Assembly (NCBI RefSeq): GCF_029953595.1
Contig: NZ_CP124535.1
Location: forward strand, 1,954,001 to 2,018,000
From: Fuscovulum ytuae
GTDB lineage: Bacteria > Pseudomonadota > Alphaproteobacteria > Rhodobacterales > Rhodobacteraceae
DNA length: 64,000 bases
Direction of reading: 5' to 3'
The notes below the pieces were generated by a model. It was not told where the DNA came from. It made no database searches and saw only the letters and a program-made list of their open reading frames with translations. Shown piece by piece: positions 1 through 64,000 of this stretch. A program made the translations under genes and the position numbers. The first letter of the stretch is position 1. Every line of letters begins with the position of its first letter.

Positions 1-115
1 GGCTGGTGGCCAGATCGATCGCATTGGCCTTGGGCCGATCCAAAGTGACCTCAAGGATAGCACCCTCGCGCCGTGTCCGGATCGGGCCTTCAACCCGCAT
101 CTGCATGCCGCTCAT
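1..115 (-). CDS. Enoyl-CoA hydratase/isomerase family protein, N-terminal fragment (CaiD-like)
   Basis: Only the first 38 codons lie in the window; the gene continues beyond position 1. The reading starts with ATG at 115 and shows the typical crotonase beginning, with the LDRPKANAID stretch near residues 25-34 that precedes the acyl-CoA binding loop. Its start overlaps the stop of the acyl-CoA ligase gene as ATGA (112-115), so the two are co-transcribed. In a carnitine cluster the natural guess is crotonobetainyl-CoA hydratase (carnitinyl-CoA dehydratase), but the catalytic part is not visible, so another crotonase is possible. Confidence 0.6.
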   Translation of the reverse strand, partial: MSGMQMRVEGPIRTRREGAILEVTLDRPKANAIDLATS

Positions 116-2109
116 TCCGTTTCCTCCCAGATGACCGCATCCACCGCGACGGCATCGCTGGCCGTCAGCATGAGCGGGTTGATCTCAATCTCTTCCAGTG
201 TCGGGGTCGACCGCATCAGGTCTTGCAGCGCCATGACCGCTCTAATCGCCGCCGCCACCGCCGCCTTGGGCCGCCCACGATAGCCATCAAGCAGCGGCCA
301 GAGCCGTAGACCACGCAGGGCTTGCGCAACCGCATCCTCTGTCACGGGCAAAACGAGGGTTACCGTATCGGCCAAAACTTCTGCCGTAACCCCGCCAAAA
401 CCCAAAGTTACCGTCGCGCCATAGACGGGGTCGCGGCGCAGTCCGACCAGCAATTCGGCCACGACGCCCGTCACCATCTCTTCGGCAAGATAGCCCTGCG
501 CCCCCGCCATTTCGGCCTGACCGTCCAGCGTCACAAGGCCCAAACGCACCGCACCTGCCTCGGTCTTATGTGCAAAACCAAGCCCTTTAAGCGCGAGCGG
601 AGCGGTCAGCCCTGCCGCCTTGGCAGCCAATTCCAGCAGAGTTGGCGCGGTAGCAGAGCGCGGAACGGCCACCCCAGCGCCCGCGATGAGGGCCTTGGAC
701 GACCCCTCATCGCGCATCTGCAATCTGCGGCCGCCCATTGCGGGCCATGGGCGCCACCCCCCCCGGTTCGGACCGGTTTGCGCAGCCTTGATAGCACCCA
801 AAGCAGTTTCCAGACCCATCATTGGCACGACATTTGGCGCGGCCATCTTAACCGCCAAGGCCTCATCAAAATTCTCGGGCAGAGAGGCCACGGCAAAGGC
901 GGGCTTGCCCGTGTTTTGCGACGCCGCCACAACGGCATCCAAGGCGGGCTGAAAACTAGACGGGTCGCAGCGGTCGGGGCGGGGCGGGTCGATGATGAAG
1001 ATGCCAGCATCATAGCCTGCCAGCATAGTTGTGAAGACATCCGTTGTGCGCGGCCCGTCACCCCAGATGAACGTATGATAATCCAAGGGATTGGAGATGA
1101 AGACGATCGGGCCAAGGATTTCGCTCAGCCGCTGCCTTTGAGCATCCGACGGTGGCGGGAAGTCCACGCCGAAAGGCGCAGCCAGGTCGGCCACCAGCCC
1201 CGCCTCGCCACCGGAGCAGGAAAGCGAGCAAAGACGCGGGCCGATCTGTGGGCCACAATGGTGGAAGATTTTAAGCGTTTCGATCAGTTCGGCAGGGGTC
1301 GCCACCTCAGCCACACCGCAGGCCCGCAGGAAAGCAGAGGAAGCAGCCCCCCCGCCTGCAAGCGAAGCTGTATGCGACGCAGCGGCGGTGCGAGACAGTT
1401 CCGTCTTGCCGGACTTGATACAGACAATCCCCTTGCCTGCCGCCCGCGCGCGTTCGGCCAGATCGGCGAAGGCCGTAGCATCGTCGATGCCTTCAACATA
1501 CATGCCCAGCGCCGTCACCCGCTCATCGGACAAGAGCGCATCCGCAAGCTCAGCCAGACCCACCTGCGCGGCATTGCCAAGGCAGGCGACATAGGCCACG
1601 GGCAGCCCGCGCGCCTGCATCGTCAGGTTGATGACAATGTTGGAGGATTGGGACAGAAGAGCCACCCCGCGATCCACCCGCACCCCGCCATGCTGATCCG
1701 GCCAAAGGAGCGCGCCGTCGAGATAGTTGATCACGCCGTAGCAATTGGGGCCAAGGATCGGCATGTCGCCTGCCGCCTGTACGAGGCGGGCCTGAAGATC
1801 GGCCTCTCCCGCCTCTTCCCAGCCCGAAGCAAAGCAAGTTGCCCCCCCTGCCCCCATCGCCGCCAGTTCCGCCACCACATCCAGCGTGGCATGTCGGTTG
1901 ACCCCAATAAAGGTGGCATCAGGGGCATGCGGCAAATCGGCAAGACTGCGGTAGCAGGGCACCCCAGAGATCTGATCACGCGTCGGATGAACGGGCCAAA
2001 CCGGGCCGTCGAAACCCATCTTGGCGCATTGTTCCACGACATTCGCAGCCCAGCCAGAGCCAAGCACGGCGATGGAACGCGGGCGCAGAAGGCGGCGAAG
2101 GTCCGTCAT
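112..2109 (-). CDS. Acyl-CoA synthetase (NDP-forming), probable carnitine/butyrobetaine-CoA ligase
   Basis: A 665-aa protein of the acetate-CoA ligase (ADP-forming) superfamily: N-terminal CoA-binding Rossmann domain (about 5-130), succinyl-CoA-synthetase-like domains, and a C-terminal ATP-grasp part (about 450-665). The SHTASLAGG motif around residue 246 is the expected phosphohistidine site. It would join CoA to an organic acid with ATP cleavage to ADP and phosphate. I chose the ATG at 2109 because the reading upstream of it runs through a GC-rich intergenic repeat. It overlaps the crotonase gene by ATGA. The carnitine gene context suggests carnitine, crotonobetaine or gamma-butyrobetaine as substrate; that is inference. 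Confidence 0.8.
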   Translation of the reverse strand: MTDLRRLLRPRSIAVLGSGWAANVVEQCAKMGFDGPVWPVHPTRDQISGVPCYRSLADLPHAPDATFIGVNRHATLDVVAELAAMGAGGATCFASGWEEAGEADLQARLVQAAGDMPILGPNCYGVINYLDGALLWPDQHGGVRVDRGVALLSQSSNIVINLTMQARGLPVAYVACLGNAAQVGLAELADALLSDERVTALGMYVEGIDDATAFADLAERARAAGKGIVCIKSGKTELSRTAAASHTASLAGGGAASSAFLRACGVAEVATPAELIETLKIFHHCGPQIGPRLCSLSCSGGEAGLVADLAAPFGVDFPPPSDAQRQRLSEILGPIVFISNPLDYHTFIWGDGPRTTDVFTTMLAGYDAGIFIIDPPRPDRCDPSSFQPALDAVVAASQNTGKPAFAVASLPENFDEALAVKMAAPNVVPMMGLETALGAIKAAQTGPNRGGWRPWPAMGGRRLQMRDEGSSKALIAGAGVAVPRSATAPTLLELAAKAAGLTAPLALKGLGFAHKTEAGAVRLGLVTLDGQAEMAGAQGYLAEEMVTGVVAELLVGLRRDPVYGATVTLGFGGVTAEVLADTVTLVLPVTEDAVAQALRGLRLWPLLDGYRGRPKAAVAAAIRAVMALQDLMRSTPTLEEIEINPLMLTASDAVAVDAVIWEETE

Positions 2110-2134
2110 GTCCAATCCCGGGCGCGGGTGGACA

Positions 2135-2197
2135 GACCCGGGGTGGCGTCGCCCCCCGGACCCCCAGAAGATACTTGCAGACAGAAAATCGAAAAAC
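2135..2197 (-). repeat. Intergenic GC-hairpin repeat, inverted copy
   Basis: Read on the minus strand it contains TTTTCTGTC followed by a CTTCTGGGGGTCCGGGGGGC block. The same order appears on the plus strand at 2312-2372, so the two copies face each other between the acyl-CoA dehydrogenase and ligase genes. Nothing else is seen in 2110-2372. Confidence 0.55.
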
Positions 2198-2311
2198 CCG
2201 GCCCACCGAAGGCGAGCGAGGTGCCATTTCCTGTCACGGTCATCGGCGTCCCCGCCTTTACCATGCTTCCAGATTGACGCCAAAAGATTGAGAAAGGATG
2301 AAGCGAACCCT

Positions 2312-2372
2312 GCATTTTCTGTCCAAAATATCCTCTGGGGGTCCGGGGGGCAAAGCGCCCCCGGGGGTGCCG
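2312..2372 (+). repeat. Intergenic GC-hairpin repeat, copy directly after the acyl-CoA dehydrogenase stop
   Basis: Holds ATTTTCTGTCC, AAATATCCTC and a CCGGGGGGC/GCGCCCCCGG hairpin. It abuts the stop codon (2373-2375) of the minus-strand gene. Related copies are at 2135-2197, 24965-25028 and 50731-50782. A role as transcript 3' end structure is likely but there is no clear U-tract. Confidence 0.55.
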
Positions 2373-3536
2373 TCAGGCGCCGAAGGCTCTCAGCATTTGC
2401 CTACTGATGATATGGCGTTGGATTTCCGAGGTGCCTTCCCAGATCCTCTCTACCCGCGCGTCGCGCCAGATGCGTTCCAGTGGCAGGTCATCCATCAGGC
2501 CCATGCCGCCGTGGATCTGGATCGCCTCATCCGCAATGAAGGCCAGTACTTCGGTGGCCTTGAGCTTGGCCATGCTCATGTCGGCCTCGGTCACGGTGCC
2601 TTGGTCGAACTTCCAAGCGGCTTCCCATGTCAAAAGCTCGGCCGCCTTCAACTCCATCGCCATATCCGCAAGCTTGAAGCTTATACCTTGGAACTTGCCA
2701 ATCTGTTGGCCGAATTGCTGGCGTTCCGCTGCATATTGCACGGCATGGGCCAGCGCGCGCTCAGCGCGGCCAAGGCAGGTGGCGGCAACTTGCAGGCGCG
2801 TGGCACCAAGCCAAGTATTCGCGACCTCGAACCCTTTATGCACTTCGCCAAGGATTTGGCTTTTCGGGATGCGGCAATTATCGAATTCGAGGATGGCGTT
2901 GGTATAGCCCCGGTGGCTGACATTGCGATAGCCGTCGCGGACCGTGAAGCCGGGGGTGCCTTTATCGACGAAGAACGCAGTGATCAGCTTTTTCTTGCCG
3001 CGTGGGGTGTCTTCTTCGCCGCTGGCCATGAAGCAGATGGTAAAATCGGCCAGATCCGCATGGCTGATGAAATGCTTGGTGCCGTTCAGCACCCAATCAT
3101 CGCCATCTGGCCGCGCGCTGGCCTTCATGCCGCGCAGGTCGGACCCGGCGCCGGGTTCCGTCATGGCAAGGCAATCCCATTTCTCGCCGCGGATGCAGGG
3201 ATAGAGGTATTTCTGACGCTGCTCTTCCGTCCCGGCCAGAAGGATGTTCGAGGGGCGTGCGACGCAGGTCCAGTGCAGGGCGTAATTTGCCTTGCCCAGT
3301 TCCTTTTCATAAAGCAGCCAAGAGAGGGTATCGAGGCCCGCGCCCCCCACCTCGGCCGGCATATTGGCGGCATAAAGGCCTGCCTGCATGGCCTTGGCCT
3401 GAATTTGCTTGATCAGGTCCATGCGGAGATGGCCCGTGCGTTCCACCTCTATCTCATGGGGGTAAAGCTCGTTCTCGACAAAGCTGCGCGTCGTGTCGAC
3501 GATCATCTGCTGTTCTTCGGTCAGCCCGAATTGCAT
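2373..3536 (-). CDS. Acyl-CoA dehydrogenase (carnitine cluster)
   Basis: A 387-aa FAD-dependent acyl-CoA dehydrogenase of normal length. Visible family signatures are the MTEPGAGSDL stretch (flavin and substrate loop), GTKHFISHAD, and the C-terminal WEGTSEIQRHIISRQML motif. It introduces a trans-2,3 double bond into an acyl-CoA, passing electrons to ETF. In this operon it could oxidise gamma-butyrobetainyl-CoA to crotonobetainyl-CoA; substrate is inferred from context only. It is followed by a 263-bp gap with inverted GC-rich repeats before the ligase gene, so expression of the distal two genes may be uncoupled. Confidence 0.85.
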   Translation of the reverse strand: MQFGLTEEQQMIVDTTRSFVENELYPHEIEVERTGHLRMDLIKQIQAKAMQAGLYAANMPAEVGGAGLDTLSWLLYEKELGKANYALHWTCVARPSNILLAGTEEQRQKYLYPCIRGEKWDCLAMTEPGAGSDLRGMKASARPDGDDWVLNGTKHFISHADLADFTICFMASGEEDTPRGKKKLITAFFVDKGTPGFTVRDGYRNVSHRGYTNAILEFDNCRIPKSQILGEVHKGFEVANTWLGATRLQVAATCLGRAERALAHAVQYAAERQQFGQQIGKFQGISFKLADMAMELKAAELLTWEAAWKFDQGTVTEADMSMAKLKATEVLAFIADEAIQIHGGMGLMDDLPLERIWRDARVERIWEGTSEIQRHIISRQMLRAFGA

Positions 3537-3547
3537 GGCGATTTCCC

Positions 3548-4303
3548 TTACGGATCAACGTTGTAGGTCATGCCGTCGACGGCAAGCGCCTGCCCAGACA
3601 CCATTTTTGCCCCGTCCGAGGCAAGGAACAGCGCCATGGCGGCAACATCTTCAGGATCGGTTAACTGCTTCATCGCGGTGCCGCTGGCATAGCCTTGGCG
3701 GACGGCATCGGGCGTCATGCCCTTGGCTGCCGCCTCTGCCTCGATCACACGGTCGATGCGGGGGCCGTTGACCGATCCGGGGCAGATCGCATTGGCCCGG
3801 ATGCCGTGTGGGCCAAGTTCCATAGCCACCGTTTTCATCAGGCCGATCACACCCCATTTCGCAGCAACATAGGGCGCGCGGAAGGGCGTGCCGTAAAGGC
3901 CGGAGGTGGATGAGGTGAAGATCATCACACCGCTTCTTGCCGGCTTCATCATCCGCGCTGCGTGTTTTGCCGCGATCATCGCGCCATCGAGGTTTACGGC
4001 AAGGCAAGCGTGCCATTGGGCAAGGTCCATATCCTCGATCCCGGCGGTCGGCCCCTTGATCCCGGCATTGGCGCAGAGCACGTCAAGCCCACCCCAATCG
4101 TCGGCAATTGCAGCAAAAAGGGTGATCATCGCTGCTTCGTCCGAGGCATCGCAGCACGTCGCGCGGATCCCGCTCGGCACGGCGGCCACGGCGGCGGCGT
4201 CCACATCCGTAACCCAGACTCGGTCGCCAGCATCAGCAAAGGCCTGCGCCATGACCAGCCCTATCCCGTTCGCTCCGGCCGTGATCAGAACGCGGCGTGT
4301 CAT
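3548..4303 (-). CDS. SDR family NAD(P)-dependent oxidoreductase
   Basis: A 251-aa classical short-chain dehydrogenase. The cofactor motif TAGANGIG is at residues 8-15, CANAG at 77-81, the catalytic serine region SSTSG near 131, and the YVAAK catalytic pair Y145/K149. Its start overlaps the stop of the carnitine dehydrogenase fusion as ATGA (4300-4303), so it belongs to the carnitine operon. The substrate is not identifiable. Oxidation of a hydroxyacyl intermediate of the butyrobetaine route would fit, but an aldehyde or other alcohol is equally possible. Confidence 0.82.
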   Translation of the reverse strand: MTRRVLITAGANGIGLVMAQAFADAGDRVWVTDVDAAAVAAVPSGIRATCCDASDEAAMITLFAAIADDWGGLDVLCANAGIKGPTAGIEDMDLAQWHACLAVNLDGAMIAAKHAARMMKPARSGVMIFTSSTSGLYGTPFRAPYVAAKWGVIGLMKTVAMELGPHGIRANAICPGSVNGPRIDRVIEAEAAAKGMTPDAVRQGYASGTAMKQLTDPEDVAAMALFLASDGAKMVSGQALAVDGMTYNVDP

Positions 4304-5757
4304 TTCTTCTGCCCCACGAAGCGGCCCGCCGCTTCCGGTCGCGGCAGGGCCTTGTGCGCATCGGCGATGGGCAGCAGGCGGTCAAGGATTTCGGCGGGCG
4401 CGGCGCAGGTCTTGCCCGCCTTCATGTCGACATGCAGCAGAATCTGTTCCAGCGTGGCCACGGCCTCGCCGTTCTTCAGAATGCGGAGGAAGATGTGCAG
4501 CCGCTTCTCATCGGCATGGATCACCTGCACTGTTCCTGTCAGGGCATCGCCCAGCTTTGCCTCGCCCAGATGCATGATGTGGGTCTCAGCGGTGTAATAG
4601 CTGAACCCCGTGCCGACATAGGCGATATCCGCCCCAATATAGCGCAGGAAGGCGTCCGAGGTTTCCGATGCCGCGAAGAGATACCGGCTTTCGGTCATAT
4701 GCCCGTTATAGTCGATCCAGCCCGGCAGGACATGCATTCGCGCCATTTCCATCGGCTGGGCGTGATCGGGCGAAGGGTCGGGCATCGCCTGACGGCGGCG
4801 GGCGTCATGATCCAGCAGAACCTTGCCCGCCCCCCAATTCCTTTCTTTCAAAACGCGCAGAAAGCCGATCAGGTTCTGGTCGCGGATGCGTTCCAATTCC
4901 CTGATCGAATGATGGCCCGATTGCGCGTCGGATTGGCCTGCTATCAGGTCGACGAGTTCGTCGTTGAATTCCGGCACATCCATTAGCTTGGTCCAAGGCC
5001 AGGTGAGGCAGGGGCCGAATTGGGCCATGAAATGCTTCATCCCCGCCTCGCCGCCCGCGATGCGATATGTCTCAAACAGGCCCATCTGGCCCCAGCGCAG
5101 GCCAAAGCCCATGCGGATGGCTTCGTCGATCTCTTCCGTCGTGGCGATGCCGTCCTTCACAAGCCAGAGCGCCTCGCGCCAGACAGCCTCGAGGAAGCGG
5201 TCAGCGATGTGGGCGTCGATTTCCTTGCGGATATGCAGAGGGAACATCCCGATCTCGCGCAGTGTTTCCTTGGCGCCTTCGATCAGGGCAGGGTCCGACT
5301 TGGCGGAGGGCACGATTTCGGCAAGCGGCAAGAGGTAGACCGGGTTGAACGGATGCGCGACGAAGATCGTGGCGGGGTTCGCCGCGTTCTCTTGCAGCTC
5401 CGAAGGCTTGAACCCTGAAGTGGAGGAGCCGATGGGGGTATCCGGCGCAACCTGCTGAATTTGGGCAAAGACGCGGTGCTTCAGGTCGAGCCGTTCGGAG
5501 ACGGATTCTTGGATATAGTCTGCGCCCTCGACCGCCTCGGTGATCGTGGCAGCAAAGGTCAGTTTGCCTTCGGGTGGCATCGGGCCATCCGACAGAGCGG
5601 GCAGCGCGCGCTTGGCATTGGCGATCACCTCGCCCACCTTGCGGGGGGCTTCCGGATCGGGGTCAAAGACCGCCACATCCCAGCCGTTAAGCAGGAAGCG
5701 CGCGGCCCAGCCGCCGCCGATAACCCCGCCCCCAATGATGCCCGCCTTGCGCGCCAT
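4300..5757 (-). CDS. lcdH: L-carnitine 3-dehydrogenase fused to a hotdog thioesterase
   Basis: A 485-aa two-domain protein. Residues 1-320 are a 3-hydroxyacyl-CoA-dehydrogenase-like NAD enzyme (GGGVIGGGWAARF at 9-21, HPFNPVYLLPL at 135-145). Residues about 336-485 form a 4HBT-type thioesterase with the WIDYNGHM motif, whose Asp349 is the usual catalytic acid. The first half oxidises L-carnitine to 3-dehydrocarnitine. The second is known in such fusions to hydrolyse betainyl-CoA, the product of the neighbouring BKACE enzyme, to glycine betaine. Length matches the fused form rather than the stand-alone dehydrogenase of about 320 aa. Context makes the assignment strong. Confidence 0.9.
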   Translation of the reverse strand: MARKAGIIGGGVIGGGWAARFLLNGWDVAVFDPDPEAPRKVGEVIANAKRALPALSDGPMPPEGKLTFAATITEAVEGADYIQESVSERLDLKHRVFAQIQQVAPDTPIGSSTSGFKPSELQENAANPATIFVAHPFNPVYLLPLAEIVPSAKSDPALIEGAKETLREIGMFPLHIRKEIDAHIADRFLEAVWREALWLVKDGIATTEEIDEAIRMGFGLRWGQMGLFETYRIAGGEAGMKHFMAQFGPCLTWPWTKLMDVPEFNDELVDLIAGQSDAQSGHHSIRELERIRDQNLIGFLRVLKERNWGAGKVLLDHDARRRQAMPDPSPDHAQPMEMARMHVLPGWIDYNGHMTESRYLFAASETSDAFLRYIGADIAYVGTGFSYYTAETHIMHLGEAKLGDALTGTVQVIHADEKRLHIFLRILKNGEAVATLEQILLHVDMKAGKTCAAPAEILDRLLPIADAHKALPRPEAAGRFVGQKK

Positions 5758-5771
5758 TTCCGTCTTCTCCC

Positions 5772-6215
5772 TTAAATGGCCCAGATCAGGACCAATAGCA
5801 GAAGGGCGATCACCACCGCCCCGATCTTTGTGGTGCCGGACAGGTCAAGCCCGGCCCCCGCGCCTTGGCGTTGCGGCAAATCGGTGCCACGCCCTTTGCC
5901 AGCCGGATTTTCCTTGGCCGCCAGTCGCATCGCCTCATCCGAAAAGGCGACCGTTATGGCCGCCCCCGGCAAGGCCTGATGCGGCAGTGACGTGGGCACC
6001 GCACCTAAGCGGGTGGCAAAGCTTTCGACCGTCACCTCACCCTGACGCAGGGATTGTGCCTCTTCCGGCGTCACCTGTACCTGCATCGCCTGCACGAGAC
6101 TTTTTAGAAGAAAACCCGTCTCAAGCGGTTCCAGCACCCATCCCTGACCCAGAGGGATCACTTTGCCCGCAGCCAAAAGGGCGTGTGGCGGGGGGATGGG
6201 GCTGACCTTTTCCAC
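5772..6215 (-). CDS. Small unknown protein with a C-terminal membrane anchor
   Basis: A 147-aa protein I do not recognise. The N-terminal 100 residues look soluble and mixed alpha/beta. Residues about 101-130 are a Gly/Gln/Arg-rich linker, and the last 17 residues (131-147, beginning KIGAVVIALLLL) form a hydrophobic tail ending two residues before the end, as in tail-anchored proteins. No signal peptide is present. It sits one base after the BKACE stop and 14 bp before the carnitine dehydrogenase start, so it is translated within the carnitine operon. A scaffold or membrane-tether role for the pathway is only a guess. Confidence 0.7.
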   Translation of the reverse strand: MEKVSPIPPPHALLAAGKVIPLGQGWVLEPLETGFLLKSLVQAMQVQVTPEEAQSLRQGEVTVESFATRLGAVPTSLPHQALPGAAITVAFSDEAMRLAAKENPAGKGRGTDLPQRQGAGAGLDLSGTTKIGAVVIALLLLVLIWAI

Positions 6216-6216
6216 C

Positions 6217-7131
6217 CTATTTCGGCAAGGGCGCGCGCTTTTCCAGCTTTAGCCGGGCGCGCACTTCTGCGGGGGTTATGACGCGGGCCCCCATGTTTTC
6301 AACGATCGTCGCCGCGCGTTCCACAAGCTGCGCGTTGGTGGCAAGCACCCCCTTGTCGAGCCAGAGGTTGTCTTCAAGCCCCACCCTGACGTTGCCACCA
6401 GACAGCACCGCCGCCGCGACATAGGCCATTTGGTTGCGGCCAAGGCTGAAGGCTGAATAGTGCCACCCTTGGGGAACGTTGTTCACCATCGCCATAAAGG
6501 TGTTCAGGTCATCCGGCGCGCCCCACGGCACGCCCATGCAAAGCTGTACGAGGACGGGTTCAGGGATCACGCCTTCCTTCACCAGTTCCTTGGCAAGCCA
6601 GAGATGGCCCGTGTCAAACGCCTCAATCTCGATCCGCACGCCGGCCGCCGTCATGCGACGCGCCATGTCACGCAGCATGCCGGGCGTGTTGACCATGACG
6701 TAATCGGCTTCGTTGAAATTCATCGTGCCGCAGTCAAGCGTGCAAATTTCGGGACGGCATTCCACCACATGGGCCACCCGTTCCGTGGCGCCTGCCATAT
6801 CAGACCGAGGGCCGATGCGGCCCATATCCTCGGTTCCTTCGAAATAGATATCACCACCCATGCCTGCGGTCAGGTTTAAGACCACGTCCGTGTCAGAATC
6901 CCGAATGCGTTCAGTGACTTCGCGATAAAGCGCAGGGTCGCGGGCGGGCTTGCCGGTTTCGGGGTCGCGGACATGGCAATGCACCACAGCGGCACCCGCC
7001 TTGGCCGCCGCGATGGCGCTTTCGGCGATCTGCTTGGGGCTGCGCGGCACATGCGGGCTGCGGTCCTGCGTGCCCCCCGATCCAGTGACGGCACAGGTGA
7101 TGAAAACCTCGCGGTTCATGGCGAGCGGCAT
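6217..7131 (-). CDS. 3-keto-5-aminohexanoate cleavage family enzyme (BKACE, DUF849), dehydrocarnitine cleavage
   Basis: A 304-aa beta-keto acid cleavage enzyme. The VVHCHVRD motif (His51 and His53) supplies zinc ligands. The family condenses a beta-keto acid with acetyl-CoA to give acetoacetate and a CoA thioester. Beside carnitine dehydrogenase the expected substrate is 3-dehydrocarnitine, giving betainyl-CoA, which the neighbouring thioesterase domain can hydrolyse. The ATG at 7131 has a GGGAGG ribosome site six bases upstream, better than the internal ATG at 7119. It is the first gene of the minus-strand operon and faces the regulator across 72 bp. Confidence 0.9.
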   Translation of the reverse strand: MPLAMNREVFITCAVTGSGGTQDRSPHVPRSPKQIAESAIAAAKAGAAVVHCHVRDPETGKPARDPALYREVTERIRDSDTDVVLNLTAGMGGDIYFEGTEDMGRIGPRSDMAGATERVAHVVECRPEICTLDCGTMNFNEADYVMVNTPGMLRDMARRMTAAGVRIEIEAFDTGHLWLAKELVKEGVIPEPVLVQLCMGVPWGAPDDLNTFMAMVNNVPQGWHYSAFSLGRNQMAYVAAAVLSGGNVRVGLEDNLWLDKGVLATNAQLVERAATIVENMGARVITPAEVRARLKLEKRAPLPK

Positions 7132-7174
7132 GGCGGTCCTCCCTTATCTTCGCGCCACATTACCCGCCTTGCAC

Positions 7175-7199
7175 CGCAATGCTTTGCTCTTTACGCAAT
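7175..7199. promoter_or_regulatory. Candidate half-sites for the carnitine regulator
   Basis: CGCAAT occurs at 7175-7180 and again at 7194-7199, a direct repeat with a 19-bp period inside the 72-bp divergent spacer. AraC-type regulators commonly bind direct half-sites spaced about two helical turns. No experimental support. Confidence 0.35.
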
Positions 7200-7203
7200 A
7201 GCT

Positions 7204-8211
7204 ATGGCTGAAAACGTCAACATTTTCCTTCCATCCCGCGCGCCGCTGACCATGGCGGTCCTGGTGCTGCCGCATGCCTCGATCCTTGAGGTGGCGTCAG
7301 TACTTGATCCAATGCGGGCGGCGAACCGGCATCTGGGGCAAGAGGCCTTTCGCTGGCGCGTTGTGTCGCCGGATGGGCGGCCCGTTCCGTTGACTTGCGG
7401 GATTGAATTGCCCTCGGCTGGTCCTTTGGCCTCGGCCGAGGGGGCGGATGTGCTGATGGTGATCGTTGGATACAGGCAAGCCGAGGTGGCGACACCCCCT
7501 TTCCTTCAGGCACTACGGCGGATGGCACCGCGCTTTCGGCTGATCGCCGGGGTGGATGCGGGGGCTTGGGTCATGGCGCGGGCGGGGCTTCTGGACGGCT
7601 ATCGCGCGACTGTCCATTGGGAAGATCTTGAGGATTTCGCAGCGACCTTCCCCCAAATGGAGTGTCTGCCGGACCGCTATGTCATCGACCGAAACCGCGT
7701 GACGGTGGGGGGGGCCGCCCCTGCACAAGACCTGATGCTGCACCTGATCGGGGCGCGGCATGGGGCGCCTTTGGCACGGCAGGTGGCGGCCTCGTTCCTG
7801 ACCACACAGCGCGCGGGACAGGAACCGCAAGTGGCACCGCCCGCACGCGATCTGCGGCTGGACGGTCGGGTGGCACAGGCCATCGCGCGGATGGAGGCGC
7901 GGATCGATGATCCCGAACCCATGGCCCGTATTGCCCGCGCCGTTGGGTTAAGTCCGCGGCGGATGGAAAGCCTTTTTCATCAATATCTTGGCGAAAGTCC
8001 GGGGGCCTATGCGATGGGTCTAAGACTGCAAGCTGCACGGCGCATGGTAACCGATACGCGCCATCCTTTGGCCGAAGTGGCGCTGAGGACAGGGTTTTCA
8101 TCCCCGTCAACCTTGAGCCGGGCCTTCAGTCGGCGGTTCGGGATGGCGCCTTCGGCCTTGCGCAGGGGGCAAGGGCTTGCGAACGCAGTATTTATTTCCC
8201 CAAAGGTGTGA
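7204..8211 (+). CDS. cdhR: GlxA-family AraC-type transcriptional regulator, probable carnitine regulator
   Basis: A 335-aa protein with an N-terminal DJ-1/PfpI-like ligand domain (about 15-190) and a C-terminal AraC HTH pair (about 230-325, with ARIARAVGLSPRRMESLF and the second helix region ALRTGFSSPSTLSRAFSRRF). This is the architecture of CdhR, the carnitine dehydrogenase regulator of pseudomonads, and the gene is divergent from the carnitine operon. I start at the ATG at 7204; longer readings run back through the BKACE gene. It likely activates the operon in response to carnitine, a role inferred from architecture and position. The stop codon overlaps the first base of the 12-bp periodic element. 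Confidence 0.8.
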   Translation: MAENVNIFLPSRAPLTMAVLVLPHASILEVASVLDPMRAANRHLGQEAFRWRVVSPDGRPVPLTCGIELPSAGPLASAEGADVLMVIVGYRQAEVATPPFLQALRRMAPRFRLIAGVDAGAWVMARAGLLDGYRATVHWEDLEDFAATFPQMECLPDRYVIDRNRVTVGGAAPAQDLMLHLIGARHGAPLARQVAASFLTTQRAGQEPQVAPPARDLRLDGRVAQAIARMEARIDDPEPMARIARAVGLSPRRMESLFHQYLGESPGAYAMGLRLQAARRMVTDTRHPLAEVALRTGFSSPSTLSRAFSRRFGMAPSALRRGQGLANAVFISPKV

Positions 8212-8291
8212 AAACGGTTGTGCCCTGTTTTGTGCCGCCTTCTGTGCAGCAATCTGTGGGCACGCAGCGTACGGTGACGAGGCGTTAACCA
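8210..8291. repeat. Bipartite 12-bp-periodic element, copy 1
   Basis: TGTGC starts at 8219, 8231 and 8243 and TGTGG at 8255, exactly every 12 bp. A TTAACCA block follows at 8285-8291. The 50-bp block 8210-8259 matches 27897-27946 at 48 of 50 positions, and the TTAACCA offset is the same in both copies. The spacer of 25 bp differs. It lies between convergent genes. The rest of 8212-8446 shows no gene. Confidence 0.75.
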
Positions 8292-8421
8292 ATTGCGCAG
8301 AAAGTCCTTTTGGACGGGCGTCGAGCACAGGCTTTCTTCACCCTTTCAGACGCATCCTGCATTTAATGATCGATGGTTAGGCGTCCCTCTTGCGGCGGAG
8401 GGGCGGGTGGAGATGGTGATT

Positions 8422-8442
8422 GAGTATTTGGGCCAAGATGAA
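8422..8442 (-). repeat. Dispersed TTCATCTTGG repeat
   Basis: Minus strand reads TTCATCTTGGCCCAAATACT with a final C. It lies four bases after the stop of the membrane protein gene at 8447. The identical sequence is at 50568-50588; near copies are at 50731-50751 and 60486-60506. Confidence 0.7.
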
Positions 8443-8446
8443 AGGG

Positions 8447-9532
8447 CTATGGGCCTTGCTCTTCCCCCCGCGCGGCAGCCCGGCGCAGGACGGCGAACAG
8501 GCGGGTTTGCAACGCATTGCCCAACAGGATGGAGATGGAGAGGAGAAGCGTCACCAACCCGCCCACCAATGCATAGCCGATCCCCGTGACGCGGACCGTG
8601 GCGCGCAGGAGACGGGCCTTGCCCAAGATCTCGGCCTTGGCAAGGATGCGGGGGCCAAGCGCCTCGGTCGCGTTGGCAAGGCGGCGCGCCTCCGTCGCGT
8701 CGTCAATCCGCGACAGAAGATGGAGCGCGGTGGTCGTGTCTGTGGTCTTGCGGATGCGGTCCAGATCGGCAGCGATGCTGACCAGCGGCGCAAAGGCATC
8801 TGCGCGCAGGGTAAGGGCAACATCATCAAGGCTGCGGGCGCGGCGCAGCGCGATCCAATCCACCCCATCGGTCGCGGCGCGGGTGACCAGGGACGTCAGA
8901 CGGGGCGAAAGGCGGCCCATGCCCCGGGCCAGCTTGATCCCCGAAGCGCCAAGCTTTGCCGCCGCCGAAGTCCCGCCACTGGCTACGACTGTAGCGGTCG
9001 CTCCCAGCCCCACGATGGACAGGGCAATGGCGATGCGATCCACCTCTTCGCCCGCCATATAGTCGATCCCGCCATCAAGGATTGTGGCCAGATCGCCAAT
9101 CGGGGTCAGCATGATGGGCGCTTGGCACATCAGGAAGTTCGACAGGGTGCAGGCGGCGGGGTCGAGCGTGCAGGCCGCGCAATTCGCGGCATTCGCCCAG
9201 AAGCCCGAATCCTCGGCCCAAGCGGCGGCGTATGCGGCCTGCACATCGGACGGCAAGGGTTGGCCCAGATCGGCAGCAAGGTCATGCAGCGCTTGCAGCA
9301 CCACCCAATCGCGACGGGTCGCTGCGAGGTGATCCGTGATGCGATCCGGGATGGTGCCGGGGGCAAGACGGGCGAGGGTGGCCTCGGTAGCGGCCGTGAT
9401 CTCGGCCGCCGTGGCATCGCGAAGGGGGGTGAGGTTCGGGTCAAGCGCGATACGTGCCGACGCAAGCGCCGTCAGGGCAAAAGACCCCACCAGCGCCAAG
9501 GTCAGGGCATATCGCGTCCAGCGTCGGAACAT
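8447..9532 (-). CDS. Unknown membrane protein with a cysteine cluster
   Basis: A 361-aa protein of unrecognised function. It has an N-terminal hydrophobic segment (about 9-28, signal anchor or signal peptide). A cysteine-rich patch, about residues 115-140, has spacing C-x2-C-x6-C-x7-C. A hydrophobic region follows near 172-190, and a clear transmembrane helix lies near the C-terminus (about 317-340), followed by a basic tail. The cysteines would face the periplasm if the N-terminus is a signal sequence, suggesting disulfides. It lies downstream of trpS on the same strand with a 24-bp gap and could be co-transcribed. No catalytic motif is seen. Confidence 0.75.
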   Translation of the reverse strand: MFRRWTRYALTLALVGSFALTALASARIALDPNLTPLRDATAAEITAATEATLARLAPGTIPDRITDHLAATRRDWVVLQALHDLAADLGQPLPSDVQAAYAAAWAEDSGFWANAANCAACTLDPAACTLSNFLMCQAPIMLTPIGDLATILDGGIDYMAGEEVDRIAIALSIVGLGATATVVASGGTSAAAKLGASGIKLARGMGRLSPRLTSLVTRAATDGVDWIALRRARSLDDVALTLRADAFAPLVSIAADLDRIRKTTDTTTALHLLSRIDDATEARRLANATEALGPRILAKAEILGKARLLRATVRVTGIGYALVGGLVTLLLSISILLGNALQTRLFAVLRRAAARGEEQGP

Positions 9533-9556
9533 CCACCCCCCATGGCCCGTTTCCCG

Positions 9557-10603
9557 TCAGTCACGCCGCGATCGGATCATCCCGATGATATCATAAACCT
9601 GGTCGACGATGGGGCGCGCGATGGCATCGGCGCGGGCCGCGCCTTGACCAAGGATCCGATCAATCTCGGCCGGGTCCTGCATCAGGCGGTTCATTTCCAG
9701 CGTGATCGGTTCAAGCTTTGCCACAGCCAGATCGGCCAAGGCGGGCTTGAAGGTGCCGAATTGTGCACCGGCATAATCACGGATCACCTGTTCCACAGAA
9801 TGCCCCGCCAGCGCGGCATAGATATTGACCAGATTACGCGCCTCGGGCCGATCCTTCAGCCCGTCAAGAGTGTCGGGCAAAGGTTCGGGGTCGGTCTTGG
9901 CCTTGCGGATTTTCTTCGCAATCGTGTCGGCATCATCGGTCAGGTTGATACGCGACTGATCGGATGGATCGGATTTCGACATCTTCTTGGTGCCGTCGCG
10001 CAAAGACATCACGCGCGTTGCAGCCCCCTCGATGACGGGTTCGACCACCGGGAAGAAGGTCACCCCATAGTCATTGTTGAACTTGATGGCGATGTCGCGG
10101 GTCAGTTCAAGGTGCTGCTTCTGATCCTCGCCCACAGGGACATGGGTCGCCTTATAGGCAAGGATATCGGCGGCCATCAGCGACGGATAGGCAAAGAGGC
10201 CAAGGGAAACATTCTCGCTGTTCTTCCCGGCCTTGTCCTTGAACTGGGTCATCCTGCTCATCCAGCCCATGCGGGCGATGCAGTTGAAGATCCAGCCCAG
10301 TTCGACATGGGCCGTGACTTGCGACTGGTTGAACAGGATGGACCGCGCGGGGTCGATCCCGGCGGCGATGAAGGCGGCGGCCCCTTCGCGGGTCTGCTGG
10401 CGCAGTTTTTCGGGATCCTGCCAGACGGTGATCGCGTGCATGTCGACCATGCAGTAGATCGTTTCGATCCCTTCTTCCTGCTTTTCGACAAACCGCTTGA
10501 GCGCGCCGAGATAATTGCCGAGGGTCAGCCCTCCCGAAGGCTGTATCCCCGAAAAGATGCGGGTCGGAAAGGAAGCCTGAGGCGTTTGGACCGGCTCGGC
10601 CAT
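9557..10603 (-). CDS. trpS: Tryptophanyl-tRNA synthetase
   Basis: A 348-aa class I aminoacyl-tRNA synthetase that charges tRNA(Trp). The [18 protein letters not shown] segment (18-35) carries the HIGH-type motif and KMSKS lies at 207-211. Length is normal for bacterial TrpS. The start at 10603 begins MAEPVQTP, a typical short leader. It is divergent from the rhomboid-like gene, with 82 bp between them, and is followed by the unknown membrane protein gene. Confidence 0.97.
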
Positions 10604-10685
10604 GATATCGCTCCGTCTGGAAAAGGTCGCGGTTTCCGCTTAACGATGCGGCGACGGGGCGTCAATCGACGCCCGCCCCCGATCG

Positions 10686-11384
10686 ATGAGTATAGGCCCG
10701 ATGCAGGACCGCAATGCCCCGCCGTTGAACCCGTTGCCCGCAATCGTCTGGGTGCTGGCCTTACCGATCATCGCGATGGAAGTGGTGGTCGGACTTGGCG
10801 AAGCCGGGATCCTTGGCGGGATCGATGGAGCGGGCTGGCGCTTGCAGGCGTTGGAGCGGTTCGTGTTTTCGCCCCCTCTGATGGAGGCGATGATGGCGCG
10901 GGGGGAATATCCCCCTCAGCAGGTGATGCGTCTGGTGACCTATCCCTTTGTCCATGGATCGACGACGCATGCGCTCTTCGTCGTGGTTATCCTTCTGGCC
11001 TTGGGAAAGATGGTCGGCGAGGTGTTCCGCTGGTGGGCCGTTCTGGTGGTCTTTTTTGGCGCGGCACTGGCGGGAGCCTTTGCCTATATGCTGGTGCCGG
11101 GAAATTCCGCCCCGCTGTTTGGGGGTTATCCCGCGACTTATGGGTTGATCGGCGGGTTCACCTTTCTGCTTTGGGTCAATCTGGCAGCCGTAGGGGCGAA
11201 CAAGTACCGCGCCTTCAGCCTGATCGGGTTCCTTTTGGCGATCCAGTTGCTTTTCGGACTGCTGTTCGGGGGCGGCTACGAATGGGTGGCGGATGTGTCG
11301 GGGTTCGTCGCAGGGTTCCTGCTATCGTTCTTGGTGAGCCCGGGCGGCTGGGGCCGGGTCTTGGACAAGATCCGTCAGCGCTGA
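10686..11384 (+). CDS. Rhomboid-fold membrane protein lacking the catalytic dyad
   Basis: A 232-aa protein with about six membrane helices and the rhomboid landmarks YPFVHGSTTHALF (86-98) and an E-rich helix after it. At the GxSG position of helix 4 it reads GGYPATYGLIGG (146-157), so the nucleophile serine is replaced by Tyr148. In helix 6 the AHxxGFxxG motif reads ADVSGFVAG (202-210), with Asp203 instead of histidine. It is therefore unlikely to be a protease and more like an iRhom/derlin-type pseudoenzyme that binds membrane clients. Start could also be the ATG at 10701. Its 3' end overlaps murJ by 10 bp, tail to tail. Confidence 0.8.
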   Translation: MSIGPMQDRNAPPLNPLPAIVWVLALPIIAMEVVVGLGEAGILGGIDGAGWRLQALERFVFSPPLMEAMMARGEYPPQQVMRLVTYPFVHGSTTHALFVVVILLALGKMVGEVFRWWAVLVVFFGAALAGAFAYMLVPGNSAPLFGGYPATYGLIGGFTFLLWVNLAAVGANKYRAFSLIGFLLAIQLLFGLLFGGGYEWVADVSGFVAGFLLSFLVSPGGWGRVLDKIRQR

Positions 11385-12919
11385 CGGCGCAGCGCAGATT
11401 TGAGATCCGCTGGCCGAATCGCGCCAAGTCCAAGGGCGGCGAGGGCGTAACTGGACATGCCAAGCACAACCAAAAGGGCCAAGGCGACGTAGCGCCAGCC
11501 TTCGGTGCCAAGCATTGGGCCGAGCAGGACCATAGCGAACCAGAGCACGCCGCCCATCAGGCAGGACGCAATCAGGATGCGGGGCAAACGCTGGCGGAAG
11601 CGGGTGTCGAACCGCGCCTCGTCACCCATCTTGCGGGTGCCAAGCCAAAGCTGCAGGACCATGATCCAACCGGAAAGGGTGGTCGCAAGGGCGGCTGCAG
11701 AAAAGCCGATCACGGGCAGCAGCCCCACCGCGATGGCGGCATTCACGATCATCGACCAGACGGCAAAGCGGAAAGGGCTGCGGGTGTCCTCGCGGGCGTA
11801 GTAAAGCGGCTGAAACACCTTGTGCAGCACGAAGGCGGGCAGGCCCGCGCCGTAAATGGCCAGTGCAAGGGCGGTCGCCGCCGCATCATCGGGGCCAAAG
11901 GCACCGCGCTGGTAAAGAACCGTGCAGAGCGGCAGCGCGATCACCACAAGCGCGACCGCGGCGGGGATTGTCAGGAAAAGCGCGAATTCTGTACCACGGT
12001 TGAAGGAGGCCCGCCCCCCTTCGGCATCCCCGGCCCGCAAGCGGCGGGAGAGATCAGGCAAAAGGACGGTTCCCACCGCGATGGCCACCACGCCCAGCGG
12101 GAGTTGGTAAAGCCGATCTGCGTAGGAAAGCCAAGCCACCGCACCCTCGGTGAAAGAGGCGACCTGACGGCCGACGAGCAGATTGACCTGCACCACCCCC
12201 CCCGCCAAAACAGCGGGCGCGGCGATCACCGCAAGCCGCCGCAGATCGGGCGTCAGGCGCGGCAGACCCGGGGCAAAGCGGAAGCCCGCGCGATGGGCAG
12301 AAACCCAAGTGAACGCCAGTTGCGCGATACCCGTGAGCGGCACGGTCCAGGCCAAGGTCAGCCCCATATCCCAACCCGCACGGTCGGCGATCAGCATTGC
12401 GGCGATGAACATCAGGTTCATCAGGACGGGCACGAAACTGGCCTCGGTAAAGCGGCCAAAGGCGTTCAGAACCCCCGAAAGCAAGGCCACGAGCGAGATG
12501 AACAGGATATAGACAAAGGAGATACGCCCAAAAAGCACGGCAAGGTCAAAGCGTTCATCCCCCACGAAGCCAGAGGCCATCAGCCAGACCAGCCAAGGCA
12601 TCGCAACCGTGCCAATCACGGAAAAGACAATCAGCACGGTGGCCAAACCGTTGAAGGCGTCACGGGCGAACCCGGCCGCATCTTCGCCGCCTTCCAGCTT
12701 TTTCGAAAACATCGGCACGAAGGCCATGTTGAAGGCCCCTTCCGCGAAAAAGCGGCGGAACATGTTCGGCAGCGAGAAGGCCACGAGGAAGGCCTCGGCC
12801 ACCGGGCCCGCGCCAAGATAGGCGGCCATCATCACGTCGCGGGCAAAACCCGCACCGCGCGACAGGAGTGTCCATCCCCCGACGGTGATGATGGAGCGGA
12901 TCAAACGGATAGGCTGCAT
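11375..12919 (-). CDS. murJ: Lipid II flippase MurJ
   Basis: A 514-aa MVF/MOP-superfamily polytopic membrane protein (about 14 helices), the expected MurJ length. The N-terminal region with the SRGAGFARDVMMAAYLG and FRRFFAEGAFNMAFVP signatures is characteristic. It flips the peptidoglycan precursor lipid II across the inner membrane. The start lies 3 bp after the glnD stop, so glnD-murJ form an operon, an arrangement I associate with many alphaproteobacteria. Confidence 0.95.
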   Translation of the reverse strand: MQPIRLIRSIITVGGWTLLSRGAGFARDVMMAAYLGAGPVAEAFLVAFSLPNMFRRFFAEGAFNMAFVPMFSKKLEGGEDAAGFARDAFNGLATVLIVFSVIGTVAMPWLVWLMASGFVGDERFDLAVLFGRISFVYILFISLVALLSGVLNAFGRFTEASFVPVLMNLMFIAAMLIADRAGWDMGLTLAWTVPLTGIAQLAFTWVSAHRAGFRFAPGLPRLTPDLRRLAVIAAPAVLAGGVVQVNLLVGRQVASFTEGAVAWLSYADRLYQLPLGVVAIAVGTVLLPDLSRRLRAGDAEGGRASFNRGTEFALFLTIPAAVALVVIALPLCTVLYQRGAFGPDDAAATALALAIYGAGLPAFVLHKVFQPLYYAREDTRSPFRFAVWSMIVNAAIAVGLLPVIGFSAAALATTLSGWIMVLQLWLGTRKMGDEARFDTRFRQRLPRILIASCLMGGVLWFAMVLLGPMLGTEGWRYVALALLVVLGMSSYALAALGLGAIRPADLKSALRRQR

Positions 12920-12922
12920 TCC

Positions 12923-15745
12923 CTACCCCTGCGCCCGTTCCGCGCCTTCGGCTATGGCCTGACGCAGTTTCTTTTCCAGCGCCTCTTGCTTGGACTTGGC
13001 GTGGAGCTTGAGGCCGAACATGTCTTTCACATAGAAACTGTCCACCACCTGCGCGCCGAAAGTCGCGATGACGGCAGAGGCTATGTAGATGTTATTGTTG
13101 GCCAATGTCCGGGTCAGATCGTAAAGAAGGCCGGGCCGATCGCGGGTATCCACCTCGATGATCGTGTAGATGTCAGACCCTTCATTGTCGAAGGTGATAT
13201 GGGTCGGGAAGCGGAATTCGCGTTCGCGTTTCTTGACCTTGTCGCGGTCCTTCAAGGCGTCACGGGCGACCACCTCTCCATTGAGCGTCTTGCGGATCAT
13301 CTGGCTCAGGCGCGGCAGGCGGGCGACTTCGTAGGGTTTGCCCTCGCTGTCCTGCACCCAGAAGACGGCGGTCGCATAGCCATCCTTGGAGGTGTAGGTC
13401 CGCGCGTCCACCACATTGGCCCCGACCAGAGCCAAGGCCCCCGCAAGGCGCGAAAAGATGCCGGGGTGATCGGCCAGCGCGAAGCAGGCCCGCGTGGCAT
13501 CTCGGCCATCGTCGGGATGCAGGTCGATACGGATCTCGCTATCGGGAAGATCCTTCAGAAGCCGGGCGAAGACGACATGGGTGTCGGTCGAAAGCCCCTG
13601 CCAATAGGGGGCGTAATGGCGCCCCGCCTCGCGCCGCAGATCGGCAGCGGACCATTCGGCCAGCCGTTCGCGCATAGCACGTTTCGCCTCATCTTCGCGG
13701 TTTTCGCGGTTGAGGGATTCAAGACCGCCTTCCAACGCCTCTGCCGTCTGGCCGAACAGGGACCGCAGGAGCATGGCTTTCCAGTTGTTCCATGTTCCGG
13801 GGCCGACACCCCGAATATCGCAAACCGTCAGGACGGTAAGCAGATCAAGCCGCCTGCGCGTCTTCACCGCCTTGGCGAAATCGCGCACCGTGCGCGGGTC
13901 GCCCAGATCGCGCTTTTGCGCCGTGTCAGACATCAAAAGGTGATAGCGGACCAACCATTCGACCGTTTCGGTTTCATCCTGCGTCAGGCCAAGGCGGGCG
14001 CAGACGCGGCGGGCGATCTGCGCGCCAAGGATGGAATGGTCTTCGGGTCGCCCTTTGCCGATATCGTGCAGGAACAGCGCGACATAAAGGATTTTGCGGT
14101 TCACCCCTGCCTTGAGGATGCTGGAAGCGACCGGCAGCTCTTCCAGAAGCTCTTCCCGTTCGATCTGCGCGAGGACCGAGATGCATTGGATGATATGTTC
14201 GTCCACCGTGTAGTGATGGTAGACGTTGAACTGCATCATCGCGACGATGGGTTCGAATTCGGGAATGAACGCCGCGAGTACGCCCAATTCGTTCATCCGC
14301 CGTAGGGCGCGTTCCGGGTTGCCGTGTTTCAGGAGAAGATCAAGGAAGATGCGGACCGCCTCGGGGTCGGATTGCATGTCTTCGTCGATCAGGTCGAGAT
14401 GGGTCGTGATCTGGCGCATCACATTGGGATGCAGCAGGTATCCGGTGCGCAGCGCCTCTTCGAAGACGCGCAGGATATTGAGCTTGTCGGCGAAGAAGCG
14501 GCGTGGATCGACAAGATCAAGCCGCCCCTGCACCAGCTTGTAGCCCGCCTTCACCCGTTTCGTCCGCTTGAAAAGGCCGAAAAGGCTGGCCTCTGGTTTG
14601 GCGTGGCGGGCCTCAAGTTCCGTCAGGAAGACGCGGGTCAGTTCGCCCACGCGGGTGGCGTGACGGAAATAGTCCTGCATGAAATGTTCGACGGCCCGAC
14701 GACCGCCCTTGTCGGCATAGCCCATGCGTGCGGCCACCTCGACCTGAAGGTCGAAGGTGAGCTGATCCATCGCCCGCCCGGAAATCAGGTGCAGATGGCA
14801 GCGCACGGCCCAGAGAAAATCTTCGGCACGGGTGAAGATGTCATATTCATCGCGAGTCAGAAGCCCCGCCGCGACAAGCCCCTCTGCCGAGGAAACCCGG
14901 TTTAGGTATTTGCCGATCCAATACAGCGTTTGCAGATCGCGCAGGCCGCCCTTCCCCTCTTTCACGTTGGGTTCAAGGACATAGCGCTGCCCGCCTTGGC
15001 GACGGTGACGGTCGGCGCGTTCTTTCAGCTTGGCATCGATGAATTCGGGACCGGTGTTGCGGAAGAGGTCGCCCCAAAGCCTGTCGCCCAGATCAAGGGC
15101 GAGGGGTTCGAACCCGGCGATGAAGCGATGCTCCAGCAGGGCCGTGCGGATCGTGATGTCTTCACGTCCAAGGCGAAGGCAATCCCTAACCGTGCGCGAC
15201 GCATGGCCGACCTTCAGCTTCAGGTCCCACAGGATGTAGAGCATGGATTCGATCACTGACTCGGCCCAGGGCGTGATCTTCCACGGCGTCAGGAACAGCA
15301 GGTCCACATCGGAATGCGGGGCCATTTCGGCCCGGCCAAACCCACCCACGGCAAGGACGGCCATCCGCTCTGCCTCGGTCGGGTTGGCCAAAGGGTGAAG
15401 GTGGTGTCGGGCGATGTCAAAGGCGGTTGCGACAAGGATATCGGTCAGATGCGCCTGCGCGCGGATCATGGCGCGGGCGTCATGCGGGCGGGTCGAAAAG
15501 GCGGCGGCAAGGGCCGCGTTGCCCTGCGCGCGCGCATCAGACAGGTGGCGCACGGCGATGGCACGGGCCGCGCGGGGATCTGCGGCGGCGGGCAGATCGG
15601 CAAGGATCGCCGCGCGCAGGGTGGCGGCGTCGATGATCTGCGCCACTGGCAGGATCAGGCCACTCGGGGCATCGGGGAAGAACCGGTCCGTCTGCATGCG
15701 TTCGCTCTGCGTCGAACCGGATCGGGCCGTAGGGGCCTTGGTCAT
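12923..15745 (-). CDS. glnD: PII uridylyltransferase/uridylyl-removing enzyme
   Basis: A 940-aa nitrogen-status sensor that uridylylates and deuridylylates PII proteins. Domains in order: nucleotidyltransferase (GGFGRAEMAPHSDVDLL at 134-150), helical linker, HD hydrolase domain near 555 (LFLHDIGKGRPEDHS), and two C-terminal ACT domains near 765 and 880 that bind glutamine. I use the ATG at 15745 (MTKAPTARS) since the longer reading runs into the end of the LpoA-like gene. It is followed directly by murJ. Confidence 0.95.
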   Translation of the reverse strand: MTKAPTARSGSTQSERMQTDRFFPDAPSGLILPVAQIIDAATLRAAILADLPAAADPRAARAIAVRHLSDARAQGNAALAAAFSTRPHDARAMIRAQAHLTDILVATAFDIARHHLHPLANPTEAERMAVLAVGGFGRAEMAPHSDVDLLFLTPWKITPWAESVIESMLYILWDLKLKVGHASRTVRDCLRLGREDITIRTALLEHRFIAGFEPLALDLGDRLWGDLFRNTGPEFIDAKLKERADRHRRQGGQRYVLEPNVKEGKGGLRDLQTLYWIGKYLNRVSSAEGLVAAGLLTRDEYDIFTRAEDFLWAVRCHLHLISGRAMDQLTFDLQVEVAARMGYADKGGRRAVEHFMQDYFRHATRVGELTRVFLTELEARHAKPEASLFGLFKRTKRVKAGYKLVQGRLDLVDPRRFFADKLNILRVFEEALRTGYLLHPNVMRQITTHLDLIDEDMQSDPEAVRIFLDLLLKHGNPERALRRMNELGVLAAFIPEFEPIVAMMQFNVYHHYTVDEHIIQCISVLAQIEREELLEELPVASSILKAGVNRKILYVALFLHDIGKGRPEDHSILGAQIARRVCARLGLTQDETETVEWLVRYHLLMSDTAQKRDLGDPRTVRDFAKAVKTRRRLDLLTVLTVCDIRGVGPGTWNNWKAMLLRSLFGQTAEALEGGLESLNRENREDEAKRAMRERLAEWSAADLRREAGRHYAPYWQGLSTDTHVVFARLLKDLPDSEIRIDLHPDDGRDATRACFALADHPGIFSRLAGALALVGANVVDARTYTSKDGYATAVFWVQDSEGKPYEVARLPRLSQMIRKTLNGEVVARDALKDRDKVKKREREFRFPTHITFDNEGSDIYTIIEVDTRDRPGLLYDLTRTLANNNIYIASAVIATFGAQVVDSFYVKDMFGLKLHAKSKQEALEKKLRQAIAEGAERAQG

Positions 15746-15767
15746 GATCTGGGGCTGCGTGCGGTTG

Positions 15768-16925
15768 TCAGAACCCGGCCCCGCCAAAGCTGCGCGGGGC
15801 AGGATCGATGACAGTGACGGTGTTGTTCTGGATACGTGCGACGGCCAGCCCGCGTTCATTCGTGCCATTGGCCAGCAGGCGGAAGACGCCGTTCACGCCG
15901 GCGAAACCCGCCCCCTGCGTAAGCGAGGCCCGATCCAGACCACGGCCCTGTTTGGCCAAGGCACCAATGGCGGCGATGCCGTCATAAGCTATCGCCGACA
16001 CGGGATGCGGCTGTTCGCCGAAGGTGGATTGGTAGCGCGCCTGATACTGCCCGAACAGCCCGGGATCGGGCATTGCGAAGATACCCCCCTGCACCCCCGG
16101 CAGGGCAAGTGTCGCGGCCGGAATGTCCCAGCGCGTCAGGCCAACATATTGGGTGATCGTGGGATCAACCCCGTTTTCCGACAACAGCTGCGTCACGAGC
16201 GGCAGGGCGCCGGCCGTGTCGGCCGTCAGGAAGACGGCCTGCGCGCCCGAAGATTTCGCTTGGGCTGCAAGTTGCGGGATCGCCTGCACGATGCCGTTTT
16301 GCGAAAATTCGTAACTGCCCGTCGCCACCACGCTGCCCCCTGCGGCGGCAACACCGGCCTGAATGGCCGTGCGCCCGGCTTCGCCTTGCGCGTTGCGGTC
16401 ATGAATGATCATGACCTGCGATTTGCCCGCGCGCACGGCATAGCTGGCCAGACGACGCGCGGTGTTGTCGAAGGTGGGGCCAAGGACGAAGACATTGCCA
16501 CCCGCAATGGCCGGGTTGTTCGAGAATGACAGAACATTCACCCCTGCCGAAGCAACGGCAAGGCCCGCTGCATTCGCCTCTTCTGCGAAGACGGGGCCAA
16601 GAATGACCTTTGCGCCTTCCGCAACCGCGCGCGAGGCGGCGGCAGAAGCCTGCGCCGCTTGGCCTGCCGTCGGATAGATGCGCAGATCAATCTGCACTCC
16701 GGCCAGATCGCCTATGGCCATGCGCGCCGCATTCTCGATCGACCGGGCAAGAAGTTGGTCGCTTGCCTGCCCAGACCCCGAAGGCACCAACAGAGCGACC
16801 TGCACGGGGCCACCCTGTGAGACGGAGGGGCCAGAGGTCGGCTGACAGGCGGCAAGAGCGAGGGCCGAAAGGGCCAAAACGGCCTTGCCCAGCGACTTGC
16901 GGGCGGTGCGCAAAACAGAGAACAT
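15768..16925 (-). CDS. LpoA-like penicillin-binding-protein activator lipoprotein
   Basis: A 385-aa lipoprotein: the signal peptide ends in a LALAAC lipobox with Cys27. The rest is a type I periplasmic-binding fold (ABC-type branched-chain amino acid receptor-like, with VALLVPSGSG near the start of the mature part). Alphaproteobacterial proteins of this type are annotated as the LpoA C-terminal domain and are thought to bind outer-membrane-side peptidoglycan synthase partners. It is divergent from rsmI, the neighbour also seen beside lpoA in gammaproteobacteria, which supports the call. It lacks the N-terminal TPR half of E. coli LpoA. Confidence 0.8.
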   Translation of the reverse strand: MFSVLRTARKSLGKAVLALSALALAACQPTSGPSVSQGGPVQVALLVPSGSGQASDQLLARSIENAARMAIGDLAGVQIDLRIYPTAGQAAQASAAASRAVAEGAKVILGPVFAEEANAAGLAVASAGVNVLSFSNNPAIAGGNVFVLGPTFDNTARRLASYAVRAGKSQVMIIHDRNAQGEAGRTAIQAGVAAAGGSVVATGSYEFSQNGIVQAIPQLAAQAKSSGAQAVFLTADTAGALPLVTQLLSENGVDPTITQYVGLTRWDIPAATLALPGVQGGIFAMPDPGLFGQYQARYQSTFGEQPHPVSAIAYDGIAAIGALAKQGRGLDRASLTQGAGFAGVNGVFRLLANGTNERGLAVARIQNNTVTVIDPAPRSFGGAGF

Positions 16926-17050
16926 GCGGTTTCCTCACTCCCTTACCGGCGATGGCAACCCGGAATGGAACGCATCGCCCAAACATCGCTCTGCAGGTTA
17001 AGGGGTTCCACTTGGGATGTAAACTTGTCAGGGGGAAGGCGGGCAATGTC

Positions 17051-17056
17051 AGGAGG
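17051..17056 (+). promoter_or_regulatory. Strong ribosome binding site of rsmI
   Basis: AGGAGG lies nine bases upstream of the ATG at 17066 and fixes this start. Longer readings begin inside the divergent lipoprotein gene. Confidence 0.75.
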
Positions 17057-17065
17057 GCTTCGGGC

Positions 17066-17941
17066 ATGACTTCGCCGGGAACGGTTTGGGAAAAGCGGGC
17101 ACTGGCGCGGGGGCTTTATCTGGTGGCCACGCCGATCGGGGCGGCGCGGGATATCACGCTGCGCGCCCTTGATATCCTTGCGTCAGCTGAGGTGCTGGCG
17201 GCGGAAGATACACGGACCCTGCGCCATTTGATGGAAATTCACGGCATCCCTCTGGACGGGCGGCCGCTTGTGCCCTGCCACGACCATAATGAAGGGGAGG
17301 CGGCGGGCAGGCTGGTGGCGGCAGTTGCCGAGGGGAAGTCGGTCGCCTATGCCAGCGAAGCGGGGACGCCCCTGGTTTCGGATCCGGGCTTTGCACTGGC
17401 GCGCGCCATGGTGGCGGCGGATCTGCCAGTGACAGCGGCACCGGGGCCTTCGGCGGTGCTCTGCGCGCTGGCGGTGGCGGGGCTGCCATCGGACCGGTTT
17501 CTTTTCGCAGGCTTTCCACCCCCGGCACAGGCGGCACGGCGCGTCTTTCTGGATGGGCTGAAAGCTGTACAGGCGACGCTGGTTTTCTATGAATCACCGC
17601 GCCGATTGCCGGCGCTTTTATCCGATCTGGCGGACCGTCTGGGTGGCGCGCGCGATGCCGCAATTTGTCGGGAACTGACCAAGCGCTTCGAAGAGGTGCG
17701 GCGCGGACCGCTGGACCAGCTTGCGGCGGACTATGCAGATACACAGGTGAAGGGTGAGGTGGTCGTGCTGGTCAACCGTGCCGCGCCCGAAACGACGGAA
17801 ACAGCAACATGGGAAGCCGCGCTGGATGAGGCCATGGCGCGGATGAGCGTAAAGGATGCCGCCGCGATGGTGGCCGAGGCCTTCGATCTGCCCAGACGGG
17901 ATGTGTATCAGGCAGCACTGCGCAAGGGGAAAGGGGATTAG
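17066..17941 (+). CDS. rsmI: 16S rRNA (cytidine(1402)-2'-O)-methyltransferase
   Basis: A 291-aa tetrapyrrole-methylase-fold enzyme using SAM to 2'-O-methylate C1402 of 16S rRNA. Signature stretches are LYLVATPIGAARDITLRAL at the N-terminus, AEDTRTLRHL, and YASEAGTPLVSDPG in the SAM pocket, followed by PGPSAVLCAL. Start at 17066 is supported by AGGAGG. It is divergent from the LpoA-like gene and followed by yraN, a common order in proteobacteria. Confidence 0.95.
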   Translation: MTSPGTVWEKRALARGLYLVATPIGAARDITLRALDILASAEVLAAEDTRTLRHLMEIHGIPLDGRPLVPCHDHNEGEAAGRLVAAVAEGKSVAYASEAGTPLVSDPGFALARAMVAADLPVTAAPGPSAVLCALAVAGLPSDRFLFAGFPPPAQAARRVFLDGLKAVQATLVFYESPRRLPALLSDLADRLGGARDAAICRELTKRFEEVRRGPLDQLAADYADTQVKGEVVVLVNRAAPETTETATWEAALDEAMARMSVKDAAAMVAEAFDLPRRDVYQAALRKGKGD

Positions 17942-17997
17942 GGGAAAATTCGCTTCTTTGGTTCAGAGTGAGTCGGAAAGAAGGAATGGGGAAGGCG

Positions 17998-18432
17998 ATG
18001 GGATTTCAGGCCGATCCGACACAGTTTCACAGTGACCCATTTGGCGGGCGGTGCGGTCGCAGTGGTGACGCGCGGCGGGCGCGCGGTGCCATGGCCTTTA
18101 AGGCAGGATTGGCGGCAGAGGATCAGGTCGCCCGTCACTATGGTGATTTGGGTGAAGCTATCTGTGCGCGACGCTGGCGCGGCCGGGCTGGAGAGATCGA
18201 CTTGATCGCACGCGATGGCGACAAGGTTATCTTCATTGAGGTCAAGCAAAGCCATACGCATGATGATGCGGCGGCGCATCTGGGTCCGCGACAGATGCAG
18301 CGCATTTGGGACGCTGCATCGGAATTTCTTGCCGGGGAACCGAAGGGTCAGATGACGGAAGTTCGGCTGGACGTCGCGCTGGTCGATGGCACGGGACGGG
18401 TGAAGGTGATCCGCGACGCGTGGATGTGCTGA
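17998..18432 (+). CDS. yraN: UPF0102 family protein YraN
   Basis: A restriction-endonuclease-like (PD-(D/E)xK) small protein. The core begins [12 protein letters not shown], followed by the nuclease motif residues in [12 protein letters not shown] and VIFIEVKQ, where D, E and K of the PD-(D/E)xK site are all present. Its cellular role is unsettled. The start is uncertain: GTG 17968, ATG 17986, ATG 17998 and ATG 18091 are in frame and none has an ideal ribosome site; I use 17998, giving 144 aa. It lies between rsmI and gshB, a conserved neighbourhood. Confidence 0.85.
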
Positions 18433-18566
18433 CGGCGCAAGACGCGCGGGGGCGACGTTTGCCCGATCGGGGAGGGTATCTGCGCGCAGGTGCTGTGCGG
18501 CGGCGGGCATTTGCATCCGCTGCGCGCTTGCGCCATCAAAGGGCGGCACAGCGCGGAGAGAGAGAC

Positions 18567-19511
18567 ATGCCACTGAAGGTCGCCTTCCAGATGGACCCGA
18601 TTGGTTCGGTGAATATCAATGCCGATTCAAGCTTTCGCATCGCGCTTGAGGCGCAGGTGCGCGGGCATGAGCTGTTTTTCTATACGCCAGACAAGCTGGC
18701 TTTTGTCGAAGGCCGGGTGACGGCGCGGGGATTTCCGATCGAATTGCGCCGCGAGGCAGGAAACCATGTGAGCTATGGCCCAGAGGCAGAGGTCGATCTG
18801 GCCGAATTCGATGTGGTCTGGTTGCGGCAGGACCCGCCCTTCGACATGGGCTATATCACGACGACGCATCTTCTGGAGATGATCCATCCGTCGACCTTGG
18901 TGGTGAATGATCCATTTTGGGTTCGCAATTCGCCCGAAAAGCTGCTGGTGCTGCGTTTTCCTGACCTGACCCCGCCAACGGCGATCGCTCGCGATCTGGC
19001 GACGATCCGCGCTTTCAAAGCGCGGCATGGCGATATCATCCTCAAACCGCTTTACGGCAATGGCGGCGCGGGGGTCTTCCGGCTGGACCCGAATGACCGA
19101 AACCTTGCCTCGCTGCACGAGCTGTTTACCGGCATGAGCCGCGAGCCGCTGATCGTGCAGAAGTTCCTGCCGGATGTGGCGAAGGGGGACAAGCGGGTGA
19201 TTCTGGTCGATGGCGAACCCATCGGGGCGATAAATCGCGTGCCGCAGGCGGGTGAGACGCGATCGAACATGCATGTGGGTGGGCGGCCCGAAAAGATTGG
19301 GCTGACCGACCGTGATCTGGAGATCTGCGCCCGCATCGGCCCGGTTTTGCGGGAGAAGGGACAGGTTTTCGTCGGCATCGATGTGATCGGCGACTGGCTG
19401 ACCGAGATCAACGTGACCTCGCCCACCGGGTTGCAGGAGCTGGAGCGGTTCGACGGCACGAATGGCGCGGCCCGCATCTGGGAGGTGATCGAAGCGAAGC
19501 GGGCGGGGTGA
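18567..19511 (+). CDS. gshB: Glutathione synthetase
   Basis: A 314-aa ATP-grasp ligase joining gamma-glutamylcysteine and glycine. Prokaryotic GSHase signatures visible: [14 protein letters not shown] at the start, [16 protein letters not shown] (ATP loop), [10 protein letters not shown], and [16 protein letters not shown] near the C-terminus. Length is normal. The ATG at 18567 has GGAGAG upstream. It follows yraN after 134 bp that contain no gene. Confidence 0.96.
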
Positions 19512-19519
19512 CGGCGGGG

Positions 19520-19535
19520 ATTTTCGAAGGAAAAT
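19520..19535. other. Small hairpin after gshB
   Basis: ATTTTC-GAAG-GAAAAT, a 6-bp stem with a GNRA-like loop, lies 8 bases after the gshB stop and before the convergent comM end. It resembles the arms of the larger hairpins at 50278-50303 and could serve as a shared 3' structure. Confidence 0.4.
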
Positions 19536-19541
19536 TCGTCG

Positions 19542-21056
19542 TCAGCCCTGCGGGCCAAGGACGAGGCGGTAACTGACGGCCTCGGCCAAATGCGGCAGGC
19601 GGACATCGGCGCTTGCGTCCAAATCGGCAATGGTGCGGGCGACGCGCAGGATGCGGTGATAGCCGCGCGCGGTCAGGCCGAAACGTTCCGCCGCGCGGGT
19701 CAGAAAGGCGCGGCCTTCGGCATCAGGGGTGGCGGTTTCTTCCAGCAAGCGGCCTTCCATATCGGCATTGACGCGCAGGCCGGGATGGGTGGCAAAGCGC
19801 TGTGCCTGCAGGGCGCGGGCGGCGGCGACGCGGGCCGCGACGGTGGCGGAGCTTTCGCCCGTGGCAGCAAGGTCGAGGTCCTGCCAAGCGACGGGCGGCA
19901 CCTCCACCCGCAGGTCGAAGCGATCCATCAGAGGGCCGGAGATGCGGCCCAGATAATCTTCGCCGCAAAGCGGGGCCTTGGTGCAGGCGCGGCCGGGATC
20001 GGAGAGATAGCCGCAGCGGCAAGGATTGGCGGCGGCGATCAGAAGGAAGCGGCAAGGATAGCGGACATGGGCATTGGCGCGGGCGACGACCACCTCGCCC
20101 GTTTCGATAGGCTGGCGCAGCGTTTCCAGCACGGGGCGCGCGAATTCGGGGAATTCGTCAAGGAAAAGGACACCGTTATGGGCAAGGGAAATCTCGCCCG
20201 GTTTAGCGCCTTTGCCACCGCCGACGATGGCGGCCATGGATGCGGTGTGATGGGGTTCACGAAATGGGCGACGGCGCGAAATGCCGCCTTCGGAAATGAG
20301 CCCGGCAAGCGAGTGGATCATTGAGGTTTCAAGTGCCTCGGGGGCAGAAAGCGGAGGCAAAAGGCCCGGTAAGCGGGCAGCGAGCATGGATTTGCCCGAT
20401 CCCGGCGTGCCGACCATCAGCATATGGTGACGCCCCGCCGCCGCAATCTCAAGCGCCCGTTTCGCGCGTTCTTGACCCTTCACCTCAGCCAGATCGCGCG
20501 GGAGAGGGCCATCCGTCACTTCGCCCGCCTCGGCCGGGGTCAGCGGGGATTGGCCGGTGTAATGGCGCAGCACCTGATCGAGTGACGCGGCGGCCAGCAC
20601 CTGCACCGCGCCGACCCATGCCGCTTCGGCGCCGGATGCCTTTGGGCAGAGGAGGGCGCGATCCTCTTCTGCGGCGGCAAGCGCGGCAGGCAGCGCCCCG
20701 ATCACCGGCAAGAGGCGGCCATCAAGCGACAACTCCCCCAGCGCGACAGTGCGTTCGACACTGTCTTTCGGGATAATCTCCAAGGCGGCCAGCAGCGCGA
20801 GCGCGATGGGCAGGTCGAAATGCGCGCCTTCCTTGGGCAGGTCGGCGGGGGCGAGGTTCACGGTGATCCGCCGCGAGGGCAGCGCGATTGACAGAGCGGC
20901 CAGCGCGGCGCGCACCCTTTCGCGCGCCTCAGACACGGCCTTGTCGGGAAGGCCTACGATGCCGAAATGCGGCATGCCGGGAGCGACGGCACATTGCACC
21001 TCGACCATCCGCGCCTCGACCCCTTCGAAGGCCACTGTGAAGGCCCGTGCCAGCAT
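19542..21056 (-). CDS. comM: YifB family Mg chelatase-like AAA ATPase (ComM)
   Basis: A 504-aa protein: N-terminal Lon-S5-fold part (MLARAFTVAFEGVEAR, GLPDKAVSEARERVRAAL), then an AAA+ domain with Walker A GTPGSGKSMLAARL and Walker B HNGVLFLDEFPEF, and a C-terminal Mg-chelatase-like region with a cysteine pair (NPCRCGYLSD). ComM promotes branch migration during integration of incoming DNA in natural transformation. I start at the ATG 21056; the longer reading enters the upstream spacer. It follows the GST gene after 44 bp. Confidence 0.93.
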   Translation of the reverse strand: MLARAFTVAFEGVEARMVEVQCAVAPGMPHFGIVGLPDKAVSEARERVRAALAALSIALPSRRITVNLAPADLPKEGAHFDLPIALALLAALEIIPKDSVERTVALGELSLDGRLLPVIGALPAALAAAEEDRALLCPKASGAEAAWVGAVQVLAAASLDQVLRHYTGQSPLTPAEAGEVTDGPLPRDLAEVKGQERAKRALEIAAAGRHHMLMVGTPGSGKSMLAARLPGLLPPLSAPEALETSMIHSLAGLISEGGISRRRPFREPHHTASMAAIVGGGKGAKPGEISLAHNGVLFLDEFPEFARPVLETLRQPIETGEVVVARANAHVRYPCRFLLIAAANPCRCGYLSDPGRACTKAPLCGEDYLGRISGPLMDRFDLRVEVPPVAWQDLDLAATGESSATVAARVAAARALQAQRFATHPGLRVNADMEGRLLEETATPDAEGRAFLTRAAERFGLTARGYHRILRVARTIADLDASADVRLPHLAEAVSYRLVLGPQG

Positions 21057-21100
21057 GCCACCCCCTGCCCTTTCGGCATCAGGGATAGCGCGAGATTGGT

Positions 21101-21973
21101 TTACGCTTGGTAAAGGGTCATGAAGGCGGGCCAGGCTTCGGGGTCTGCCACCGTCTTGTCGCGGCAGAAGGCGTTGCAAAAGCCAAAGCGGCGGCCATCC
21201 AGTTCCAGCGCATGGGTGACGGGTTTGCCGGAATAGGGGCAGAGGCTGTTTTCAGCCTGCGTCCCTTCAACCGCGCGGGCGGGGAGTGGTTTCGGCCCCG
21301 GCCAATCGCGGCGGAGATAGTCGCGCCGGTAGAATTCCTGATCCGGGCCATCCACCATCCCCATCGCGCGCCAGCGGCGGAAGGAGGGATGGGCGAGATG
21401 CGCCATGACATAGTCCATCGCGGCAGGCGTGACGGGCAGGTTGTAGGTGGCGATGCGCGTGGCGACGGGGGCAAACATGGCATCGGCCACGGAATAGGCC
21501 CCGCAAAGCCATGGGGTTGCGCCCCCGATTTCCGACCTTGCCCATGTCCAGATCACGTCAAGGCGGGCCAGATCGGCCAACACTTCGGGGGGCGGCGCGC
21601 AGTCGGTATAGCTGACGCGCAGGTTCATCGGGCAGTAGGAGCGGAGGGCCGTGAAGCCTGCATGCATTTCGGCGGCAAGCGCGCGTGCGATGGCGCGGGC
21701 CTTCGGGTCCGCAGGCCATAGCCCCGCCTCCGGGTGGCGGGAGGCGAGTTCCTCGGCAATCGCGATGGTTTCGGGAACAACGGCGCCTTCGGGCGTGCGC
21801 ATTGTTGGCGCGGTGCGGGCGGGGTGAAAGGATTTCAGGAGGTTGGGCAATTCGTTGGTGTAAAGCCGTGCGCGGTGGAGGTTCACCGGAATGCCGAAGG
21901 CATCGAAGAAAAGCCATCCCCGCAGGCTCCATGACGAATAGGCGCGGTCGCCGATGACAAGGTCGTAGGTCAT
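21101..21973 (-). CDS. Glutathione S-transferase with C-terminal cysteine module
   Basis: A 290-aa protein. Residues 1-210 are GST-like: a thioredoxin-fold start with SSWSLRGW (catalytic serine type) and the helical half. The last 47 residues form a separate module with LCPYSGKPV (Cys245), His254 and FCNAFCRDK (Cys266, Cys270) then DPEAWPAF, which looks like a small treble-clef/TRASH-like metal site. Most GSTs end near 210-230 aa, so the tail is an addition. Role unknown; metal or redox sensing in a glutathione-linked reaction is possible. It lies between the phosphatase and comM genes. Confidence 0.8.
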   Translation of the reverse strand: MTYDLVIGDRAYSSWSLRGWLFFDAFGIPVNLHRARLYTNELPNLLKSFHPARTAPTMRTPEGAVVPETIAIAEELASRHPEAGLWPADPKARAIARALAAEMHAGFTALRSYCPMNLRVSYTDCAPPPEVLADLARLDVIWTWARSEIGGATPWLCGAYSVADAMFAPVATRIATYNLPVTPAAMDYVMAHLAHPSFRRWRAMGMVDGPDQEFYRRDYLRRDWPGPKPLPARAVEGTQAENSLCPYSGKPVTHALELDGRRFGFCNAFCRDKTVADPEAWPAFMTLYQA

Positions 21974-22046
21974 GCTGTTCCCCTTTTTTGTGCGACCTTA
22001 TCCGGGGCGAGCCGCGCAGGGAAACGCCGATTGCTGATGCGCCCCA

Positions 22047-22631
22047 TCACGGAAGATGATTGATCAGACCGAGTTGCCATCCCTGCGGGCCGTGGTCGAT
22101 GCGGGTGATAGAGAGGTTGTCAATGCGATGGGCGAAGACCTCGGCAGCCGTGCTGCCAAGAGCGCGCTGCACCTGCGTCAGGATCGCGCCGAAATGTGCG
22201 ACAAGGATCAGGTCGCGCCCTTGATGGGCGGCAATCAGGGCATCGGTCGCGGCGTTGATGCGGGCGGCGGCGTCATTCCAGCTTTCGCCATTCGGGGGGC
22301 GGTGATCGCCGGGATCGTCCCAATAGGCGAAGGAGAGTTCTGGGTGGGTGTTGGCGACGGCATCCCATGTCTGGCCATCCCAGTCGCCGAAGTGAAGCTC
22401 GCGCAAGCCGGGGTGATGGGGAAGGCGCTGGCGTCCCTTGGCCAAGGCATCGGCGGTGGCCACGGCGCGGATCAGGTCGGACGAGACGAGAAGCGCATCA
22501 GCGGGCAGATGCGCGTTCAGGCGGGCAAGTGTCGCCGTATCGGACAGGTCGGCAGGCACGTCGCGCCAGCCTACCATCGTCTTTTCATGGGTGGGTCCGT
22601 GCCGCACCCACCAAAGGCGCGTCACATCCAT
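22047..22631 (-). CDS. Histidine phosphatase family protein, probable alpha-ribazole phosphatase
   Basis: A 194-aa branch-1 histidine phosphatase with the catalytic RHG motif (VRHGPTHEK, residues 9-17), an LRELHFGDWDGQTWD segment typical of CobC/phosphoglycerate-mutase-like enzymes, and the second catalytic histidine in VAHFG. Its start overlaps the cobU 3' end by 10 bp. Pairing with cobU suggests removal of phosphate from alpha-ribazole phosphate or adenosylcobalamin phosphate in nucleotide loop assembly. Family members have varied substrates, so this rests on context. Confidence 0.78.
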   Translation of the reverse strand: MDVTRLWWVRHGPTHEKTMVGWRDVPADLSDTATLARLNAHLPADALLVSSDLIRAVATADALAKGRQRLPHHPGLRELHFGDWDGQTWDAVANTHPELSFAYWDDPGDHRPPNGESWNDAAARINAATDALIAAHQGRDLILVAHFGAILTQVQRALGSTAAEVFAHRIDNLSITRIDHGPQGWQLGLINHLP

Positions 22632-23170
22632 GCGGGCATCCGCCCCTTCAGCACCATGGGCAGGCCTGCCATGATCCCCACCACCAGCCCCGCCTGACCT
22701 GCGATCTGCTGGTTCAGGCGGCCTTGTGCATCGCGGAAGGTGCGGGCCAGCGCATTGTCTGGCACGATGCCCCAGCCCACCTCGTTCGATACGACGACGA
22801 CAGGGGCGCGGCAGGCGGCAAGGGCTGTAAGCAGCGCCGCCGCCTCAGACACCAGATCGTGTTCGGCCAGAAGGTGATTGGTCAGCCAGAGTGTGGCACA
22901 ATCCACCAACACCACCTCACCCGGTTTTGCCATTGCCAGTGCCGCGGTCAGATCAAGCGGGGCCTCATCGGTGATCCAGCCCTGCCCCCGATCCGCGCGA
23001 TGGCGGGCGATGCGGTCGCGCATCTCATCGTCCCAGGCCTCGGCGGTGGCGATATAGCGGCGGGTCAGGCCGCTGCCGGTAACCAGACGTTCAGCGAAGC
23101 CCGATTTGCCGGACCGGGCCCCGCCGATCACGAGGCTGAGTTGTGGAAGCAAGAAAATTTCGTCCGGCAT
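22622..23170 (-). CDS. cobU: Adenosylcobinamide kinase/adenosylcobinamide-phosphate guanylyltransferase
   Basis: A 182-aa bifunctional enzyme of cobalamin nucleotide loop assembly. The P-loop GGARSGKSGFAERL is at 16-29, followed by YIATAEAWDDEM (guanylylated histidine region nearby, RIARHRADRG), VLVDCATLWLTN, and VVVVSNEVGWGIVP, all canonical CobU/CobP motifs. It phosphorylates adenosylcobinamide and adds GMP. Only these two cobalamin genes are present here; the rest of the pathway must be elsewhere. Confidence 0.94.
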   Translation of the reverse strand: MPDEIFLLPQLSLVIGGARSGKSGFAERLVTGSGLTRRYIATAEAWDDEMRDRIARHRADRGQGWITDEAPLDLTAALAMAKPGEVVLVDCATLWLTNHLLAEHDLVSEAAALLTALAACRAPVVVVSNEVGWGIVPDNALARTFRDAQGRLNQQIAGQAGLVVGIMAGLPMVLKGRMPAWM

Positions 23171-23200
23171 TGATCCAGTATCCGATGCGACCCGTAGAAT
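23171..23200 (+). promoter_or_regulatory. Candidate RpoE-type promoter of rpoHII
   Basis: TGATCC at 23171-23176 and TAGAAT at 23195-23200 are separated by 18 bp, resembling the TGATCC -35 element known for RpoE-dependent promoters in Rhodobacter. It ends 51 bp before the sigma factor start. Control of rpoHII by RpoE is established in R. sphaeroides; here it is a sequence match only. Confidence 0.5.
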
Positions 23201-23251
23201 TCACAAAACGGCAATAAACGGGCCGATGCGTCTATCTGACTGGGGGTTTCG

Positions 23252-24130
23252 ATGGCACTCGACGGATATAGCGACCAAACCATGTCCCGCCAAGCGATGC
23301 GGGCAGAGCTTCTGGATGCAGAGACTGAGCTGCGCCTCGCCTATGCTTGGCGCGACCATCGCGATGAGCAGGCGCTGCACCGGCTGGTGACCGCTTATAT
23401 GCGTCTAGCGATCAGCATGGCCGCGAAATTCCGGCGCTATGGCGCGCCGATGAATGACCTTATCCAAGAGGCGAGCCTTGGCCTGATGAAGGCCGCAGAC
23501 AAGTTCGATCCCGATCGTGGCGTGCGGTTTTCCACCTATGCCGTCTGGTGGATCAAGGCATCTATCCAGGATTACGTGATGCGCAATTGGTCCATGGTGC
23601 GGACCGGATCGACCAGCAGCCAGAAGGCGCTGTTTTTCAACCTGCGCCGCGTGCAGGCAAAGCTGGAGCGTGAGGCAGCCGCACGGGGCGAAACGCTGGA
23701 TCAGTTCCAACTGCGCCAGCTTGTGGCGACAGAAGTGGGCGTGCCGCTTGCCGATGTCGAGATGATGGAAGGGCGGCTGTCAGGGTCTGACTTTTCGCTC
23801 AATGCGACCCAGTCGTCGGATGAGGATGGGCGCGAATGGATCGACGCGCTTGAGGATGATGGCGTTCAGGCGGCCGAGGCAGTGGAAGGCGCGCATGATG
23901 CCGAACGGCTGCGGTCTTGGCTGGTGAAGGCGATGCAGGCGCTGAACGCCCGCGAACGCTATATCGTGGCGGAACGCAAGCTTAAGGATGAACCCCGCAC
24001 GCTGGAATCGCTGGGTGAGGAATTGGGGCTGTCCAAGGAACGGGTTCGGCAACTTGAAGCCGCCGCCTTCGCCAAGATGCGGCGCAATCTTGAATCGCAG
24101 TCGCGCGAGGTTTACGCTCTGCTTTCATGA
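23252..24130 (+). CDS. rpoH: RNA polymerase sigma-32 family factor, RpoHII type
   Basis: A 292-aa heat-shock-type sigma factor. Region 2 is intact (NDLIQEASLGLMKAADKFDP, GVRFSTYAVWWIKASIQDYV), followed by the RpoH box-like stretch (VRTGSTSSQKALFFNLRR) and region 4 (LGEELGLSKERVRQLEAAAFAKMR). The beginning MALDGYSDQTMSRQAM closely resembles what I recall of Rhodobacter RpoHII rather than RpoHI. It would direct the oxidative/singlet-oxygen branch of the stress response. The upstream 81 bp carry a candidate RpoE promoter. The ChaN-like gene overlaps its stop by ATGA. Confidence 0.9.
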   Translation: MALDGYSDQTMSRQAMRAELLDAETELRLAYAWRDHRDEQALHRLVTAYMRLAISMAAKFRRYGAPMNDLIQEASLGLMKAADKFDPDRGVRFSTYAVWWIKASIQDYVMRNWSMVRTGSTSSQKALFFNLRRVQAKLEREAAARGETLDQFQLRQLVATEVGVPLADVEMMEGRLSGSDFSLNATQSSDEDGREWIDALEDDGVQAAEAVEGAHDAERLRSWLVKAMQALNARERYIVAERKLKDEPRTLESLGEELGLSKERVRQLEAAAFAKMRRNLESQSREVYALLS

Positions 24131-24948
24131 GGTTGCACGCCATTTCCCTGCTGCTTGCCCTGCACTTTGCCGGGGCAGTGGAGGCGCGTGAAATTGGGCC
24201 AGAGGCACTGGATCGTCTGCCCGAAGTGGATGTGTTTTTCTTAGGCGAAATCCATGACAACCCGGCGCAGCATCGCAATCAGGCGCGCGCCGTACGATCC
24301 ATTGCGCCCGCCGCGCTTGTGTTTGAAATGTTGGGCGATGCACAGGTTGCCGCTATGCCGGATGACCGCAGTAATGCCCGCGCCATCGCCGAGGCGACGG
24401 AATGGGAAGCGCGCGGTTGGCCGGACTTTGCCATGTATCATCCGATCTTCACCGCCGCGCCAGAGGCCCGCATCTATGCGGGCGATCTGGGGATCGATGC
24501 GGTGCGCCAATCGCTTCGGACAGGTGCCGCAGCGGTCTTTGGTGCAGATGCCGACCGCTTTGGCCTAACAGAACCTTTGCCCGAGGCGCAGCAGGCCGCC
24601 CGAGAGGCCGACCTTCAGGCCGCCCATTGCGATGCCCTTCCGCCCGAGGCTCTGCCGGGAATGGTTGAGGCACAACGCCTGCGGGATGCGGCACTGGCCC
24701 GCGCCGCCCTTCTGGCGCTGACGGAAACCGGCGGACCTGTCGTGGTGATCACGGGGGTGGAACATGCCCGCACGGATATCGGCGCGCCTTCCCTTTTGCG
24801 CCGGGCCGATCCGGGAGTCACCGTCCTGTCGATTGCACAGATTGAATCGATCCCGACAGGGCGGCCACCACATCACTTGTGGCTTTTCACCGAAGGCGTA
24901 CCCACACGTGGCGATCCCTGCGCCATCTTCGAAACGCAAGGCGGCTAA
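24127..24948 (+). CDS. ChaN-family haem-binding-like protein
   Basis: A 273-aa exported protein. Residues 1-20 form a signal peptide (MRLHAISLLLALHFAGAVEA) without a lipobox cysteine, unlike ChaN lipoproteins of gammaproteobacteria. The mature start carries VDVFFLGEIHDNPAQHRNQ, the hallmark of the ChaN/DUF399 fold, with conserved histidines that bind haem in Campylobacter ChaN. Its ATG overlaps the rpoHII stop (ATGA), so it is co-expressed with a stress sigma factor; a role in haem or oxidative stress handling is a reasonable inference. Confidence 0.82.
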   Translation: MRLHAISLLLALHFAGAVEAREIGPEALDRLPEVDVFFLGEIHDNPAQHRNQARAVRSIAPAALVFEMLGDAQVAAMPDDRSNARAIAEATEWEARGWPDFAMYHPIFTAAPEARIYAGDLGIDAVRQSLRTGAAAVFGADADRFGLTEPLPEAQQAAREADLQAAHCDALPPEALPGMVEAQRLRDAALARAALLALTETGGPVVVITGVEHARTDIGAPSLLRRADPGVTVLSIAQIESIPTGRPPHHLWLFTEGVPTRGDPCAIFETQGG

Positions 24949-24964
24949 GGCGAAACTGTTCATT

Positions 24965-25028
24965 TTCTGTCGAACGGTATCCTCACGGGGTGAGGCCGCA
25001 GGCCGAGGGGGGATGAGCCCCCCCCTGC
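24965..25028. repeat. Hairpin-bearing intergenic repeat between chaN-like gene and coaBC
   Basis: Contains TTTTCTGTCG, then CCTCA-CGGGG-TGAGG (24981-24995) and a second hairpin GCAGG/GGGGGG with CCCCCC/CCTGC (24998-25028). It follows the order of the 2312-2372 repeat but with a diverged GC part. No U-tract follows, so termination would be Rho-type or weak. Confidence 0.5.
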
Positions 25029-25107
25029 GACTCCAACCCTAAGCGGGAAAGGTTGAGTTCCGCGCCCCTGCCGCCTACACCTTGATCGGGGCCATTGGAG
25101 CATCGCC

Positions 25108-26304
25108 ATGCTGACCGGCAAGCGCATCCTTCTGATCATCGGTGGCGGAATCGCTGCCTACAAGTCGCTGGAACTGATCCGGCTTTTGAAAAAGGCGGGG
25201 GCTACGGTGACGCCTGTGCTGACAAAGGCGGGGGCGGAATTCGTGACGCCGCTTTCGGTTTCGGCCTTGGCGGGGGAGAAGGTCTATACCGCCCTTTTCG
25301 ATCTGACGGATGAGGCCGAGATGGGCCATATCCAATTGTCGCGCGTGGCGGACCTTCTCGTTGTGGCCCCGGCGACGGCAGATCTGATGGCGAAGATGGC
25401 GCAGGGGCGGGCGGATGATCTGGCCTCGACCCTGCTTTTGGCGACCGATACGCCGGTGATGGCGGCACCTGCGATGAATGTGCGGATGTGGCAGCATCCA
25501 GCGACGCAACGAAATATCAAGGTTTTGCAAGGGGATGGCCTGCGCCTCATCGGCCCGGATGACGGCGAGATGGCCTGTGGCGAATACGGCCCCGGTCGGA
25601 TGGCAGAGCCTGCGGCGATCCTTTCGGCGATCACGGCGGCCCTGTCGGACGGCCCGCTGAAGGGGCGGCATGTGCTGGTGACCTCTGGCCCCACGCATGA
25701 ACCGATTGACCCGGTGCGCTATATCGCCAACCGGTCGTCGGGGGCGCAGGGCACGGCGATTGCGGCGGCGCTGCGCGATCTGGGCGCGCGGGTGACTTTT
25801 GTCACTGGCCCTGCGGTCGTGCCGCCGCCTGACGGCGTGCAAGTCGTGCGGGTGGAAACCGCGCGCGCGATGCTGGAGGCGGTGGAAGCCGCCCTTCCCG
25901 CCGATGCCGCCGTGATGGCGGCGGCGGTGGCCGATTGGCGTGTGGCCGAGGAATTTTCAAGCAAGATCAAGAAGGTGGCAGGGGCGGCTGCGCCGTCTCT
26001 GAGCTTTGCCGAAAACCCAGATATCCTGAAATCCGTGGCGCAATCCATCGACCGCCGCCCGCGTCTGGTGGTGGGCTTTGCCGCCGAGACCGATGATGTT
26101 CTGGCCCATGCGCAGGCCAAGCGGGCGCGGAAGGGATGCGATTGGATCGTGGCGAATGATGTCTCACCGGGGACGGGGATCATGGGCGGGGCTGAGAATG
26201 CGGTGACGCTGATCACCGCGGCGGGGGCAGAGCCTTGGCCGCGATTGCCCAAGGATGAGGTCGCGCGCCGTTTGGCGATCCGGATCGCGGAGGCGTTGGG
26301 GTGA
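25108..26304 (+). CDS. coaBC: Bifunctional phosphopantothenoylcysteine decarboxylase/phosphopantothenate-cysteine ligase
   Basis: A 398-aa CoA biosynthesis enzyme. The N-terminal flavoprotein CoaC half has [18 protein letters not shown], the active-site region around GHIQLSR, and the PAMNVRMW motif. The CoaB half from about residue 185 has [20 protein letters not shown]. It makes 4'-phosphopantetheine in two steps from phosphopantothenate and cysteine. The ATG at 25108 begins [14 protein letters not shown]. It is followed by dut after 64 bp, the usual coaBC-dut pairing. Confidence 0.97.
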
Positions 26305-26320
26305 CCAAAATTCTTGGAAG

Positions 26321-26334
26321 ACTTTTGCAAAAGT
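26321..26334. other. Perfect 14-bp palindrome between coaBC and dut
   Basis: ACTTTTGCAAAAGT, 17 bases after the coaBC stop, in an AT-rich patch (26306-26355) unlike the flanking coding DNA. Followed by TTTTCAAAAACC. It may be a weak intrinsic terminator or an operator; no direct support for either. Confidence 0.4.
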
Positions 26335-26368
26335 TTTCAAAAACCTTTGGTTTCGCAAGGGGTTGGGC

Positions 26369-26833
26369 ATGACCGTCCTGAAGCTGCTCTGGGAGGATTG
26401 GGCGGATCGTTCGCTCGGCCTGCCTACCTATGAAACGCCGGGATCGGCGGGGGCGGATATCCGCGCGAACCTTTTGCCCGAGGATCGTGAGAGCGGTTTC
26501 ACGCTGGACCCCATGCATCGGGCGGTGGTGCCGACGGGATTGCGGGTGGAAATTCCACCGGGGTTCGAGATGCAGATCAGGCCAAGGTCCGGGCTGGCGT
26601 TGAAACATGGGATCACTTTGCCCAATACGCCCGGCACGATTGACAGCGATTACCGTGGCCCCTTGGGGGTCGCGCTGGTCAATCTGGGGGCGGAGCCCTA
26701 CACGATCCGGCATGGTGACCGCATCGCGCAGATGATCATAGCCCCTGTTATTCAGGTGCAATTCCAAGAGGTTGAGGCCTTGTCGGATACGTCACGCGGC
26801 GCGGGCGGCTTTGGGTCCACGGGGAAAAGATGA
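26369..26833 (+). CDS. dut: Deoxyuridine 5'-triphosphate nucleotidohydrolase
   Basis: A 154-aa trimeric dUTPase converting dUTP to dUMP and pyrophosphate. All five family motifs are visible: AGADIRANL (1), [12 protein letters not shown] (2), [12 protein letters not shown] with the catalytic aspartate (3), RIAQMIIAP (4) and the C-terminal [11 protein letters not shown] (5). The start has only a weak ribosome site. Its stop overlaps the MoeB-like start as ATGA (26830-26833). Confidence 0.97.
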
Positions 26834-27867
26834 TCCTTGTCCTTGCGATGGCGGCTGCGCTTTGGGGGGTTGGCGCGCTGATGAAGGCGCCGGTGCGGTT
26901 GCGGTCGGGGATGATCCTCTTACTGTGGCTGGGGGTGGTGGGGCTGCATTTGGTGCTGCCGGAGGGGCATCCGTTGCGCGCAGCGACAGGGGGGGAGGCG
27001 CGGGGCTGGCTGGCCTTGGGCGTGGTTGCCGGGATTGTTGTTGCATATCAATCGGTTGTGTCGCGGTTGCGCCTGCGGGCCGCGCCGCAGGAGGTGGCGG
27101 CACCCTCCGGCGCCTTTCGCCCTGCTGAGTTGGACCGATACGCGCGGCATATCATCCTGCGCGAGATTGGTGGGCCGGGCCAGAGAAAACTGAAGGATTC
27201 CAAGGTATTGGTGATTGGTGCCGGGGGCCTTGGGTCGCCTGCGCTGATGTATTTGGCAGGGGCGGGGGTGGGCACCATCGGCTTTGTCGATGACGACATG
27301 GTGGATGGGTCGAACCTGCAACGCCAGATCATCCATGCCGATCAGCGGATCGGGATGCCAAAGGTTTTCTCGGCGGAGATCACGCTCAGATCGATAAATC
27401 CCTTCATCGAGCTGCGCCCTTATAAGCGGCGGCTGGATGAGGAGACGGCGCGCGCACTTTTTGCCGATTATGACCTGATCCTTGACGGGACGGACAATTT
27501 CAACACGCGTTACATGGTGAACCGTGTGGCGGTCGCGGCGGGCAAGCCCCTGATTTCAGGGGCCATCACGCAATGGGAGGGGCAGGTTTCCCTGTTCCAC
27601 CCAGCGCAGGGCACGCCGTGCTATGAATGCGTCTTTCCTACCCGCCCTGCCCCCGGCATGGTGCCATCCTGCGCCGAGGCGGGCGTGGCGGCCCCCCTGC
27701 CCGGCGTGATCGGGTCGATCATGGCGATGGAAGCTGTCAAGGTGATAACCGGGGCGGGTGAGCCGCTGGCCGGCCGCCTGATGATCCATGACGCGCTGTT
27801 TGCCGAGACGCGGGTGATTTCGGTCAAGCGGCGGGCGGATTGCCCGGTCTGTGGCACAAGCCCCTGA
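26830..27867 (+). CDS. moeB: Membrane-anchored HesA/MoeB/ThiF-type adenylyltransferase
   Basis: A 345-aa protein. Residues 1-80 hold about three hydrophobic helices (1-19, 27-44, 58-77) not found in E. coli MoeB. Residues 98-345 are an E1-like domain: [19 protein letters not shown], nucleotide loop GAGGLGS (130-136), [10 protein letters not shown], and zinc cysteines in CYECVFP (264, 267) and CPVCG near the end; Cys281 in PSCAEAG is the likely active-site position. It adenylates the C-terminal glycine of a small sulfur carrier (MoaD or ThiS type). No rhodanese domain is attached. It overlaps dut by ATGA. Confidence 0.88.
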
Positions 27868-27896
27868 GAACGCTGCATTTACCGCAACTGACTGGC

Positions 27897-27978
27897 GAAA
27901 ACGGTTGTGCCCTGTTTTGTGCCGCCTTTTGTGCAGCAAACTGTGGCCACGCGCGCCTGTGGAATGAACAATTAACCA
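27897..27978. repeat. Bipartite 12-bp-periodic element, copy 2
   Basis: TGTGC starts at 27906, 27918 and 27930 and TGTGG at 27942; TTAACCA is at 27972-27978, 26 bp from the last TGTGG base, as in copy 1. It ends about 98 bp upstream of the amino-acid-binding protein start, so it could act on that promoter. Confidence 0.75.
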
Positions 27979-28076
27979 TCCTTGGGCCGCGATTCCCCCT
28001 GCCCTTCTCTGGACAGGGGCAGGGGCGCACCCCATAGTCTGGCGCCAGAATGGATCATCCAATGGGGAGAGAACCG

Positions 28077-28880
28077 ATGACGCTGAAAGCTTGGGCCGCC
28101 GGAGTGACGGGTGCCCTGACCCTGACCCTTGGCCTGACCGCCCCTGCCTTCGCGCAGGACGTGCCCGATCTGGGCGGGCGCGAGGTCGTGGTCGTGACCG
28201 AGAACGCCTATCCGCCGCTGCAATTCCTCGACAAGGACGGGAACGCGGTGGGCTGGGAATATGACGCGATGGCGGAGATCGCCAAGCGGCTGAACATCAC
28301 GGTGAAATACGAAAACATCTCATGGGATGCGATGATTGCCTCTGTGTCGGAAGGCCAGTTCGACATGGGCATGACGGGGATCACCATCCGCGACGACCGA
28401 AAGGACAAGGTGGATTTCTCGGACGCCTATATGCGGTCGGAGATGCTGATGATGGTGCGCGGGGATGAGGATCGGTTCACGGATGCCGCATCCTTTGCAG
28501 CCGATGCCGACCTTCTGATGGCGGCGCAGCCGGGGACCACGCCCTTCTATGTGGGGGTCTATGAGGTGCTGGACGGCAACGAGGAAAATGCCCGCATCGT
28601 GAAGTTCGAAACCTTTGGCGCGGGGCTTGAGGCGCTGCGGGCAGGCGATGTGGACCTTGTCCTGTCGGACAGCACGGCGGCCAATGGCTATGTCTCGGCG
28701 TCGAATGGCGGGTTGAAGATCATCGGCGCGCCGCTGGGGGCCGAGGATTTCGGTTTCATCTTCCCGAAAGGGTCTGATCTTGTGGCCCCGATGAATGCGG
28801 CAATTGCCAGCATGAAGGCGGATGGCACCTTGGACGCGCTGAACACCAAGTGGTTCCTTGAATACAAGATGGGTGAATGA
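28077..28880 (+). CDS. ABC transporter substrate-binding protein, polar amino acid type
   Basis: A 267-aa family-3 solute-binding protein. Signal peptide ends near residue 24 (TAPAFA-QD). The mature start [19 protein letters not shown] and the [22 protein letters not shown] segment are typical of His/Arg/Gln-type receptors. It delivers an amino acid or opine-like ligand to the membrane permease encoded next. I start at ATG 28077, preceded by GGGGAGAG; an ATG at 28050 is in frame but lacks this site. A terminator hairpin separates it from the permease gene, as expected for higher expression of the binding protein. Confidence 0.88.
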
Positions 28881-28900
28881 TCCCCTGTTTCAGTGACATG

Positions 28901-28934
28901 AAGGCCCCGGAGGCAATGCCGGGGCCTTTCCTTT
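28901..28934 (+). terminator. Intrinsic terminator/attenuator between binding protein and permease
   Basis: AAGGCCCCGG (28901-28910), loop AGGCAATG, CCGGGGCCTT (28919-28928), then TCCTTT. A perfect 10-bp stem with a short pyrimidine tail, allowing partial read-through to the permease gene. Confidence 0.75.
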
Positions 28935-28947
28935 GGGAGCCTTTCGC

Positions 28948-29745
28948 ATGACGCCGAACCCGCAGCCGGAGAAGGATTTTCCGTGGTGGCTGCTGCTTGT
29001 CAGCGGGGTGGGGCTTTGGCTGTTCTACGAGGTTCTGGCCAATGCAGACTATTCTGCCGTGCTGTCCACCCTGACCAAGGGCATCTGGATCACGGTGATG
29101 GTGTCGGTGGTGGCCTATCTGGGGGCCTGCCTTCTGGGGCTTGGCCTTGCGGTGGGCTGCCTGTCGCGGTTTCTGATCCTGCGGCAGGTCTGTCGGCTGT
29201 ATATCGAGGTGATGCGGGGCATCCCGATCATCGTATTGCTGCTTTATGTGGCCTTCGTGCTGGCGCCGCTGGGCGTGGCGGGGGTCAATGCGGTGCTGGA
29301 GCCTTTGGGGTTCGATCCGGTGCGGACGCGGGATTTCCCGCTTTTATGGCGGGCGGTGCTGGCCCTTGTTCTGGCCTATGCGGCCTTTCTGGCCGAGATT
29401 TTCCGGGCCGGATTGCAGGCCGTGGACAAGGGGCAGGTGGAGGCGGCGCAAGCGCTTGGCCTGAATGGGTGGCAGCGGTTTCGCCATATCACCTTTCCGC
29501 AGGCCTTTCGGATGATCCTGCCGCCCCTTGGCAATGATTTCGTGGCGATGGTGAAGGATTCGTCTTTGGTGTCCGTGCTGGGCGTGGGGGACATCACGCA
29601 ATTGGCCAAGGTCACGGCGGCCGGGAATTTCAAATATTTCGAGACGTATAACGTGGCCGCGCTGATCTATCTGACGATGACCATCGGGCTGAGCCTGCTG
29701 ATGCGGCGGCTGGAGCGGCGGTTGAAGGCGCGCGAGACGCGCTAG
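28948..29745 (+). CDS. Amino acid ABC transporter permease
   Basis: A 265-aa inner-membrane subunit of the His/Glu/Gln/Arg family. About five helices; the cytoplasmic EAA loop reads EAAQALGLNGWQRFRHITFPQAFR, the contact to the ATPase. The ATG at 28948 is preferred over an upstream TTG that would overlap the terminator. It pairs with the binding protein upstream. No ATP-binding subunit gene follows; the next gene is convergent and shares CTAG as both stop codons (29742-29745). Confidence 0.88.
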   Translation: MTPNPQPEKDFPWWLLLVSGVGLWLFYEVLANADYSAVLSTLTKGIWITVMVSVVAYLGACLLGLGLAVGCLSRFLILRQVCRLYIEVMRGIPIIVLLLYVAFVLAPLGVAGVNAVLEPLGFDPVRTRDFPLLWRAVLALVLAYAAFLAEIFRAGLQAVDKGQVEAAQALGLNGWQRFRHITFPQAFRMILPPLGNDFVAMVKDSSLVSVLGVGDITQLAKVTAAGNFKYFETYNVAALIYLTMTIGLSLLMRRLERRLKARETR

Positions 29746-30125
29746 GCTTCGGGCAGGCGGGAAAGTTCCTCTTCCGCCGTGGCGCGCAGGCTTTTTAGGT
29801 CTTCGCGCGCGGCGGCCAGATCGGTGATCTGGCGATCCAGCGCGTCAAGCTGGCGGTCGGCAAGGGCGAGCCATGTTTCAAGCTGCGGGCGGGTGCCTTT
29901 TTGCCGGTAGATGAGCAGCCATTGACGAATCTCTTCCAGCGAAAAGCCAAAGCGGCGGCCACGCAGGATGAGGGTCATGCGTGCCACTTCGCGCGGGCCG
30001 TAGAAGCGGGCGCGGCCTTCCTTTTCGGGTTGGAGGAGTTCGATATATTCGTAATAGCGCAGGGTGCGCGGCGTCACGTCGAACCTAGCGCACATCTCCT
30101 TGAAGCTGAGGCGGGTGTCGGACAT
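29742..30125 (-). CDS. MerR family transcriptional regulator
   Basis: A 127-aa regulator with an N-terminal winged helix ([63 protein letters not shown]) and a C-terminal coiled coil (about 85-125). No cysteine metal site is present, so it is not a metal sensor. It is close in sequence to the MerR at 48072-48473, both with the RTLRFYE/RTLRYYE and GFSLEEIR cores seen in regulators of acyl-CoA metabolism. AAGGAG lies six bases before the ATG at 30125, better than the ATG at 30131. It is divergent from two thioesterases, its probable targets. Confidence 0.85.
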
Positions 30126-30178
30126 TGGCATCTCCTTGCGGCGAAAGCATAAGCCGATGGAACCTGTGACGCAACGAA

Positions 30179-30193
30179 TTGCCGCGACGGCAA
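30179..30193. promoter_or_regulatory. Palindrome in the MerR-thioesterase spacer
   Basis: TTGCCG-CGA-CGGCAA, a 6-bp inverted repeat with a 3-bp centre, lies midway in the 130-bp divergent spacer. It could be a MerR-type operator. Short GC palindromes arise easily by chance here. Confidence 0.3.
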
Positions 30194-30255
30194 GGCGGGG
30201 CCGGGCTTGCACTTGGACGGCGGGGCGCGATTATGGGGACCGAAGGGGTTTGGCA

Positions 30256-30702
30256 ATGTCTGACGTTACGGCAGAGGCAGTGGTTGCGCTGGCGCGGCGG
30301 TTCATCGAGGCGATTCCGCATTCGCGGGCCTTGGGGATGCGGCTTGAATCGCTGGGCGAAGGGCGGGTTGTGATGACCATGCCATATGATGCGCGGTTCG
30401 TGGGCGATCCGGCGACTGGGGTGCTGCATGGGGGGGCCGTGTCGGCCTTGATGGATACGGCCAGTGGCGCGGCGGTGATGTGTCATCCCTCGGCACCCGT
30501 TTCGACGGCGACGCTGGACCTGCGGATCGATTATTTCCGCCCGGCGACGCCGGGGCAGGCGATTACGGCGCGGGCGGAGTGCTATCACGTGACGCGGTCG
30601 GTGGCATTCGTTCGGGTGACGGCGGTGGATGAGGATGAAAGCCGCCCGGTGGCGGCGGCGACAGGGGCCTTCACGCTGGACCGTCCGCGGGGGGTGGCAT
30701 GA
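30256..30702 (+). CDS. PaaI family hotdog thioesterase
   Basis: A 148-aa 4HBT-type acyl-CoA thioesterase. The [18 protein letters not shown] motif contains the catalytic aspartate, and [15 protein letters not shown] is the conserved central strand. It hydrolyses an aromatic or medium-chain acyl-CoA; the substrate cannot be read from sequence. Start ATG 30256. Its stop overlaps the next thioesterase start as ATGA (30699-30702). The two are divergent from a MerR regulator. Confidence 0.85.
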
Positions 30703-31217
30703 CGCGCGAACGGCCGGAACCGGTGCAGGTTGTGAAGCAAAGGCGCGACGGGGCGCTGCGGACGCTGCTGTCGGGGGTGCCCTACATCCAGTATCTGGGC
30801 ATCCAATTCGACCGAAGGGGGGATGAGCTGACGGCGATCCTGCCCTTTGACGAAAAGCTGATCGGGAACCCGTCTTTGCCCGCGCTGCATGGCGGGGTGA
30901 CGGCGGCCTTCCTTGAGGTGGCGGCGATCATCGAGCTGTCGTGGTCGATCCTGTGGGAAGAGATGGAGGCGGGGAAACTTGACCCTTCGGCCATCGCGGA
31001 CAGGCCGTTGCGGCTGCCGAAGACGATTGATTTCACGGTGGATTACCTGCGGACCGGGCTGCCGCGCGATGCCTATGCTAGGGCGCGGGTGAACCGGTCG
31101 GGACGGCGCTATGCATCGGTGCATGTGGAGGCGTGGCAGGACAACCGCACGCGGTTGTTTGCGCAAGGGACGGGGCATTTCCTGATGCCCGCCGCCCCCG
31201 GAGAGGCGGCGGAATAA
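30699..31217 (+). CDS. Second PaaI-like hotdog thioesterase
   Basis: A 172-aa relative of its neighbour. The motif reads [18 protein letters not shown], with glutamate where the partner has aspartate, and [14 protein letters not shown] follows. The 25-residue extra N-terminal segment and the KTID central strand set it apart. Two adjacent, diverged hotdog genes suggest a heteromer or two substrates of different size. It ends 3 bp before the stop of the convergent chemoreceptor gene. Confidence 0.82.
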
Positions 31218-31220
31218 GGG

Positions 31221-32366
31221 TCAGCTGGCCAAGGCGAAGCGGGCGGCGGGGGCGGGTTTAGGCTTGGCCCGGCTGCGGGTGGTTTGCGCGCCGCTGCCAA
31301 TTTCGCCCGCAAGGCCCGAAAGGCGCAGGACGGTGGTGTTGATCTCTTCCACCGCAGTTGCCTGTTCGACCGAGGTATCGGCGATGGAGGCGACGAGGCC
31401 GCCCGTTTCCTGAATTTCAGGGACAAGCCGGGTCAGGGTCGCCGCGGCGGAGCGGGCGGCCTTGAGGCTGCTGCCCGTTGCCGCGTCGATTTCGGCGGCG
31501 GCTTCGGCAGAGCGTTCGGCAAGGCGGCGCACTTCGGTTGCGACGACGGCAAAGCCTGCGCCTTGGGCACCGGCCCGTGCCGCCTCGACGGCGGCGTTCA
31601 GGGCGAGAAGGTCGGTCTGGCGGGCGATTTCGGACACCACCTTGATGCGGGATGCGATCTCTTCCATCGCCAGCATGGTGGAACGCACTGCCTCACCGCC
31701 TTCGACGGCATTGGTGGAAACGCGCAGCGCGGCCTCTTTGGTGGCCTGCGCAGCGGTGGCGTTTTCCTTGATGGAGGCCGAGAGTTCTTCGATCGTGGCG
31801 GAAACCTCGGTCACGGATTCGGCCAGCGTATCGGCGATCTCACGTTCCTGCGCGGCCTTGGCGATGCGTTCGGCATCCAGCGCCTCGAAATAGGTGGAGA
31901 TGCCGTAATCCATATCCAGCATGGCAAGGCGGAAATAGACGGACAAAAGCCGCGTCGCCTCGGCCGTCTTGATGCGCCCGAAGAGGCCGGAGGAGAGGAG
32001 GCGGGGGAAGAAATCCTCGATGATCCCCCGGAAAATGAGCGAATAGCTGTCCATATACCAGCGCGGTTCCAGCCCGATACGGGCATGGATGCGCCCAATG
32101 CGCGTGACGAGGGCGACATATTCTTCGTCGATCCGACCCGAGGTGAGGCGGCCCCAATGCGTCATCTGCAATTGCTTTGCCCGTTCGGCATGGGCGGCAT
32201 CTTGGAAGAAATGCGCGGTCTTGGGCGTGTTCAGGATCGTCACATAGGCGCGATCAAGGATCGGACCCAAGGCTTTCATCAGCGCCGCCGAATGCCGCCC
32301 GGCAAGGGCAAGGTCATCTGCTGTGAGACCAAGATAGGTGAGCCGTTCCTGTAGATCCGTTTGCAT
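31221..32366 (-). CDS. Soluble globin-coupled methyl-accepting chemotaxis protein
   Basis: A 381-aa cytoplasmic chemoreceptor without membrane helices. Residues 1-155 are a protoglobin/globin-sensor domain; His70 in LQMTHWGRL is the likely proximal haem ligand. Residues about 190-365 form the signalling hairpin with the conserved tip around [22 protein letters not shown] and [16 protein letters not shown]. This is the HemAT/aerotaxis type, expected to sense O2 and act on CheA/CheW encoded elsewhere. I start at ATG 32366 (MQTDLQERL). The C-terminus is basic and lacks an obvious CheR-binding pentapeptide. Confidence 0.9.
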
Positions 32367-32571
32367 GGCGTGGTCTTCCTTGACGCAGGCAGGCCATCCC
32401 CTGCCCTTCATCAAGTGCTACGGGCGCGATTAGAACAGGATTAGCACAAGTAAAGATTGAAACATAAAATGTGAATATTCCGAGTCTGATAATCCTATTT
32501 TCTGGCGTGTATCGGTGCCGCGCAAGCCGCCCCTTCCCCCGGCGCGGTGGTTGGGCCAATCTGCCCGCATC

Positions 32572-33876
32572 ATGACCGACCTGACCCATCGCCGCCTCCT
32601 GAAGATCGCCGCGCCCATCGTCATCTCGAACGCGACCGTGCCGATCTTGGGGGCGGTGGATACCGGGGTGGTGGGGCAGATGGGGCAGGCTGCGCCCATA
32701 GGGGCTGTGGGGGTCGGGGCGGTGATCCTGACCATGCTTTACTGGGTATTCGGCTTTCTGCGGATGGGCACGACGGGGCTTGCGGCGCAGGCGCATGGCG
32801 CGGCGGATTGGCCCGAGCGGGGGGCGATCCTGATGCGCGCCCTGCTGATTGGGGCGGGGGCGGGGGTTCTGTTCATCCTGTGTCAGGGATGGCTTTTCCG
32901 CGCGGCCTTTGCCCTTGCCCCGGCGGGGGCAGAGGTGGAGGCTTTGGCGCGCGATTACCTTTCCATCCGCATCTGGGGCGCGCCTGCAACAATCGCGGCC
33001 TATGCCGTGACCGGCTGGCTGATCGCGGTGGAGCGAACGCGGGGCGTTCTGGTCCTGCAGCTTTGGGTCAATGGGGTGAATATCGGGCTGGACCTGTGGT
33101 TCGTCCTTGGCCTTGGCTGGGGCGTGCCGGGCGTGGCATGGGCCACGCTGATCGCGGAATGGAGCGGGCTGGTGCTGGGGTTGTGGCTGTGCCGCGACGG
33201 GTTGGTCCCGGTCTGGCGCGCGGCATGGGCACGGTTGGGCAACCGCGCGGCGCTGGCGGTCATGTTCGCGGTGAACCGGGATATCATGATCCGGTCGGTG
33301 TTGTTGCAAATCAGCTTTACCACCTTTGTCTTCCTTGGCGCGCGCAAGGGGGATGTGACCTTGGCGGCCAATCAGGTGCTGATGCAGTTTGTCAGCATCA
33401 TCGCCTATGCGCTGGACGGGTTCGCCTTTGCCGCCGAAACGCTGGTGGGGCAAGCGGTCGGGGCGCGGGCGCTGGCCCCGGCGCGGCGGGCGGCACGGAT
33501 GGCGATGTCGTGGGGCGTGGCGGGGGGCGTTGTGCTGGGGTTGGTCTTTGTCGCAGCGGGGCCTTGGATCATCGACCTGATGACCACTGCGCCCGAGGTG
33601 CGGGCAGAGGCGCGGGTCTATCTGCTTTGGGTCGCTGTCGCGGCGGTCGTGGGGGCGTTTCCCTTCATCTATGACGGGATTTTCATCGGGGCGACGATGA
33701 CGACTGAGATGCGGCAGACCATGATCCTGTCGACGGCAATTTATGCCGGGGCGCTGGCGGTGCTGGTGCCGATAGCGGGCAATCACGGGCTCTGGGCGGC
33801 GCTGATCGTGTTTTTCGCCGCCCGGGGGGCGACGATGGCGAGGGTCTATCCAAGGATCGCGGCGCGCATAACCTAG
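32572..33876 (+). CDS. MATE family efflux transporter (DinF type)
   Basis: A 434-aa polytopic protein of 12 predicted helices in two homologous halves (starting ILKIAAPIVISNATVP-like and, in the second half, NRDIMIRSVLLQISFTT). The GTTGLAAQAHGA segment and the paired VGQAVGARA segment are typical of DinF-like MATE transporters, which export cationic or toxic organics by Na+ or H+ antiport. ATG at 32572 fits the family start MTDLTHRRLLKIA. The 205-bp spacer to the divergent chemoreceptor gene holds an AT-rich patch (about 32435-32505) but no recognised site. Confidence 0.88.
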   Translation: MTDLTHRRLLKIAAPIVISNATVPILGAVDTGVVGQMGQAAPIGAVGVGAVILTMLYWVFGFLRMGTTGLAAQAHGAADWPERGAILMRALLIGAGAGVLFILCQGWLFRAAFALAPAGAEVEALARDYLSIRIWGAPATIAAYAVTGWLIAVERTRGVLVLQLWVNGVNIGLDLWFVLGLGWGVPGVAWATLIAEWSGLVLGLWLCRDGLVPVWRAAWARLGNRAALAVMFAVNRDIMIRSVLLQISFTTFVFLGARKGDVTLAANQVLMQFVSIIAYALDGFAFAAETLVGQAVGARALAPARRAARMAMSWGVAGGVVLGLVFVAAGPWIIDLMTTAPEVRAEARVYLLWVAVAAVVGAFPFIYDGIFIGATMTTEMRQTMILSTAIYAGALAVLVPIAGNHGLWAALIVFFAARGATMARVYPRIAARIT

Positions 33877-33907
33877 GGGCGTTCATGCCGCCGGGGTGGT
33901 GCCTGCA

Positions 33908-34666
33908 TCAGGCCCTGAGCAGACGGAAGCCTGCCGAGGCGGCCCAGCCTGCCAGCGCGGCAAGGGCCAGCGACAGAAGGCCATAGGCCCATGGCTGTTC
34001 GCGCGAGAGGTTGAAGAGAAAGCGTTCAAGCCCCTCTTTCCGCACACCGATGACGCGGTCTTGTGCATCAATGACGCGGCCTTCGCGCGTGAGGAAGATG
34101 CGGACGCGGTATTCCCCTTCGGTCAGGTTGGCGGGCAGCACGATATCGGCGCGGAACAGGGTCTGCTCGGTCAGTTCCACCGCGCCTTGCAGCACGCGGT
34201 AGCGGCCTTCGCCAATACGGATGCGCTGCATCGCGTCGATGAAATCGCCGCTATCTCCGGCCTCGGTCGCCGCACCGATGGCGCGGATGACGCGCGGCAG
34301 GGTGATGCGGTGGCGGAGGTCTTCGGTTTCCTTGAGGATGGACCGCAGGGGGCCTGTTGTGGCCACGGCATAGAAGGACGGGGCGGCATCGACGGCGACC
34401 GCTTCGGTATTCACCCAGATGCCCGCGACGCGGGCCTTCTTGCGGATGGTAAGCGGGGTGGAGGGGCCTTCGACGGTGATAATCACCTCAAGCGGTGTGT
34501 CCGGCGCGGGGGCGTTCCGCTTCACCGCGCCATAGATCAGGATCTCTGACCCGTCGAAATTCGCCGTGATGGAGACGCGGTTCTGGCTCATGCCCGCGAC
34601 GATGCCTTCATTGGCCATGGCAGGCGCGGCCGAAAGAAGCGCAGCGAGGGCCAGGGCGCGGATCAC
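33908..34666 (-). CDS. TIGR02186 family membrane-anchored periplasmic protein
   Basis: A 252-aa protein with a signal peptide (about 1-18), a periplasmic body beginning EGIVAGMSQNRVSITANFDG, and a C-terminal helix (about 232-250). The family is conserved in alphaproteobacteria next to a TauE/SafE permease, and this gene starts with GTG overlapping the permease stop as GTGA (34663-34666). The body looks beta-rich with no catalytic motif. It is probably an accessory or partner of the permease, the function being inferred from this constant pairing. Confidence 0.82.
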   Translation of the reverse strand: MIRALALAALLSAAPAMANEGIVAGMSQNRVSITANFDGSEILIYGAVKRNAPAPDTPLEVIITVEGPSTPLTIRKKARVAGIWVNTEAVAVDAAPSFYAVATTGPLRSILKETEDLRHRITLPRVIRAIGAATEAGDSGDFIDAMQRIRIGEGRYRVLQGAVELTEQTLFRADIVLPANLTEGEYRVRIFLTREGRVIDAQDRVIGVRKEGLERFLFNLSREQPWAYGLLSLALAALAGWAASAGFRLLRA

Positions 34667-35580
34667 GGCAGGACCCCCGGCATGACGGTGAAAAGTTCCA
34701 TCGGGCGGATGAGAAGGTCGAGCGCGATCTTGACCGATACGGCCAGAACGAGAAGCGCGAGCAGGATGCGGAGTTGCTCTGCCTTGAGCCGGACGCCGAC
34801 GGTGGTGCCGATCTGCGCGCCGATCACGCCACCAAGAATGAGAAGGAGTGCCAGCAGGATATCGACCGTCTGGCTGGTGACGGCATGCATGAAGGTGGTG
34901 AAGGCGGTGACGAAGATGATCTGAAAGAGCGAGGTGCCGACGACGACCTTGGTGGGCATGCCCAGCAGGTAGATCATCGCGGGCACCATGACGAAGCCGC
35001 CCCCCACCCCCATGATGGCGGCAAGGAAACCCACCAGCGCGCCCACGGCGAGCGGGGGCAGGACGCTGATGTAAAGGCCAGAGGCGCGGAATTTCATCTT
35101 GAGCGGCAGGCCATGCACCCAGGTGTGGACATGCGCGCGGCGCACGGGGCCGCCCTTTTGCGCGCGGAACCATGCGCGCAGGGATTCCTGCAACATCATC
35201 GCCCCGATCAGGCCGAGGAACAGGACATAGGACAGCTGGACGAAGAGATCGACCTGACCCAGCCGCGTCATCCATTGAAAGACCCAGATGCCCACGACGG
35301 ACCCGCCCATCCCGCCGATCAAAAGGACGATGCCCATGCGGAAATCCACCGCCTTGCGCCGCAGTTGCGCCAGAACGCCCGACACGGACGAGGCCACCAC
35401 CTGATTGGCCCCGGTCGCCACGGCGACAGCGGGCGGCACGCCGATGAAAAAGAGAAGCGGCGTGATCAGGAAGCCGCCGCCCACGCCGAACATGCCGGAC
35501 AGAAAGCCCACCATGCCGCCCAAACCCAAAAGGAGGAAGGCATTGACCGAGACCTCGGCGATCGGAAGATAGAGTTGCAT
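34663..35580 (-). CDS. Sulfite exporter TauE/SafE family protein
   Basis: A 305-aa membrane protein with 8-9 helices and two internal repeats each starting with the diagnostic glycine motif (GFLSGMFGVGGGFLITPLLF and GFLAAIMGVGGGFVMVPAMI). Family members export sulfite, sulfoacetate or related anions. A cytoplasmic insertion near residues 130-165 is longer than in small TauE proteins. It overlaps the TIGR02186 gene and lies 78 bp after the nucleoside operon. Confidence 0.88.
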   Translation of the reverse strand: MQLYLPIAEVSVNAFLLLGLGGMVGFLSGMFGVGGGFLITPLLFFIGVPPAVAVATGANQVVASSVSGVLAQLRRKAVDFRMGIVLLIGGMGGSVVGIWVFQWMTRLGQVDLFVQLSYVLFLGLIGAMMLQESLRAWFRAQKGGPVRRAHVHTWVHGLPLKMKFRASGLYISVLPPLAVGALVGFLAAIMGVGGGFVMVPAMIYLLGMPTKVVVGTSLFQIIFVTAFTTFMHAVTSQTVDILLALLLILGGVIGAQIGTTVGVRLKAEQLRILLALLVLAVSVKIALDLLIRPMELFTVMPGVLP

Positions 35581-35658
35581 GGGCCTTGCCCGATGGGGAA
35601 GCGGCGTCTTGCCAAAGGGTTGCGCGCCTTTGGCGGTGAAGTCAAACGCTTGCCTGCC

Positions 35659-36453
35659 TCATCGGAGGTGGCGTAGGAAATGCCGCAGCACCCGTTCCAG
35701 TTTTGCCGCACCCAAGGGGGCCATGGCCTTGGTGTGTTCATGGCTGATCTTCTCGTCCGACAGGCCCGCCGCCATGTTGGTGATGGTGGAAATGGCCGCG
35801 ACCTTCAGGCCAAGGAAGCGGGCTAGGATCACCTCGGGCACCGTCGACATCCCCACGGCATCGCCGCCAAGGATGCGGATGGCCCTGATCTCGGCCGGGG
35901 TTTCGAAGGAGGGGCCGGAATACCAAGCATAGACACCTTCGGGCAGGGGGACGCCTTCGGCCTGTGCGCTGGCCGTCAGCGCGGCGCGCAGGGCGGGGTC
36001 ATGGGCATCCGTCATCGGCACAAAGCGCGCATCGGTGGGTTCACCGATCAGCGGGTTGAGGCCGGAAAAGTTGATGTGGTCCGACAGAAGCATCAGGTCG
36101 CCGGGGCGGATATCGGCGCGCAAGGAGCCTGCGGCATTGGTGGCGATCAGGCTATCGGCGCCAAGGCCTTTCAGCAGATCAAGCGCGGGGCGCATCGCCG
36201 CCGGGTTGCCCTTTTCGTAATAATGTTCCCGTGCGCCAAAGACGGCGACGCGCACCCCTTCCAGATCGCCGATCACGAGGTTTGGGTTATGCCCCGACAC
36301 GCCCGCATGGGGAAAGCCAGGCAGATCGGCATAGGGGATCGCCACCCCATCCACAGCCCCCGCCAGATGGCCAAGCCCGGAGCCAAGGATCAGGCCCAGG
36401 CGAACCGGGGCATCGCCCGCGCGGGTGCGGACGAGAGAGAGGGCGTCGGACAT
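35659..36453 (-). CDS. punA: Purine-nucleoside phosphorylase
   Basis: A 264-aa trimeric-class (PNP/MTAP family) phosphorylase. Visible are the phosphate loop LILGSGLG (20-27), SGHNPNLVIG, EHYYEKG, the purine-site TNAAGSLR and the SGPSFETPAEIRAIR motif, then GMSTVPEVILAR. It splits purine nucleosides with phosphate into base and ribose-1-phosphate. It is the last gene of the BMP-type nucleoside ABC operon, overlapping the permease stop by one base, so uptake and first catabolic step are linked. Confidence 0.93.
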   Translation of the reverse strand: MSDALSLVRTRAGDAPVRLGLILGSGLGHLAGAVDGVAIPYADLPGFPHAGVSGHNPNLVIGDLEGVRVAVFGAREHYYEKGNPAAMRPALDLLKGLGADSLIATNAAGSLRADIRPGDLMLLSDHINFSGLNPLIGEPTDARFVPMTDAHDPALRAALTASAQAEGVPLPEGVYAWYSGPSFETPAEIRAIRILGGDAVGMSTVPEVILARFLGLKVAAISTITNMAAGLSDEKISHEHTKAMAPLGAAKLERVLRHFLRHLR

Positions 36454-37421
36454 CAGCGTTCCTTCACATAGGGTTCGCCCCCCGCACGCGGCGGGATGGC
36501 CTTGCCGACGAAACCCGCCAGAACCAGCACGGTCAGAACATAGGGCAGTGCATCAAGGAAGGGCACGGGGACCTTGACCTGCACCACCGCCTCGACCACG
36601 TCGGGGCGCAGGGCCAGCGCTTGGAAGAAGCCGAACAGAAGACAAGCCCAGAGCGCCGCAACGGGCCGCCATTTGGCAAAGATCAGGGCCGCCAGCGCGA
36701 TATAGCCGCGCCCTGCCGTCATGTCGCGGCCAAAGCCCGCCTGAAGCGCGGTGGCCATATAGGCCCCCGCAAGACCGCAGAGGATGCCGGTGATGGCCAC
36801 GGCGGCAAAGCGCAGGCCGACGACCGAGATGCCGGCTGTATCCACCGCCGCCGGGTTTTCCCCCACCGCGCGCAGGCGCAGGCCAAAGCGGGTACGGAAC
36901 AGGATCCACCATGTCAGTGGCACGGTCAGAAGTGCGATATAGACCAAGAGGGAATGACCCGAGATCACCTCGTAATACAGCGGGCCGAGGATCGGGACGC
37001 CCTGCAATTCTTCTGCAAAGGGAAGAGTGACGGGGTTGAAGCGCGCCTCGCCCGACAGGGGCGGCGTGCGGCCGCCCTGCCCGAACAGGCGTTGCGCGAT
37101 GAGGACCGTGATCCCGGCGGCCACGAAATTCAGCGCGACGCCGGAAATCAGTTGGTTGCCCCGGAAGGTGATGGAGGCAATGCCATGCACCCCCGCCAGC
37201 ATCATGGAGGCAAGGATGCCTGCCAGAAGGCCCAGCCAGACCGACCCTGTCAGGAAGGCGACCGAGGCCGAGGCCATGGCGGCCATCAGCATCTTGCCTT
37301 CCAGCCCGATGTCGAAAATGCCCGCGCGTTCGGAATAAAGCCCGGCAAGGCAGGCAAAGAGCAGCGGCGTGGCAAGGCGGATCGTGGAATCGAGGATTTG
37401 CAGAAGCGTGGCGTAATCCAT
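36453..37421 (-). CDS. Nucleoside ABC transporter permease (second subunit)
   Basis: A 322-aa BmpA-system permease with about nine helices; it contains LYSERAGIFDIGLEGKMLM and RLRAVGENPAAVDTAGISV, the signature of the branched-chain/ribose-like permease family. I start at ATG 37421 (MDYATLLQ) because it joins the upstream permease as TGATG. It works with the larger permease at 37421-38527 as a heterodimer. GAGFGRDMTAGRGYIALAAL-like residues (QAGFGRDMTAGRGYIALAA) match the conserved transport loop. Confidence 0.9.
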   Translation of the reverse strand: MDYATLLQILDSTIRLATPLLFACLAGLYSERAGIFDIGLEGKMLMAAMASASVAFLTGSVWLGLLAGILASMMLAGVHGIASITFRGNQLISGVALNFVAAGITVLIAQRLFGQGGRTPPLSGEARFNPVTLPFAEELQGVPILGPLYYEVISGHSLLVYIALLTVPLTWWILFRTRFGLRLRAVGENPAAVDTAGISVVGLRFAAVAITGILCGLAGAYMATALQAGFGRDMTAGRGYIALAALIFAKWRPVAALWACLLFGFFQALALRPDVVEAVVQVKVPVPFLDALPYVLTVLVLAGFVGKAIPPRAGGEPYVKER

Positions 37422-38527
37422 CACGCGGCCCCCTTCGCCATGCGTCCCGCGCGGAACAGGTTGAAGATCCACGTCAGCAGCATGCGCACCATCATGTCCA
37501 AGGCCCCGGTGAAGAGGATGACAAGGCCTTGGACCACGGTCCGCATCTCAATCGGGATTTTGGTCCAGAGGCCCAGCTCTGCCCCGCCTTGGAACAGAAA
37601 GCCGAAAAGAAGCGCCGCCAGCACCACGCCGATGGGGTGGTTGCGGCCCATCAGTGCCACTGCGATGCCGATGAAGCCTGCGCCAGAGGCGGAGTTGCCC
37701 AAAAGACGTTCCGCCTCGCCCATCACGTTGTTGATGGCCATCATGCCCGCCAACCCGCCGGAGATGAGCATCGCCACCATGATGATGCGGAAGGGCGAGA
37801 TGCCCGCATAGCGCGCGGCGGGTTCGGATTTGCCATAGGCGCGGATCGCATAGCCGAGGCGGGTCCGCCACAAAAGCGCCCAGACCACCACCGCCATGGC
37901 CAGCGCGATGAATAGGGTGACATTGGCCGGAACACCCGAGGTGAAGATCAGGTTCAGCCCCGGCATCTGGTTCAGCGTGGGCAGGTGGGTGGCTTCGGGG
38001 AAGTTCGCCGTGGCCGGGTCCATCTGGCCATCGGGGCGCAGCACATCGACCAGCATGAAGATCAGGAAGGCGGCGGCGATGTAGTTGAACATGATCGTGG
38101 TGATCACGATATGGCTGCCGCGCTTGGCCTGAAGATAGGCCGGGATCGCGGCCCATGCCGCGCCGAAGGCCGCCCCCGCGACAGTGGCGCCGATCAGCGC
38201 AAGCGACCAATGTGGCCAAGGCAGGAAGAGGCAGCAGAGCGCGACGCCAAGGCCGCCAAGCTGGGCCTGCCCTTCGCCCCCGATGTTGAAGAGGCCCGCA
38301 TGGAAGGCCACGGTGACCGCAAGCCCGGTGAACATGAAGGAGGTTGCGTAGTAAAGCGTATAGCCCCAGCCATAGGCGTTCATCACCGAGCCTTGCACCA
38401 TGACGGTGATCGCCTCCCAAGGGTCTTGCCCGATGGCGAGGATGACAAGGGCGGCGATGATCGCGGCCAGCAGAAGCGAGATGAAGGGAACAAGGGCCAC
38501 ATCGGCCCAGCGTGGTAGGCGTTCCAT
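37421..38527 (-). CDS. Nucleoside ABC transporter permease (first subunit)
   Basis: A 368-aa inner-membrane permease of the BMP nucleoside transporter type. The stretch VAFHAGLFNIGGEGQAQLGG and the GSHIVITTIMFNYIAAAF segment are conserved in this subunit. It forms the membrane channel with the second permease. Start and stop both overlap neighbours by a single base (TGATG), evidence of tight translational coupling across the operon. Confidence 0.92.
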   Translation of the reverse strand: MERLPRWADVALVPFISLLLAAIIAALVILAIGQDPWEAITVMVQGSVMNAYGWGYTLYYATSFMFTGLAVTVAFHAGLFNIGGEGQAQLGGLGVALCCLFLPWPHWSLALIGATVAGAAFGAAWAAIPAYLQAKRGSHIVITTIMFNYIAAAFLIFMLVDVLRPDGQMDPATANFPEATHLPTLNQMPGLNLIFTSGVPANVTLFIALAMAVVVWALLWRTRLGYAIRAYGKSEPAARYAGISPFRIIMVAMLISGGLAGMMAINNVMGEAERLLGNSASGAGFIGIAVALMGRNHPIGVVLAALLFGFLFQGGAELGLWTKIPIEMRTVVQGLVILFTGALDMMVRMLLTWIFNLFRAGRMAKGAA

Positions 38528-40083
38528 CAGGCGGCCTCTCCCTTTCCGGTCATCCCGGCCATCATCAGACCGAGATCGCGTTCATCCGTAGCCTCTGGGT
38601 CGCGGAATCCCATGATGCGTCCATCGAACATGACGGCGATACGGTCCGACAGGCTGCGGATTTCATCCAGTTCGACGGAAACCAAAAGGATCGCCTTGCC
38701 CTGATCGCGGAGCGCCACGATCTGCTTGTGGATGAATTCGATGGCCCCGATATCCACGCCCCGCGTCGGTTGACCCACCAGAAGGAGGTCGGGATTGCGT
38801 TCAATCTCGCGCGCGACGACGATCTTTTGCTGATTGCCGCCTGAAAAACTTTTGGCGGCAAGGGTCGGGATGGGGGGACGCACGTCGAAGGTGGCCATCT
38901 TCCTTTCGGTATCGGCGCGCAGGGCGTCGTTATCCATGAAAAGGCCGTTCTTCTGGTATTCCGGCGCGTCGTGATAGCCGAAGGCCACGTTTTCCCATGC
39001 GGTGAAATCCATGATCAGACCAAGGGCTTGCCGATCTTCGGGCACATGGGCGATGCCTGCCTTGCGGCGCGCGCGGCCATCCGCGCCCTTGCCCGACAAG
39101 GGCAGATCGGCCCCGTTCAGCGTGACCTTGCCCGTGGCGCGGGCGATGCCGCCCAAAGCCTCGAGCAGTTCGGATTGGCCGTTCCCGGCCACGCCCGCGA
39201 TGCCAAGGATTTCGCCCGACCGGATTTCGAAGCTGACGCCTTTCAGACGTTCGACGCCATGTTCATCGACAACCCGCAGGTCTTCGACCTTGAGCACGGT
39301 GCGCCCCAGCATGGTGGGTTTCTTTTCCACCTCCAAAAGGACCTTGCGGCCCACCATCAGCTCGGCCAGTTGTTCGGGGCTGGTTTCGTTGGTCTTGACG
39401 GTACCCACCATCGTGCCGCGACGCATGACCGATACGTTATCGGTCGTCTCCATGATCTCGCGGAGTTTGTGGGTGATCAGGATGATCGTCTTGCCCTGAT
39501 CGCGCAGCCCCTTGAGGATGCGGAACAGGTGGTCCGCCTCGGCCGGGGTCAGGACGCCCGTGGGTTCATCGAGGATCAGGATATCGGCCTGACGGTAAAG
39601 CGCCTTGAGAATCTCCACCCGCTGCTGGTGGCCGACGGACAGGTCTTCGATCACCGCGTCGGGATCGACGTCCAGTTCGTATTCGCGCGACAGGTCCGTC
39701 AGCACCTTGCGCGCCTTGGAGAGCGAGCCCGCCAAAAGCGCCCCCTCTTCCGCACCGAGGACCACGTTCTCAAGGACGGTGAAATTCTGCACCAGCTTGA
39801 AATGCTGAAACACCATGCCGATGCCCGCGCGGATGGCGCTTTGGCTATCGGGGATGGCGGTGGGGGTGCCGTTGATGAAAATCTCGCCGGAATCGGCGCG
39901 ATAAAAGCCGTAGAGGATCGACATCAGCGTGGATTTGCCCGCGCCGTTTTCGCCGATGATCCCGTGGATCGTGCCCTTGGGCACGGCGATGTGGATGTCT
40001 TTGTTGGCCTGCACCGGACCGAAGGCCTTGGAAATGCCCTTCAGTTCGATGGCGTAGCGCGCATCCGCCGCCTGCGTCACCAT
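38527..40083 (-). CDS. Nucleoside ABC transporter ATP-binding protein (two ABC domains)
   Basis: A 518-aa fused double ATPase. The first domain has Walker A GENGAGKSTL and signature LSVGHQQRVEILKAL with LILDEPTGVLTP; the second has the degenerate loop GVAGNGQSELLEALGG and signature FSGGNQQKIVVAREI. This asymmetric pair is standard for ribose/nucleoside importers. I start at the ATG 40083 (MVTQAADARY). The gene is 113 bp after the binding protein gene, with a strong hairpin between. Confidence 0.94.
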   Translation of the reverse strand: MVTQAADARYAIELKGISKAFGPVQANKDIHIAVPKGTIHGIIGENGAGKSTLMSILYGFYRADSGEIFINGTPTAIPDSQSAIRAGIGMVFQHFKLVQNFTVLENVVLGAEEGALLAGSLSKARKVLTDLSREYELDVDPDAVIEDLSVGHQQRVEILKALYRQADILILDEPTGVLTPAEADHLFRILKGLRDQGKTIILITHKLREIMETTDNVSVMRRGTMVGTVKTNETSPEQLAELMVGRKVLLEVEKKPTMLGRTVLKVEDLRVVDEHGVERLKGVSFEIRSGEILGIAGVAGNGQSELLEALGGIARATGKVTLNGADLPLSGKGADGRARRKAGIAHVPEDRQALGLIMDFTAWENVAFGYHDAPEYQKNGLFMDNDALRADTERKMATFDVRPPIPTLAAKSFSGGNQQKIVVAREIERNPDLLLVGQPTRGVDIGAIEFIHKQIVALRDQGKAILLVSVELDEIRSLSDRIAVMFDGRIMGFRDPEATDERDLGLMMAGMTGKGEAA

Positions 40084-40144
40084 GTGGTTCCCCCTGTTCC
40101 GTGGCCCGTCTTTTTGCTGCGGGTTCGGCCAGTCTTTATCAAAG

Positions 40145-40172
40145 ATGCCGCGCCAAGGGTTTGGCGCGGCAT
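40145..40172 (-). terminator. 12-bp-stem hairpin between binding protein and ATPase genes
   Basis: ATGCCGCGCCAA, loop GGGT, TTGGCGCGGCAT: a perfect 12-bp stem with a four-base loop, 24 bases after the binding protein stop. On the minus strand it is followed by CTTTGATAAAG rather than a clean U-tract, so it is more likely an mRNA-stabilising or partial attenuating structure. Confidence 0.65.
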
Positions 40173-40196
40173 GTTTTCGCAAATGCCGTCAGGCGA

Positions 40197-41192
40197 TCAG
40201 AAGGTCGCCGCAGGGCAGGTGTTGTCAGACATGTAGTCGTGGACCACCAACTCGCCCGATTTGATCTTGGCGGCGGCGGCATCGACAGTTGCCTGCATTT
40301 CAGCCGAGACGAGCGGGGCGTTGTTTTCATCCATAGCGTAGCCCACGCCATCATTGGCCAGACCCATGACATTGATGCCGGGGGTCAGGTCGGTGCCTTC
40401 CTTGAAGGCCTCATAGACCGCGTTGTCGACGCGCTTGAGCATGGAGGTCAGAACCTTGCCCGGATGCAGGTAGTTCTGGTTGCTGTCCACGCCGATCGAC
40501 AGAATGCCTTCGTCGGCGGCAGCTTGCAGCACGCCCACGCCCGTGCCGCCTGCGGCGGCATAAATCACGTCGGCGCCTTGCGCCTTTTGGCCCTTGGCGA
40601 GTTCTGCACCCTTGACCGGGTCATTCCATGCGGCCGGGGTTGTGCCCGTCATGTTCAGGACGACGGTGGCATCGGGGTTCACAGCCTTCACGCCTTGCGC
40701 GTAGCCGCAGCCGAATTTGCGGATCAGCGGGATGTCCATGCCGCCGATGAAGCCGACGGTCCCGGTCTTGGAGGCCAGACCCGCCATCATGCCGACGAGG
40801 TAGGAGCCTTCATGTTCGTTGAACACGACGGATTTCACGTTCGGCGCATCCACGACCATGTCGATGATGGCAAATTTGGTGTCGGGGAAATCGGCGGCGA
40901 CCTTGGTCAGCGCATCGCCAAAGGCAAAGCCCGTCATGACGACAGGATTGGAGCCTGCTTCGGCCAGACGACGCAGCGCCTGCTCGCGCTGGGCTTCGTC
41001 CTGCATCTCAAGCTCTTTGTAGGTGCCGCCGGTTTCTTGCGCCCAGCGCTCGGCCCCGTTAAAGGCGGCTTCGTTGAAGGATTTGTCGAACTTGCCGCCA
41101 AGGTCAAAGATGATGGCGGGTTCGGCGGTGGCAATACCGGCGGTCAGGGCCAAAGTGGCCGCAGCGCCGAGGAATTGCTTCATGAGGGTCAT
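40197..41192 (-). CDS. BMP family ABC transporter substrate-binding protein
   Basis: A 331-aa periplasmic lipoprotein-family receptor, here with a cleavable signal (about 1-23, ending ATA-EP) and no lipobox cysteine. The mature start PAIIFDLGGKFDKSFNEAAFNG is the PnrA/BmpA hallmark; GFAFGDALTKVAADFP and GFIGGMDIPLIRKF are further conserved positions. BMP receptors bind purine nucleosides, which fits the purine nucleoside phosphorylase at the end of the operon. It is the first gene, as usual for the most abundant component. Confidence 0.93.
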   Translation of the reverse strand: MTLMKQFLGAAATLALTAGIATAEPAIIFDLGGKFDKSFNEAAFNGAERWAQETGGTYKELEMQDEAQREQALRRLAEAGSNPVVMTGFAFGDALTKVAADFPDTKFAIIDMVVDAPNVKSVVFNEHEGSYLVGMMAGLASKTGTVGFIGGMDIPLIRKFGCGYAQGVKAVNPDATVVLNMTGTTPAAWNDPVKGAELAKGQKAQGADVIYAAAGGTGVGVLQAAADEGILSIGVDSNQNYLHPGKVLTSMLKRVDNAVYEAFKEGTDLTPGINVMGLANDGVGYAMDENNAPLVSAEMQATVDAAAAKIKSGELVVHDYMSDNTCPAATF

Positions 41193-41372
41193 GCTGGTCT
41201 CCCGGTTGTTATTCTATCCCGTCTCACGTGCCGCCCATCCCTTTGGCCGGGCAGCCGTTCACCCGTAGTTTAGGGCGGATTCGGGACGGAGGGTCAACAC
41301 CTCATTGTGAGCCGAGGCGGGCTGTTTTGACTTATTGATCAAATCAAGTGCGGAGGACGTTACGGCAAGCCG

Positions 41373-41789
41373 TCAGGCAAGCGCGCGCTGCATCACGATG
41401 GCCGCGATCCGGGTGCCATCGGGGCGGACGTAATAAGCGGGGCGGCGGCCCAGTTCCGCGAATCCCTGCGCGGCATAAAGGGCGCGGGCGGCGGCATTGT
41501 CTTCTGCCACTTCCAGAAAGGCGCTGGCCGCGCCGCGCAGGCGGGCCTGATAGAGGAAGCGCGCCAGAAGCTTGCGCCCAAGGCCAAGGCGGCGGGATTC
41601 GGGGGCCACGGCAAGGGTCAAAAGCTCTGCCTCGCCCGCGACGGCACGGCCAAGGAGGAAGGCCGCATCTCCTTCGACCAGAAGAAAGGCCAATGGGTCG
41701 GTCAGAAAGGATGTGAAGGCCGCTTCGGACCACGGCGGCGGGGTAGTGAAGCAGCGCGCATGCAGGGCGGCGAGTTCGGCAGGCGTCAC
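41373..41789 (-). CDS. rimI: Ribosomal-protein-alanine N-acetyltransferase
   Basis: A 138-aa GNAT enzyme. The acetyl-CoA loop reads VAPESRRLGLGRKLLARF and LEVAEDNAAARALYAAQGF is the next conserved block. It is co-transcribed with tsaB (ATGA overlap at 41786-41789), the classic tsaB-rimI pair, which supports the RimI assignment over other GNATs. The 180-bp spacer to the BMP operon holds no gene. Confidence 0.88.
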   Translation of the reverse strand: MTPAELAALHARCFTTPPPWSEAAFTSFLTDPLAFLLVEGDAAFLLGRAVAGEAELLTLAVAPESRRLGLGRKLLARFLYQARLRGAASAFLEVAEDNAAARALYAAQGFAELGRRPAYYVRPDGTRIAAIVMQRALA

Positions 41790-42409
41790 GGCAAGATCAC
41801 CGGCGGCGGGTCGGAGGGGGGCGCGGCATCCGCCCCGCGCAGGTAGAAGGGCGCGGGACGGGGCTGGTCAGTCCCAAGGCGAGAGGCCGCGATGCGGGCG
41901 ATGGCATGGGTCAGGGGCATGGCGGGCGGCAGGGCCATCGGCCCTGCGGCGGAACCGGTAAGGTATGGCGCAGGATGGGCGATATCGCCCATCTTACAGA
42001 GGGCGGCACGCCCTGCCCCATCGGCGGTGAAGGTCTGAACATAGGCCTCGCCCCGGCGGGCATCCTCGATCACCGTCACGGGGCGCGGCAGGCCATGGGC
42101 CAACGATTCCAGCCGTGTCACGCCAATGGCCGGGATGCCCAAGGACAGCGCCAGCCCCCGCGCCGCCGCCACCGCGATGCGGATGCCGGTGAAATTGCCG
42201 GGGCCGGTGCCCACGGCCAGCGCGGCAAGGTCGCGCCAGTCATGCCCGGCTTGCGCCAGCAACGCCTCGCAAAGCGGCAGCAGACGCTCGGCCTGACCTT
42301 TATCCATCTCTTCCCATGCTTCGGCCAAGATCTGGTCGCCCGACAGCAAAGCGGCCGCGCAATGCGCGGCCGATGTGTCAAAGGCAAGGATCAAGGGATC
42401 AGGCCGCAA
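41786..42409 (-). CDS. tsaB: tRNA N6-threonylcarbamoyladenosine biosynthesis protein TsaB
   Basis: A 207-aa ASKHA-fold protein, slightly short. LILAFDTSAAHCAAAL at the N-terminus and GTGPGNFTGIRIAVAAARGLAL are the family landmarks. It partners TsaD and TsaE to make t6A on ANN-decoding tRNAs. Its start overlaps the nfuA 3' end by 11 bp and its stop overlaps rimI. Confidence 0.92.
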   Translation of the reverse strand: MRPDPLILAFDTSAAHCAAALLSGDQILAEAWEEMDKGQAERLLPLCEALLAQAGHDWRDLAALAVGTGPGNFTGIRIAVAAARGLALSLGIPAIGVTRLESLAHGLPRPVTVIEDARRGEAYVQTFTADGAGRAALCKMGDIAHPAPYLTGSAAGPMALPPAMPLTHAIARIAASRLGTDQPRPAPFYLRGADAAPPSDPPPVILP

Positions 42410-42959
42410 CGGGCCGGACCTCCAGCACCTCGGGGATATAATGGCGCAGAAGGTTCTCGATCCCCATTTTCAGCGTGAGGGTCGAGGAGGGGCAGCCCGC
42501 ACAAGCGCCTTGCATGTGCAAATAGACCACGCCGCGATCAAAGCCGTGGAAGGTGATGTCGCCGCCATCCTGCGCCACGGCAGGGCGCACGCGGGTGTCG
42601 AGGAGTTCCTTGATCTGGCGAACGATGTCGCCATCTTCGCCCGTATGTTCAGCATGGCCGCCCGCCGCGCCTTCGCCTTCAATCACGGCGGCGCCGGATT
42701 GGTAATGTTCCATGATCGCGCCAAGGATCGCGGGTTTGATATGGTCCCACTCGGCCTTCTCGGCCTTGGTCACAGTCACGAAATCGGTGCCGAAGAAGAC
42801 GCCTGTCACGCCCCCCGTGGCAAAGATGCGCCGTGCCAGCGGCGATTTCGACGCGGCTTCGGCATTGGGGAAGTCGGCCGTGCCAAGCTCAAGCACAGTT
42901 TGCCCCGGCAGGAATTTCAGCGTGGCGGGGTTCGGGGTGGATTCGGTCTGGATGAACAT
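42399..42959 (-). CDS. nfuA: NifU-family Fe-S scaffold protein (Nfu type)
   Basis: A 186-aa protein: N-terminal Nfu_N domain (MFIQTESTPNPATLKFLPG) and C-terminal NifU-like domain with the cluster-binding CAGC pair (QGACAGCPSSTLTLKMGIE). It carries and delivers 4Fe-4S clusters. The first gene of a minus-strand operon with tsaB and rimI. The divergent spacer has an Irr-like palindrome, suggesting iron control of this operon. Confidence 0.93.
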   Translation of the reverse strand: MFIQTESTPNPATLKFLPGQTVLELGTADFPNAEAASKSPLARRIFATGGVTGVFFGTDFVTVTKAEKAEWDHIKPAILGAIMEHYQSGAAVIEGEGAAGGHAEHTGEDGDIVRQIKELLDTRVRPAVAQDGGDITFHGFDRGVVYLHMQGACAGCPSSTLTLKMGIENLLRHYIPEVLEVRPVAA

Positions 42960-43028
42960 GTCGCCACCTCCGGGGGGCTTGTCTTACTATTCCCCTCGGA
43001 TATGCGCCCTCGGACCCGGGCTGTCAAG

Positions 43029-43045
43029 TTTGGAACCGTTCTAAA
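43029..43045. promoter_or_regulatory. Irr-type (ICE) palindrome between nfuA and di-heme peroxidase
   Basis: TTTGGAACCGTTCTAAA: half-sites GGAA and TTCT with TTT/AAA flanks fit the Irr ICE pattern TTTRGAAYNRTTCYAAA as I recall it. It lies 51 bp from the peroxidase start and 69 bp from the nfuA start. Irr control of a di-heme cytochrome c peroxidase is known in R. sphaeroides. Confidence 0.6.
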
Positions 43046-43096
43046 CTGTGTTTGGTGCGGCGTTGCGCGGGGCGGCGGATGCGCTAAACTCGCGGT

Positions 43097-44116
43097 ATGA
43101 GAGTCTTTCCCGCGCTCTGCCTGTTTTTTGCATTGGCGGCGCCGATGTCGGCCTTGGCGGACAGTCTGCGCGACCATGCGCTCAGCTTGTTCGAGCCGCT
43201 CCCGGAGCGGATCGCAACGCTGGACGGCCGCACCGTGACCGAGGCCGAGGTAGCGCTGGGCCAGATGCTGTTCTTCGATCCGCGTCTGGCCGATGATGGG
43301 GCCACCGCCTGCACAGCCTGTCACGATCCGGCGACAGGGGGCGATGGGAACCGCCCCATGTCGATGGGCCATGCCTGGCAAGGGGGGCCGCAAAATGCCC
43401 CCACGATATTCAACGCCACGCTGAATGGCGCGCGGTTCTGGCAGGGCTGGGATGAAGATCTGGCCCAAGCGGGGACGCGCGATCCCTATCGGGCCGAGCG
43501 CATTGCCACACCCGACCGGATGGTGGCGGTGCTGGCCTCCATGCCCGGATATGTCGCGGCCTTTGAGGCCGCCTTTCCCGGCGAGACGAACCCGATCCGC
43601 CCCGAAACGGCGTCGCGTGCGTTGGCGGCCTTTGCCAGCACGCTACTGACGCCCGCCCCGTTCGACGATTGGTTGCGGGGTGAGGGTGCGCTGCCGGATG
43701 AGGCGCGCAAGGGCCTTGCCCTGTTCATCGACAGGGGCTGCGCCGGGTGCCATCAAGGGGTGAACCTTGGCGGTGACAGCTATCACCCGCTGCGTGTGGC
43801 ACGCGTCCCGGGGACCGAGGCGCTGCCGGAAAGCGGTGTCTGCTTTGCCTTGGAAGAGGCGGATGGGGCGGAATACCTGTATCGCGCGGGCAGCTTGCGC
43901 AACATCACGCGGACATCCCCCTATTTCAGCGAGGGCAGTGTGCGATCCCTGCCTTTGGCCGTGCAGATCATGGGTCGGAGCCAACTGGGCACAGACCTGA
44001 CCGAGGCAGAGGCGGACCTGATCACGGCCTTCCTTGCAACGCTGCAAGGACGGGTCCCGCCGATCACGCTGCCCGTGCTGCCCGACGAGACGGCGCTGAC
44101 GCCCGCGCCAAACTAG
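43097..44116 (+). CDS. ccpA: Di-heme cytochrome c peroxidase family protein
   Basis: A 339-aa periplasmic protein with a signal peptide (about 1-21, cut after SALA). Two c-type haem sites are visible: CTACHD near residue 73 and CAGCHQ near 218. The region around MSMGHAWQGGPQNAPTIFNA and the C-terminal RNITRTSPYFSEGSV is typical of bacterial CcpA/MauG-like peroxidases, which reduce H2O2 with electrons from cytochrome c. Length is normal. The upstream spacer holds an Irr-type box. It converges with a 41-aa small gene. Confidence 0.88.
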   Translation: MRVFPALCLFFALAAPMSALADSLRDHALSLFEPLPERIATLDGRTVTEAEVALGQMLFFDPRLADDGATACTACHDPATGGDGNRPMSMGHAWQGGPQNAPTIFNATLNGARFWQGWDEDLAQAGTRDPYRAERIATPDRMVAVLASMPGYVAAFEAAFPGETNPIRPETASRALAAFASTLLTPAPFDDWLRGEGALPDEARKGLALFIDRGCAGCHQGVNLGGDSYHPLRVARVPGTEALPESGVCFALEEADGAEYLYRAGSLRNITRTSPYFSEGSVRSLPLAVQIMGRSQLGTDLTEAEADLITAFLATLQGRVPPITLPVLPDETALTPAPN

Positions 44117-44122
44117 GCAGGG

Positions 44123-44248
44123 TCAGGGTTCCCAATAGCCATACATCTGCGCCAGTGCCGCGCGGCAGCGCAGCGGATCGGTGGCGCGGCGCATCAGAAG
44201 GCGCAGGGGGGCGGGCAGGATCAGGGAATAGGGGCGGCGATGGCGCAT
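44123..44248 (-). CDS. Small basic protein, 41 aa
   Basis: An unrecognised short gene. AGGAAGGAG lies about seven bases before the ATG at 44248 (another in-frame ATG at 44254 is too close to it). The product starts MRHRRPYSLILPAPLRLLMR and ends in AQMYGYWEP; it is strongly basic with an amphipathic leucine-rich middle. It ends six bases after the convergent peroxidase stop. Real coding is suggested by the ribosome site and full use of the gap, but comparative data are needed. Confidence 0.5.
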   Translation of the reverse strand: MRHRRPYSLILPAPLRLLMRRATDPLRCRAALAQMYGYWEP

Positions 44249-44334
44249 CTGCATGCTCCTTCCTGTCAGTCCTCCCCGAATGCATCATGCTGCATTGCGG
44301 CAGGCATGTCACCGATTCGCGCCGCAGCGCGGCA

Positions 44335-44790
44335 TCAGGTGATGCTTTCCAGCCGTTCCTTGGACATGTCGCCCGGCACGATGGTGATCGGGATGGGCAA
44401 GTTGCCGGAATTGCGGGTCATCTGGGTGACGAGGGGGCCGGGACCGGATTTATCCGTTCCTGCCCCAAGGACGAGGATGCCGATTTCGGGGTCTTCGTTC
44501 ACTTGGGCAAGGATTTCTACCACCGGGTCGCCTTCGCGGATCACGAGTTCGGGGTTGATGCCCTGCTTGTCGCGCATCCATTTGGCGAAAACCTCGAAAT
44601 GCGCCTCAATCCTTTCGCGGGCTTCGGCGCGCATGAGGTCGGCCACGCCCATCCAGTGCTGATATTCTTCCGGCGGGATGATGGACAATATGGTGACGCC
44701 GCCCCCGGTATGGGCGGCGCGGAGGGCTGCAAAGCGCATGGCGTTCAGGCATTCGCGCGTGTCGTCAAGGACGACAAGGAATTTCCGCAT
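44335..44790 (-). CDS. Universal stress protein
   Basis: A 151-aa single UspA domain. The N-terminal strand RKFLVVLDDT holds the ATP-side aspartate, and the C-terminal loop ILVLGAGTDKSGPGPLVTQM resembles the G-2x-G-9x-G nucleotide loop in modified form. GGGAG precedes ATG 44796 by zero bases and ATG 44790 by six, so I use 44790. The upstream space is filled by the four-hairpin array at 44842-44940. Confidence 0.88.
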   Translation of the reverse strand: MRKFLVVLDDTRECLNAMRFAALRAAHTGGGVTILSIIPPEEYQHWMGVADLMRAEARERIEAHFEVFAKWMRDKQGINPELVIREGDPVVEILAQVNEDPEIGILVLGAGTDKSGPGPLVTQMTRNSGNLPIPITIVPGDMSKERLESIT

Positions 44791-44841
44791 CTTCATCTCC
44801 CAAGACCGCGGTATCATGCCGGGGGGGCGGGTTCCGTGCAA

Positions 44842-44940
44842 GACGCGGTTTTTGACACAAAAACCGCGTCGGAATTTGACGCAAATTCCGGGGCCGGAAA
44901 CTGCGTCAGTTTCCGGCGCGAAATCTGCGTCAGATTTCGC
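44842..44940. repeat. Array of four contiguous perfect hairpins
   Basis: Stem-loops at 44842-44870 (13-bp stem, loop ACA), 44871-44889 (8 bp, ACG), 44893-44917 (11 bp, CGT) and 44918-44940 (10 bp, CGT). The centres TGACGCA and TGCGTCA are reverse complements. The array begins two bases after the aminotransferase stop and lies before uspA, both minus strand. Confidence 0.85.
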
Positions 44941-44942
44941 CG

Positions 44943-45809
44943 TTACACGGGCTGGGACGCGGCCCAATCCATGTAAAGGCCGCGAATCCGTTCTGTCATC
45001 GCGCGGGTCCGGTATTCGGTGCCGTCAAAGGCGCGCACGGAGGTCACCTTGGCGAAATTGCCAGACAGAAACACCTCATCCGCCTGATGCGCATCGTCAA
45101 AGGTCAGCACCGTCTCATAGACCGCGATCCCCGCCGCGCGGGCATTGGCGATGTGGCGGGCGCGGGTGATCCCGGCAAGGAAGGTGCCGTTTGGAATCGG
45201 CGTGAACAGCGCGCCGTCCTTGACCAGAAAGACATTCGCCGTCGCGCTTTCGGCAAGGTTGCCCATGGCATCGGCTACGAGCGCATTGCCGAAGCCCTTG
45301 GCCTTTGCCTCGACCAGCATACGCGCGTTGTTGGGGTAAAGGCAGCCCGCCTTGGCGTTGCAGACATTGTCTTCCAGAACCGGGCGGCGGAACCGGGTGC
45401 GGGTGACGGTGGTCTGGAAGGTGGCGGGCGGCATGGCCACCTGTTCAAGGCTGATGGCAAAGCCCGTCTTTCCCTCGGCCGGGGCGACGCCAAGGTCGGA
45501 CCCGTCGATCGCCCAATACATGGGCCGGATATAGACCGCCGCGCCGGGCGCATAGGCAGACAGGCCGTCGCGGATGATGGCCTCCATCTCGTCTGCCCCC
45601 ATCGTCGGGGTGATCATCAGGGCGCGCGCGCTGTCATTCACCCGCGCGCAATGTTTGGCAAGATCGGGGACCAGACCGTCGAACATCCGCGCGCCGTCAA
45701 AGACCGAAGACCCCTGCCAGATACCGTGATCGGCGGCCTTCATCACCGCCAGATCGCCGTCATGCCAGCGGCCTTCGAAATAGGTGCGGATATTGGTGCC
45801 GATGGTCAT
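44943..45809 (-). CDS. Branched-chain amino acid aminotransferase-like (class IV) protein
   Basis: A 288-aa fold-type IV PLP enzyme. GIWQGSSVFDGARMFDG, RPMYWA and EDNVCNAKAGCLYPNNAR are visible; the lysine in NAKAG is the likely PLP anchor and LAESATANVFLVKDGALFTP is the conserved substrate-phosphate region. It transaminates branched-chain amino acids with 2-oxoglutarate; an omega- or D-amino-acid transaminase of the same fold cannot be excluded. The four-hairpin array follows its stop codon. Confidence 0.85.
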   Translation of the reverse strand: MTIGTNIRTYFEGRWHDGDLAVMKAADHGIWQGSSVFDGARMFDGLVPDLAKHCARVNDSARALMITPTMGADEMEAIIRDGLSAYAPGAAVYIRPMYWAIDGSDLGVAPAEGKTGFAISLEQVAMPPATFQTTVTRTRFRRPVLEDNVCNAKAGCLYPNNARMLVEAKAKGFGNALVADAMGNLAESATANVFLVKDGALFTPIPNGTFLAGITRARHIANARAAGIAVYETVLTFDDAHQADEVFLSGNFAKVTSVRAFDGTEYRTRAMTERIRGLYMDWAASQPV

Positions 45810-45870
45810 GGATGCCCTCCCGAATTGCGGGGCGACTAAAGCACCGCCCCGCAGGAAGGGAAAGACCGGA

Positions 45871-47889
45871 TCAGGCCGCGTCGAGAAGGCCCCTGCCCTT
45901 CAGCAGTGCCTCGACCCCCGGCATGCGCCCCCGGAAGCGGGTATAGAGAACCTCTGCCTCTTCCGATCCGCCTGCGCTGAGGATGTGCTTTTCCAGCAGT
46001 GCCGCCGTTTCGGGATGGAAGGGATCGCCCGCCTCATCGAATGCGGCGAAGGCGTCGGCATCCATCACCTCGGACCACATGTAGCTGTAATAGCCCGCCG
46101 AATAACCGTCGCCGGAAAAGACATGGGCGAAATGCGGCGTGGCGTGGCGCATGCGGATCGCCTGCGGCATGCCGATCTGGTCCAGAACCTCTGCCTGCAT
46201 GGCCATCGGGTCAGCGGGGGCTGCGCCTTCGTGGAAGGCCAGATCGACAAGGGCCGAGGCCACGAATTCCACCGTGGCAAAGCCTTGGTCATAGGTGCCT
46301 GCGGCCAGAAGCCGGGCGCGCATGTCGGCGGGCATGGGTTCGCCCGTCTGCCAGTGGCGGGCATATTCCTCCAGCACGGCGGGCACCTCAAGCCAGTGTT
46401 CGTAAAGCTGGCTGGGCAGTTCCACGAAATCGCGCGCGACCGAGGTGCCGGAGATGAAGCCGTGGGTCACATCCGACAGCATCTGGTGCAGCGCGTGGCC
46501 GAATTCGTGAAACAGCGTCCGCGCGTCGTCCCAAGACAGAAGCGCGGGGTCGCCCTTGGCGAAGTCGCAGACATTCACCACGATGGGCCGCTGATCCCCG
46601 CCCAGTTTCCTTTGTGACCGCATGGCGGAACACCACGCGCCCGACCGTTTGGAGGAGCGGGCGAAATAATCGCCAAGGAAGACGGCGACATGGGTGCCCT
46701 TGCGGGTGACTTCCCAGCCGCGCACGTCCGGGTGGTAGAAGGGGCCGTCGATTTCGCGGAATTCCAATCCGAACAAGCGCGACGCGCAGCCGAACATGGC
46801 CGCCAGCATGGCCTCAAGCCCCAGATAGGGTTTCAGCGCGGCCTCATCGAGGTCGTGTTCCGCCATGCGCCGCTTTTCGGAATAATAGCGCCAATCCCAC
46901 GGTTCCAGCGCATCGGCGATGCCATCGGCGCGCAGCATCCCTTCGAGCACGGCGGCATCCGACAGGGCCTTGGCCCGCGCGGGCGTCCAGACGCGCATCA
47001 AGAGGTCGCGCACCGCATCCGGCGTCTTGGCCATTTCGGGTTCCAGCTTGAAGGCGGCAAAGCTGTCATAGCCCAGAAGCTTCGCCCGTTCTTCGCGCAG
47101 GCGCAGGATTTCCGCCGCGATGGCGCGGTTGTCATGGGCATTGCCGTTGGCACCACGGGCGACCCATGCCTCATAGGCCAGACGCCGCAAGTCGCGGCGG
47201 GGCGAGAATTGCAGGAAAGGCACGATCAGGCTGCGGTTCAAGGTAACGACGGGGCCGTTCTGCCCCCGTTCCTTGCCCGCCGCGCGGGCGGCATCGACAA
47301 CGAAACCGGGCAGGCCGTCCAGATCCTCTTCCGCCAGCACCATGAACCATTCGCGTTCATCGGCCAGCAGGTTCTGCCCGAATTGCGTGCCAAGGACCGC
47401 AAGCCGCGCCTTGACCGCCGTCAGGCGATCTGCCGCCTCGCCCGTCAGTTCCGCCCCCGACCGGACGAACATCCGGCGATAGAGCGTCAGCACCCGCATC
47501 TGTTCGGCCTCCAGCCCCAGATCATCGCGCCGCTGCCACAGATCCTCGATCCGGGCGAAGAGCGCCTTGTTGTTGGTGATCTCGGAGGAAAACGCGCTGA
47601 GTTTCGGGGCAAGATCGCGCATCAGCGCCTCTCGCGCCTCCGTGCTGTCGGCCCCGGCGAGGTTGTAGAAGACCCCCGACACGCGGTCGAGCGTGCCTTC
47701 GGCCAATTCCAGCGCGGCGATTGTGTTGGCATAGGTCGGCCCCTCGACCTGATCGGCGATGGCGGCGATGGCGGCGCGCGCCTCGGCCAGACCCTGATCG
47801 AAGGCGGGGGCGAAATCGTCATCCTTGATATCGGCAAAGGGCGGCAGGCCGAAGGGGGCAGTCCAGGGGGCAAGCAGGGGATTGGTCAT
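45871..47889 (-). CDS. M3 family metallopeptidase (peptidyl-dipeptidase Dcp/oligopeptidase A type)
   Basis: A 672-aa zinc peptidase. The active site LFHEFGHALHQML holds the HExxH ligands (as HEFGH), with the third ligand region ELPSQLYEHW further on and the C-terminal AGYYSYMWSEVMDADAF block, all diagnostic of M3. It degrades short peptides in the cytosol. AAGGAG lies eight bases before the ATG at 47889, preferred over an in-frame GTG nine bases upstream. It is divergent from the MerR regulator gene. Confidence 0.93.
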   Translation of the reverse strand: MTNPLLAPWTAPFGLPPFADIKDDDFAPAFDQGLAEARAAIAAIADQVEGPTYANTIAALELAEGTLDRVSGVFYNLAGADSTEAREALMRDLAPKLSAFSSEITNNKALFARIEDLWQRRDDLGLEAEQMRVLTLYRRMFVRSGAELTGEAADRLTAVKARLAVLGTQFGQNLLADEREWFMVLAEEDLDGLPGFVVDAARAAGKERGQNGPVVTLNRSLIVPFLQFSPRRDLRRLAYEAWVARGANGNAHDNRAIAAEILRLREERAKLLGYDSFAAFKLEPEMAKTPDAVRDLLMRVWTPARAKALSDAAVLEGMLRADGIADALEPWDWRYYSEKRRMAEHDLDEAALKPYLGLEAMLAAMFGCASRLFGLEFREIDGPFYHPDVRGWEVTRKGTHVAVFLGDYFARSSKRSGAWCSAMRSQRKLGGDQRPIVVNVCDFAKGDPALLSWDDARTLFHEFGHALHQMLSDVTHGFISGTSVARDFVELPSQLYEHWLEVPAVLEEYARHWQTGEPMPADMRARLLAAGTYDQGFATVEFVASALVDLAFHEGAAPADPMAMQAEVLDQIGMPQAIRMRHATPHFAHVFSGDGYSAGYYSYMWSEVMDADAFAAFDEAGDPFHPETAALLEKHILSAGGSEEAEVLYTRFRGRMPGVEALLKGRGLLDAA

Positions 47890-47981
47890 GAGGGGCACTC
47901 CTTTGCCACGAAAGCTAGGCAGGCGCGGGGCAAAGGTCCAGTCTTGGGCCCTTGCAAAGCCGCGCGAATTCGTGACGCCAC

Positions 47982-48004
47982 GTTACGTTTACGTTCGCGT
48001 CAAC
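47982..48004. promoter_or_regulatory. Candidate MerR (LiuR-like) operator
   Basis: The segment contains TTACGTTTACGTTCGCGTCA, with paired ACGT half-sites, resembling operators I recall for LiuR-type MerR regulators of acyl-CoA catabolism. It is 68-90 bp upstream of the MerR start in the divergent spacer to the M3 peptidase gene. Confidence 0.45.
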
Positions 48005-48071
48005 TTGTCTGGTAAGATCGCGTCACATCACCAGATTCCGGGTCACAGAGCCCGTAGGCGCGAGTAACCAG

Positions 48072-48473
48072 ATGACGACGAAGGACGACCTTCTTTCCAT
48101 CCGCCAGATGTGCGACGCTTTTGAGGTGACGCCGCGCACCCTGCGGTTCTACGAGTCGAAAGAGCTGATCTCGCCCCTCCGGCGGGGTTCCGCGCGGCTG
48201 TACACCTATCGCGACCGCGCGCGGCTGAAGCTGATCCTGCGGGGTAAGCGGTTCGGCTTCTCGCTTGAGGATATCCGCCAGCTTTTGGACATGTATGACC
48301 GCGAGGGCAGCCAGCAGGAGGCGCAGTTGCGCCGCACCTATGAGGTGGCCGCCGAACGTCTGGCCCAGATGGAGCGTCAGCGCGCCGAACTGGATGAGGC
48401 GATCGTGGAACTGAAGGAACAGATGGCTTGGGGGGCTGGCGTTCTGGCCGCTTTCCGCAAGGCCGCCGAATAA
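48072..48473 (+). CDS. MerR family regulator of the beta-oxidation operon
   Basis: A 133-aa regulator: winged HTH ([27 protein letters not shown]) and a coiled coil (about 85-125). It resembles the MerR at 29742-30125. It has no metal-binding cysteines. It precedes an acyl-CoA dehydrogenase by 14 bp, so it leads the fatty-acid operon and is probably autoregulated through the ACGT-rich element upstream. LiuR-like regulators respond to acyl-CoA intermediates; here this is inferred. Confidence 0.87.
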
Positions 48474-48487
48474 GGAGGAATGACAGG

Positions 48488-50266
48488 ATGCCCAGCTATA
48501 CCGCCCCGATCAAGGATATGCAGTTCGTGCTGCATGATGTGCTGAACGTCACCGCATCCGACATTCCCGGCTATGCCGATCTTGATGCAGGCTTCACCGC
48601 CGCCGTTCTGGAGGAAGCCGGGAAGCTGGCGACCGATGTCTTGGCGCCGCTGAACGCCGTGGGCGACCGCGAAGGCTGCCGGTTGGAAAACGGTGTGGTG
48701 CGGACGCCCGCCGGGTTCAAGGCGGCATTCGAGCAGTTGAAGGAAGGCGGCTGGACCGCGCTGGATTGCGACCCCGATTATGGCGGGCAGGGCCTGCCCT
48801 ATCTGATGGGCACCGCGGTGGGCGAGATCTTTGTCGCGGCCAACATGGCACTGAACATGTATCAGGGCCTGACACATGGGGCCTATTCCGCGATCCACGC
48901 CCATGGCACGGATGCCCAGAAGGCGACCTATCTGCCCAAGATGGTGTCCTGCGACTGGACCGGCACGATGAACCTGACCGAACCGCATTGCGGCACCGAT
49001 CTGGGGATGATGCGCACCAAGGCCGAACCGCAGGCGGATGGCAGCTATAAGATCACCGGGCAGAAGATCTTTATCTCGGCCGGGGAACATGACATGGCCG
49101 AGAACATCATCCATCTGGTGCTGGCCAAGGCCCCCGGGGGGGGCGAGGGGACGAAGGGTATCTCGCTGTTCATCGTGCCGAAGTTTCTGGTGAATGCCGA
49201 CGGGTCGCTGGGGCAAAGAAACGCGCTGTCGGTCGGCAAGATCGAAGAGAAGATGGGCATCCACGGCAATGCCACCTGCGTGATGAACTATGACGGCGCG
49301 ACGGGCTATCTGCTGGGCGAGTTGCACAAGGGCATGCGCGCCATGTTCACGATGATGAACGAAGCGCGGATCGGCGTGGGCGTGCAGGGTTACGCGGTGG
49401 CCGAGGCCGCCTATCAGAACGCGCTGGCCTATGCCAAGGATCGGTTGCAGGGGCGCGATGTGACGGGGGTGAAGAACCCCGACGGACCTGCCGATCCGCT
49501 GATCGTGCATCCGGACATCCGCCGCAACCTGATGGACCAGAAGAGTTTCGTCGAAGGGGCGCGGGCCTTCACCTACTGGGGCGCGTCGCTGATCGACCGC
49601 GCGCATCGCACGGGGGATGCGGGGGCCGAGGGGCTGATTTCCCTGCTGACCCCGGTCATCAAGGGGTTCCAGACCGACAAGGGGTTCGATGTCGCCGTGG
49701 CGGCGCAGCAGGTCTATGGCGGGCATGGCTATATCGAGGAATGGGGCATGTCCCAATTCGCCCGCGATGCACGGATCGCGATGATCTATGAAGGCGCGAA
49801 CGGGATTCAGGCGCTTGATCTGGTGGCGCGGAAACTGGCGGCGGATGGCGGCAAGCCGGTGATGGCCTTCTTCGAGTTGGTGAAGGAATTCCTGAAGGAA
49901 AACGAAGGGGATGCACGGCTGAAGGCCGGGTTCCTTGACCCGTTGAAGCAGGCCTCCAAGGCCATGCAGGGGGCGGGGATGTATTTCATGCAAAATGGCA
50001 TGAAAAACCCCAATGCGGCGCTGTCTGGCAGCTATGATTTCATGCATCTGATGGGTCATGTCTGCCTTGGGCTGATGTGGGCCAAGATGGCAAAGGCCGC
50101 CTATGCCGCGCTGGATGCAGGTGCCACGGATCGCGACTTCTACGAGGCCAAGATCGCCACCGGGCGCTATTACATGGCCCGCCAACTGCCCGCCTGCGCG
50201 ATGCATCTGGCCCGCATCGAAAGCGGGGCCGAGCCGGTGATGGCGCTGGCGGCGGAGGCGTTCTAA
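48488..50266 (+). CDS. Long acyl-CoA dehydrogenase with C-terminal extension (FadE/DmdC-like)
   Basis: A 592-aa acyl-CoA dehydrogenase, about 200 residues longer than the short type, with the extra C-terminal domain seen in long-chain and DmdC-type enzymes. [19 protein letters not shown] is the substrate-FAD region and [20 protein letters not shown] carries the catalytic glutamate. DmdC-type members oxidise methylmercaptopropionyl-CoA in marine relatives, but the operon here (thiolase, FadJ) points to general fatty acyl-CoA. ATG 48488 has GGAGG upstream (48474-48478). Confidence 0.88.
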
Positions 50267-50270
50267 TCTT

Positions 50271-50310
50271 GGGGGATGCAGAATTTTCATCCGAAAATTC
50301 TGCGCCCCCC
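50271..50310. terminator. Long hairpin after the acyl-CoA dehydrogenase
   Basis: GCAGAATTTTC (50278-50288), loop ATCC, GAAAATTCTGC (50293-50303): a perfect 11-bp stem, extended after a small internal loop by GGGGG (50271-50275) pairing with CCCCC (50306-50310). It starts four bases after the stop. No U-tract; likely an mRNA end or stabiliser structure. Confidence 0.65.
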
Positions 50311-50329
50311 GTCGCATGAAAGGTGCCTT

Positions 50330-50542
50330 ATGCCCAAACGTTTCCGCCTGACCCGCCGCTTTCCCGTCGCCATGACCGAGGACGGCTATCGCAAGCTGAA
50401 ACGTTTCGCGCAGGAGGCGGGGCTGGACGAGGGGGAGGCACTGTCCTTCCTGTTCGAGAATTTTGACAGTGTGACGGATAAGGACAACCTGACCCACCGC
50501 CTGCGCCTGTTCAATTCGGAACTGGAAGACCGGAAACGCTAG
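50330..50542 (+). CDS. Small conserved-looking protein, 70 aa
   Basis: A 70-aa basic protein that I do not recognise, starting MPKRFRLTRRFPVAMTEDGY. The middle (RKLKRFAQEAGLDEGEALSFLFENFDS) looks like a ribbon-helix-helix or arm-repressor-like pair of helices, but no DNA-binding motif can be assigned. It follows the acyl-CoA dehydrogenase after a long hairpin. GAAAGG precedes the ATG at 50330 by about seven bases. The start at 50330 avoids translating through the hairpin. Confidence 0.65.
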   Translation: MPKRFRLTRRFPVAMTEDGYRKLKRFAQEAGLDEGEALSFLFENFDSVTDKDNLTHRLRLFNSELEDRKR

Positions 50543-50567
50543 CGCGGGGTTGGATGCGGAGGAAGTT

Positions 50568-50588
50568 GAGTATTTGGGCCAAGATGAA
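50568..50588 (-). repeat. Dispersed TTCATCTTGG repeat
   Basis: Same 21 bases as 8422-8442, also on the minus strand. It lies 25 bp after the 70-aa gene. Confidence 0.7.
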
Positions 50589-50711
50589 GAGGCAAGGTCA
50601 CGCCGCATCCCAGGCCTAGGGCTTGGCTATCCGCAGGACGCGGGATGCGACGCTTCACCTTGGGCGGTCATCGGCTCTCCAGCCTGTACCGCAGGGGGAG
50701 TCTGACCGCAA

Positions 50712-50782
50712 AAGATGAAGAAAACGTTGCTTCATCTTGGGGAAAATACTCTGGGGGTCCGGGGGCAAGGCCCCCGGGGGTT
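50712..50782 (+). repeat. Dispersed repeat with two hairpins before the GST gene
   Basis: AAGATGAAG/CTTCATCTT hairpin (50712-50738) overlaps a plus-strand TTCATCTTGG-core repeat (50731-50751), followed by the GGGGGTCC and CCGGGGG/CCCCCGG hairpin (50759-50777). The whole 50543-50805 gap holds only these repeats. Confidence 0.65.
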
Positions 50783-50805
50783 GGGGCAGGGAGGAAGGGA
50801 TGGCA

Positions 50806-51435
50806 ATGAAGCTCTATTGTTTTGGCGAAAGTGGAAACGCCTATAAATGCGCCTTGGCGTTGACGCTGACGGGGACGGAGTGGGAGCCTGTCTTCGTCGA
50901 CTTCTTCAGGGGCGAAGCGCGCAGCCCTGCCTTCCTTGCAATAAACCCGATGGGTGAGGTGCCGGTGCTGGTGGATGGCGAGACGACCCTCACGCAATCG
51001 GGCGTTATCCTTGACTATCTCAGTTCCAAGACCGGGCAATTGGGCGGGCGGTCGGCGGCAGAGCGACGCGAAGTCCTGCGCTGGCTTTTCTGGGACAATC
51101 ACAAGCTTTCGGGGCAGGCGGGCACCACGCGCTTTCTTGGCAATTTCCTTGCCCCCGAGAAACGGCCCGAAGGTGTGATCCCTTTCCTGCAGGGGCGGAT
51201 GAAGGCGGCCTACAAGGTGCTGGACGCCCATCTTGCGGGGCGCGACTGGATTGTCGGCACTGGCCCCACCATCGCGGACCTGTCCTGCTGTTCCTACCTT
51301 TATTACCCCGAACCCTTCGGTTTTGACCGCAAGGATTGGCCGAATATCGACCGCTGGCTGGACGGCATCGCTGCCCTGCCCGGCTGGAAACACCCCTATG
51401 ACATGATGCCCGGCAACCCGTCTGATCGGGCATGA
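50806..51435 (+). CDS. Glutathione S-transferase family protein
   Basis: A 209-aa canonical GST: N-terminal thioredoxin fold (MKLYCFGESGNAYKCALAL, then NPMGEVPVLVDGETTLTQSGVILDYL) and a helical C-terminal half (GRDWIVGTGPTIADLSCCSYL). A glutathione-dependent transferase or isomerase of unknown substrate. GGAAGGG lies about seven bases before ATG 50806, slightly better than the in-frame ATG at 50800. It precedes the thiolase by 11 bp, within the beta-oxidation operon. Confidence 0.87.
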   Translation: MKLYCFGESGNAYKCALALTLTGTEWEPVFVDFFRGEARSPAFLAINPMGEVPVLVDGETTLTQSGVILDYLSSKTGQLGGRSAAERREVLRWLFWDNHKLSGQAGTTRFLGNFLAPEKRPEGVIPFLQGRMKAAYKVLDAHLAGRDWIVGTGPTIADLSCCSYLYYPEPFGFDRKDWPNIDRWLDGIAALPGWKHPYDMMPGNPSDRA

Positions 51436-51446
51436 AGGAGACGATG

Positions 51447-52658
51447 ATGACCGACGCCTATATCTTTGACGCCATCCGCACCCCGCGCGGCAAGGGCCGC
51501 CCTGACGGGGCGCTGCATGAGGTGACCTCGGTCGCGCTGTCGGCAGGGGTGTTGAACGCCTTGGCCGCGCGCAACGGGCTTGTGGGCCATGCGGTGGAGG
51601 ATGTGATTTGGGGCAATGTCACCCAGGTGGGCGAACAGGGTGGATGCCTTGCACGGTCGGCTGTCCTTGCTTCGGATCTGGATGAAAGCATCCCCGGCCT
51701 TGCCATCAACCGCTTTTGCGCAAGCGGGATGGAGGCGGTGAACCTTGCCGCCAATCAGGTGAAGGGTGGCGCAGGCCAAGCCTATATCGCGGGCGGGGTG
51801 GAGATGATGGGCCGCGTCGCCATGGGCAGCGATGGCGCGGCCATCGCGGTGGACCCCAGCCTTGCCATGAAAACCTATTTCGTGCCGCAAGGGATCAGCG
51901 CGGATATCATCGCCACGGAATACGGGTTCACCCGCGACATGGCGGATGCCTTGGCCGTGGAATCGCAGCGCCGCGCGGCCTTGGCCTGGGCGGACAACCG
52001 TTTCGCGAAATCCGTGGTCCCGGTGACGGATCGGAACGGGCTGACCATTCTTTCCACCGACGAATACATGCGCCCCGGCACCGACATGCAAACGCTGGGT
52101 GCCCTGAAGCCCAGTTTCAAGGAGATGGGCGAGGCGATGCCGGGCTTCGACAAGATCGCCCTGATGAAATACCCGCATCTGGAACGGATCAACCATATCC
52201 ACCATGCGGGCAATTCTTCGGGCATCGTGGATGGGGCGGCGGCGGTACTGATCGGCAATGCGGAATTCGGACGCGCGCATGGGCTGACACCCCGCGCCCG
52301 CATCCGGGCCACGGCCAAGATCGGGACGGACCCGACGATCATGCTGACCGGGCCGGTCCCGGTGACGGAAAAGATCCTGAAAGACAACGGCATGTCGATT
52401 TCCGATATCGACCTGTTCGAGGTGAACGAGGCCTTTGCCTCGGTCGTCCTGCGCTTCCTTCAGGCCTTTGATGTGGACCCCGCCAAGGTGAACCCGAATG
52501 GCGGGTCGATCGCCATGGGCCATCCGCTGGGCGCGACGGGAGCCATCATCATCGGCACGCTGCTGGACGAGTTGGAGCGGACGGGCAAAGGCGTGGGTCT
52601 TGCCACGCTGTGCATCGCGTCGGGCATGGGTGCCGCCACGATCATCGAGAGGGTGTGA
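51447..52658 (+). CDS. fadA: Acetyl-CoA C-acyltransferase (3-ketoacyl-CoA thiolase)
   Basis: A 403-aa thiolase for the last step of beta-oxidation. The nucleophile cysteine lies in NRFCASGMEAVNLA, the GHPLGATGA histidine motif and the C-terminal LCIASGMGAATI acid/base cysteine are intact. AAGGAG sits six bases before the ATG at 51447. It overlaps the first cupin gene by TGATG. Confidence 0.94.
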   Translation: MTDAYIFDAIRTPRGKGRPDGALHEVTSVALSAGVLNALAARNGLVGHAVEDVIWGNVTQVGEQGGCLARSAVLASDLDESIPGLAINRFCASGMEAVNLAANQVKGGAGQAYIAGGVEMMGRVAMGSDGAAIAVDPSLAMKTYFVPQGISADIIATEYGFTRDMADALAVESQRRAALAWADNRFAKSVVPVTDRNGLTILSTDEYMRPGTDMQTLGALKPSFKEMGEAMPGFDKIALMKYPHLERINHIHHAGNSSGIVDGAAAVLIGNAEFGRAHGLTPRARIRATAKIGTDPTIMLTGPVPVTEKILKDNGMSISDIDLFEVNEAFASVVLRFLQAFDVDPAKVNPNGGSIAMGHPLGATGAIIIGTLLDELERTGKGVGLATLCIASGMGAATIIERV

Positions 52659-53131
52659 TGCCCAAGCTCGACCTTTCCGACGTCCCGGTGAAGACCGGAT
52701 CAATCTATCCCGACCCTTACGCCGCGATGATGGCGGGGCGGTCTTCCCTGCGGCTGGGGCAAGCGGGTGGGTTGACGCAATTCGGGGTGAACCTTGTGAC
52801 ATTGGCCCCCGGCGCGATGTCGTCGCTGCGGCATTGGCATCTGCATGAGGATGAGTTCGTCATGGTGACCGAGGGCGAATGCGTCATGGTCACCGATGCG
52901 GGGGCCGAGGTGATGCGTCCGGGCGATTGTGCGGCCTTTCCGGCGGGCGTGGCGGATGGGCATCATTTCCTCAATCAAACCGACGCCCCGGCGCGGTTCC
53001 TTGTCGTGGGGACCAAGGCCCCGCGCGAAGTGGCGACCTATTCCGACGTGGACCTGATGGTGGTGATGGAGGACGGCACCGCCACCTTCACCCGCAAGGA
53101 TGGCTCTGCTTACGTGCCAGAGGGCGTGTGA
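52658..53131 (+). CDS. Cupin domain protein (first of two)
   Basis: A 157-aa single-cupin protein. The metal motif HWHLHEDEFVMVTEG (H-x-H, then E) and second motif FPAGVADGHHFLN are intact, so it likely binds a divalent metal. Start overlaps the thiolase stop (TGATG). The function is unknown; it resembles the next protein (shared order: SSLRxxxAGGLTQFGVN, HWH, PAGxxxGHxLxN, APARFLVVGT, and YSDVDL). Its place between FadA and FadJ implies a role linked to fatty-acid oxidation or use of an acid substrate. Confidence 0.82.
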   Translation: MPKLDLSDVPVKTGSIYPDPYAAMMAGRSSLRLGQAGGLTQFGVNLVTLAPGAMSSLRHWHLHEDEFVMVTEGECVMVTDAGAEVMRPGDCAAFPAGVADGHHFLNQTDAPARFLVVGTKAPREVATYSDVDLMVVMEDGTATFTRKDGSAYVPEGV

Positions 53132-53592
53132 TGCCAAAGATCACCCCGCCCGACTGGTTTGAAGAAAACCCGACCCATCCGATCCTTGGCCCCGGCCCCG
53201 GCCCTTATCGGGCGCAACTGCTGTCCGATCCGGGCGGGATCACGCAATTCGGTGCGTTCTTCGAAGAGCTTCCGCCCGGCTCCCGCTCTGGCCATCGCCA
53301 TTGGCACACGGCCGAGGATGAGATGGTGATGATACTATCCGGCGAAGTGGTGCTGGTCGAAGAGACCGAGACACCGCTGCGCGCGGGCGATGTGGCCTGC
53401 TGGCCTGCCGGTCACAGTGTGGGCCACCGGCTGGACAATCGCAGCGACGCCCCGGCCCGTTACCTTATCATCGGGACGCGCCTTGCGCGGGACCGCGTGC
53501 ATTACACAGACCATGACCTGATCACGGAAAAGGATGGCGCGGCGCGCCGTTACCTGCACCGCGACGGCACCCCTTATGGAGAAACCCCATGA
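53131..53592 (+). CDS. Cupin domain protein (second of two)
   Basis: A 153-aa paralogue of the preceding cupin, with HRHWHTAEDEMVMILSGEV and WPAGHSVGHRLDNRSDAPAR. The two genes look like a tandem duplication, now well diverged. It overlaps both neighbours: TGATG with the first cupin, ATGA with FadJ. No enzyme class can be assigned; isomerase, dioxygenase and sensory roles all occur in small cupins. Confidence 0.82.
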   Translation: MPKITPPDWFEENPTHPILGPGPGPYRAQLLSDPGGITQFGAFFEELPPGSRSGHRHWHTAEDEMVMILSGEVVLVEETETPLRAGDVACWPAGHSVGHRLDNRSDAPARYLIIGTRLARDRVHYTDHDLITEKDGAARRYLHRDGTPYGETP

Positions 53593-55775
53593 CCGATTTC
53601 ACCTATGCCGTGGACGCCGATGGCGTGGCCACCATCACTTGGGACGTCAAGGCGAAGTCCATGAACGTCATGTCGACGGAAGGCTTTGCCCTGCTGGACA
53701 GCCTGATCGATACCGCGCTGGCCGATGCGGCCGTGAAAGGCGTGATCCTGACGTCGGGCAAGAAGGATTTCGCGGGGGGGATGGATCTGAACGTCATCGC
53801 CCAAATGCGGGCGGGCGGCGCGCAGGCCATTTTCGATGGCGTGATGCAGATGCATGGCGTGCTGCGCAAGATCGAACGCGCGGGGATGGACCCCAAGACG
53901 AAAAAGGGCGGCAAGCCCATTGTCGCCGCCCTGCCTGGCACGGCGCTGGGGATCGGCTATGAACTGCCGCTCGCCTGCCATCGGATCATCGCCGCCGACA
54001 ACCCCAAGGCCAAGATCGGCCTGCCCGAGATCATGGTGGGCATCTTCCCCGGCGCGGGTGGCACCACGCGGCTTGTGCGCAAGATGGGCGCGATGATGGC
54101 TGCGCCCTTCCTTCTGGAGGGCAAGCTTTCCGACCCGAAATCCGCAAAGGCGGCAGGGCTGGTCGATGAGGTGGTGGCGCCAGATGCGCTCTTGACCCGC
54201 GCCAAGGAATGGGTCCTGTCGGCAAAGGATGCCGATCTGGTGAAACCTTGGGATGACAAGGGCTACAAGATGCCCGGTGGCGCGCCCTATCATCCGGCGG
54301 GGTTCATGACCTATGTCGGCGCGTCGGCCATGATCCTTGGCAAGACGATGGGCGTCTATCCCGCTGCCAAGGCGCTTTTGTCGGCGGCCTATGAGGGGGC
54401 GCTGGTGCCCTTTGACACCGCGCTGAAGATCGAGGCGCGGTGGTTCACCTCTGTCCTGATGAACCCGTCCTCCAGCGCGATGATCCGGTCGCTCTTCATC
54501 AACAAGGAGGCGCTGGAAAAGGGGGCGAACAGACCCAAGGTCGATGACCAGACGGTGAAGAGACTGGGCGTGATCGGCGCGGGCATGATGGGGGCGGGGA
54601 TCGCCTATGTCTCGGCCAATGCCGGGATCGAGGTGGTGCTGATCGATGCCTCGCAAGAGGCGGCGGAACGCGGCAAGGCCCATTCGGCGGACCTTCTGGA
54701 CAAGGGGATGAAGCGCGGCAAGGTCACGGCGGAAAAGAAGGCCGAGGTTCTGGGTCGCATCCATGCCACCACGGATTACGCGGCCCTCGCGGGTTGCGAC
54801 CTGATCGTGGAGGCCGTGTTCGAAGACCCGAAGATCAAGGCCGAGGTGACCGCAAAGGTCGAGGCGGCGGTGGGTGCGGACTGCATCTTTGCCACCAACA
54901 CATCTACCCTGCCGATCTCGGGCCTTGCCAAGGCCAGCGCGCGGCCTGCGAACTTCATCGGCATCCATTTCTTCAGCCCCGTGGACAAGATGAACCTTGT
55001 CGAGATCATCCGGGGGAAAGAGACGGGCGATGTGGCGGTGGCCAAGGCGCTGGATTACGTGCGCCAGATCAGGAAGACGCCCATCGTGGTGAATGATGCG
55101 CGCTTCTTCTATGCCAATCGCTGCATCATTCCCTATATCAACGAAGGCATCCGCATGGTGGCCGAAGGCGTGGAACCCGCGCTGGTGGAGAATGCGGCCA
55201 AGCTGGTGGGGATGCCTTTGGGGCCGCTGCAACTGGTCGATGAAACCTCGATCGACCTTGGGGTGAAGATCGCCAAGGCGACGCGCGCCGCGATGGGCGA
55301 TGCCTATCCGGATGGTGCGGTGGATGCGGTGCTGTTTGCCATGGCCGATCAGGGGCGTCTGGGGAAAAAGGCCAATGCAGGCTTTTACGCCTATGACGCG
55401 GGCGGCAAGCGCGAAGGGCTATGGGAGGGTCTGGCCACCCAGTATCCGGTGGCCGAGGTGCAGCCCGACCTTACGACGGTGCAGCATCGCCTGCTGATGG
55501 CGCAGGTGCTTGAGGCGGTGCGCGCGCTGGACGAGGGCGTGCTGACCGATATCCGCGAAGGCGATGTGGGCGCGATCCTTGGCTGGGGCTTTGCGCCCTG
55601 GTCGGGCGGGCCCTTCTCGTGGCTGGACATCATCGGGGCTGCGCGGGCGGTGGAGATTTGCGACCACCTGACCACCACGCAAGGCACGCGGTTCACCGCG
55701 CCTGCCCTTTTGCGCGCCATGGCAGATAAGGGCGAAACCTTCTACGCCCGCGCTTCGGGGGCAAAAGCCGCATAA
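53589..55775 (+). CDS. fadJ: Fatty oxidation complex: enoyl-CoA hydratase/3-hydroxyacyl-CoA dehydrogenase
   Basis: A 728-aa bifunctional protein. The N-terminal crotonase part has VKGVILTSGKKDFAGGMDL and PGTALGIGYELPLACH; from about residue 326 the dehydrogenase has GVIGAGMMGAGIAY, NTSTLPISGLA and HFFSPVDKMNLVEII. It hydrates and oxidises acyl-CoA intermediates and partners the thiolase upstream. Stop codon lies 34 bp inside the convergent Hint-like gene. Confidence 0.95.
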   Translation: MTDFTYAVDADGVATITWDVKAKSMNVMSTEGFALLDSLIDTALADAAVKGVILTSGKKDFAGGMDLNVIAQMRAGGAQAIFDGVMQMHGVLRKIERAGMDPKTKKGGKPIVAALPGTALGIGYELPLACHRIIAADNPKAKIGLPEIMVGIFPGAGGTTRLVRKMGAMMAAPFLLEGKLSDPKSAKAAGLVDEVVAPDALLTRAKEWVLSAKDADLVKPWDDKGYKMPGGAPYHPAGFMTYVGASAMILGKTMGVYPAAKALLSAAYEGALVPFDTALKIEARWFTSVLMNPSSSAMIRSLFINKEALEKGANRPKVDDQTVKRLGVIGAGMMGAGIAYVSANAGIEVVLIDASQEAAERGKAHSADLLDKGMKRGKVTAEKKAEVLGRIHATTDYAALAGCDLIVEAVFEDPKIKAEVTAKVEAAVGADCIFATNTSTLPISGLAKASARPANFIGIHFFSPVDKMNLVEIIRGKETGDVAVAKALDYVRQIRKTPIVVNDARFFYANRCIIPYINEGIRMVAEGVEPALVENAAKLVGMPLGPLQLVDETSIDLGVKIAKATRAAMGDAYPDGAVDAVLFAMADQGRLGKKANAGFYAYDAGGKREGLWEGLATQYPVAEVQPDLTTVQHRLLMAQVLEAVRALDEGVLTDIREGDVGAILGWGFAPWSGGPFSWLDIIGAARAVEICDHLTTTQGTRFTAPALLRAMADKGETFYARASGAKAA

Positions 55776-56458
55776 TGCGACCCATGACGGGCGGCGATCC
55801 GCGCCGCCCGATTGCCTTCGGCAATAAGGTCGGTCACCAAACGGCGGGCCTCGGCCAGCCTCAGGGTGATAAGGCCGTCGCCGCGAAACAGGTTCGCCGC
55901 CGTCTGCCCATGCCCGCCGCAGCCGACAAACAGGCTGCCCCCGGCAAAAATCACCTGCGGTGTGTCAAATTGCAGATGCACGACCTCTGTCTCGCGCGGG
56001 GCGCAGCGACGGATACCGTTCCAGCCGACAAGCGCAAGCGCCGGAACCATGACGAAGGGTTCGCCATATTCGTCTTCGGCAAGATCGCTTTCCAAAAGCA
56101 CCATCTGGCCCGGCAGGATTTCCAGCGCGCGGTCATTCATCATTGCGCCGGGGGGCAGGATCACGGGCCAGAAGGCCGAGGGAACCCATGCCGCCTGCCG
56201 CGACCGATGCACGGCCCGCAAGGGAACCTGCCCGTCTTCGAAGGTAAGAACCGCATCGCCCGCGACCAAGGCGCCCGCCTCGACCCAGCCATCGGGTGTG
56301 GAAAGCTGAAGTGAGGCCGGCAGCCCGTCCACAAGGATGGGCGCGGCTGCCGGTTGACCTGTAACCATAGAAGACTGCACCTGATATGCCTTCCCTGAAG
56401 CATCGATGGGGACAGGCTGCCTGTGGGATTTGGCCTGCAAAGGGCAGAAGACAGGCAT
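55742..56458 (-). CDS. Hint-like domain protein without the nucleophile cysteine
   Basis: A 238-aa protein of the Hint_2 type common in Rhodobacterales. The part around residues 53-80 (STPDGWVEAGALVAGDAVLT) aligns with the start of the Hint fold, where the usual CF-x-GT nucleophile is absent, and LEILPGQMVLLESDL (112-126) matches the middle. The N-terminal 40 residues are unlike the fold. Start could be 56458 or the ATG at 56368; upstream ribosome sites are weak. Autoproteolysis seems unlikely. It overlaps FadJ tail to tail. Confidence 0.75.
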   Translation of the reverse strand: MPVFCPLQAKSHRQPVPIDASGKAYQVQSSMVTGQPAAAPILVDGLPASLQLSTPDGWVEAGALVAGDAVLTFEDGQVPLRAVHRSRQAAWVPSAFWPVILPPGAMMNDRALEILPGQMVLLESDLAEDEYGEPFVMVPALALVGWNGIRRCAPRETEVVHLQFDTPQVIFAGGSLFVGCGGHGQTAANLFRGDGLITLRLAEARRLVTDLIAEGNRAARIAARHGSHYAAFAPEARA

Positions 56459-56490
56459 TTCCGGGAAGATTGTGTCGGGATCGAGAACGA

Positions 56491-57162
56491 TCAACCACCG
56501 TGATCCGGATCGAAACCATAACCGAACCGCGCGATATCGGGCGCGCAAAGCGCGGCCAGACGGGCGGCATCGGTATCGGAATAATAGGGCCGCCAGTCGC
56601 GCCCCCGCGCGCTGTCATTGGCGCGGGGAAGGGGCGTCAGGCGAAAGCCGAGATGCGCCTCGAATGGCGCAAGGTCCCGTTCCAGATGTTCCAGCCGGGC
56701 ATAAAGCGCGGGGCGCTCTTGCCCCGCCGCATCGCGCAGATAGGCCGGATAGGGCCAGGCGGTAAAGGCGGCGGTGGTGAGCGGATGGGACAGGAAGGCC
56801 GAAAAATCCACCGACTTGGCCAAGGTGACGGAGGGATTGTCAAAGCCTTGGGCGCGCAGCCAGTGGTAATAGCTGACCATCCGATCCCAAGGGTTGCGGA
56901 TCAGCGTGACGAGGAACAGGCCGTCAAGGTCATCTGCCGTCAGCAGGCCATCCAGATCGGCCAGCGTAGAATGTTTCCAAAGCCGCCCCTTGGCGGGCAG
57001 GGCGGCAAGCCGCCCGCGCCGCGCCCGTGCCTTGGGGGTATCACCGATCAGGATGTCATCCTTCATCGCCCGCGATTCCAGCGCGAGCGTCAGCGCCGTT
57101 CCCCCGGTCTTGGGGATATGGATGAAGAGATACCCCCGCCCGCGCGACAGGATCACGGCCAC
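56491..57162 (-). CDS. Sulfotransferase family 2 protein
   Basis: A 223-aa protein with the PAPS 5'-phosphate loop FIHIPKTGGTAL (13-24) and the 3'-phosphate motif RNPWDRMVSYYHWLRAQG, hallmarks of Sulfotransfer_2 enzymes. It likely adds sulfate to a cell-surface carbohydrate, though no glycan genes are adjacent. The upstream spacer is the three-hairpin array. Confidence 0.82.
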   Translation of the reverse strand: MAVILSRGRGYLFIHIPKTGGTALTLALESRAMKDDILIGDTPKARARRGRLAALPAKGRLWKHSTLADLDGLLTADDLDGLFLVTLIRNPWDRMVSYYHWLRAQGFDNPSVTLAKSVDFSAFLSHPLTTAAFTAWPYPAYLRDAAGQERPALYARLEHLERDLAPFEAHLGFRLTPLPRANDSARGRDWRPYYSDTDAARLAALCAPDIARFGYGFDPDHGG

Positions 57163-57172
57163 CCCCTGCGCC

Positions 57173-57247
57173 CACGGAATTTGAACACAAATTCCGTGAC
57201 GGAAAATGCGCGCATTTTCCGCTGCGATTTCTGCGTGCAGAAATCGC
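57173..57247. repeat. Array of three contiguous hairpins
   Basis: Stem-loops at 57173-57198 (11-bp stem, loop AACA), 57200-57221 (a perfect 22-bp palindrome) and 57224-57247 (10-11 bp, loop CGTG or GT). It begins nine bases after the hydroxyacid dehydrogenase stop. The first stem CACGGAATTTG shares CGGAATTTG with hairpin two of the 44842 array. Confidence 0.82.
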
Positions 57248-57256
57248 CCCCCGGCA

Positions 57257-58210
57257 TCAGTTCACTCGGTTGGGAAGATCGCGCCCCTCCAGATGGGCGA
57301 TCAGGTTCTCGACCGCCATCATCCCCATATTCTCGCGCACCTCCAACGCCGCAGTGCCCAGATGGGGGAGCAGCGTGACATTCTCCATCGCCATCAAAGC
57401 GGGGGGAACCGTCGGCTCGAATTCATAGACATCAAGCCCCGCCCCCGCGATGCGGCCCTGCGCAAGCGCGGCGATCAGCGCCGCCTCATCCACCACATCG
57501 CCGCGCGCGATATTGACGAAGATGCCCGTGGGTTTCATCGCGGCGAAGGCGTCGGCATTGATGAGGTGATGGGTGGCCTTGCCCCCCGGCACCGCGACCA
57601 CCACGAAATCCTGCGCCATCGCCTCGGCCATGCCCACCTGCCGCGCGGGCAAACCCACATCTTCGACGGTGGAGCGGTTGTGGAACACCACCTCCATGCC
57701 AAAGCCGAAATGGCAGCGCCGTGCGATGGCCTTGCCGATCCGGCCCATCCCGATGATCCCCACAGACTTGCCCGACACGTGGGTGCCCAGCATCTGCGTC
57801 GGCCCCCAGCCGACCCAGTTCCCTGCGCGCAGGATACGCTCTCCCTCGCCCAGCCGCCGCGCCGTCATCAGGATAAGCGACAGCGCGATATCCGCCGTCG
57901 CATCCGTCACTGCACCGGGCGTGTTGCTGACCGCCACGCCCGCCGCGCGGGCCGCATCCACGTCGATATGGTTGTAACCAACCCCGAAATTCGCCAGCAA
58001 ACGGCAGCGCGGGGCAGGCACATCGGCAAACACCTCGGCCGAAAAACGGTCGCCCAGCGTGGGCATCACCGCATCATAATCGCGCAAGGCAGCGCGAAGC
58101 TCATCCGCCGTCAGAACCCGCGCCTCTTCCTCGCGCGAGGTGACATCAAACCGCGCTTTCGCGGCGGTCAGAACCCGCGCGGGCATCCGGCGCGTGATCA
58201 GAAGTTTCAT
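57257..58210 (-). CDS. D-2-hydroxyacid dehydrogenase (glyoxylate/hydroxypyruvate reductase type)
   Basis: A 317-aa NAD(P)-dependent enzyme. GIIGMGRIGKAIARR is the dinucleotide loop, VNIARGDVVDEAALI and LPHLGTAALEVR carry the catalytic arginine, glutamate and histidine region of the family. Length and ends match GhrB/glycerate dehydrogenases that reduce glyoxylate and hydroxypyruvate. It overlaps the csaA stop by one base (TGATG). Confidence 0.87.
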   Translation of the reverse strand: MKLLITRRMPARVLTAAKARFDVTSREEEARVLTADELRAALRDYDAVMPTLGDRFSAEVFADVPAPRCRLLANFGVGYNHIDVDAARAAGVAVSNTPGAVTDATADIALSLILMTARRLGEGERILRAGNWVGWGPTQMLGTHVSGKSVGIIGMGRIGKAIARRCHFGFGMEVVFHNRSTVEDVGLPARQVGMAEAMAQDFVVVAVPGGKATHHLINADAFAAMKPTGIFVNIARGDVVDEAALIAALAQGRIAGAGLDVYEFEPTVPPALMAMENVTLLPHLGTAALEVRENMGMMAVENLIAHLEGRDLPNRVN

Positions 58211-58545
58211 CAGAACATCCTCCCCCCAAGCGGCACGTCACGATCCGGCGCAAGAAGGACAACCTCCCCTTCCGCATCCGGAACGCCCAGCACCAGCACC
58301 TCGGACATGACCTTGCCGATCTGGCGGGGTGGAAAATTCACCACCCCCATCACCAGACGGCCAACCAGCCCCTCTGGGGTATAGTGCCGCGTCAGCTGAG
58401 CGGAAGAGCGCTTTTCACCAATCTCTGGTCCGAAATCGACCCAAAGCTTGATCGCGGGCTTACGCGCCTCGGGGAAAGGTTCGGCACGGGTGATCCGGCC
58501 GAGGCGGATATCGACCTTCTGAAAATCGTCATACGAGATCGTCAC
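58210..58545 (-). CDS. csaA: tRNA-binding protein, CsaA type
   Basis: A 111-aa protein with a single OB-fold tRNA-binding domain (DFQKVDIRLGRITRAEPFPEARKPAIKLWVDFG, then VMGVVNFPPRQIGK). It starts with GTG, overlapping the proC stop as GTGA (58542-58545). CsaA proteins have chaperone-like activity and bind tRNA. Longer reading frames enter proC and are not supported. Confidence 0.9.
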   Translation of the reverse strand: MTISYDDFQKVDIRLGRITRAEPFPEARKPAIKLWVDFGPEIGEKRSSAQLTRHYTPEGLVGRLVMGVVNFPPRQIGKVMSEVLVLGVPDAEGEVVLLAPDRDVPLGGRMF

Positions 58546-59345
58546 TTGCCCAACTCCCGCCCGCGATCGGCTGCTGCCTTCACCGCCCGCGCCATCAGCC
58601 CCGGCAATTCCGGCATGAGCACGGCCAGCGCCGCCGCTGTCGTGCCGCCCGGTGAGGTGACATTGATGCGCAGCTGCGCCGCGCTGTCCTCTGACCGATG
58701 CGCCAATTCCCCTGCCCCGCACACCGTAGCGCGGGCAAGCTGCATCGCGACAGCGGGCGACAGCCCCTCAGCCTCACCCGCCGCGGCCATCGCCTCGATC
58801 AGATGAAACACATAGGCGGGGCCAGAGCCGGAAACGGCGGTCACCGCGTCGATCTGATGTTCGCCGTCCAGGATCACGGTCTCGCCCACAGCCGCCATCA
58901 GCGCCACGGCAAGCGCCATATCGGCCTCTGTCACATGGGCGTTGCGGCACAGCGCGGTGATCCCCCGGTTCACCATGGCGGGCGTGTTGGGCATGGTGCG
59001 CACGATGGGGGTACGGTCCCCCAAGGCCGCCTCAAAGGCCGCAATCGTGGTGCCCGCGGCGATGGAAACGAACAACGTCGTGCCGTTGCCCAGCGCCCGA
59101 AGCGCAGGCAGCGCCGCGCCCATCATCTGCGGCTTCACCGCCAGAAGGGCGACGGCAGGCGCCGCCGGAGCACCATCGTTCAGATGCACACCAGAGGCCC
59201 GCAGCCAGTCTGATGGGTTCGGTTCGATCACCCAGACCGATCCCGCAGGCACCCCCGCGCCCAGCCAGCCCGTCAAAAGGGCCGTCCCCATCTTGCCACA
59301 TCCCAGAAGAACCAGCCCGTCTTGGGCCACCCGTTCCAACGCCAT
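58542..59345 (-). CDS. proC: Pyrroline-5-carboxylate reductase
   Basis: A 267-aa NADPH-dependent enzyme for the last step of proline synthesis. LLGCGKMGTALL is the cofactor loop, VKPQMM and MPNTPAMVNRGITAL follow, and the DAVTAVSGSGPAYVFHLIEAM motif is diagnostic. I start at ATG 59345 with GGGGGG four bases upstream; an ATG at 59357 has no clear ribosome site. Confidence 0.94.
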   Translation of the reverse strand: MALERVAQDGLVLLGCGKMGTALLTGWLGAGVPAGSVWVIEPNPSDWLRASGVHLNDGAPAAPAVALLAVKPQMMGAALPALRALGNGTTLFVSIAAGTTIAAFEAALGDRTPIVRTMPNTPAMVNRGITALCRNAHVTEADMALAVALMAAVGETVILDGEHQIDAVTAVSGSGPAYVFHLIEAMAAAGEAEGLSPAVAMQLARATVCGAGELAHRSEDSAAQLRINVTSPGGTTAAALAVLMPELPGLMARAVKAAADRGRELGK

Positions 59346-59372
59346 TGCGCCCCCCATCCTTGGACGGGCAGG

Positions 59373-59876
59373 TTAGGCGCGCCCGTAAGCCTCGGCAATG
59401 GCAACCTTCATGGCATCAGCGGGCGTCCTGTCGCCCCATGACACAAGCTGAAAGGCTGGATAAAACCGTTCCGCCGCCTGCACCGCTGCGCCGATCAACC
59501 GGTCGATCTGATCCGCCGTCGCGCATTGCCCGCCGGAAAGCAGCAGACCATGCCGCCAGACCATCAGCTTTTGCTCTTCCCAGAAGGTGAAAGCCCCGGT
59601 CCAGACCAGATCATTGCAGCGGTTGAGCACGTCAAACAGCGCGCCCATCCGGCCGAGCGGAGGTTCCATCTCGAAGGTGCAGATCAGGCGCAACGTTTCA
59701 TCCTGCGCCGACCAAGCAAGGGTCAGGCTATAGGTGCGCCACTGCCCTTCAACGGCCATGGCGATCTGGTCATCGGTGACGCGGTCAAACTCCCAATCAT
59801 GGCGTTCAGCCAGGGTTTCCACGATGTCGATCGGATGAAGATCGTCGGTGGTGAGAAAATCTTCCGCAAGCGACAT
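59373..59876 (-). CDS. YbjN domain-containing protein
   Basis: A 167-aa member of the YbjN family (WEFDRVTDDQIAMAVEGQWRTYSL, ETLRLICTFEMEPP, NDLVWTGAF...). These proteins have a chaperone-like fold resembling type III secretion chaperones; their role is unclear. It precedes proC by 27 bp in one operon. The gap 59877-60135 upstream shows one palindrome (60024-60044) and the ubiK terminator. Confidence 0.8.
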   Translation of the reverse strand: MSLAEDFLTTDDLHPIDIVETLAERHDWEFDRVTDDQIAMAVEGQWRTYSLTLAWSAQDETLRLICTFEMEPPLGRMGALFDVLNRCNDLVWTGAFTFWEEQKLMVWRHGLLLSGGQCATADQIDRLIGAAVQAAERFYPAFQLVSWGDRTPADAMKVAIAEAYGRA

Positions 59877-60023
59877 TACCCGGCCTCATGATAACGCTTC
59901 TTCCGGGTGCAAACCCACAAGAAGCTGGGCGTCTGGCAAGGGTCAGCGTTTGCCCGACGCAGCCCTTACTAAATATGGTGTGACGAAAGCGAAAGTCTGT
60001 AAAGCGAATTCTGGGCAAATCTT

Positions 60024-60044
60024 CTGTGGACAATCCGTCCACAG
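60024..60044. promoter_or_regulatory. Palindrome with a DnaA-box-like arm
   Basis: CTGTGGAC-AATCC-GTCCACAG, an 8-bp perfect inverted repeat. Minus strand of 60025-60033 reads TTGTCCACA, one mismatch from the DnaA box TTATCCACA. Position is 148 bp upstream of the YbjN gene. A hairpin or operator role is equally possible. Confidence 0.4.
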
Positions 60045-60076
60045 GGGCAATTCACCCAATCCGGACCAAAAGCCGC

Positions 60077-60108
60077 AAAAAAGAAAAAGGCGGCCCGCGT
60101 GGACCGCC
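60077..60108 (-). terminator. Intrinsic terminator of ubiK
   Basis: On the minus strand: GGCGGTCC, loop ACGC, GGGCCGCC, then TTTTTCTTTTTT. An 8-bp stem with one G-U pair and an almost continuous U-tract, the clearest terminator in the window. A further weak hairpin with GACTTCA/TGAAGTC arms (60114-60137) covers the stop codon. Confidence 0.85.
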
Positions 60109-60135
60109 CTCCCGACTTCAGCAGTTTGCCTGAAG

Positions 60136-60417
60136 TCACTCGGCCTTCTTCTTCGCGGCCTTCGGCGCTTCCCCTGCAAGCTTTGCCTCCAGCACGGCCA
60201 GCCGCGCTTCAAGCGCCGCGTTCTCTTCGCGGGCCTTCACGGCCATGGCCCGGACGGCATCGAATTCCTCGCGCGTGACGAAATCGCGGTCGGCCATCCA
60301 GCGGTCGACCAGACCCTTCATCGCCGTCTCGGCCTCAGTCTTGGCGCCCTGCGCCACGCCCATGGCATTTGTCATCAGCTGCGACATGTCGTCAAAGAAC
60401 TTGGATCGCGTCTGCAT
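60136..60417 (-). CDS. ubiK: Accessory factor UbiK (BMFP family)
   Basis: A 93-aa helical protein with a short N-terminal amphipathic helix, a central region DFVTREEFDAVRAMAVKAREENAALEARL forming a coiled coil, and a lysine-rich tail (APKAAKKKAE). It matches the YqiC/UbiK family that helps the ubiquinone-biosynthesis complex. It ends in a clear intrinsic terminator. Upstream 60418-60690 is divergent from lgt and holds only repeats. Confidence 0.9.
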   Translation of the reverse strand: MQTRSKFFDDMSQLMTNAMGVAQGAKTEAETAMKGLVDRWMADRDFVTREEFDAVRAMAVKAREENAALEARLAVLEAKLAGEAPKAAKKKAE

Positions 60418-60485
60418 CGCGGCACTCCTTTTCGTTATCCCCTATATGGCCCCCGGAAGGCCCATGCACAACCCGCCTGCCCTGC

Positions 60486-60506
60486 TTCATCTTGGCACAA
60501 ATACTC
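60486..60506 (+). repeat. Dispersed TTCATCTTGG repeat, plus-strand copy
   Basis: TTCATCTTGGCACAAATACT plus C. Same core as the copies at 8422 and 50568, here upstream of lgt in the divergent spacer. Confidence 0.65.
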
Positions 60507-60555
60507 ATCTTGCCCGGCCCGACCCGCATGACCCGCCTCAGATCCGGGTGCCTCT

Positions 60556-60580
60556 CCCTCCCCCGCAAAGTGGGGGAGGG
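60556..60580. other. GC hairpin upstream of lgt
   Basis: CCCTCCCCC, loop GCAAAGT, GGGGGAGGG: a 9-bp perfect stem within a G-run-rich stretch (60551-60600). Possibly part of a repeat family found in related genomes; no regulatory assignment. Confidence 0.5.
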
Positions 60581-60690
60581 TCGGGGAGGGGGTCGCCCGC
60601 CACAGGCGCCCACGCGGGCGTGAGGGGTGCGCCAGTTGACTTCCTGCCCCCTTCCCCGGAAAACCACCGCCGACCGCACAAGGAAGCCGC

Positions 60691-61584
60691 ATGTCTCCGA
60701 TCCCCTTTCCCGACATCTCGCCCGAGATTTTTCGCATTGATCTTGGCGGCTTTTCCTTCGCCCTGCGCTGGTATGCGCTGGCCTATATCGTGGGGCTGGT
60801 CGCGGGGTGGAAACTAATCGCACGCATCGTCTCTTCCCCCCGACTCTGGCCCAAAGGCGCGCCGATGACGCCCGCGCAGGTGGAAAACCTGCTGACTTGG
60901 GTCATTCTTGGCGTTGTCCTAGGCGGGCGGCTTGGCTTTGCGCTTTTCTACCAGCCCGGCCATTACCTGCAAAACCCGCTGCAAATTCTGCGCATCTGGG
61001 AAGGCGGCATGTCCTTCCATGGCGGTTTCCTTGGTGTCGTGGTCGCGGGCATCTGGTTCTGCCGCCGCGAAGGCATACCGATGCTGTCCTTGGCCGACCT
61101 GATGGCCATCGTGGCTCCGATCGGCATCGGCCTAGGCCGCCTTGCGAACTTCATCAATGCCGAACTCTGGGGGCGCCCCACCACCCTACCTTGGGCTGTG
61201 GCCTTCCCCGGCGAGGCGGCGCAGACTTGCCCCGGCGTCGTGGGCCTTTGCGGGCGCCACCCGTCGCAGCTTTACGAGGCGGCGCTTGAAGGGCTGATCC
61301 TCTTCCTCGTCCTGCTTTATGTCACCTATCGCAAGGGGTGGCTTTCCACACCCGGGCGCATCGCGGGGCTGTTCTTCGCGGGCTATGGCGCGGGACGCTT
61401 TGTCGTGGAATTCGTCCGCCAGCCCGATGCGCAATTCGTCACCACAGGCAATCCGCTGGGCCTTGCCCTTCAGGTCGGCGGCTGGGGGCTGACGATGGGG
61501 CAGATCCTGTCGCTGCCGATGATCGCGGCAGGGGTCTGGTTCATCGCCCGCGCCCGTCGCAGCGCCAACCGATCCGCCCCATGA
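60691..61584 (+). CDS. lgt: Prolipoprotein diacylglyceryl transferase
   Basis: A 297-aa inner-membrane enzyme (about seven helices) that transfers diacylglycerol to the lipobox cysteine of prolipoproteins, such as the LpoA-like protein in this window. [28 protein letters not shown] and the Lgt signature [14 protein letters not shown] are intact, with [12 protein letters not shown] near the C-terminal half. Its stop overlaps the MidA-like start by ATGA. Confidence 0.96.
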
Positions 61585-62645
61585 CGGCGCTGGCCGCCCT
61601 CCTTGCGGCACGCATCGCGGCCATGGGGCCTGTGACGCTGGCCGACTACATGGCGGATTGCCTGCTCCACCCCCAACACGGCTATTACGCCACGCGCGAT
61701 CCCTTTGGCAGGGGCGGCGACTTCACCACCGCACCGGAAATCAGCCAGATGTTTGGAGAACTTCTGGGCCTCTGCCTTGCGCAGTCATGGATTGACCAAG
61801 GCGCGCCCGCATCCTTCACGCTGGCGGAACTTGGTCCCGGTCGCGGCACGCTGATGGCCGATGCGCTCCGGGCCACACGCGGCGTGCCCGGGTTCCATGC
61901 GGCAGCGCAGGTGGTTCTGGTAGAGGCATCGGCCACCTTGCGGCAGGTGCAGCGCGCTACGCTGGGGGACCGTCCGATCTCATGGGCAAGCCGCGTTGAG
62001 GAGCTGCCGGATGCGCCACTCTTCCTGATGGCCAACGAATTCTTCGATGCCCTCCCGATCCGGCAATTCACCCGCGCCGGGGATGGCTGGGCCGAAACCG
62101 TGGTTGGGCTGGCGGGCGATCGGCTGGCGCTTGGCAAAAGCGCCCCCGCCCCGCTGGCCGCCCTGTCCCACCGTCTGGCCGATACCGCCGAAGGCGATAT
62201 CGTCGAGCTATGCCCCGCCGCCGCCCCCATCACCCAACAGATCGGCGCGCGCATCGCCGCCCATGGCGGCGCGGCCCTGATCATCGACTATGGCGATTGG
62301 CGGTCCAAAGGGGACACGTTTCAGGCGCTGAAGGACCACCGTTTCACCGACCCGCTTGCCGAACCGGGCGAGGCCGATCTGACCGCCCATGTGGATTTCG
62401 AGGCGCTGGCCATGGCCGCCGCCCCAGCCCGTGCCAGCCGCATGATCCCGCAGGGCGTGCTTTTGGAGCGGCTGGGGATCGGCGCGCGGGCCGAACGTCT
62501 GGCGCGCGGGCTGACGGGGGCAGCGCTGCAATCTCACCTTGCCGCGCATCGCCGCTTGACCGAGGCCACCGAAATGGGTTCGCTGTTCAAGGCGCTGGCC
62601 CTTTACCCTTCCGCTTTCCCGCCCCCGCCCGGATTTGATGCGTAA
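61581..62645 (+). CDS. SAM-dependent methyltransferase of the MidA/NDUFAF7 family
   Basis: A 354-aa family methyltransferase. Landmarks: [29 protein letters not shown] at the start, [15 protein letters not shown] as the SAM loop, and [12 protein letters not shown]. Mitochondrial relatives methylate a complex I subunit arginine; the bacterial role is not settled. ATG 61581 overlaps the lgt stop. It precedes pgeF by two bases. Confidence 0.88.
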
Positions 62646-62647
62646 TC

Positions 62648-63397
62648 ATGCTTGAAAAGATCACCTCCGACGCTCTGCCCGTGCATCACGGATTCTTCAC
62701 CCGCAAGGGGGGGGCCTCGTCCGGCATCTTTGCCGGGTTGAACTGCGGCCCCGGATCGTCGGATCAGGCCGAGGTGGTGGCGATCAACCGCGCCCGCGTG
62801 GCCGAGGCGATGGGGGTGGGGCCGGATCACCTGATTTCTATCCATCAGGTGCATTCCCCCGATGTGATCCATGTCACCGCGCCCCTCACGGAACGCCCCC
62901 GCGCCGATGCAATGGTGACGGCAACGCCGGGCCTTGCGCTGGGGGTTCTGACCGCCGATTGCCAGCCTGTCCTTTTCGCCGATCCCAAGGCCGGGGTGAT
63001 CGGCGCGGCCCATGCCGGATGGCGCGGCACCCGCGACGGGGTGCTGGAGGCGACGGTTGACGCCATGGTGACCCTTGGCGCGCGGCATGACGATATCGTC
63101 GCCGTGATCGGCCCCACGATCAGCCAGCCCTCCTATGAGGTCGGTCCCGAATTCTTTGAAACCTTCACCGATGACGACCGCGACAGCGCCCGCTTCTTCA
63201 TCGCGGGCCAGAACGGGCGCTATCTGTTTGACCTGCCCGCCTTCGGCCTGTCGCGCCTGCGCGCGGCGGGTGTGGGCCATGCGGAATGGACGCGCCACTG
63301 CACCTATCGCGATTCGGAGCGATTCTTTTCCTACCGCCGCACCACCCATGCGGGTGAAGCGGATTACGGGCGCCTGATCTCGACCATCCGGCTGTGA
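62648..63397 (+). CDS. pgeF: Peptidoglycan editing factor PgeF (laccase-domain, YfiH family)
   Basis: A 249-aa protein. The conserved HQVHSPDV, TADCQPVLFAD and GAAHAGWRGTRDGVLEATV stretches hold the histidines and cysteine of the purine-nucleoside/peptidoglycan editing site. PgeF limits mis-incorporation of L-Ser in peptidoglycan in E. coli. It is translated two bases after the MidA-like gene. The following 271-bp gap holds one inverted repeat and no gene before 63669. Confidence 0.92.
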   Translation: MLEKITSDALPVHHGFFTRKGGASSGIFAGLNCGPGSSDQAEVVAINRARVAEAMGVGPDHLISIHQVHSPDVIHVTAPLTERPRADAMVTATPGLALGVLTADCQPVLFADPKAGVIGAAHAGWRGTRDGVLEATVDAMVTLGARHDDIVAVIGPTISQPSYEVGPEFFETFTDDDRDSARFFIAGQNGRYLFDLPAFGLSRLRAAGVGHAEWTRHCTYRDSERFFSYRRTTHAGEADYGRLISTIRL

Positions 63398-63402
63398 TTG
63401 CG

Positions 63403-63439
63403 GCGACAATCCGGCAAGCGGCTGCCACGGCATTGTCGC
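63403..63439. other. Inverted repeat after pgeF
   Basis: GCGACAAT (63403-63410) and ATTGTCGC (63432-63439) form an 8-bp stem around a 21-base loop containing GGCA/TGCC arms, just after the pgeF stop. A third related sequence, ATTGTTGCG, is near 63463. Candidate 3' end structure. Confidence 0.4.
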
Positions 63440-63668
63440 ATTTGTGGAAACAACCACGCCCGATTGTTGCGATATTGGAAACACGATAAAAGATTCAATG
63501 CCTTAGCAGCCCACCTTTGGCATGGCAAAGCCGCCATAATTGGCCACCCATCCCCGCCACCCGACCCGCATTTTCTGCGTCATCAGCCCAAACCCTGCCG
63601 CAAACCGAGGGCAAATTTACCTCAACAGGGCAGCAGAGCCCGACACCCATCACGGACGGAGAGGGACG

Positions 63669-63821
63669 ATGAAAAAGGAACGCCGCTGGTTGAAATCGGT
63701 GATCGCCGCCAGCCTTGAGCCGATGCCGAACCTGCCTTGGCAGCGCAACACCCGCCGCCGCCCCGAGGCGGTGAAGGCCGCCGCCACCCCCGCCAAACCG
63801 CGCGCCATCGCCGCGCGCTAA
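63669..63821 (+). CDS. Small basic protein, 50 aa
   Basis: A 50-aa strongly basic protein starting MKKERRWLKSVIAASLEPMP and rich in Arg, Lys, Ala and Pro at the C-terminus. GGAGAGGG lies about three to nine bases before the ATG at 63669 and a strong terminator follows, so it looks like an independent, real transcription unit. I recall similar short proteins in related genomes but no function. The basic tail suggests nucleic acid or membrane binding. Confidence 0.65.
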   Translation: MKKERRWLKSVIAASLEPMPNLPWQRNTRRRPEAVKAAATPAKPRAIAAR

Positions 63822-63838
63822 TCCCGCACGACATGCAA

Positions 63839-63865
63839 AAAGGCCGGGCACCCTGCCCGGCCTTT
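63839..63865. terminator. Bidirectional intrinsic terminator
   Basis: AAAGGCCGGGCA, loop CCC, TGCCCGGCCTTT: perfect 12-bp stem. Minus strand ends in TTTTTGC, plus strand in CCTTTGCC. Serves the 50-aa gene and the convergent regulator gene. Confidence 0.85.
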
Positions 63866-63884
63866 GCCAATCCCGAACCCAGCC

Positions 63885-64000
63885 TCAGGCGCTGCGCGCC
63901 AACCGCGCCTCTAGCACGTCAAAGGGAACGCCCGGCTGATCCTTGGCGCAGCGGATCACAAGCGAGGTCTTCACCGTCGCCACATTTTCGGCCTTCAACA
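63885..64000 (-). CDS. C-terminal fragment of a probable Lrp/AsnC family regulator
   Basis: The last 37 residues before a TGA at 63885-63887 read VATVKTSLVIRCAKDQPGVP and onward, ending EARLARSA. The TSLVIR-type strand and acidic tail look like the end of the Lrp/AsnC ligand domain (RAM fold). The DNA-binding half lies outside the window, so the family is tentative. Confidence 0.5.
   Translation of the reverse strand, partial: LKAENVATVKTSLVIRCAKDQPGVPFDVLEARLARSA

Follow-up and report, generated by a model that had tools for sequence, protein, structure and literature searches.

The four hairpins at positions 44842–44940 of the window (the whole 64,000-nt stretch of the Fuscovulum ytuae genome analyzed here) are one copy of a dispersed, lineage-specific palindromic family with many copies per genome. 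On balance, we think it probable that this family is a REP/BIME-like element whose gene-end copies act as a putative structured mRNA 3' end, limiting decay and read-through.

Four perfect hairpins behind an aminotransferase gene

The array consists of four perfect hairpins with triloops and stems of 13, 9, 11, and 10 bp. An earlier note on this DNA had described the same four hairpins, and three of its stem lengths hold, whereas the second stem, given there as 8 bp, is 9 bp long. The centers (TGACACA, TGACGCA, TGCGTCA, and TGCGTCA) are as it gave them, and the stop codon that it placed two bases away is the TAA at 44943–44945 on the minus strand. Base 44870 is common to the hairpins at 44842–44870 and 44870–44890, and the gaps between the remaining neighbors are 2 and 0 bases. 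Read along the aminotransferase transcript, two TGACGCA-centered hairpins are followed by TGCGTCA and TGTGTCA centers, i.e. two doublets face to face (Table 1).

The hairpins of the array exceed chance. Folding z-scores are −7.9 (RNA, minus strand), −7.4 (RNA, plus strand), and −8.8 (DNA), and in each of these three folds 0 of 200 shuffles were as stable as the array. Four separate hairpins are obtained in the DNA fold only, both RNA minimum-energy folds re-pairing parts of two hairpins into a longer stem. When the cluster finder was run on the loci of 77 relatives, it returned 6 of 77 in the forward sequence versus no clusters in the reversed (uncomplemented) sequence. A search of the array against Rfam 15 gave nine matches up to E 10, all under the gathering scores of their families. 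The array is flanked on one side by the aminotransferase stop and on the other by a block upstream of usp, recognizable in empty relatives too. By eye, we take this block to be a putative usp promoter; a consensus scan did not call a promoter at these positions.

Table 1. Features of the array and its surroundings, in window coordinates
Feature	Position	Strand	Description
Hairpin 1 (aminotransferase side)	44918–44940	−	10-bp stem GCGAAATCTG, loop CGT (plus), apex TG-ACG-CA (minus)
Hairpin 2	44893–44917	−	11-bp stem GCCGGAAACTG, loop CGT (plus), apex TG-ACG-CA (minus)
Hairpin 3, opposite orientation	44870–44890	−	9-bp stem, loop ACG (plus), minus-strand apex TG-CGT-CA
Hairpin 4, opposite orientation	44842–44870	−	13-bp stem, loop ACA (plus), minus-strand apex TG-TGT-CA
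Class-IV aminotransferase gene (PF01063)	44943–45809	−	stop two bases from array
Universal stress protein gene usp (PF00582)	44335–44796	−	downstream of array
Block upstream of usp	44813–44842	−	TTGCAC, 17 nt, CATGAT; resembles block in empty relatives
Second array of TGACGCA-type family	57173–57247	−	three hairpins, four-base loops

Distribution of the family

In 947,657 bases of the F. ytuae genome we counted 37 clusters with 131 hairpins, which is biased as a per-genome number because these bases are 23% of the genome and include many stretches fetched around pattern hits; a few of the clusters hold only two hairpins, and those at 479802 and 480074 were counted separately though they look like the two ends of one expanded element. 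A previous count of the TGACGCA type had given 10 clusters, nine in 864,000 bases scanned and one in locus L002. The window itself holds a second array, unmentioned in the earlier note, which sits 9 bp beyond the stop codon of a 2-hydroxyacid dehydrogenase gene (57257–58210). The pattern CGNNNNYTGACGCARNNNNCG, which demands no symmetry, matches exactly 64 times across the whole genome, versus 0 for the reversed control; of the 55 exact places listed, 49 form perfect palindromes.

Within the genus, 18 of 19 genomes (F. ytuae included) have 11–152 exact CGNNNNYTGACGCARNNNNCG matches, versus 0–3 in the reversed control; the exception is G304, a 1.5-Mb genome with one match. Most genomes of the genus hold dozens of these hairpins. 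Our Rhodobacteraceae sample comprised 295 genomes (F. ytuae, one congener, and 293 others), and among these 293 only G277 (16 matches) and G007 (13) exceed seven. G277, which belongs to another genus, displays four hairpins in each of the five clusters read, and its congener G312 has five pattern matches, two of them forming one opposed pair. The 13 hits in G007, again from another genus, are 2 forward and 11 reverse, versus one in the control. A longer pattern was found 31 times in F. ytuae and zero to three times in each other genome of a set of 244 drawn from the order, all of which belong to the same family, making this coverage within the family. A literature search (best matches in the open-licence PMC literature) found no description of a TGACGCA-apex palindrome family in Rhodobacteraceae. 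Further such arrays, on whose existence the earlier note had made its reading depend, are therefore present in this genome and in its relatives, and the likeness to a BIME that it proposed is right in kind, the array being one of many copies, mostly at gene ends.

Anatomy of the element

The element follows the plan [H+][H+]-spacer-[H-][H-], where each H is a stem closed by TG-ACG-CA. In four genomes, 62 of 98 clusters have four recognized hairpins. The doublet pitch is 24–25 nt between hairpins, and the spacer between doublets has a median length of 18 nt in these 62 clusters, with extremes of 0 and 121 nt. In clusters with three or more hairpins, any given 10-mer is found in three spacers at most; internal sequence is not shared between copies by this comparison, and a MITE with a common core was rejected.

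A perfect 9-bp stem is present in 304 of 326 triloop hairpins, with few intermediates; the set contains 56 distinct stems, in which five of the nine pairs vary freely. Read inward, the loop is ACG in 246 of these hairpins, GCG in 39, and ACA in 26; the hairpins were selected with a TG...CA center, which makes part of the conservation a matter of construction. Stem identity within the 62 four-hairpin arrays depends on position: out of 124 comparisons of each kind, stems are identical in 1 between adjacent hairpins (8.9 expected), in 5 between mirror-image hairpins (15.0 expected), and in 16 between the remaining pairs (10.9 expected), the expectation coming from shuffles within genome and slot and some sites being orthologous between genomes. 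By genome, the adjacent plus mirror deficit is 1 versus 7.85 in G000 and 1 versus 10.5 in G295, and it is unclear in G296 (4 versus 5.1). At an AMP-binding gene, the first and fourth hairpins of the G104 and G305 arrays have the same stem, CGAAATC. A single hairpin with stem CGAAATC stands in the array's place in G298 and G310, which we read as a probable collapse between identical arms.

Kissing loops between the complementary ACG (left) and CGT (right) apices were rejected, as 139 complementary pairs were seen versus 142.7 expected and the loops do not co-vary. Parts of the element are expanded in tandem at C1:150417–150734 (L170) and C1:479802–480123 (L171) of the F. ytuae genome, with repeat units of ∼67 and ∼46 bp, respectively, as in expanded BIMEs.

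Occupied, decayed, and empty sites

Four orthologous sites are polymorphic, with the element in some species and an empty site in others. The aminotransferase has an orthologue in 15 of the 19 genus genomes, the other four having distant relatives only. Behind these 15 orthologues, the array is intact, partial, or decayed in 10 (decayed in G303, G310, G297, and G301), and the site is empty in G306, G296, G311, and G309, which show the four lowest protein identities of the 15 (82–86%). In G299, the aminotransferase stop is followed by another palindrome pair, CCCCGGACTTGATCCGGGG and CCCGGGTCAAGCCCGGG (L011 and L309), where relatives have the array; it resembles what we take to be a common alphaproteobacterial REP type. 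At the dehydrogenase site, 7 of 17 genomes have the TGACGCA type (one decayed, one expanded), 5 have an unrelated two-hairpin family (AAAATTCTT/AAGAATTTT), and 5 are empty. Among the loci listed, the nitroreductase site has the element in 8 of 14 (L273, which is partial, and distant paralogues left out), and the AMP-binding site has at least one hairpin in 8 of 16, is possibly decayed in one more, and lacks the element in 7 (the truncated L295 left out). Judged from these comparisons, empty sites together with copies at many loci indicate that the element spreads or has spread.

Covarying stems, which the earlier note had proposed looking for, are present at the orthologous aminotransferase site. 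In the left half (10 sequences, nine distinct), 96.1% of cells are paired, versus 15–57% for slid structures. Four pairs changed on both sides, versus 2.4 in shuffles (reached by 25 of 500), with 11 double-change cells versus 3.7 (0 of 500). In the right half (alignment A2, six of the same sequences, with G297 left out for an indel and G301, G303, and G310 for fusion or loss of hairpins 3 and 4), 97.5% of cells are paired; two pairs changed on both sides versus 0.8 in shuffles (58 of 500), with three cells versus 0.8 (5 of 500). This covariation supports maintained pairing, which may reflect either RNA selection or homogenization of the arms by template switching. Mismatch types were compared as a possible sign of selection at the RNA level: sense-oriented clusters had six G-U versus five A-C in a scan that also counted junctions between adjacent hairpins, and the 326-hairpin set, in inward orientation, gave 10 of the G-T type versus 4 of the A-C type, too few to favor either side.

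Placement at gene ends and stop codons

We classified 36 clusters by their flanking genes: co-directional pairs flank 17, convergent pairs 16, and divergent pairs 3; one further cluster overlaps a small predicted ORF. Ordinary gaps of at least 60 bp comprise 230 co-directional, 51 convergent, and 106 divergent cases, giving a convergent excess (Fisher p = 1.7e-5) and a divergent deficit (p = 0.0096); gene calls come from a custom codon-score method, and array-bearing gaps are among those used for comparison. When a flanking stop is present, 23 of 33 clusters overlap it or lie within 6 nt of it, versus 7.9 expected for uniform placement in the same gaps. A stop is found at the hairpin's TGA or within ∼6 nt of its foot in 62 of the 98 clusters, and the apex TGA itself was assigned as the gene's stop in 24, where stops were assigned from the coding score, which left 20 of 196 sides without one.

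The AMP-binding gene suggests how a repeat may have taken over a gene's stop codon. In element-free relatives, this gene stops one or two residues past a conserved ...[W/R]F. Such a stop is kept in G104 and G305, with the element behind it. In G000, G297, and G295, the early stop is missing, and the reading frame runs on for about five more codons, up to the hairpin's TGA. In L266 (G310), the final 25 bases of the nitroreductase gene occur three times in tandem, immediately ahead of the first hairpin. Canonical terminators follow 1 of 13 array-bearing gene ends versus 37 of 319 others, no difference in these small numbers.

Relationship to known repeats

The members of the family are extragenic, palindromic, short, similar, and present in many copies, features that define REPs broadly in the available part of PMC12306157. 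As described in the available part of PMC3733652, REPs tagged CGTC or GTAG are short palindromes, often paired in opposite orientation; they are found between genes that are co-directional or convergent, a short distance past stop codons. REPs of two families are reported there to follow genes closely, and GTAG REPs may supply the stop codon. The TGACGCA-type family shares with them the opposed short palindromes, the placement at gene ends behind stops, and the supply of stop codons. In contrast to these REPs, it has no enriched unpaired terminal tag, its constant part is the apex TG-ACG-CA, its unit has four hairpins, and its stems combine perfect pairing with great variability. Over 196 flanks, the 8 nt directly preceding the outer hairpins show no enrichment of end tags: GTAG was seen 5 times (4.5 expected), CGTC 4 (3.5), and the variants TGTC 0 (1.9) and CCTC 3 (2.2). 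CGTC is present inside the loop region TGCGTCA. A GTAG- or CGTC-tagged REP was rejected on these flanks.

The element also resembles a REPIN, which, in the part of Bertels and Rainey (2011; PMC3116915) available, has two inverted units around a less conserved spacer, with compensatory changes. Unlike in a REPIN, each unit is a doublet of complete hairpins and no associated RAYT (Y1 transposase) was found in the 19 genus genomes.

The enterobacterial BIME is a mosaic in which repeat units alternate and are occasionally expanded in tandem. Our family likewise alternates its units and is occasionally expanded (150417–150734 and 479802–480123 in the F. ytuae genome), but no linker sequence is seen to be shared between copies; to our knowledge, it is without the enterobacterial REP core. 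Compared at the sequence level, the family is best read as REP/BIME-like in the broad class, as probably outside the tagged superfamilies, and as having an anatomy and signature of its own.

Possible roles and origins

The most economical role, we infer, would be that of a structured 3' end of the mRNA, which would limit decay and read-through. An ancestor of the carrier species would have acquired this copy in the short interval that separates the aminotransferase stop from the block upstream of usp, and copies would persist behind stop codons because reading frame and promoter are both spared there. Transcribed as the 3' end of the mRNA, the stacked hairpins would probably hinder 3'-to-5' exonucleases and lower the read-through that enters the next unit; an in-frame TGA could serve as a back-up stop. 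Against this role stand the RNA folds, which are not four separate hairpins, the three clusters between divergent genes, the canonical terminators, whose frequency did not differ between array-bearing and other gene ends in small numbers, and the decayed copies at orthologous sites, by which the element is dispensable.

A neutral repeat tolerated at gene ends would account for nearly as much. That the family is a selfish or neutral dispersed repeat, its stems kept perfect by DNA polymerase template switching between the arms, is a genuine possibility, even if we lean against it. Empty, decayed, and collapsed sites among sister species point that way, as do the 304 of 326 triloop hairpins with perfect 9-bp stems and few intermediates, and an unrelated hairpin family at the same site in 5 of 17 genomes. 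Template switching has been described as creating and maintaining RNA hairpins (available part of PMC8794818). The concentration of 23 of 33 clusters within 6 nt of stops argues against neutrality, but a bias of tolerated insertion could also give it.

We are more doubtful about a bidirectional terminator or insulator, whether through hairpins lacking a U-tract or through polymerase pausing for Rho. The excess between convergent genes, the deficit between divergent ones, and the position of the array behind one gene and ahead of the block upstream of the next would be expected of such an element, but no U-tract is seen as a constant feature of the unit, both terminator-like sites called here are built on parts of the array (shuffles average 0.5), and canonical terminators are not detectably replaced at array gene ends.

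More speculatively, and in our view rather improbably, the family could be a transposase-free lineage of four-hairpin elements that share one apex signature and rely on replication template switching both to spread and to keep their stems perfect. Copies would survive only while neighboring and mirror stems differ, because those with identical stems collapse. If true, this reading would explain the heterodimer preference published for REPs. According to the available part of that report (Di Nocera et al., 2013; PMC3733652), heterodimers are common among REPs, their preference has no obvious explanation and may reflect escape from enzymatic degradation (SbcCD is named), and CGTC-type REPs, including those of alphaproteobacteria, have no known dedicated transposase.

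With many copies per genome, 19 related genomes, and sites that are occupied, collapsed, or empty, the present family is a compact case for studying both the lack of a known dedicated enzyme and the preference for non-identical partners. It offers a measurable rule of non-identical stems and an apparent instance of a repeat taking over a gene's stop codon.

A DNA (cruciform) or RNA binding site for a protein reading the TGACGCA apex is unlikely: read inward, 246 of 326 hairpins have an ACG loop, with free variation at five of the nine stem pairs, but loops vary too (GCG in 39, ACA in 26, four-base loops elsewhere) and the TG...CA selection makes part of the conservation by construction. Least probable of all is a REPIN-like element moved by a RAYT or other Y1 transposase, the REP-type enzyme that the earlier note had suggested as a binding partner, since inverted units around a variable spacer are as in REPINs (available part of PMC3116915) but Y1_Tnp (PF01797) has no match in the F. 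ytuae genome and one below the cut-off across the 19 genus genomes, in a search whose positive control matched in 5 of 14 named genomes, and GTAG is not enriched at the edges.

Other hairpin families in the same genome

Long perfect stems are in excess in 864,000 bases, comprising the window plus 40 other stretches of the same genome: stems of at least 9 bp number 40 with 3-base loops and 53 with 4-base loops, versus 7 and 5, respectively, in one Markov control. The excess is spread over several hairpin types. A second family has AAGAATTTT/AAAATTCTT-type stems in pairs or triples, with copies at L083:16095–16199, L102:863–967, and L105:11175–11284; in the window it has one copy (50278–50303), a lone hairpin located 11 bases past the stop codon of an acyl-CoA dehydrogenase gene. 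It occupies the orthologous dehydrogenase site in G303, G310, G299, G311, and G306, two unrelated hairpin families thus using the same gene-end site in sister species. Palindromes with GGATGGGC arms were seen at L080:14098, L083:10579, L106:9237, L110:14168, and L114:4870, and the one in L110 lies inside the spacer of a TGACGCA-type array.
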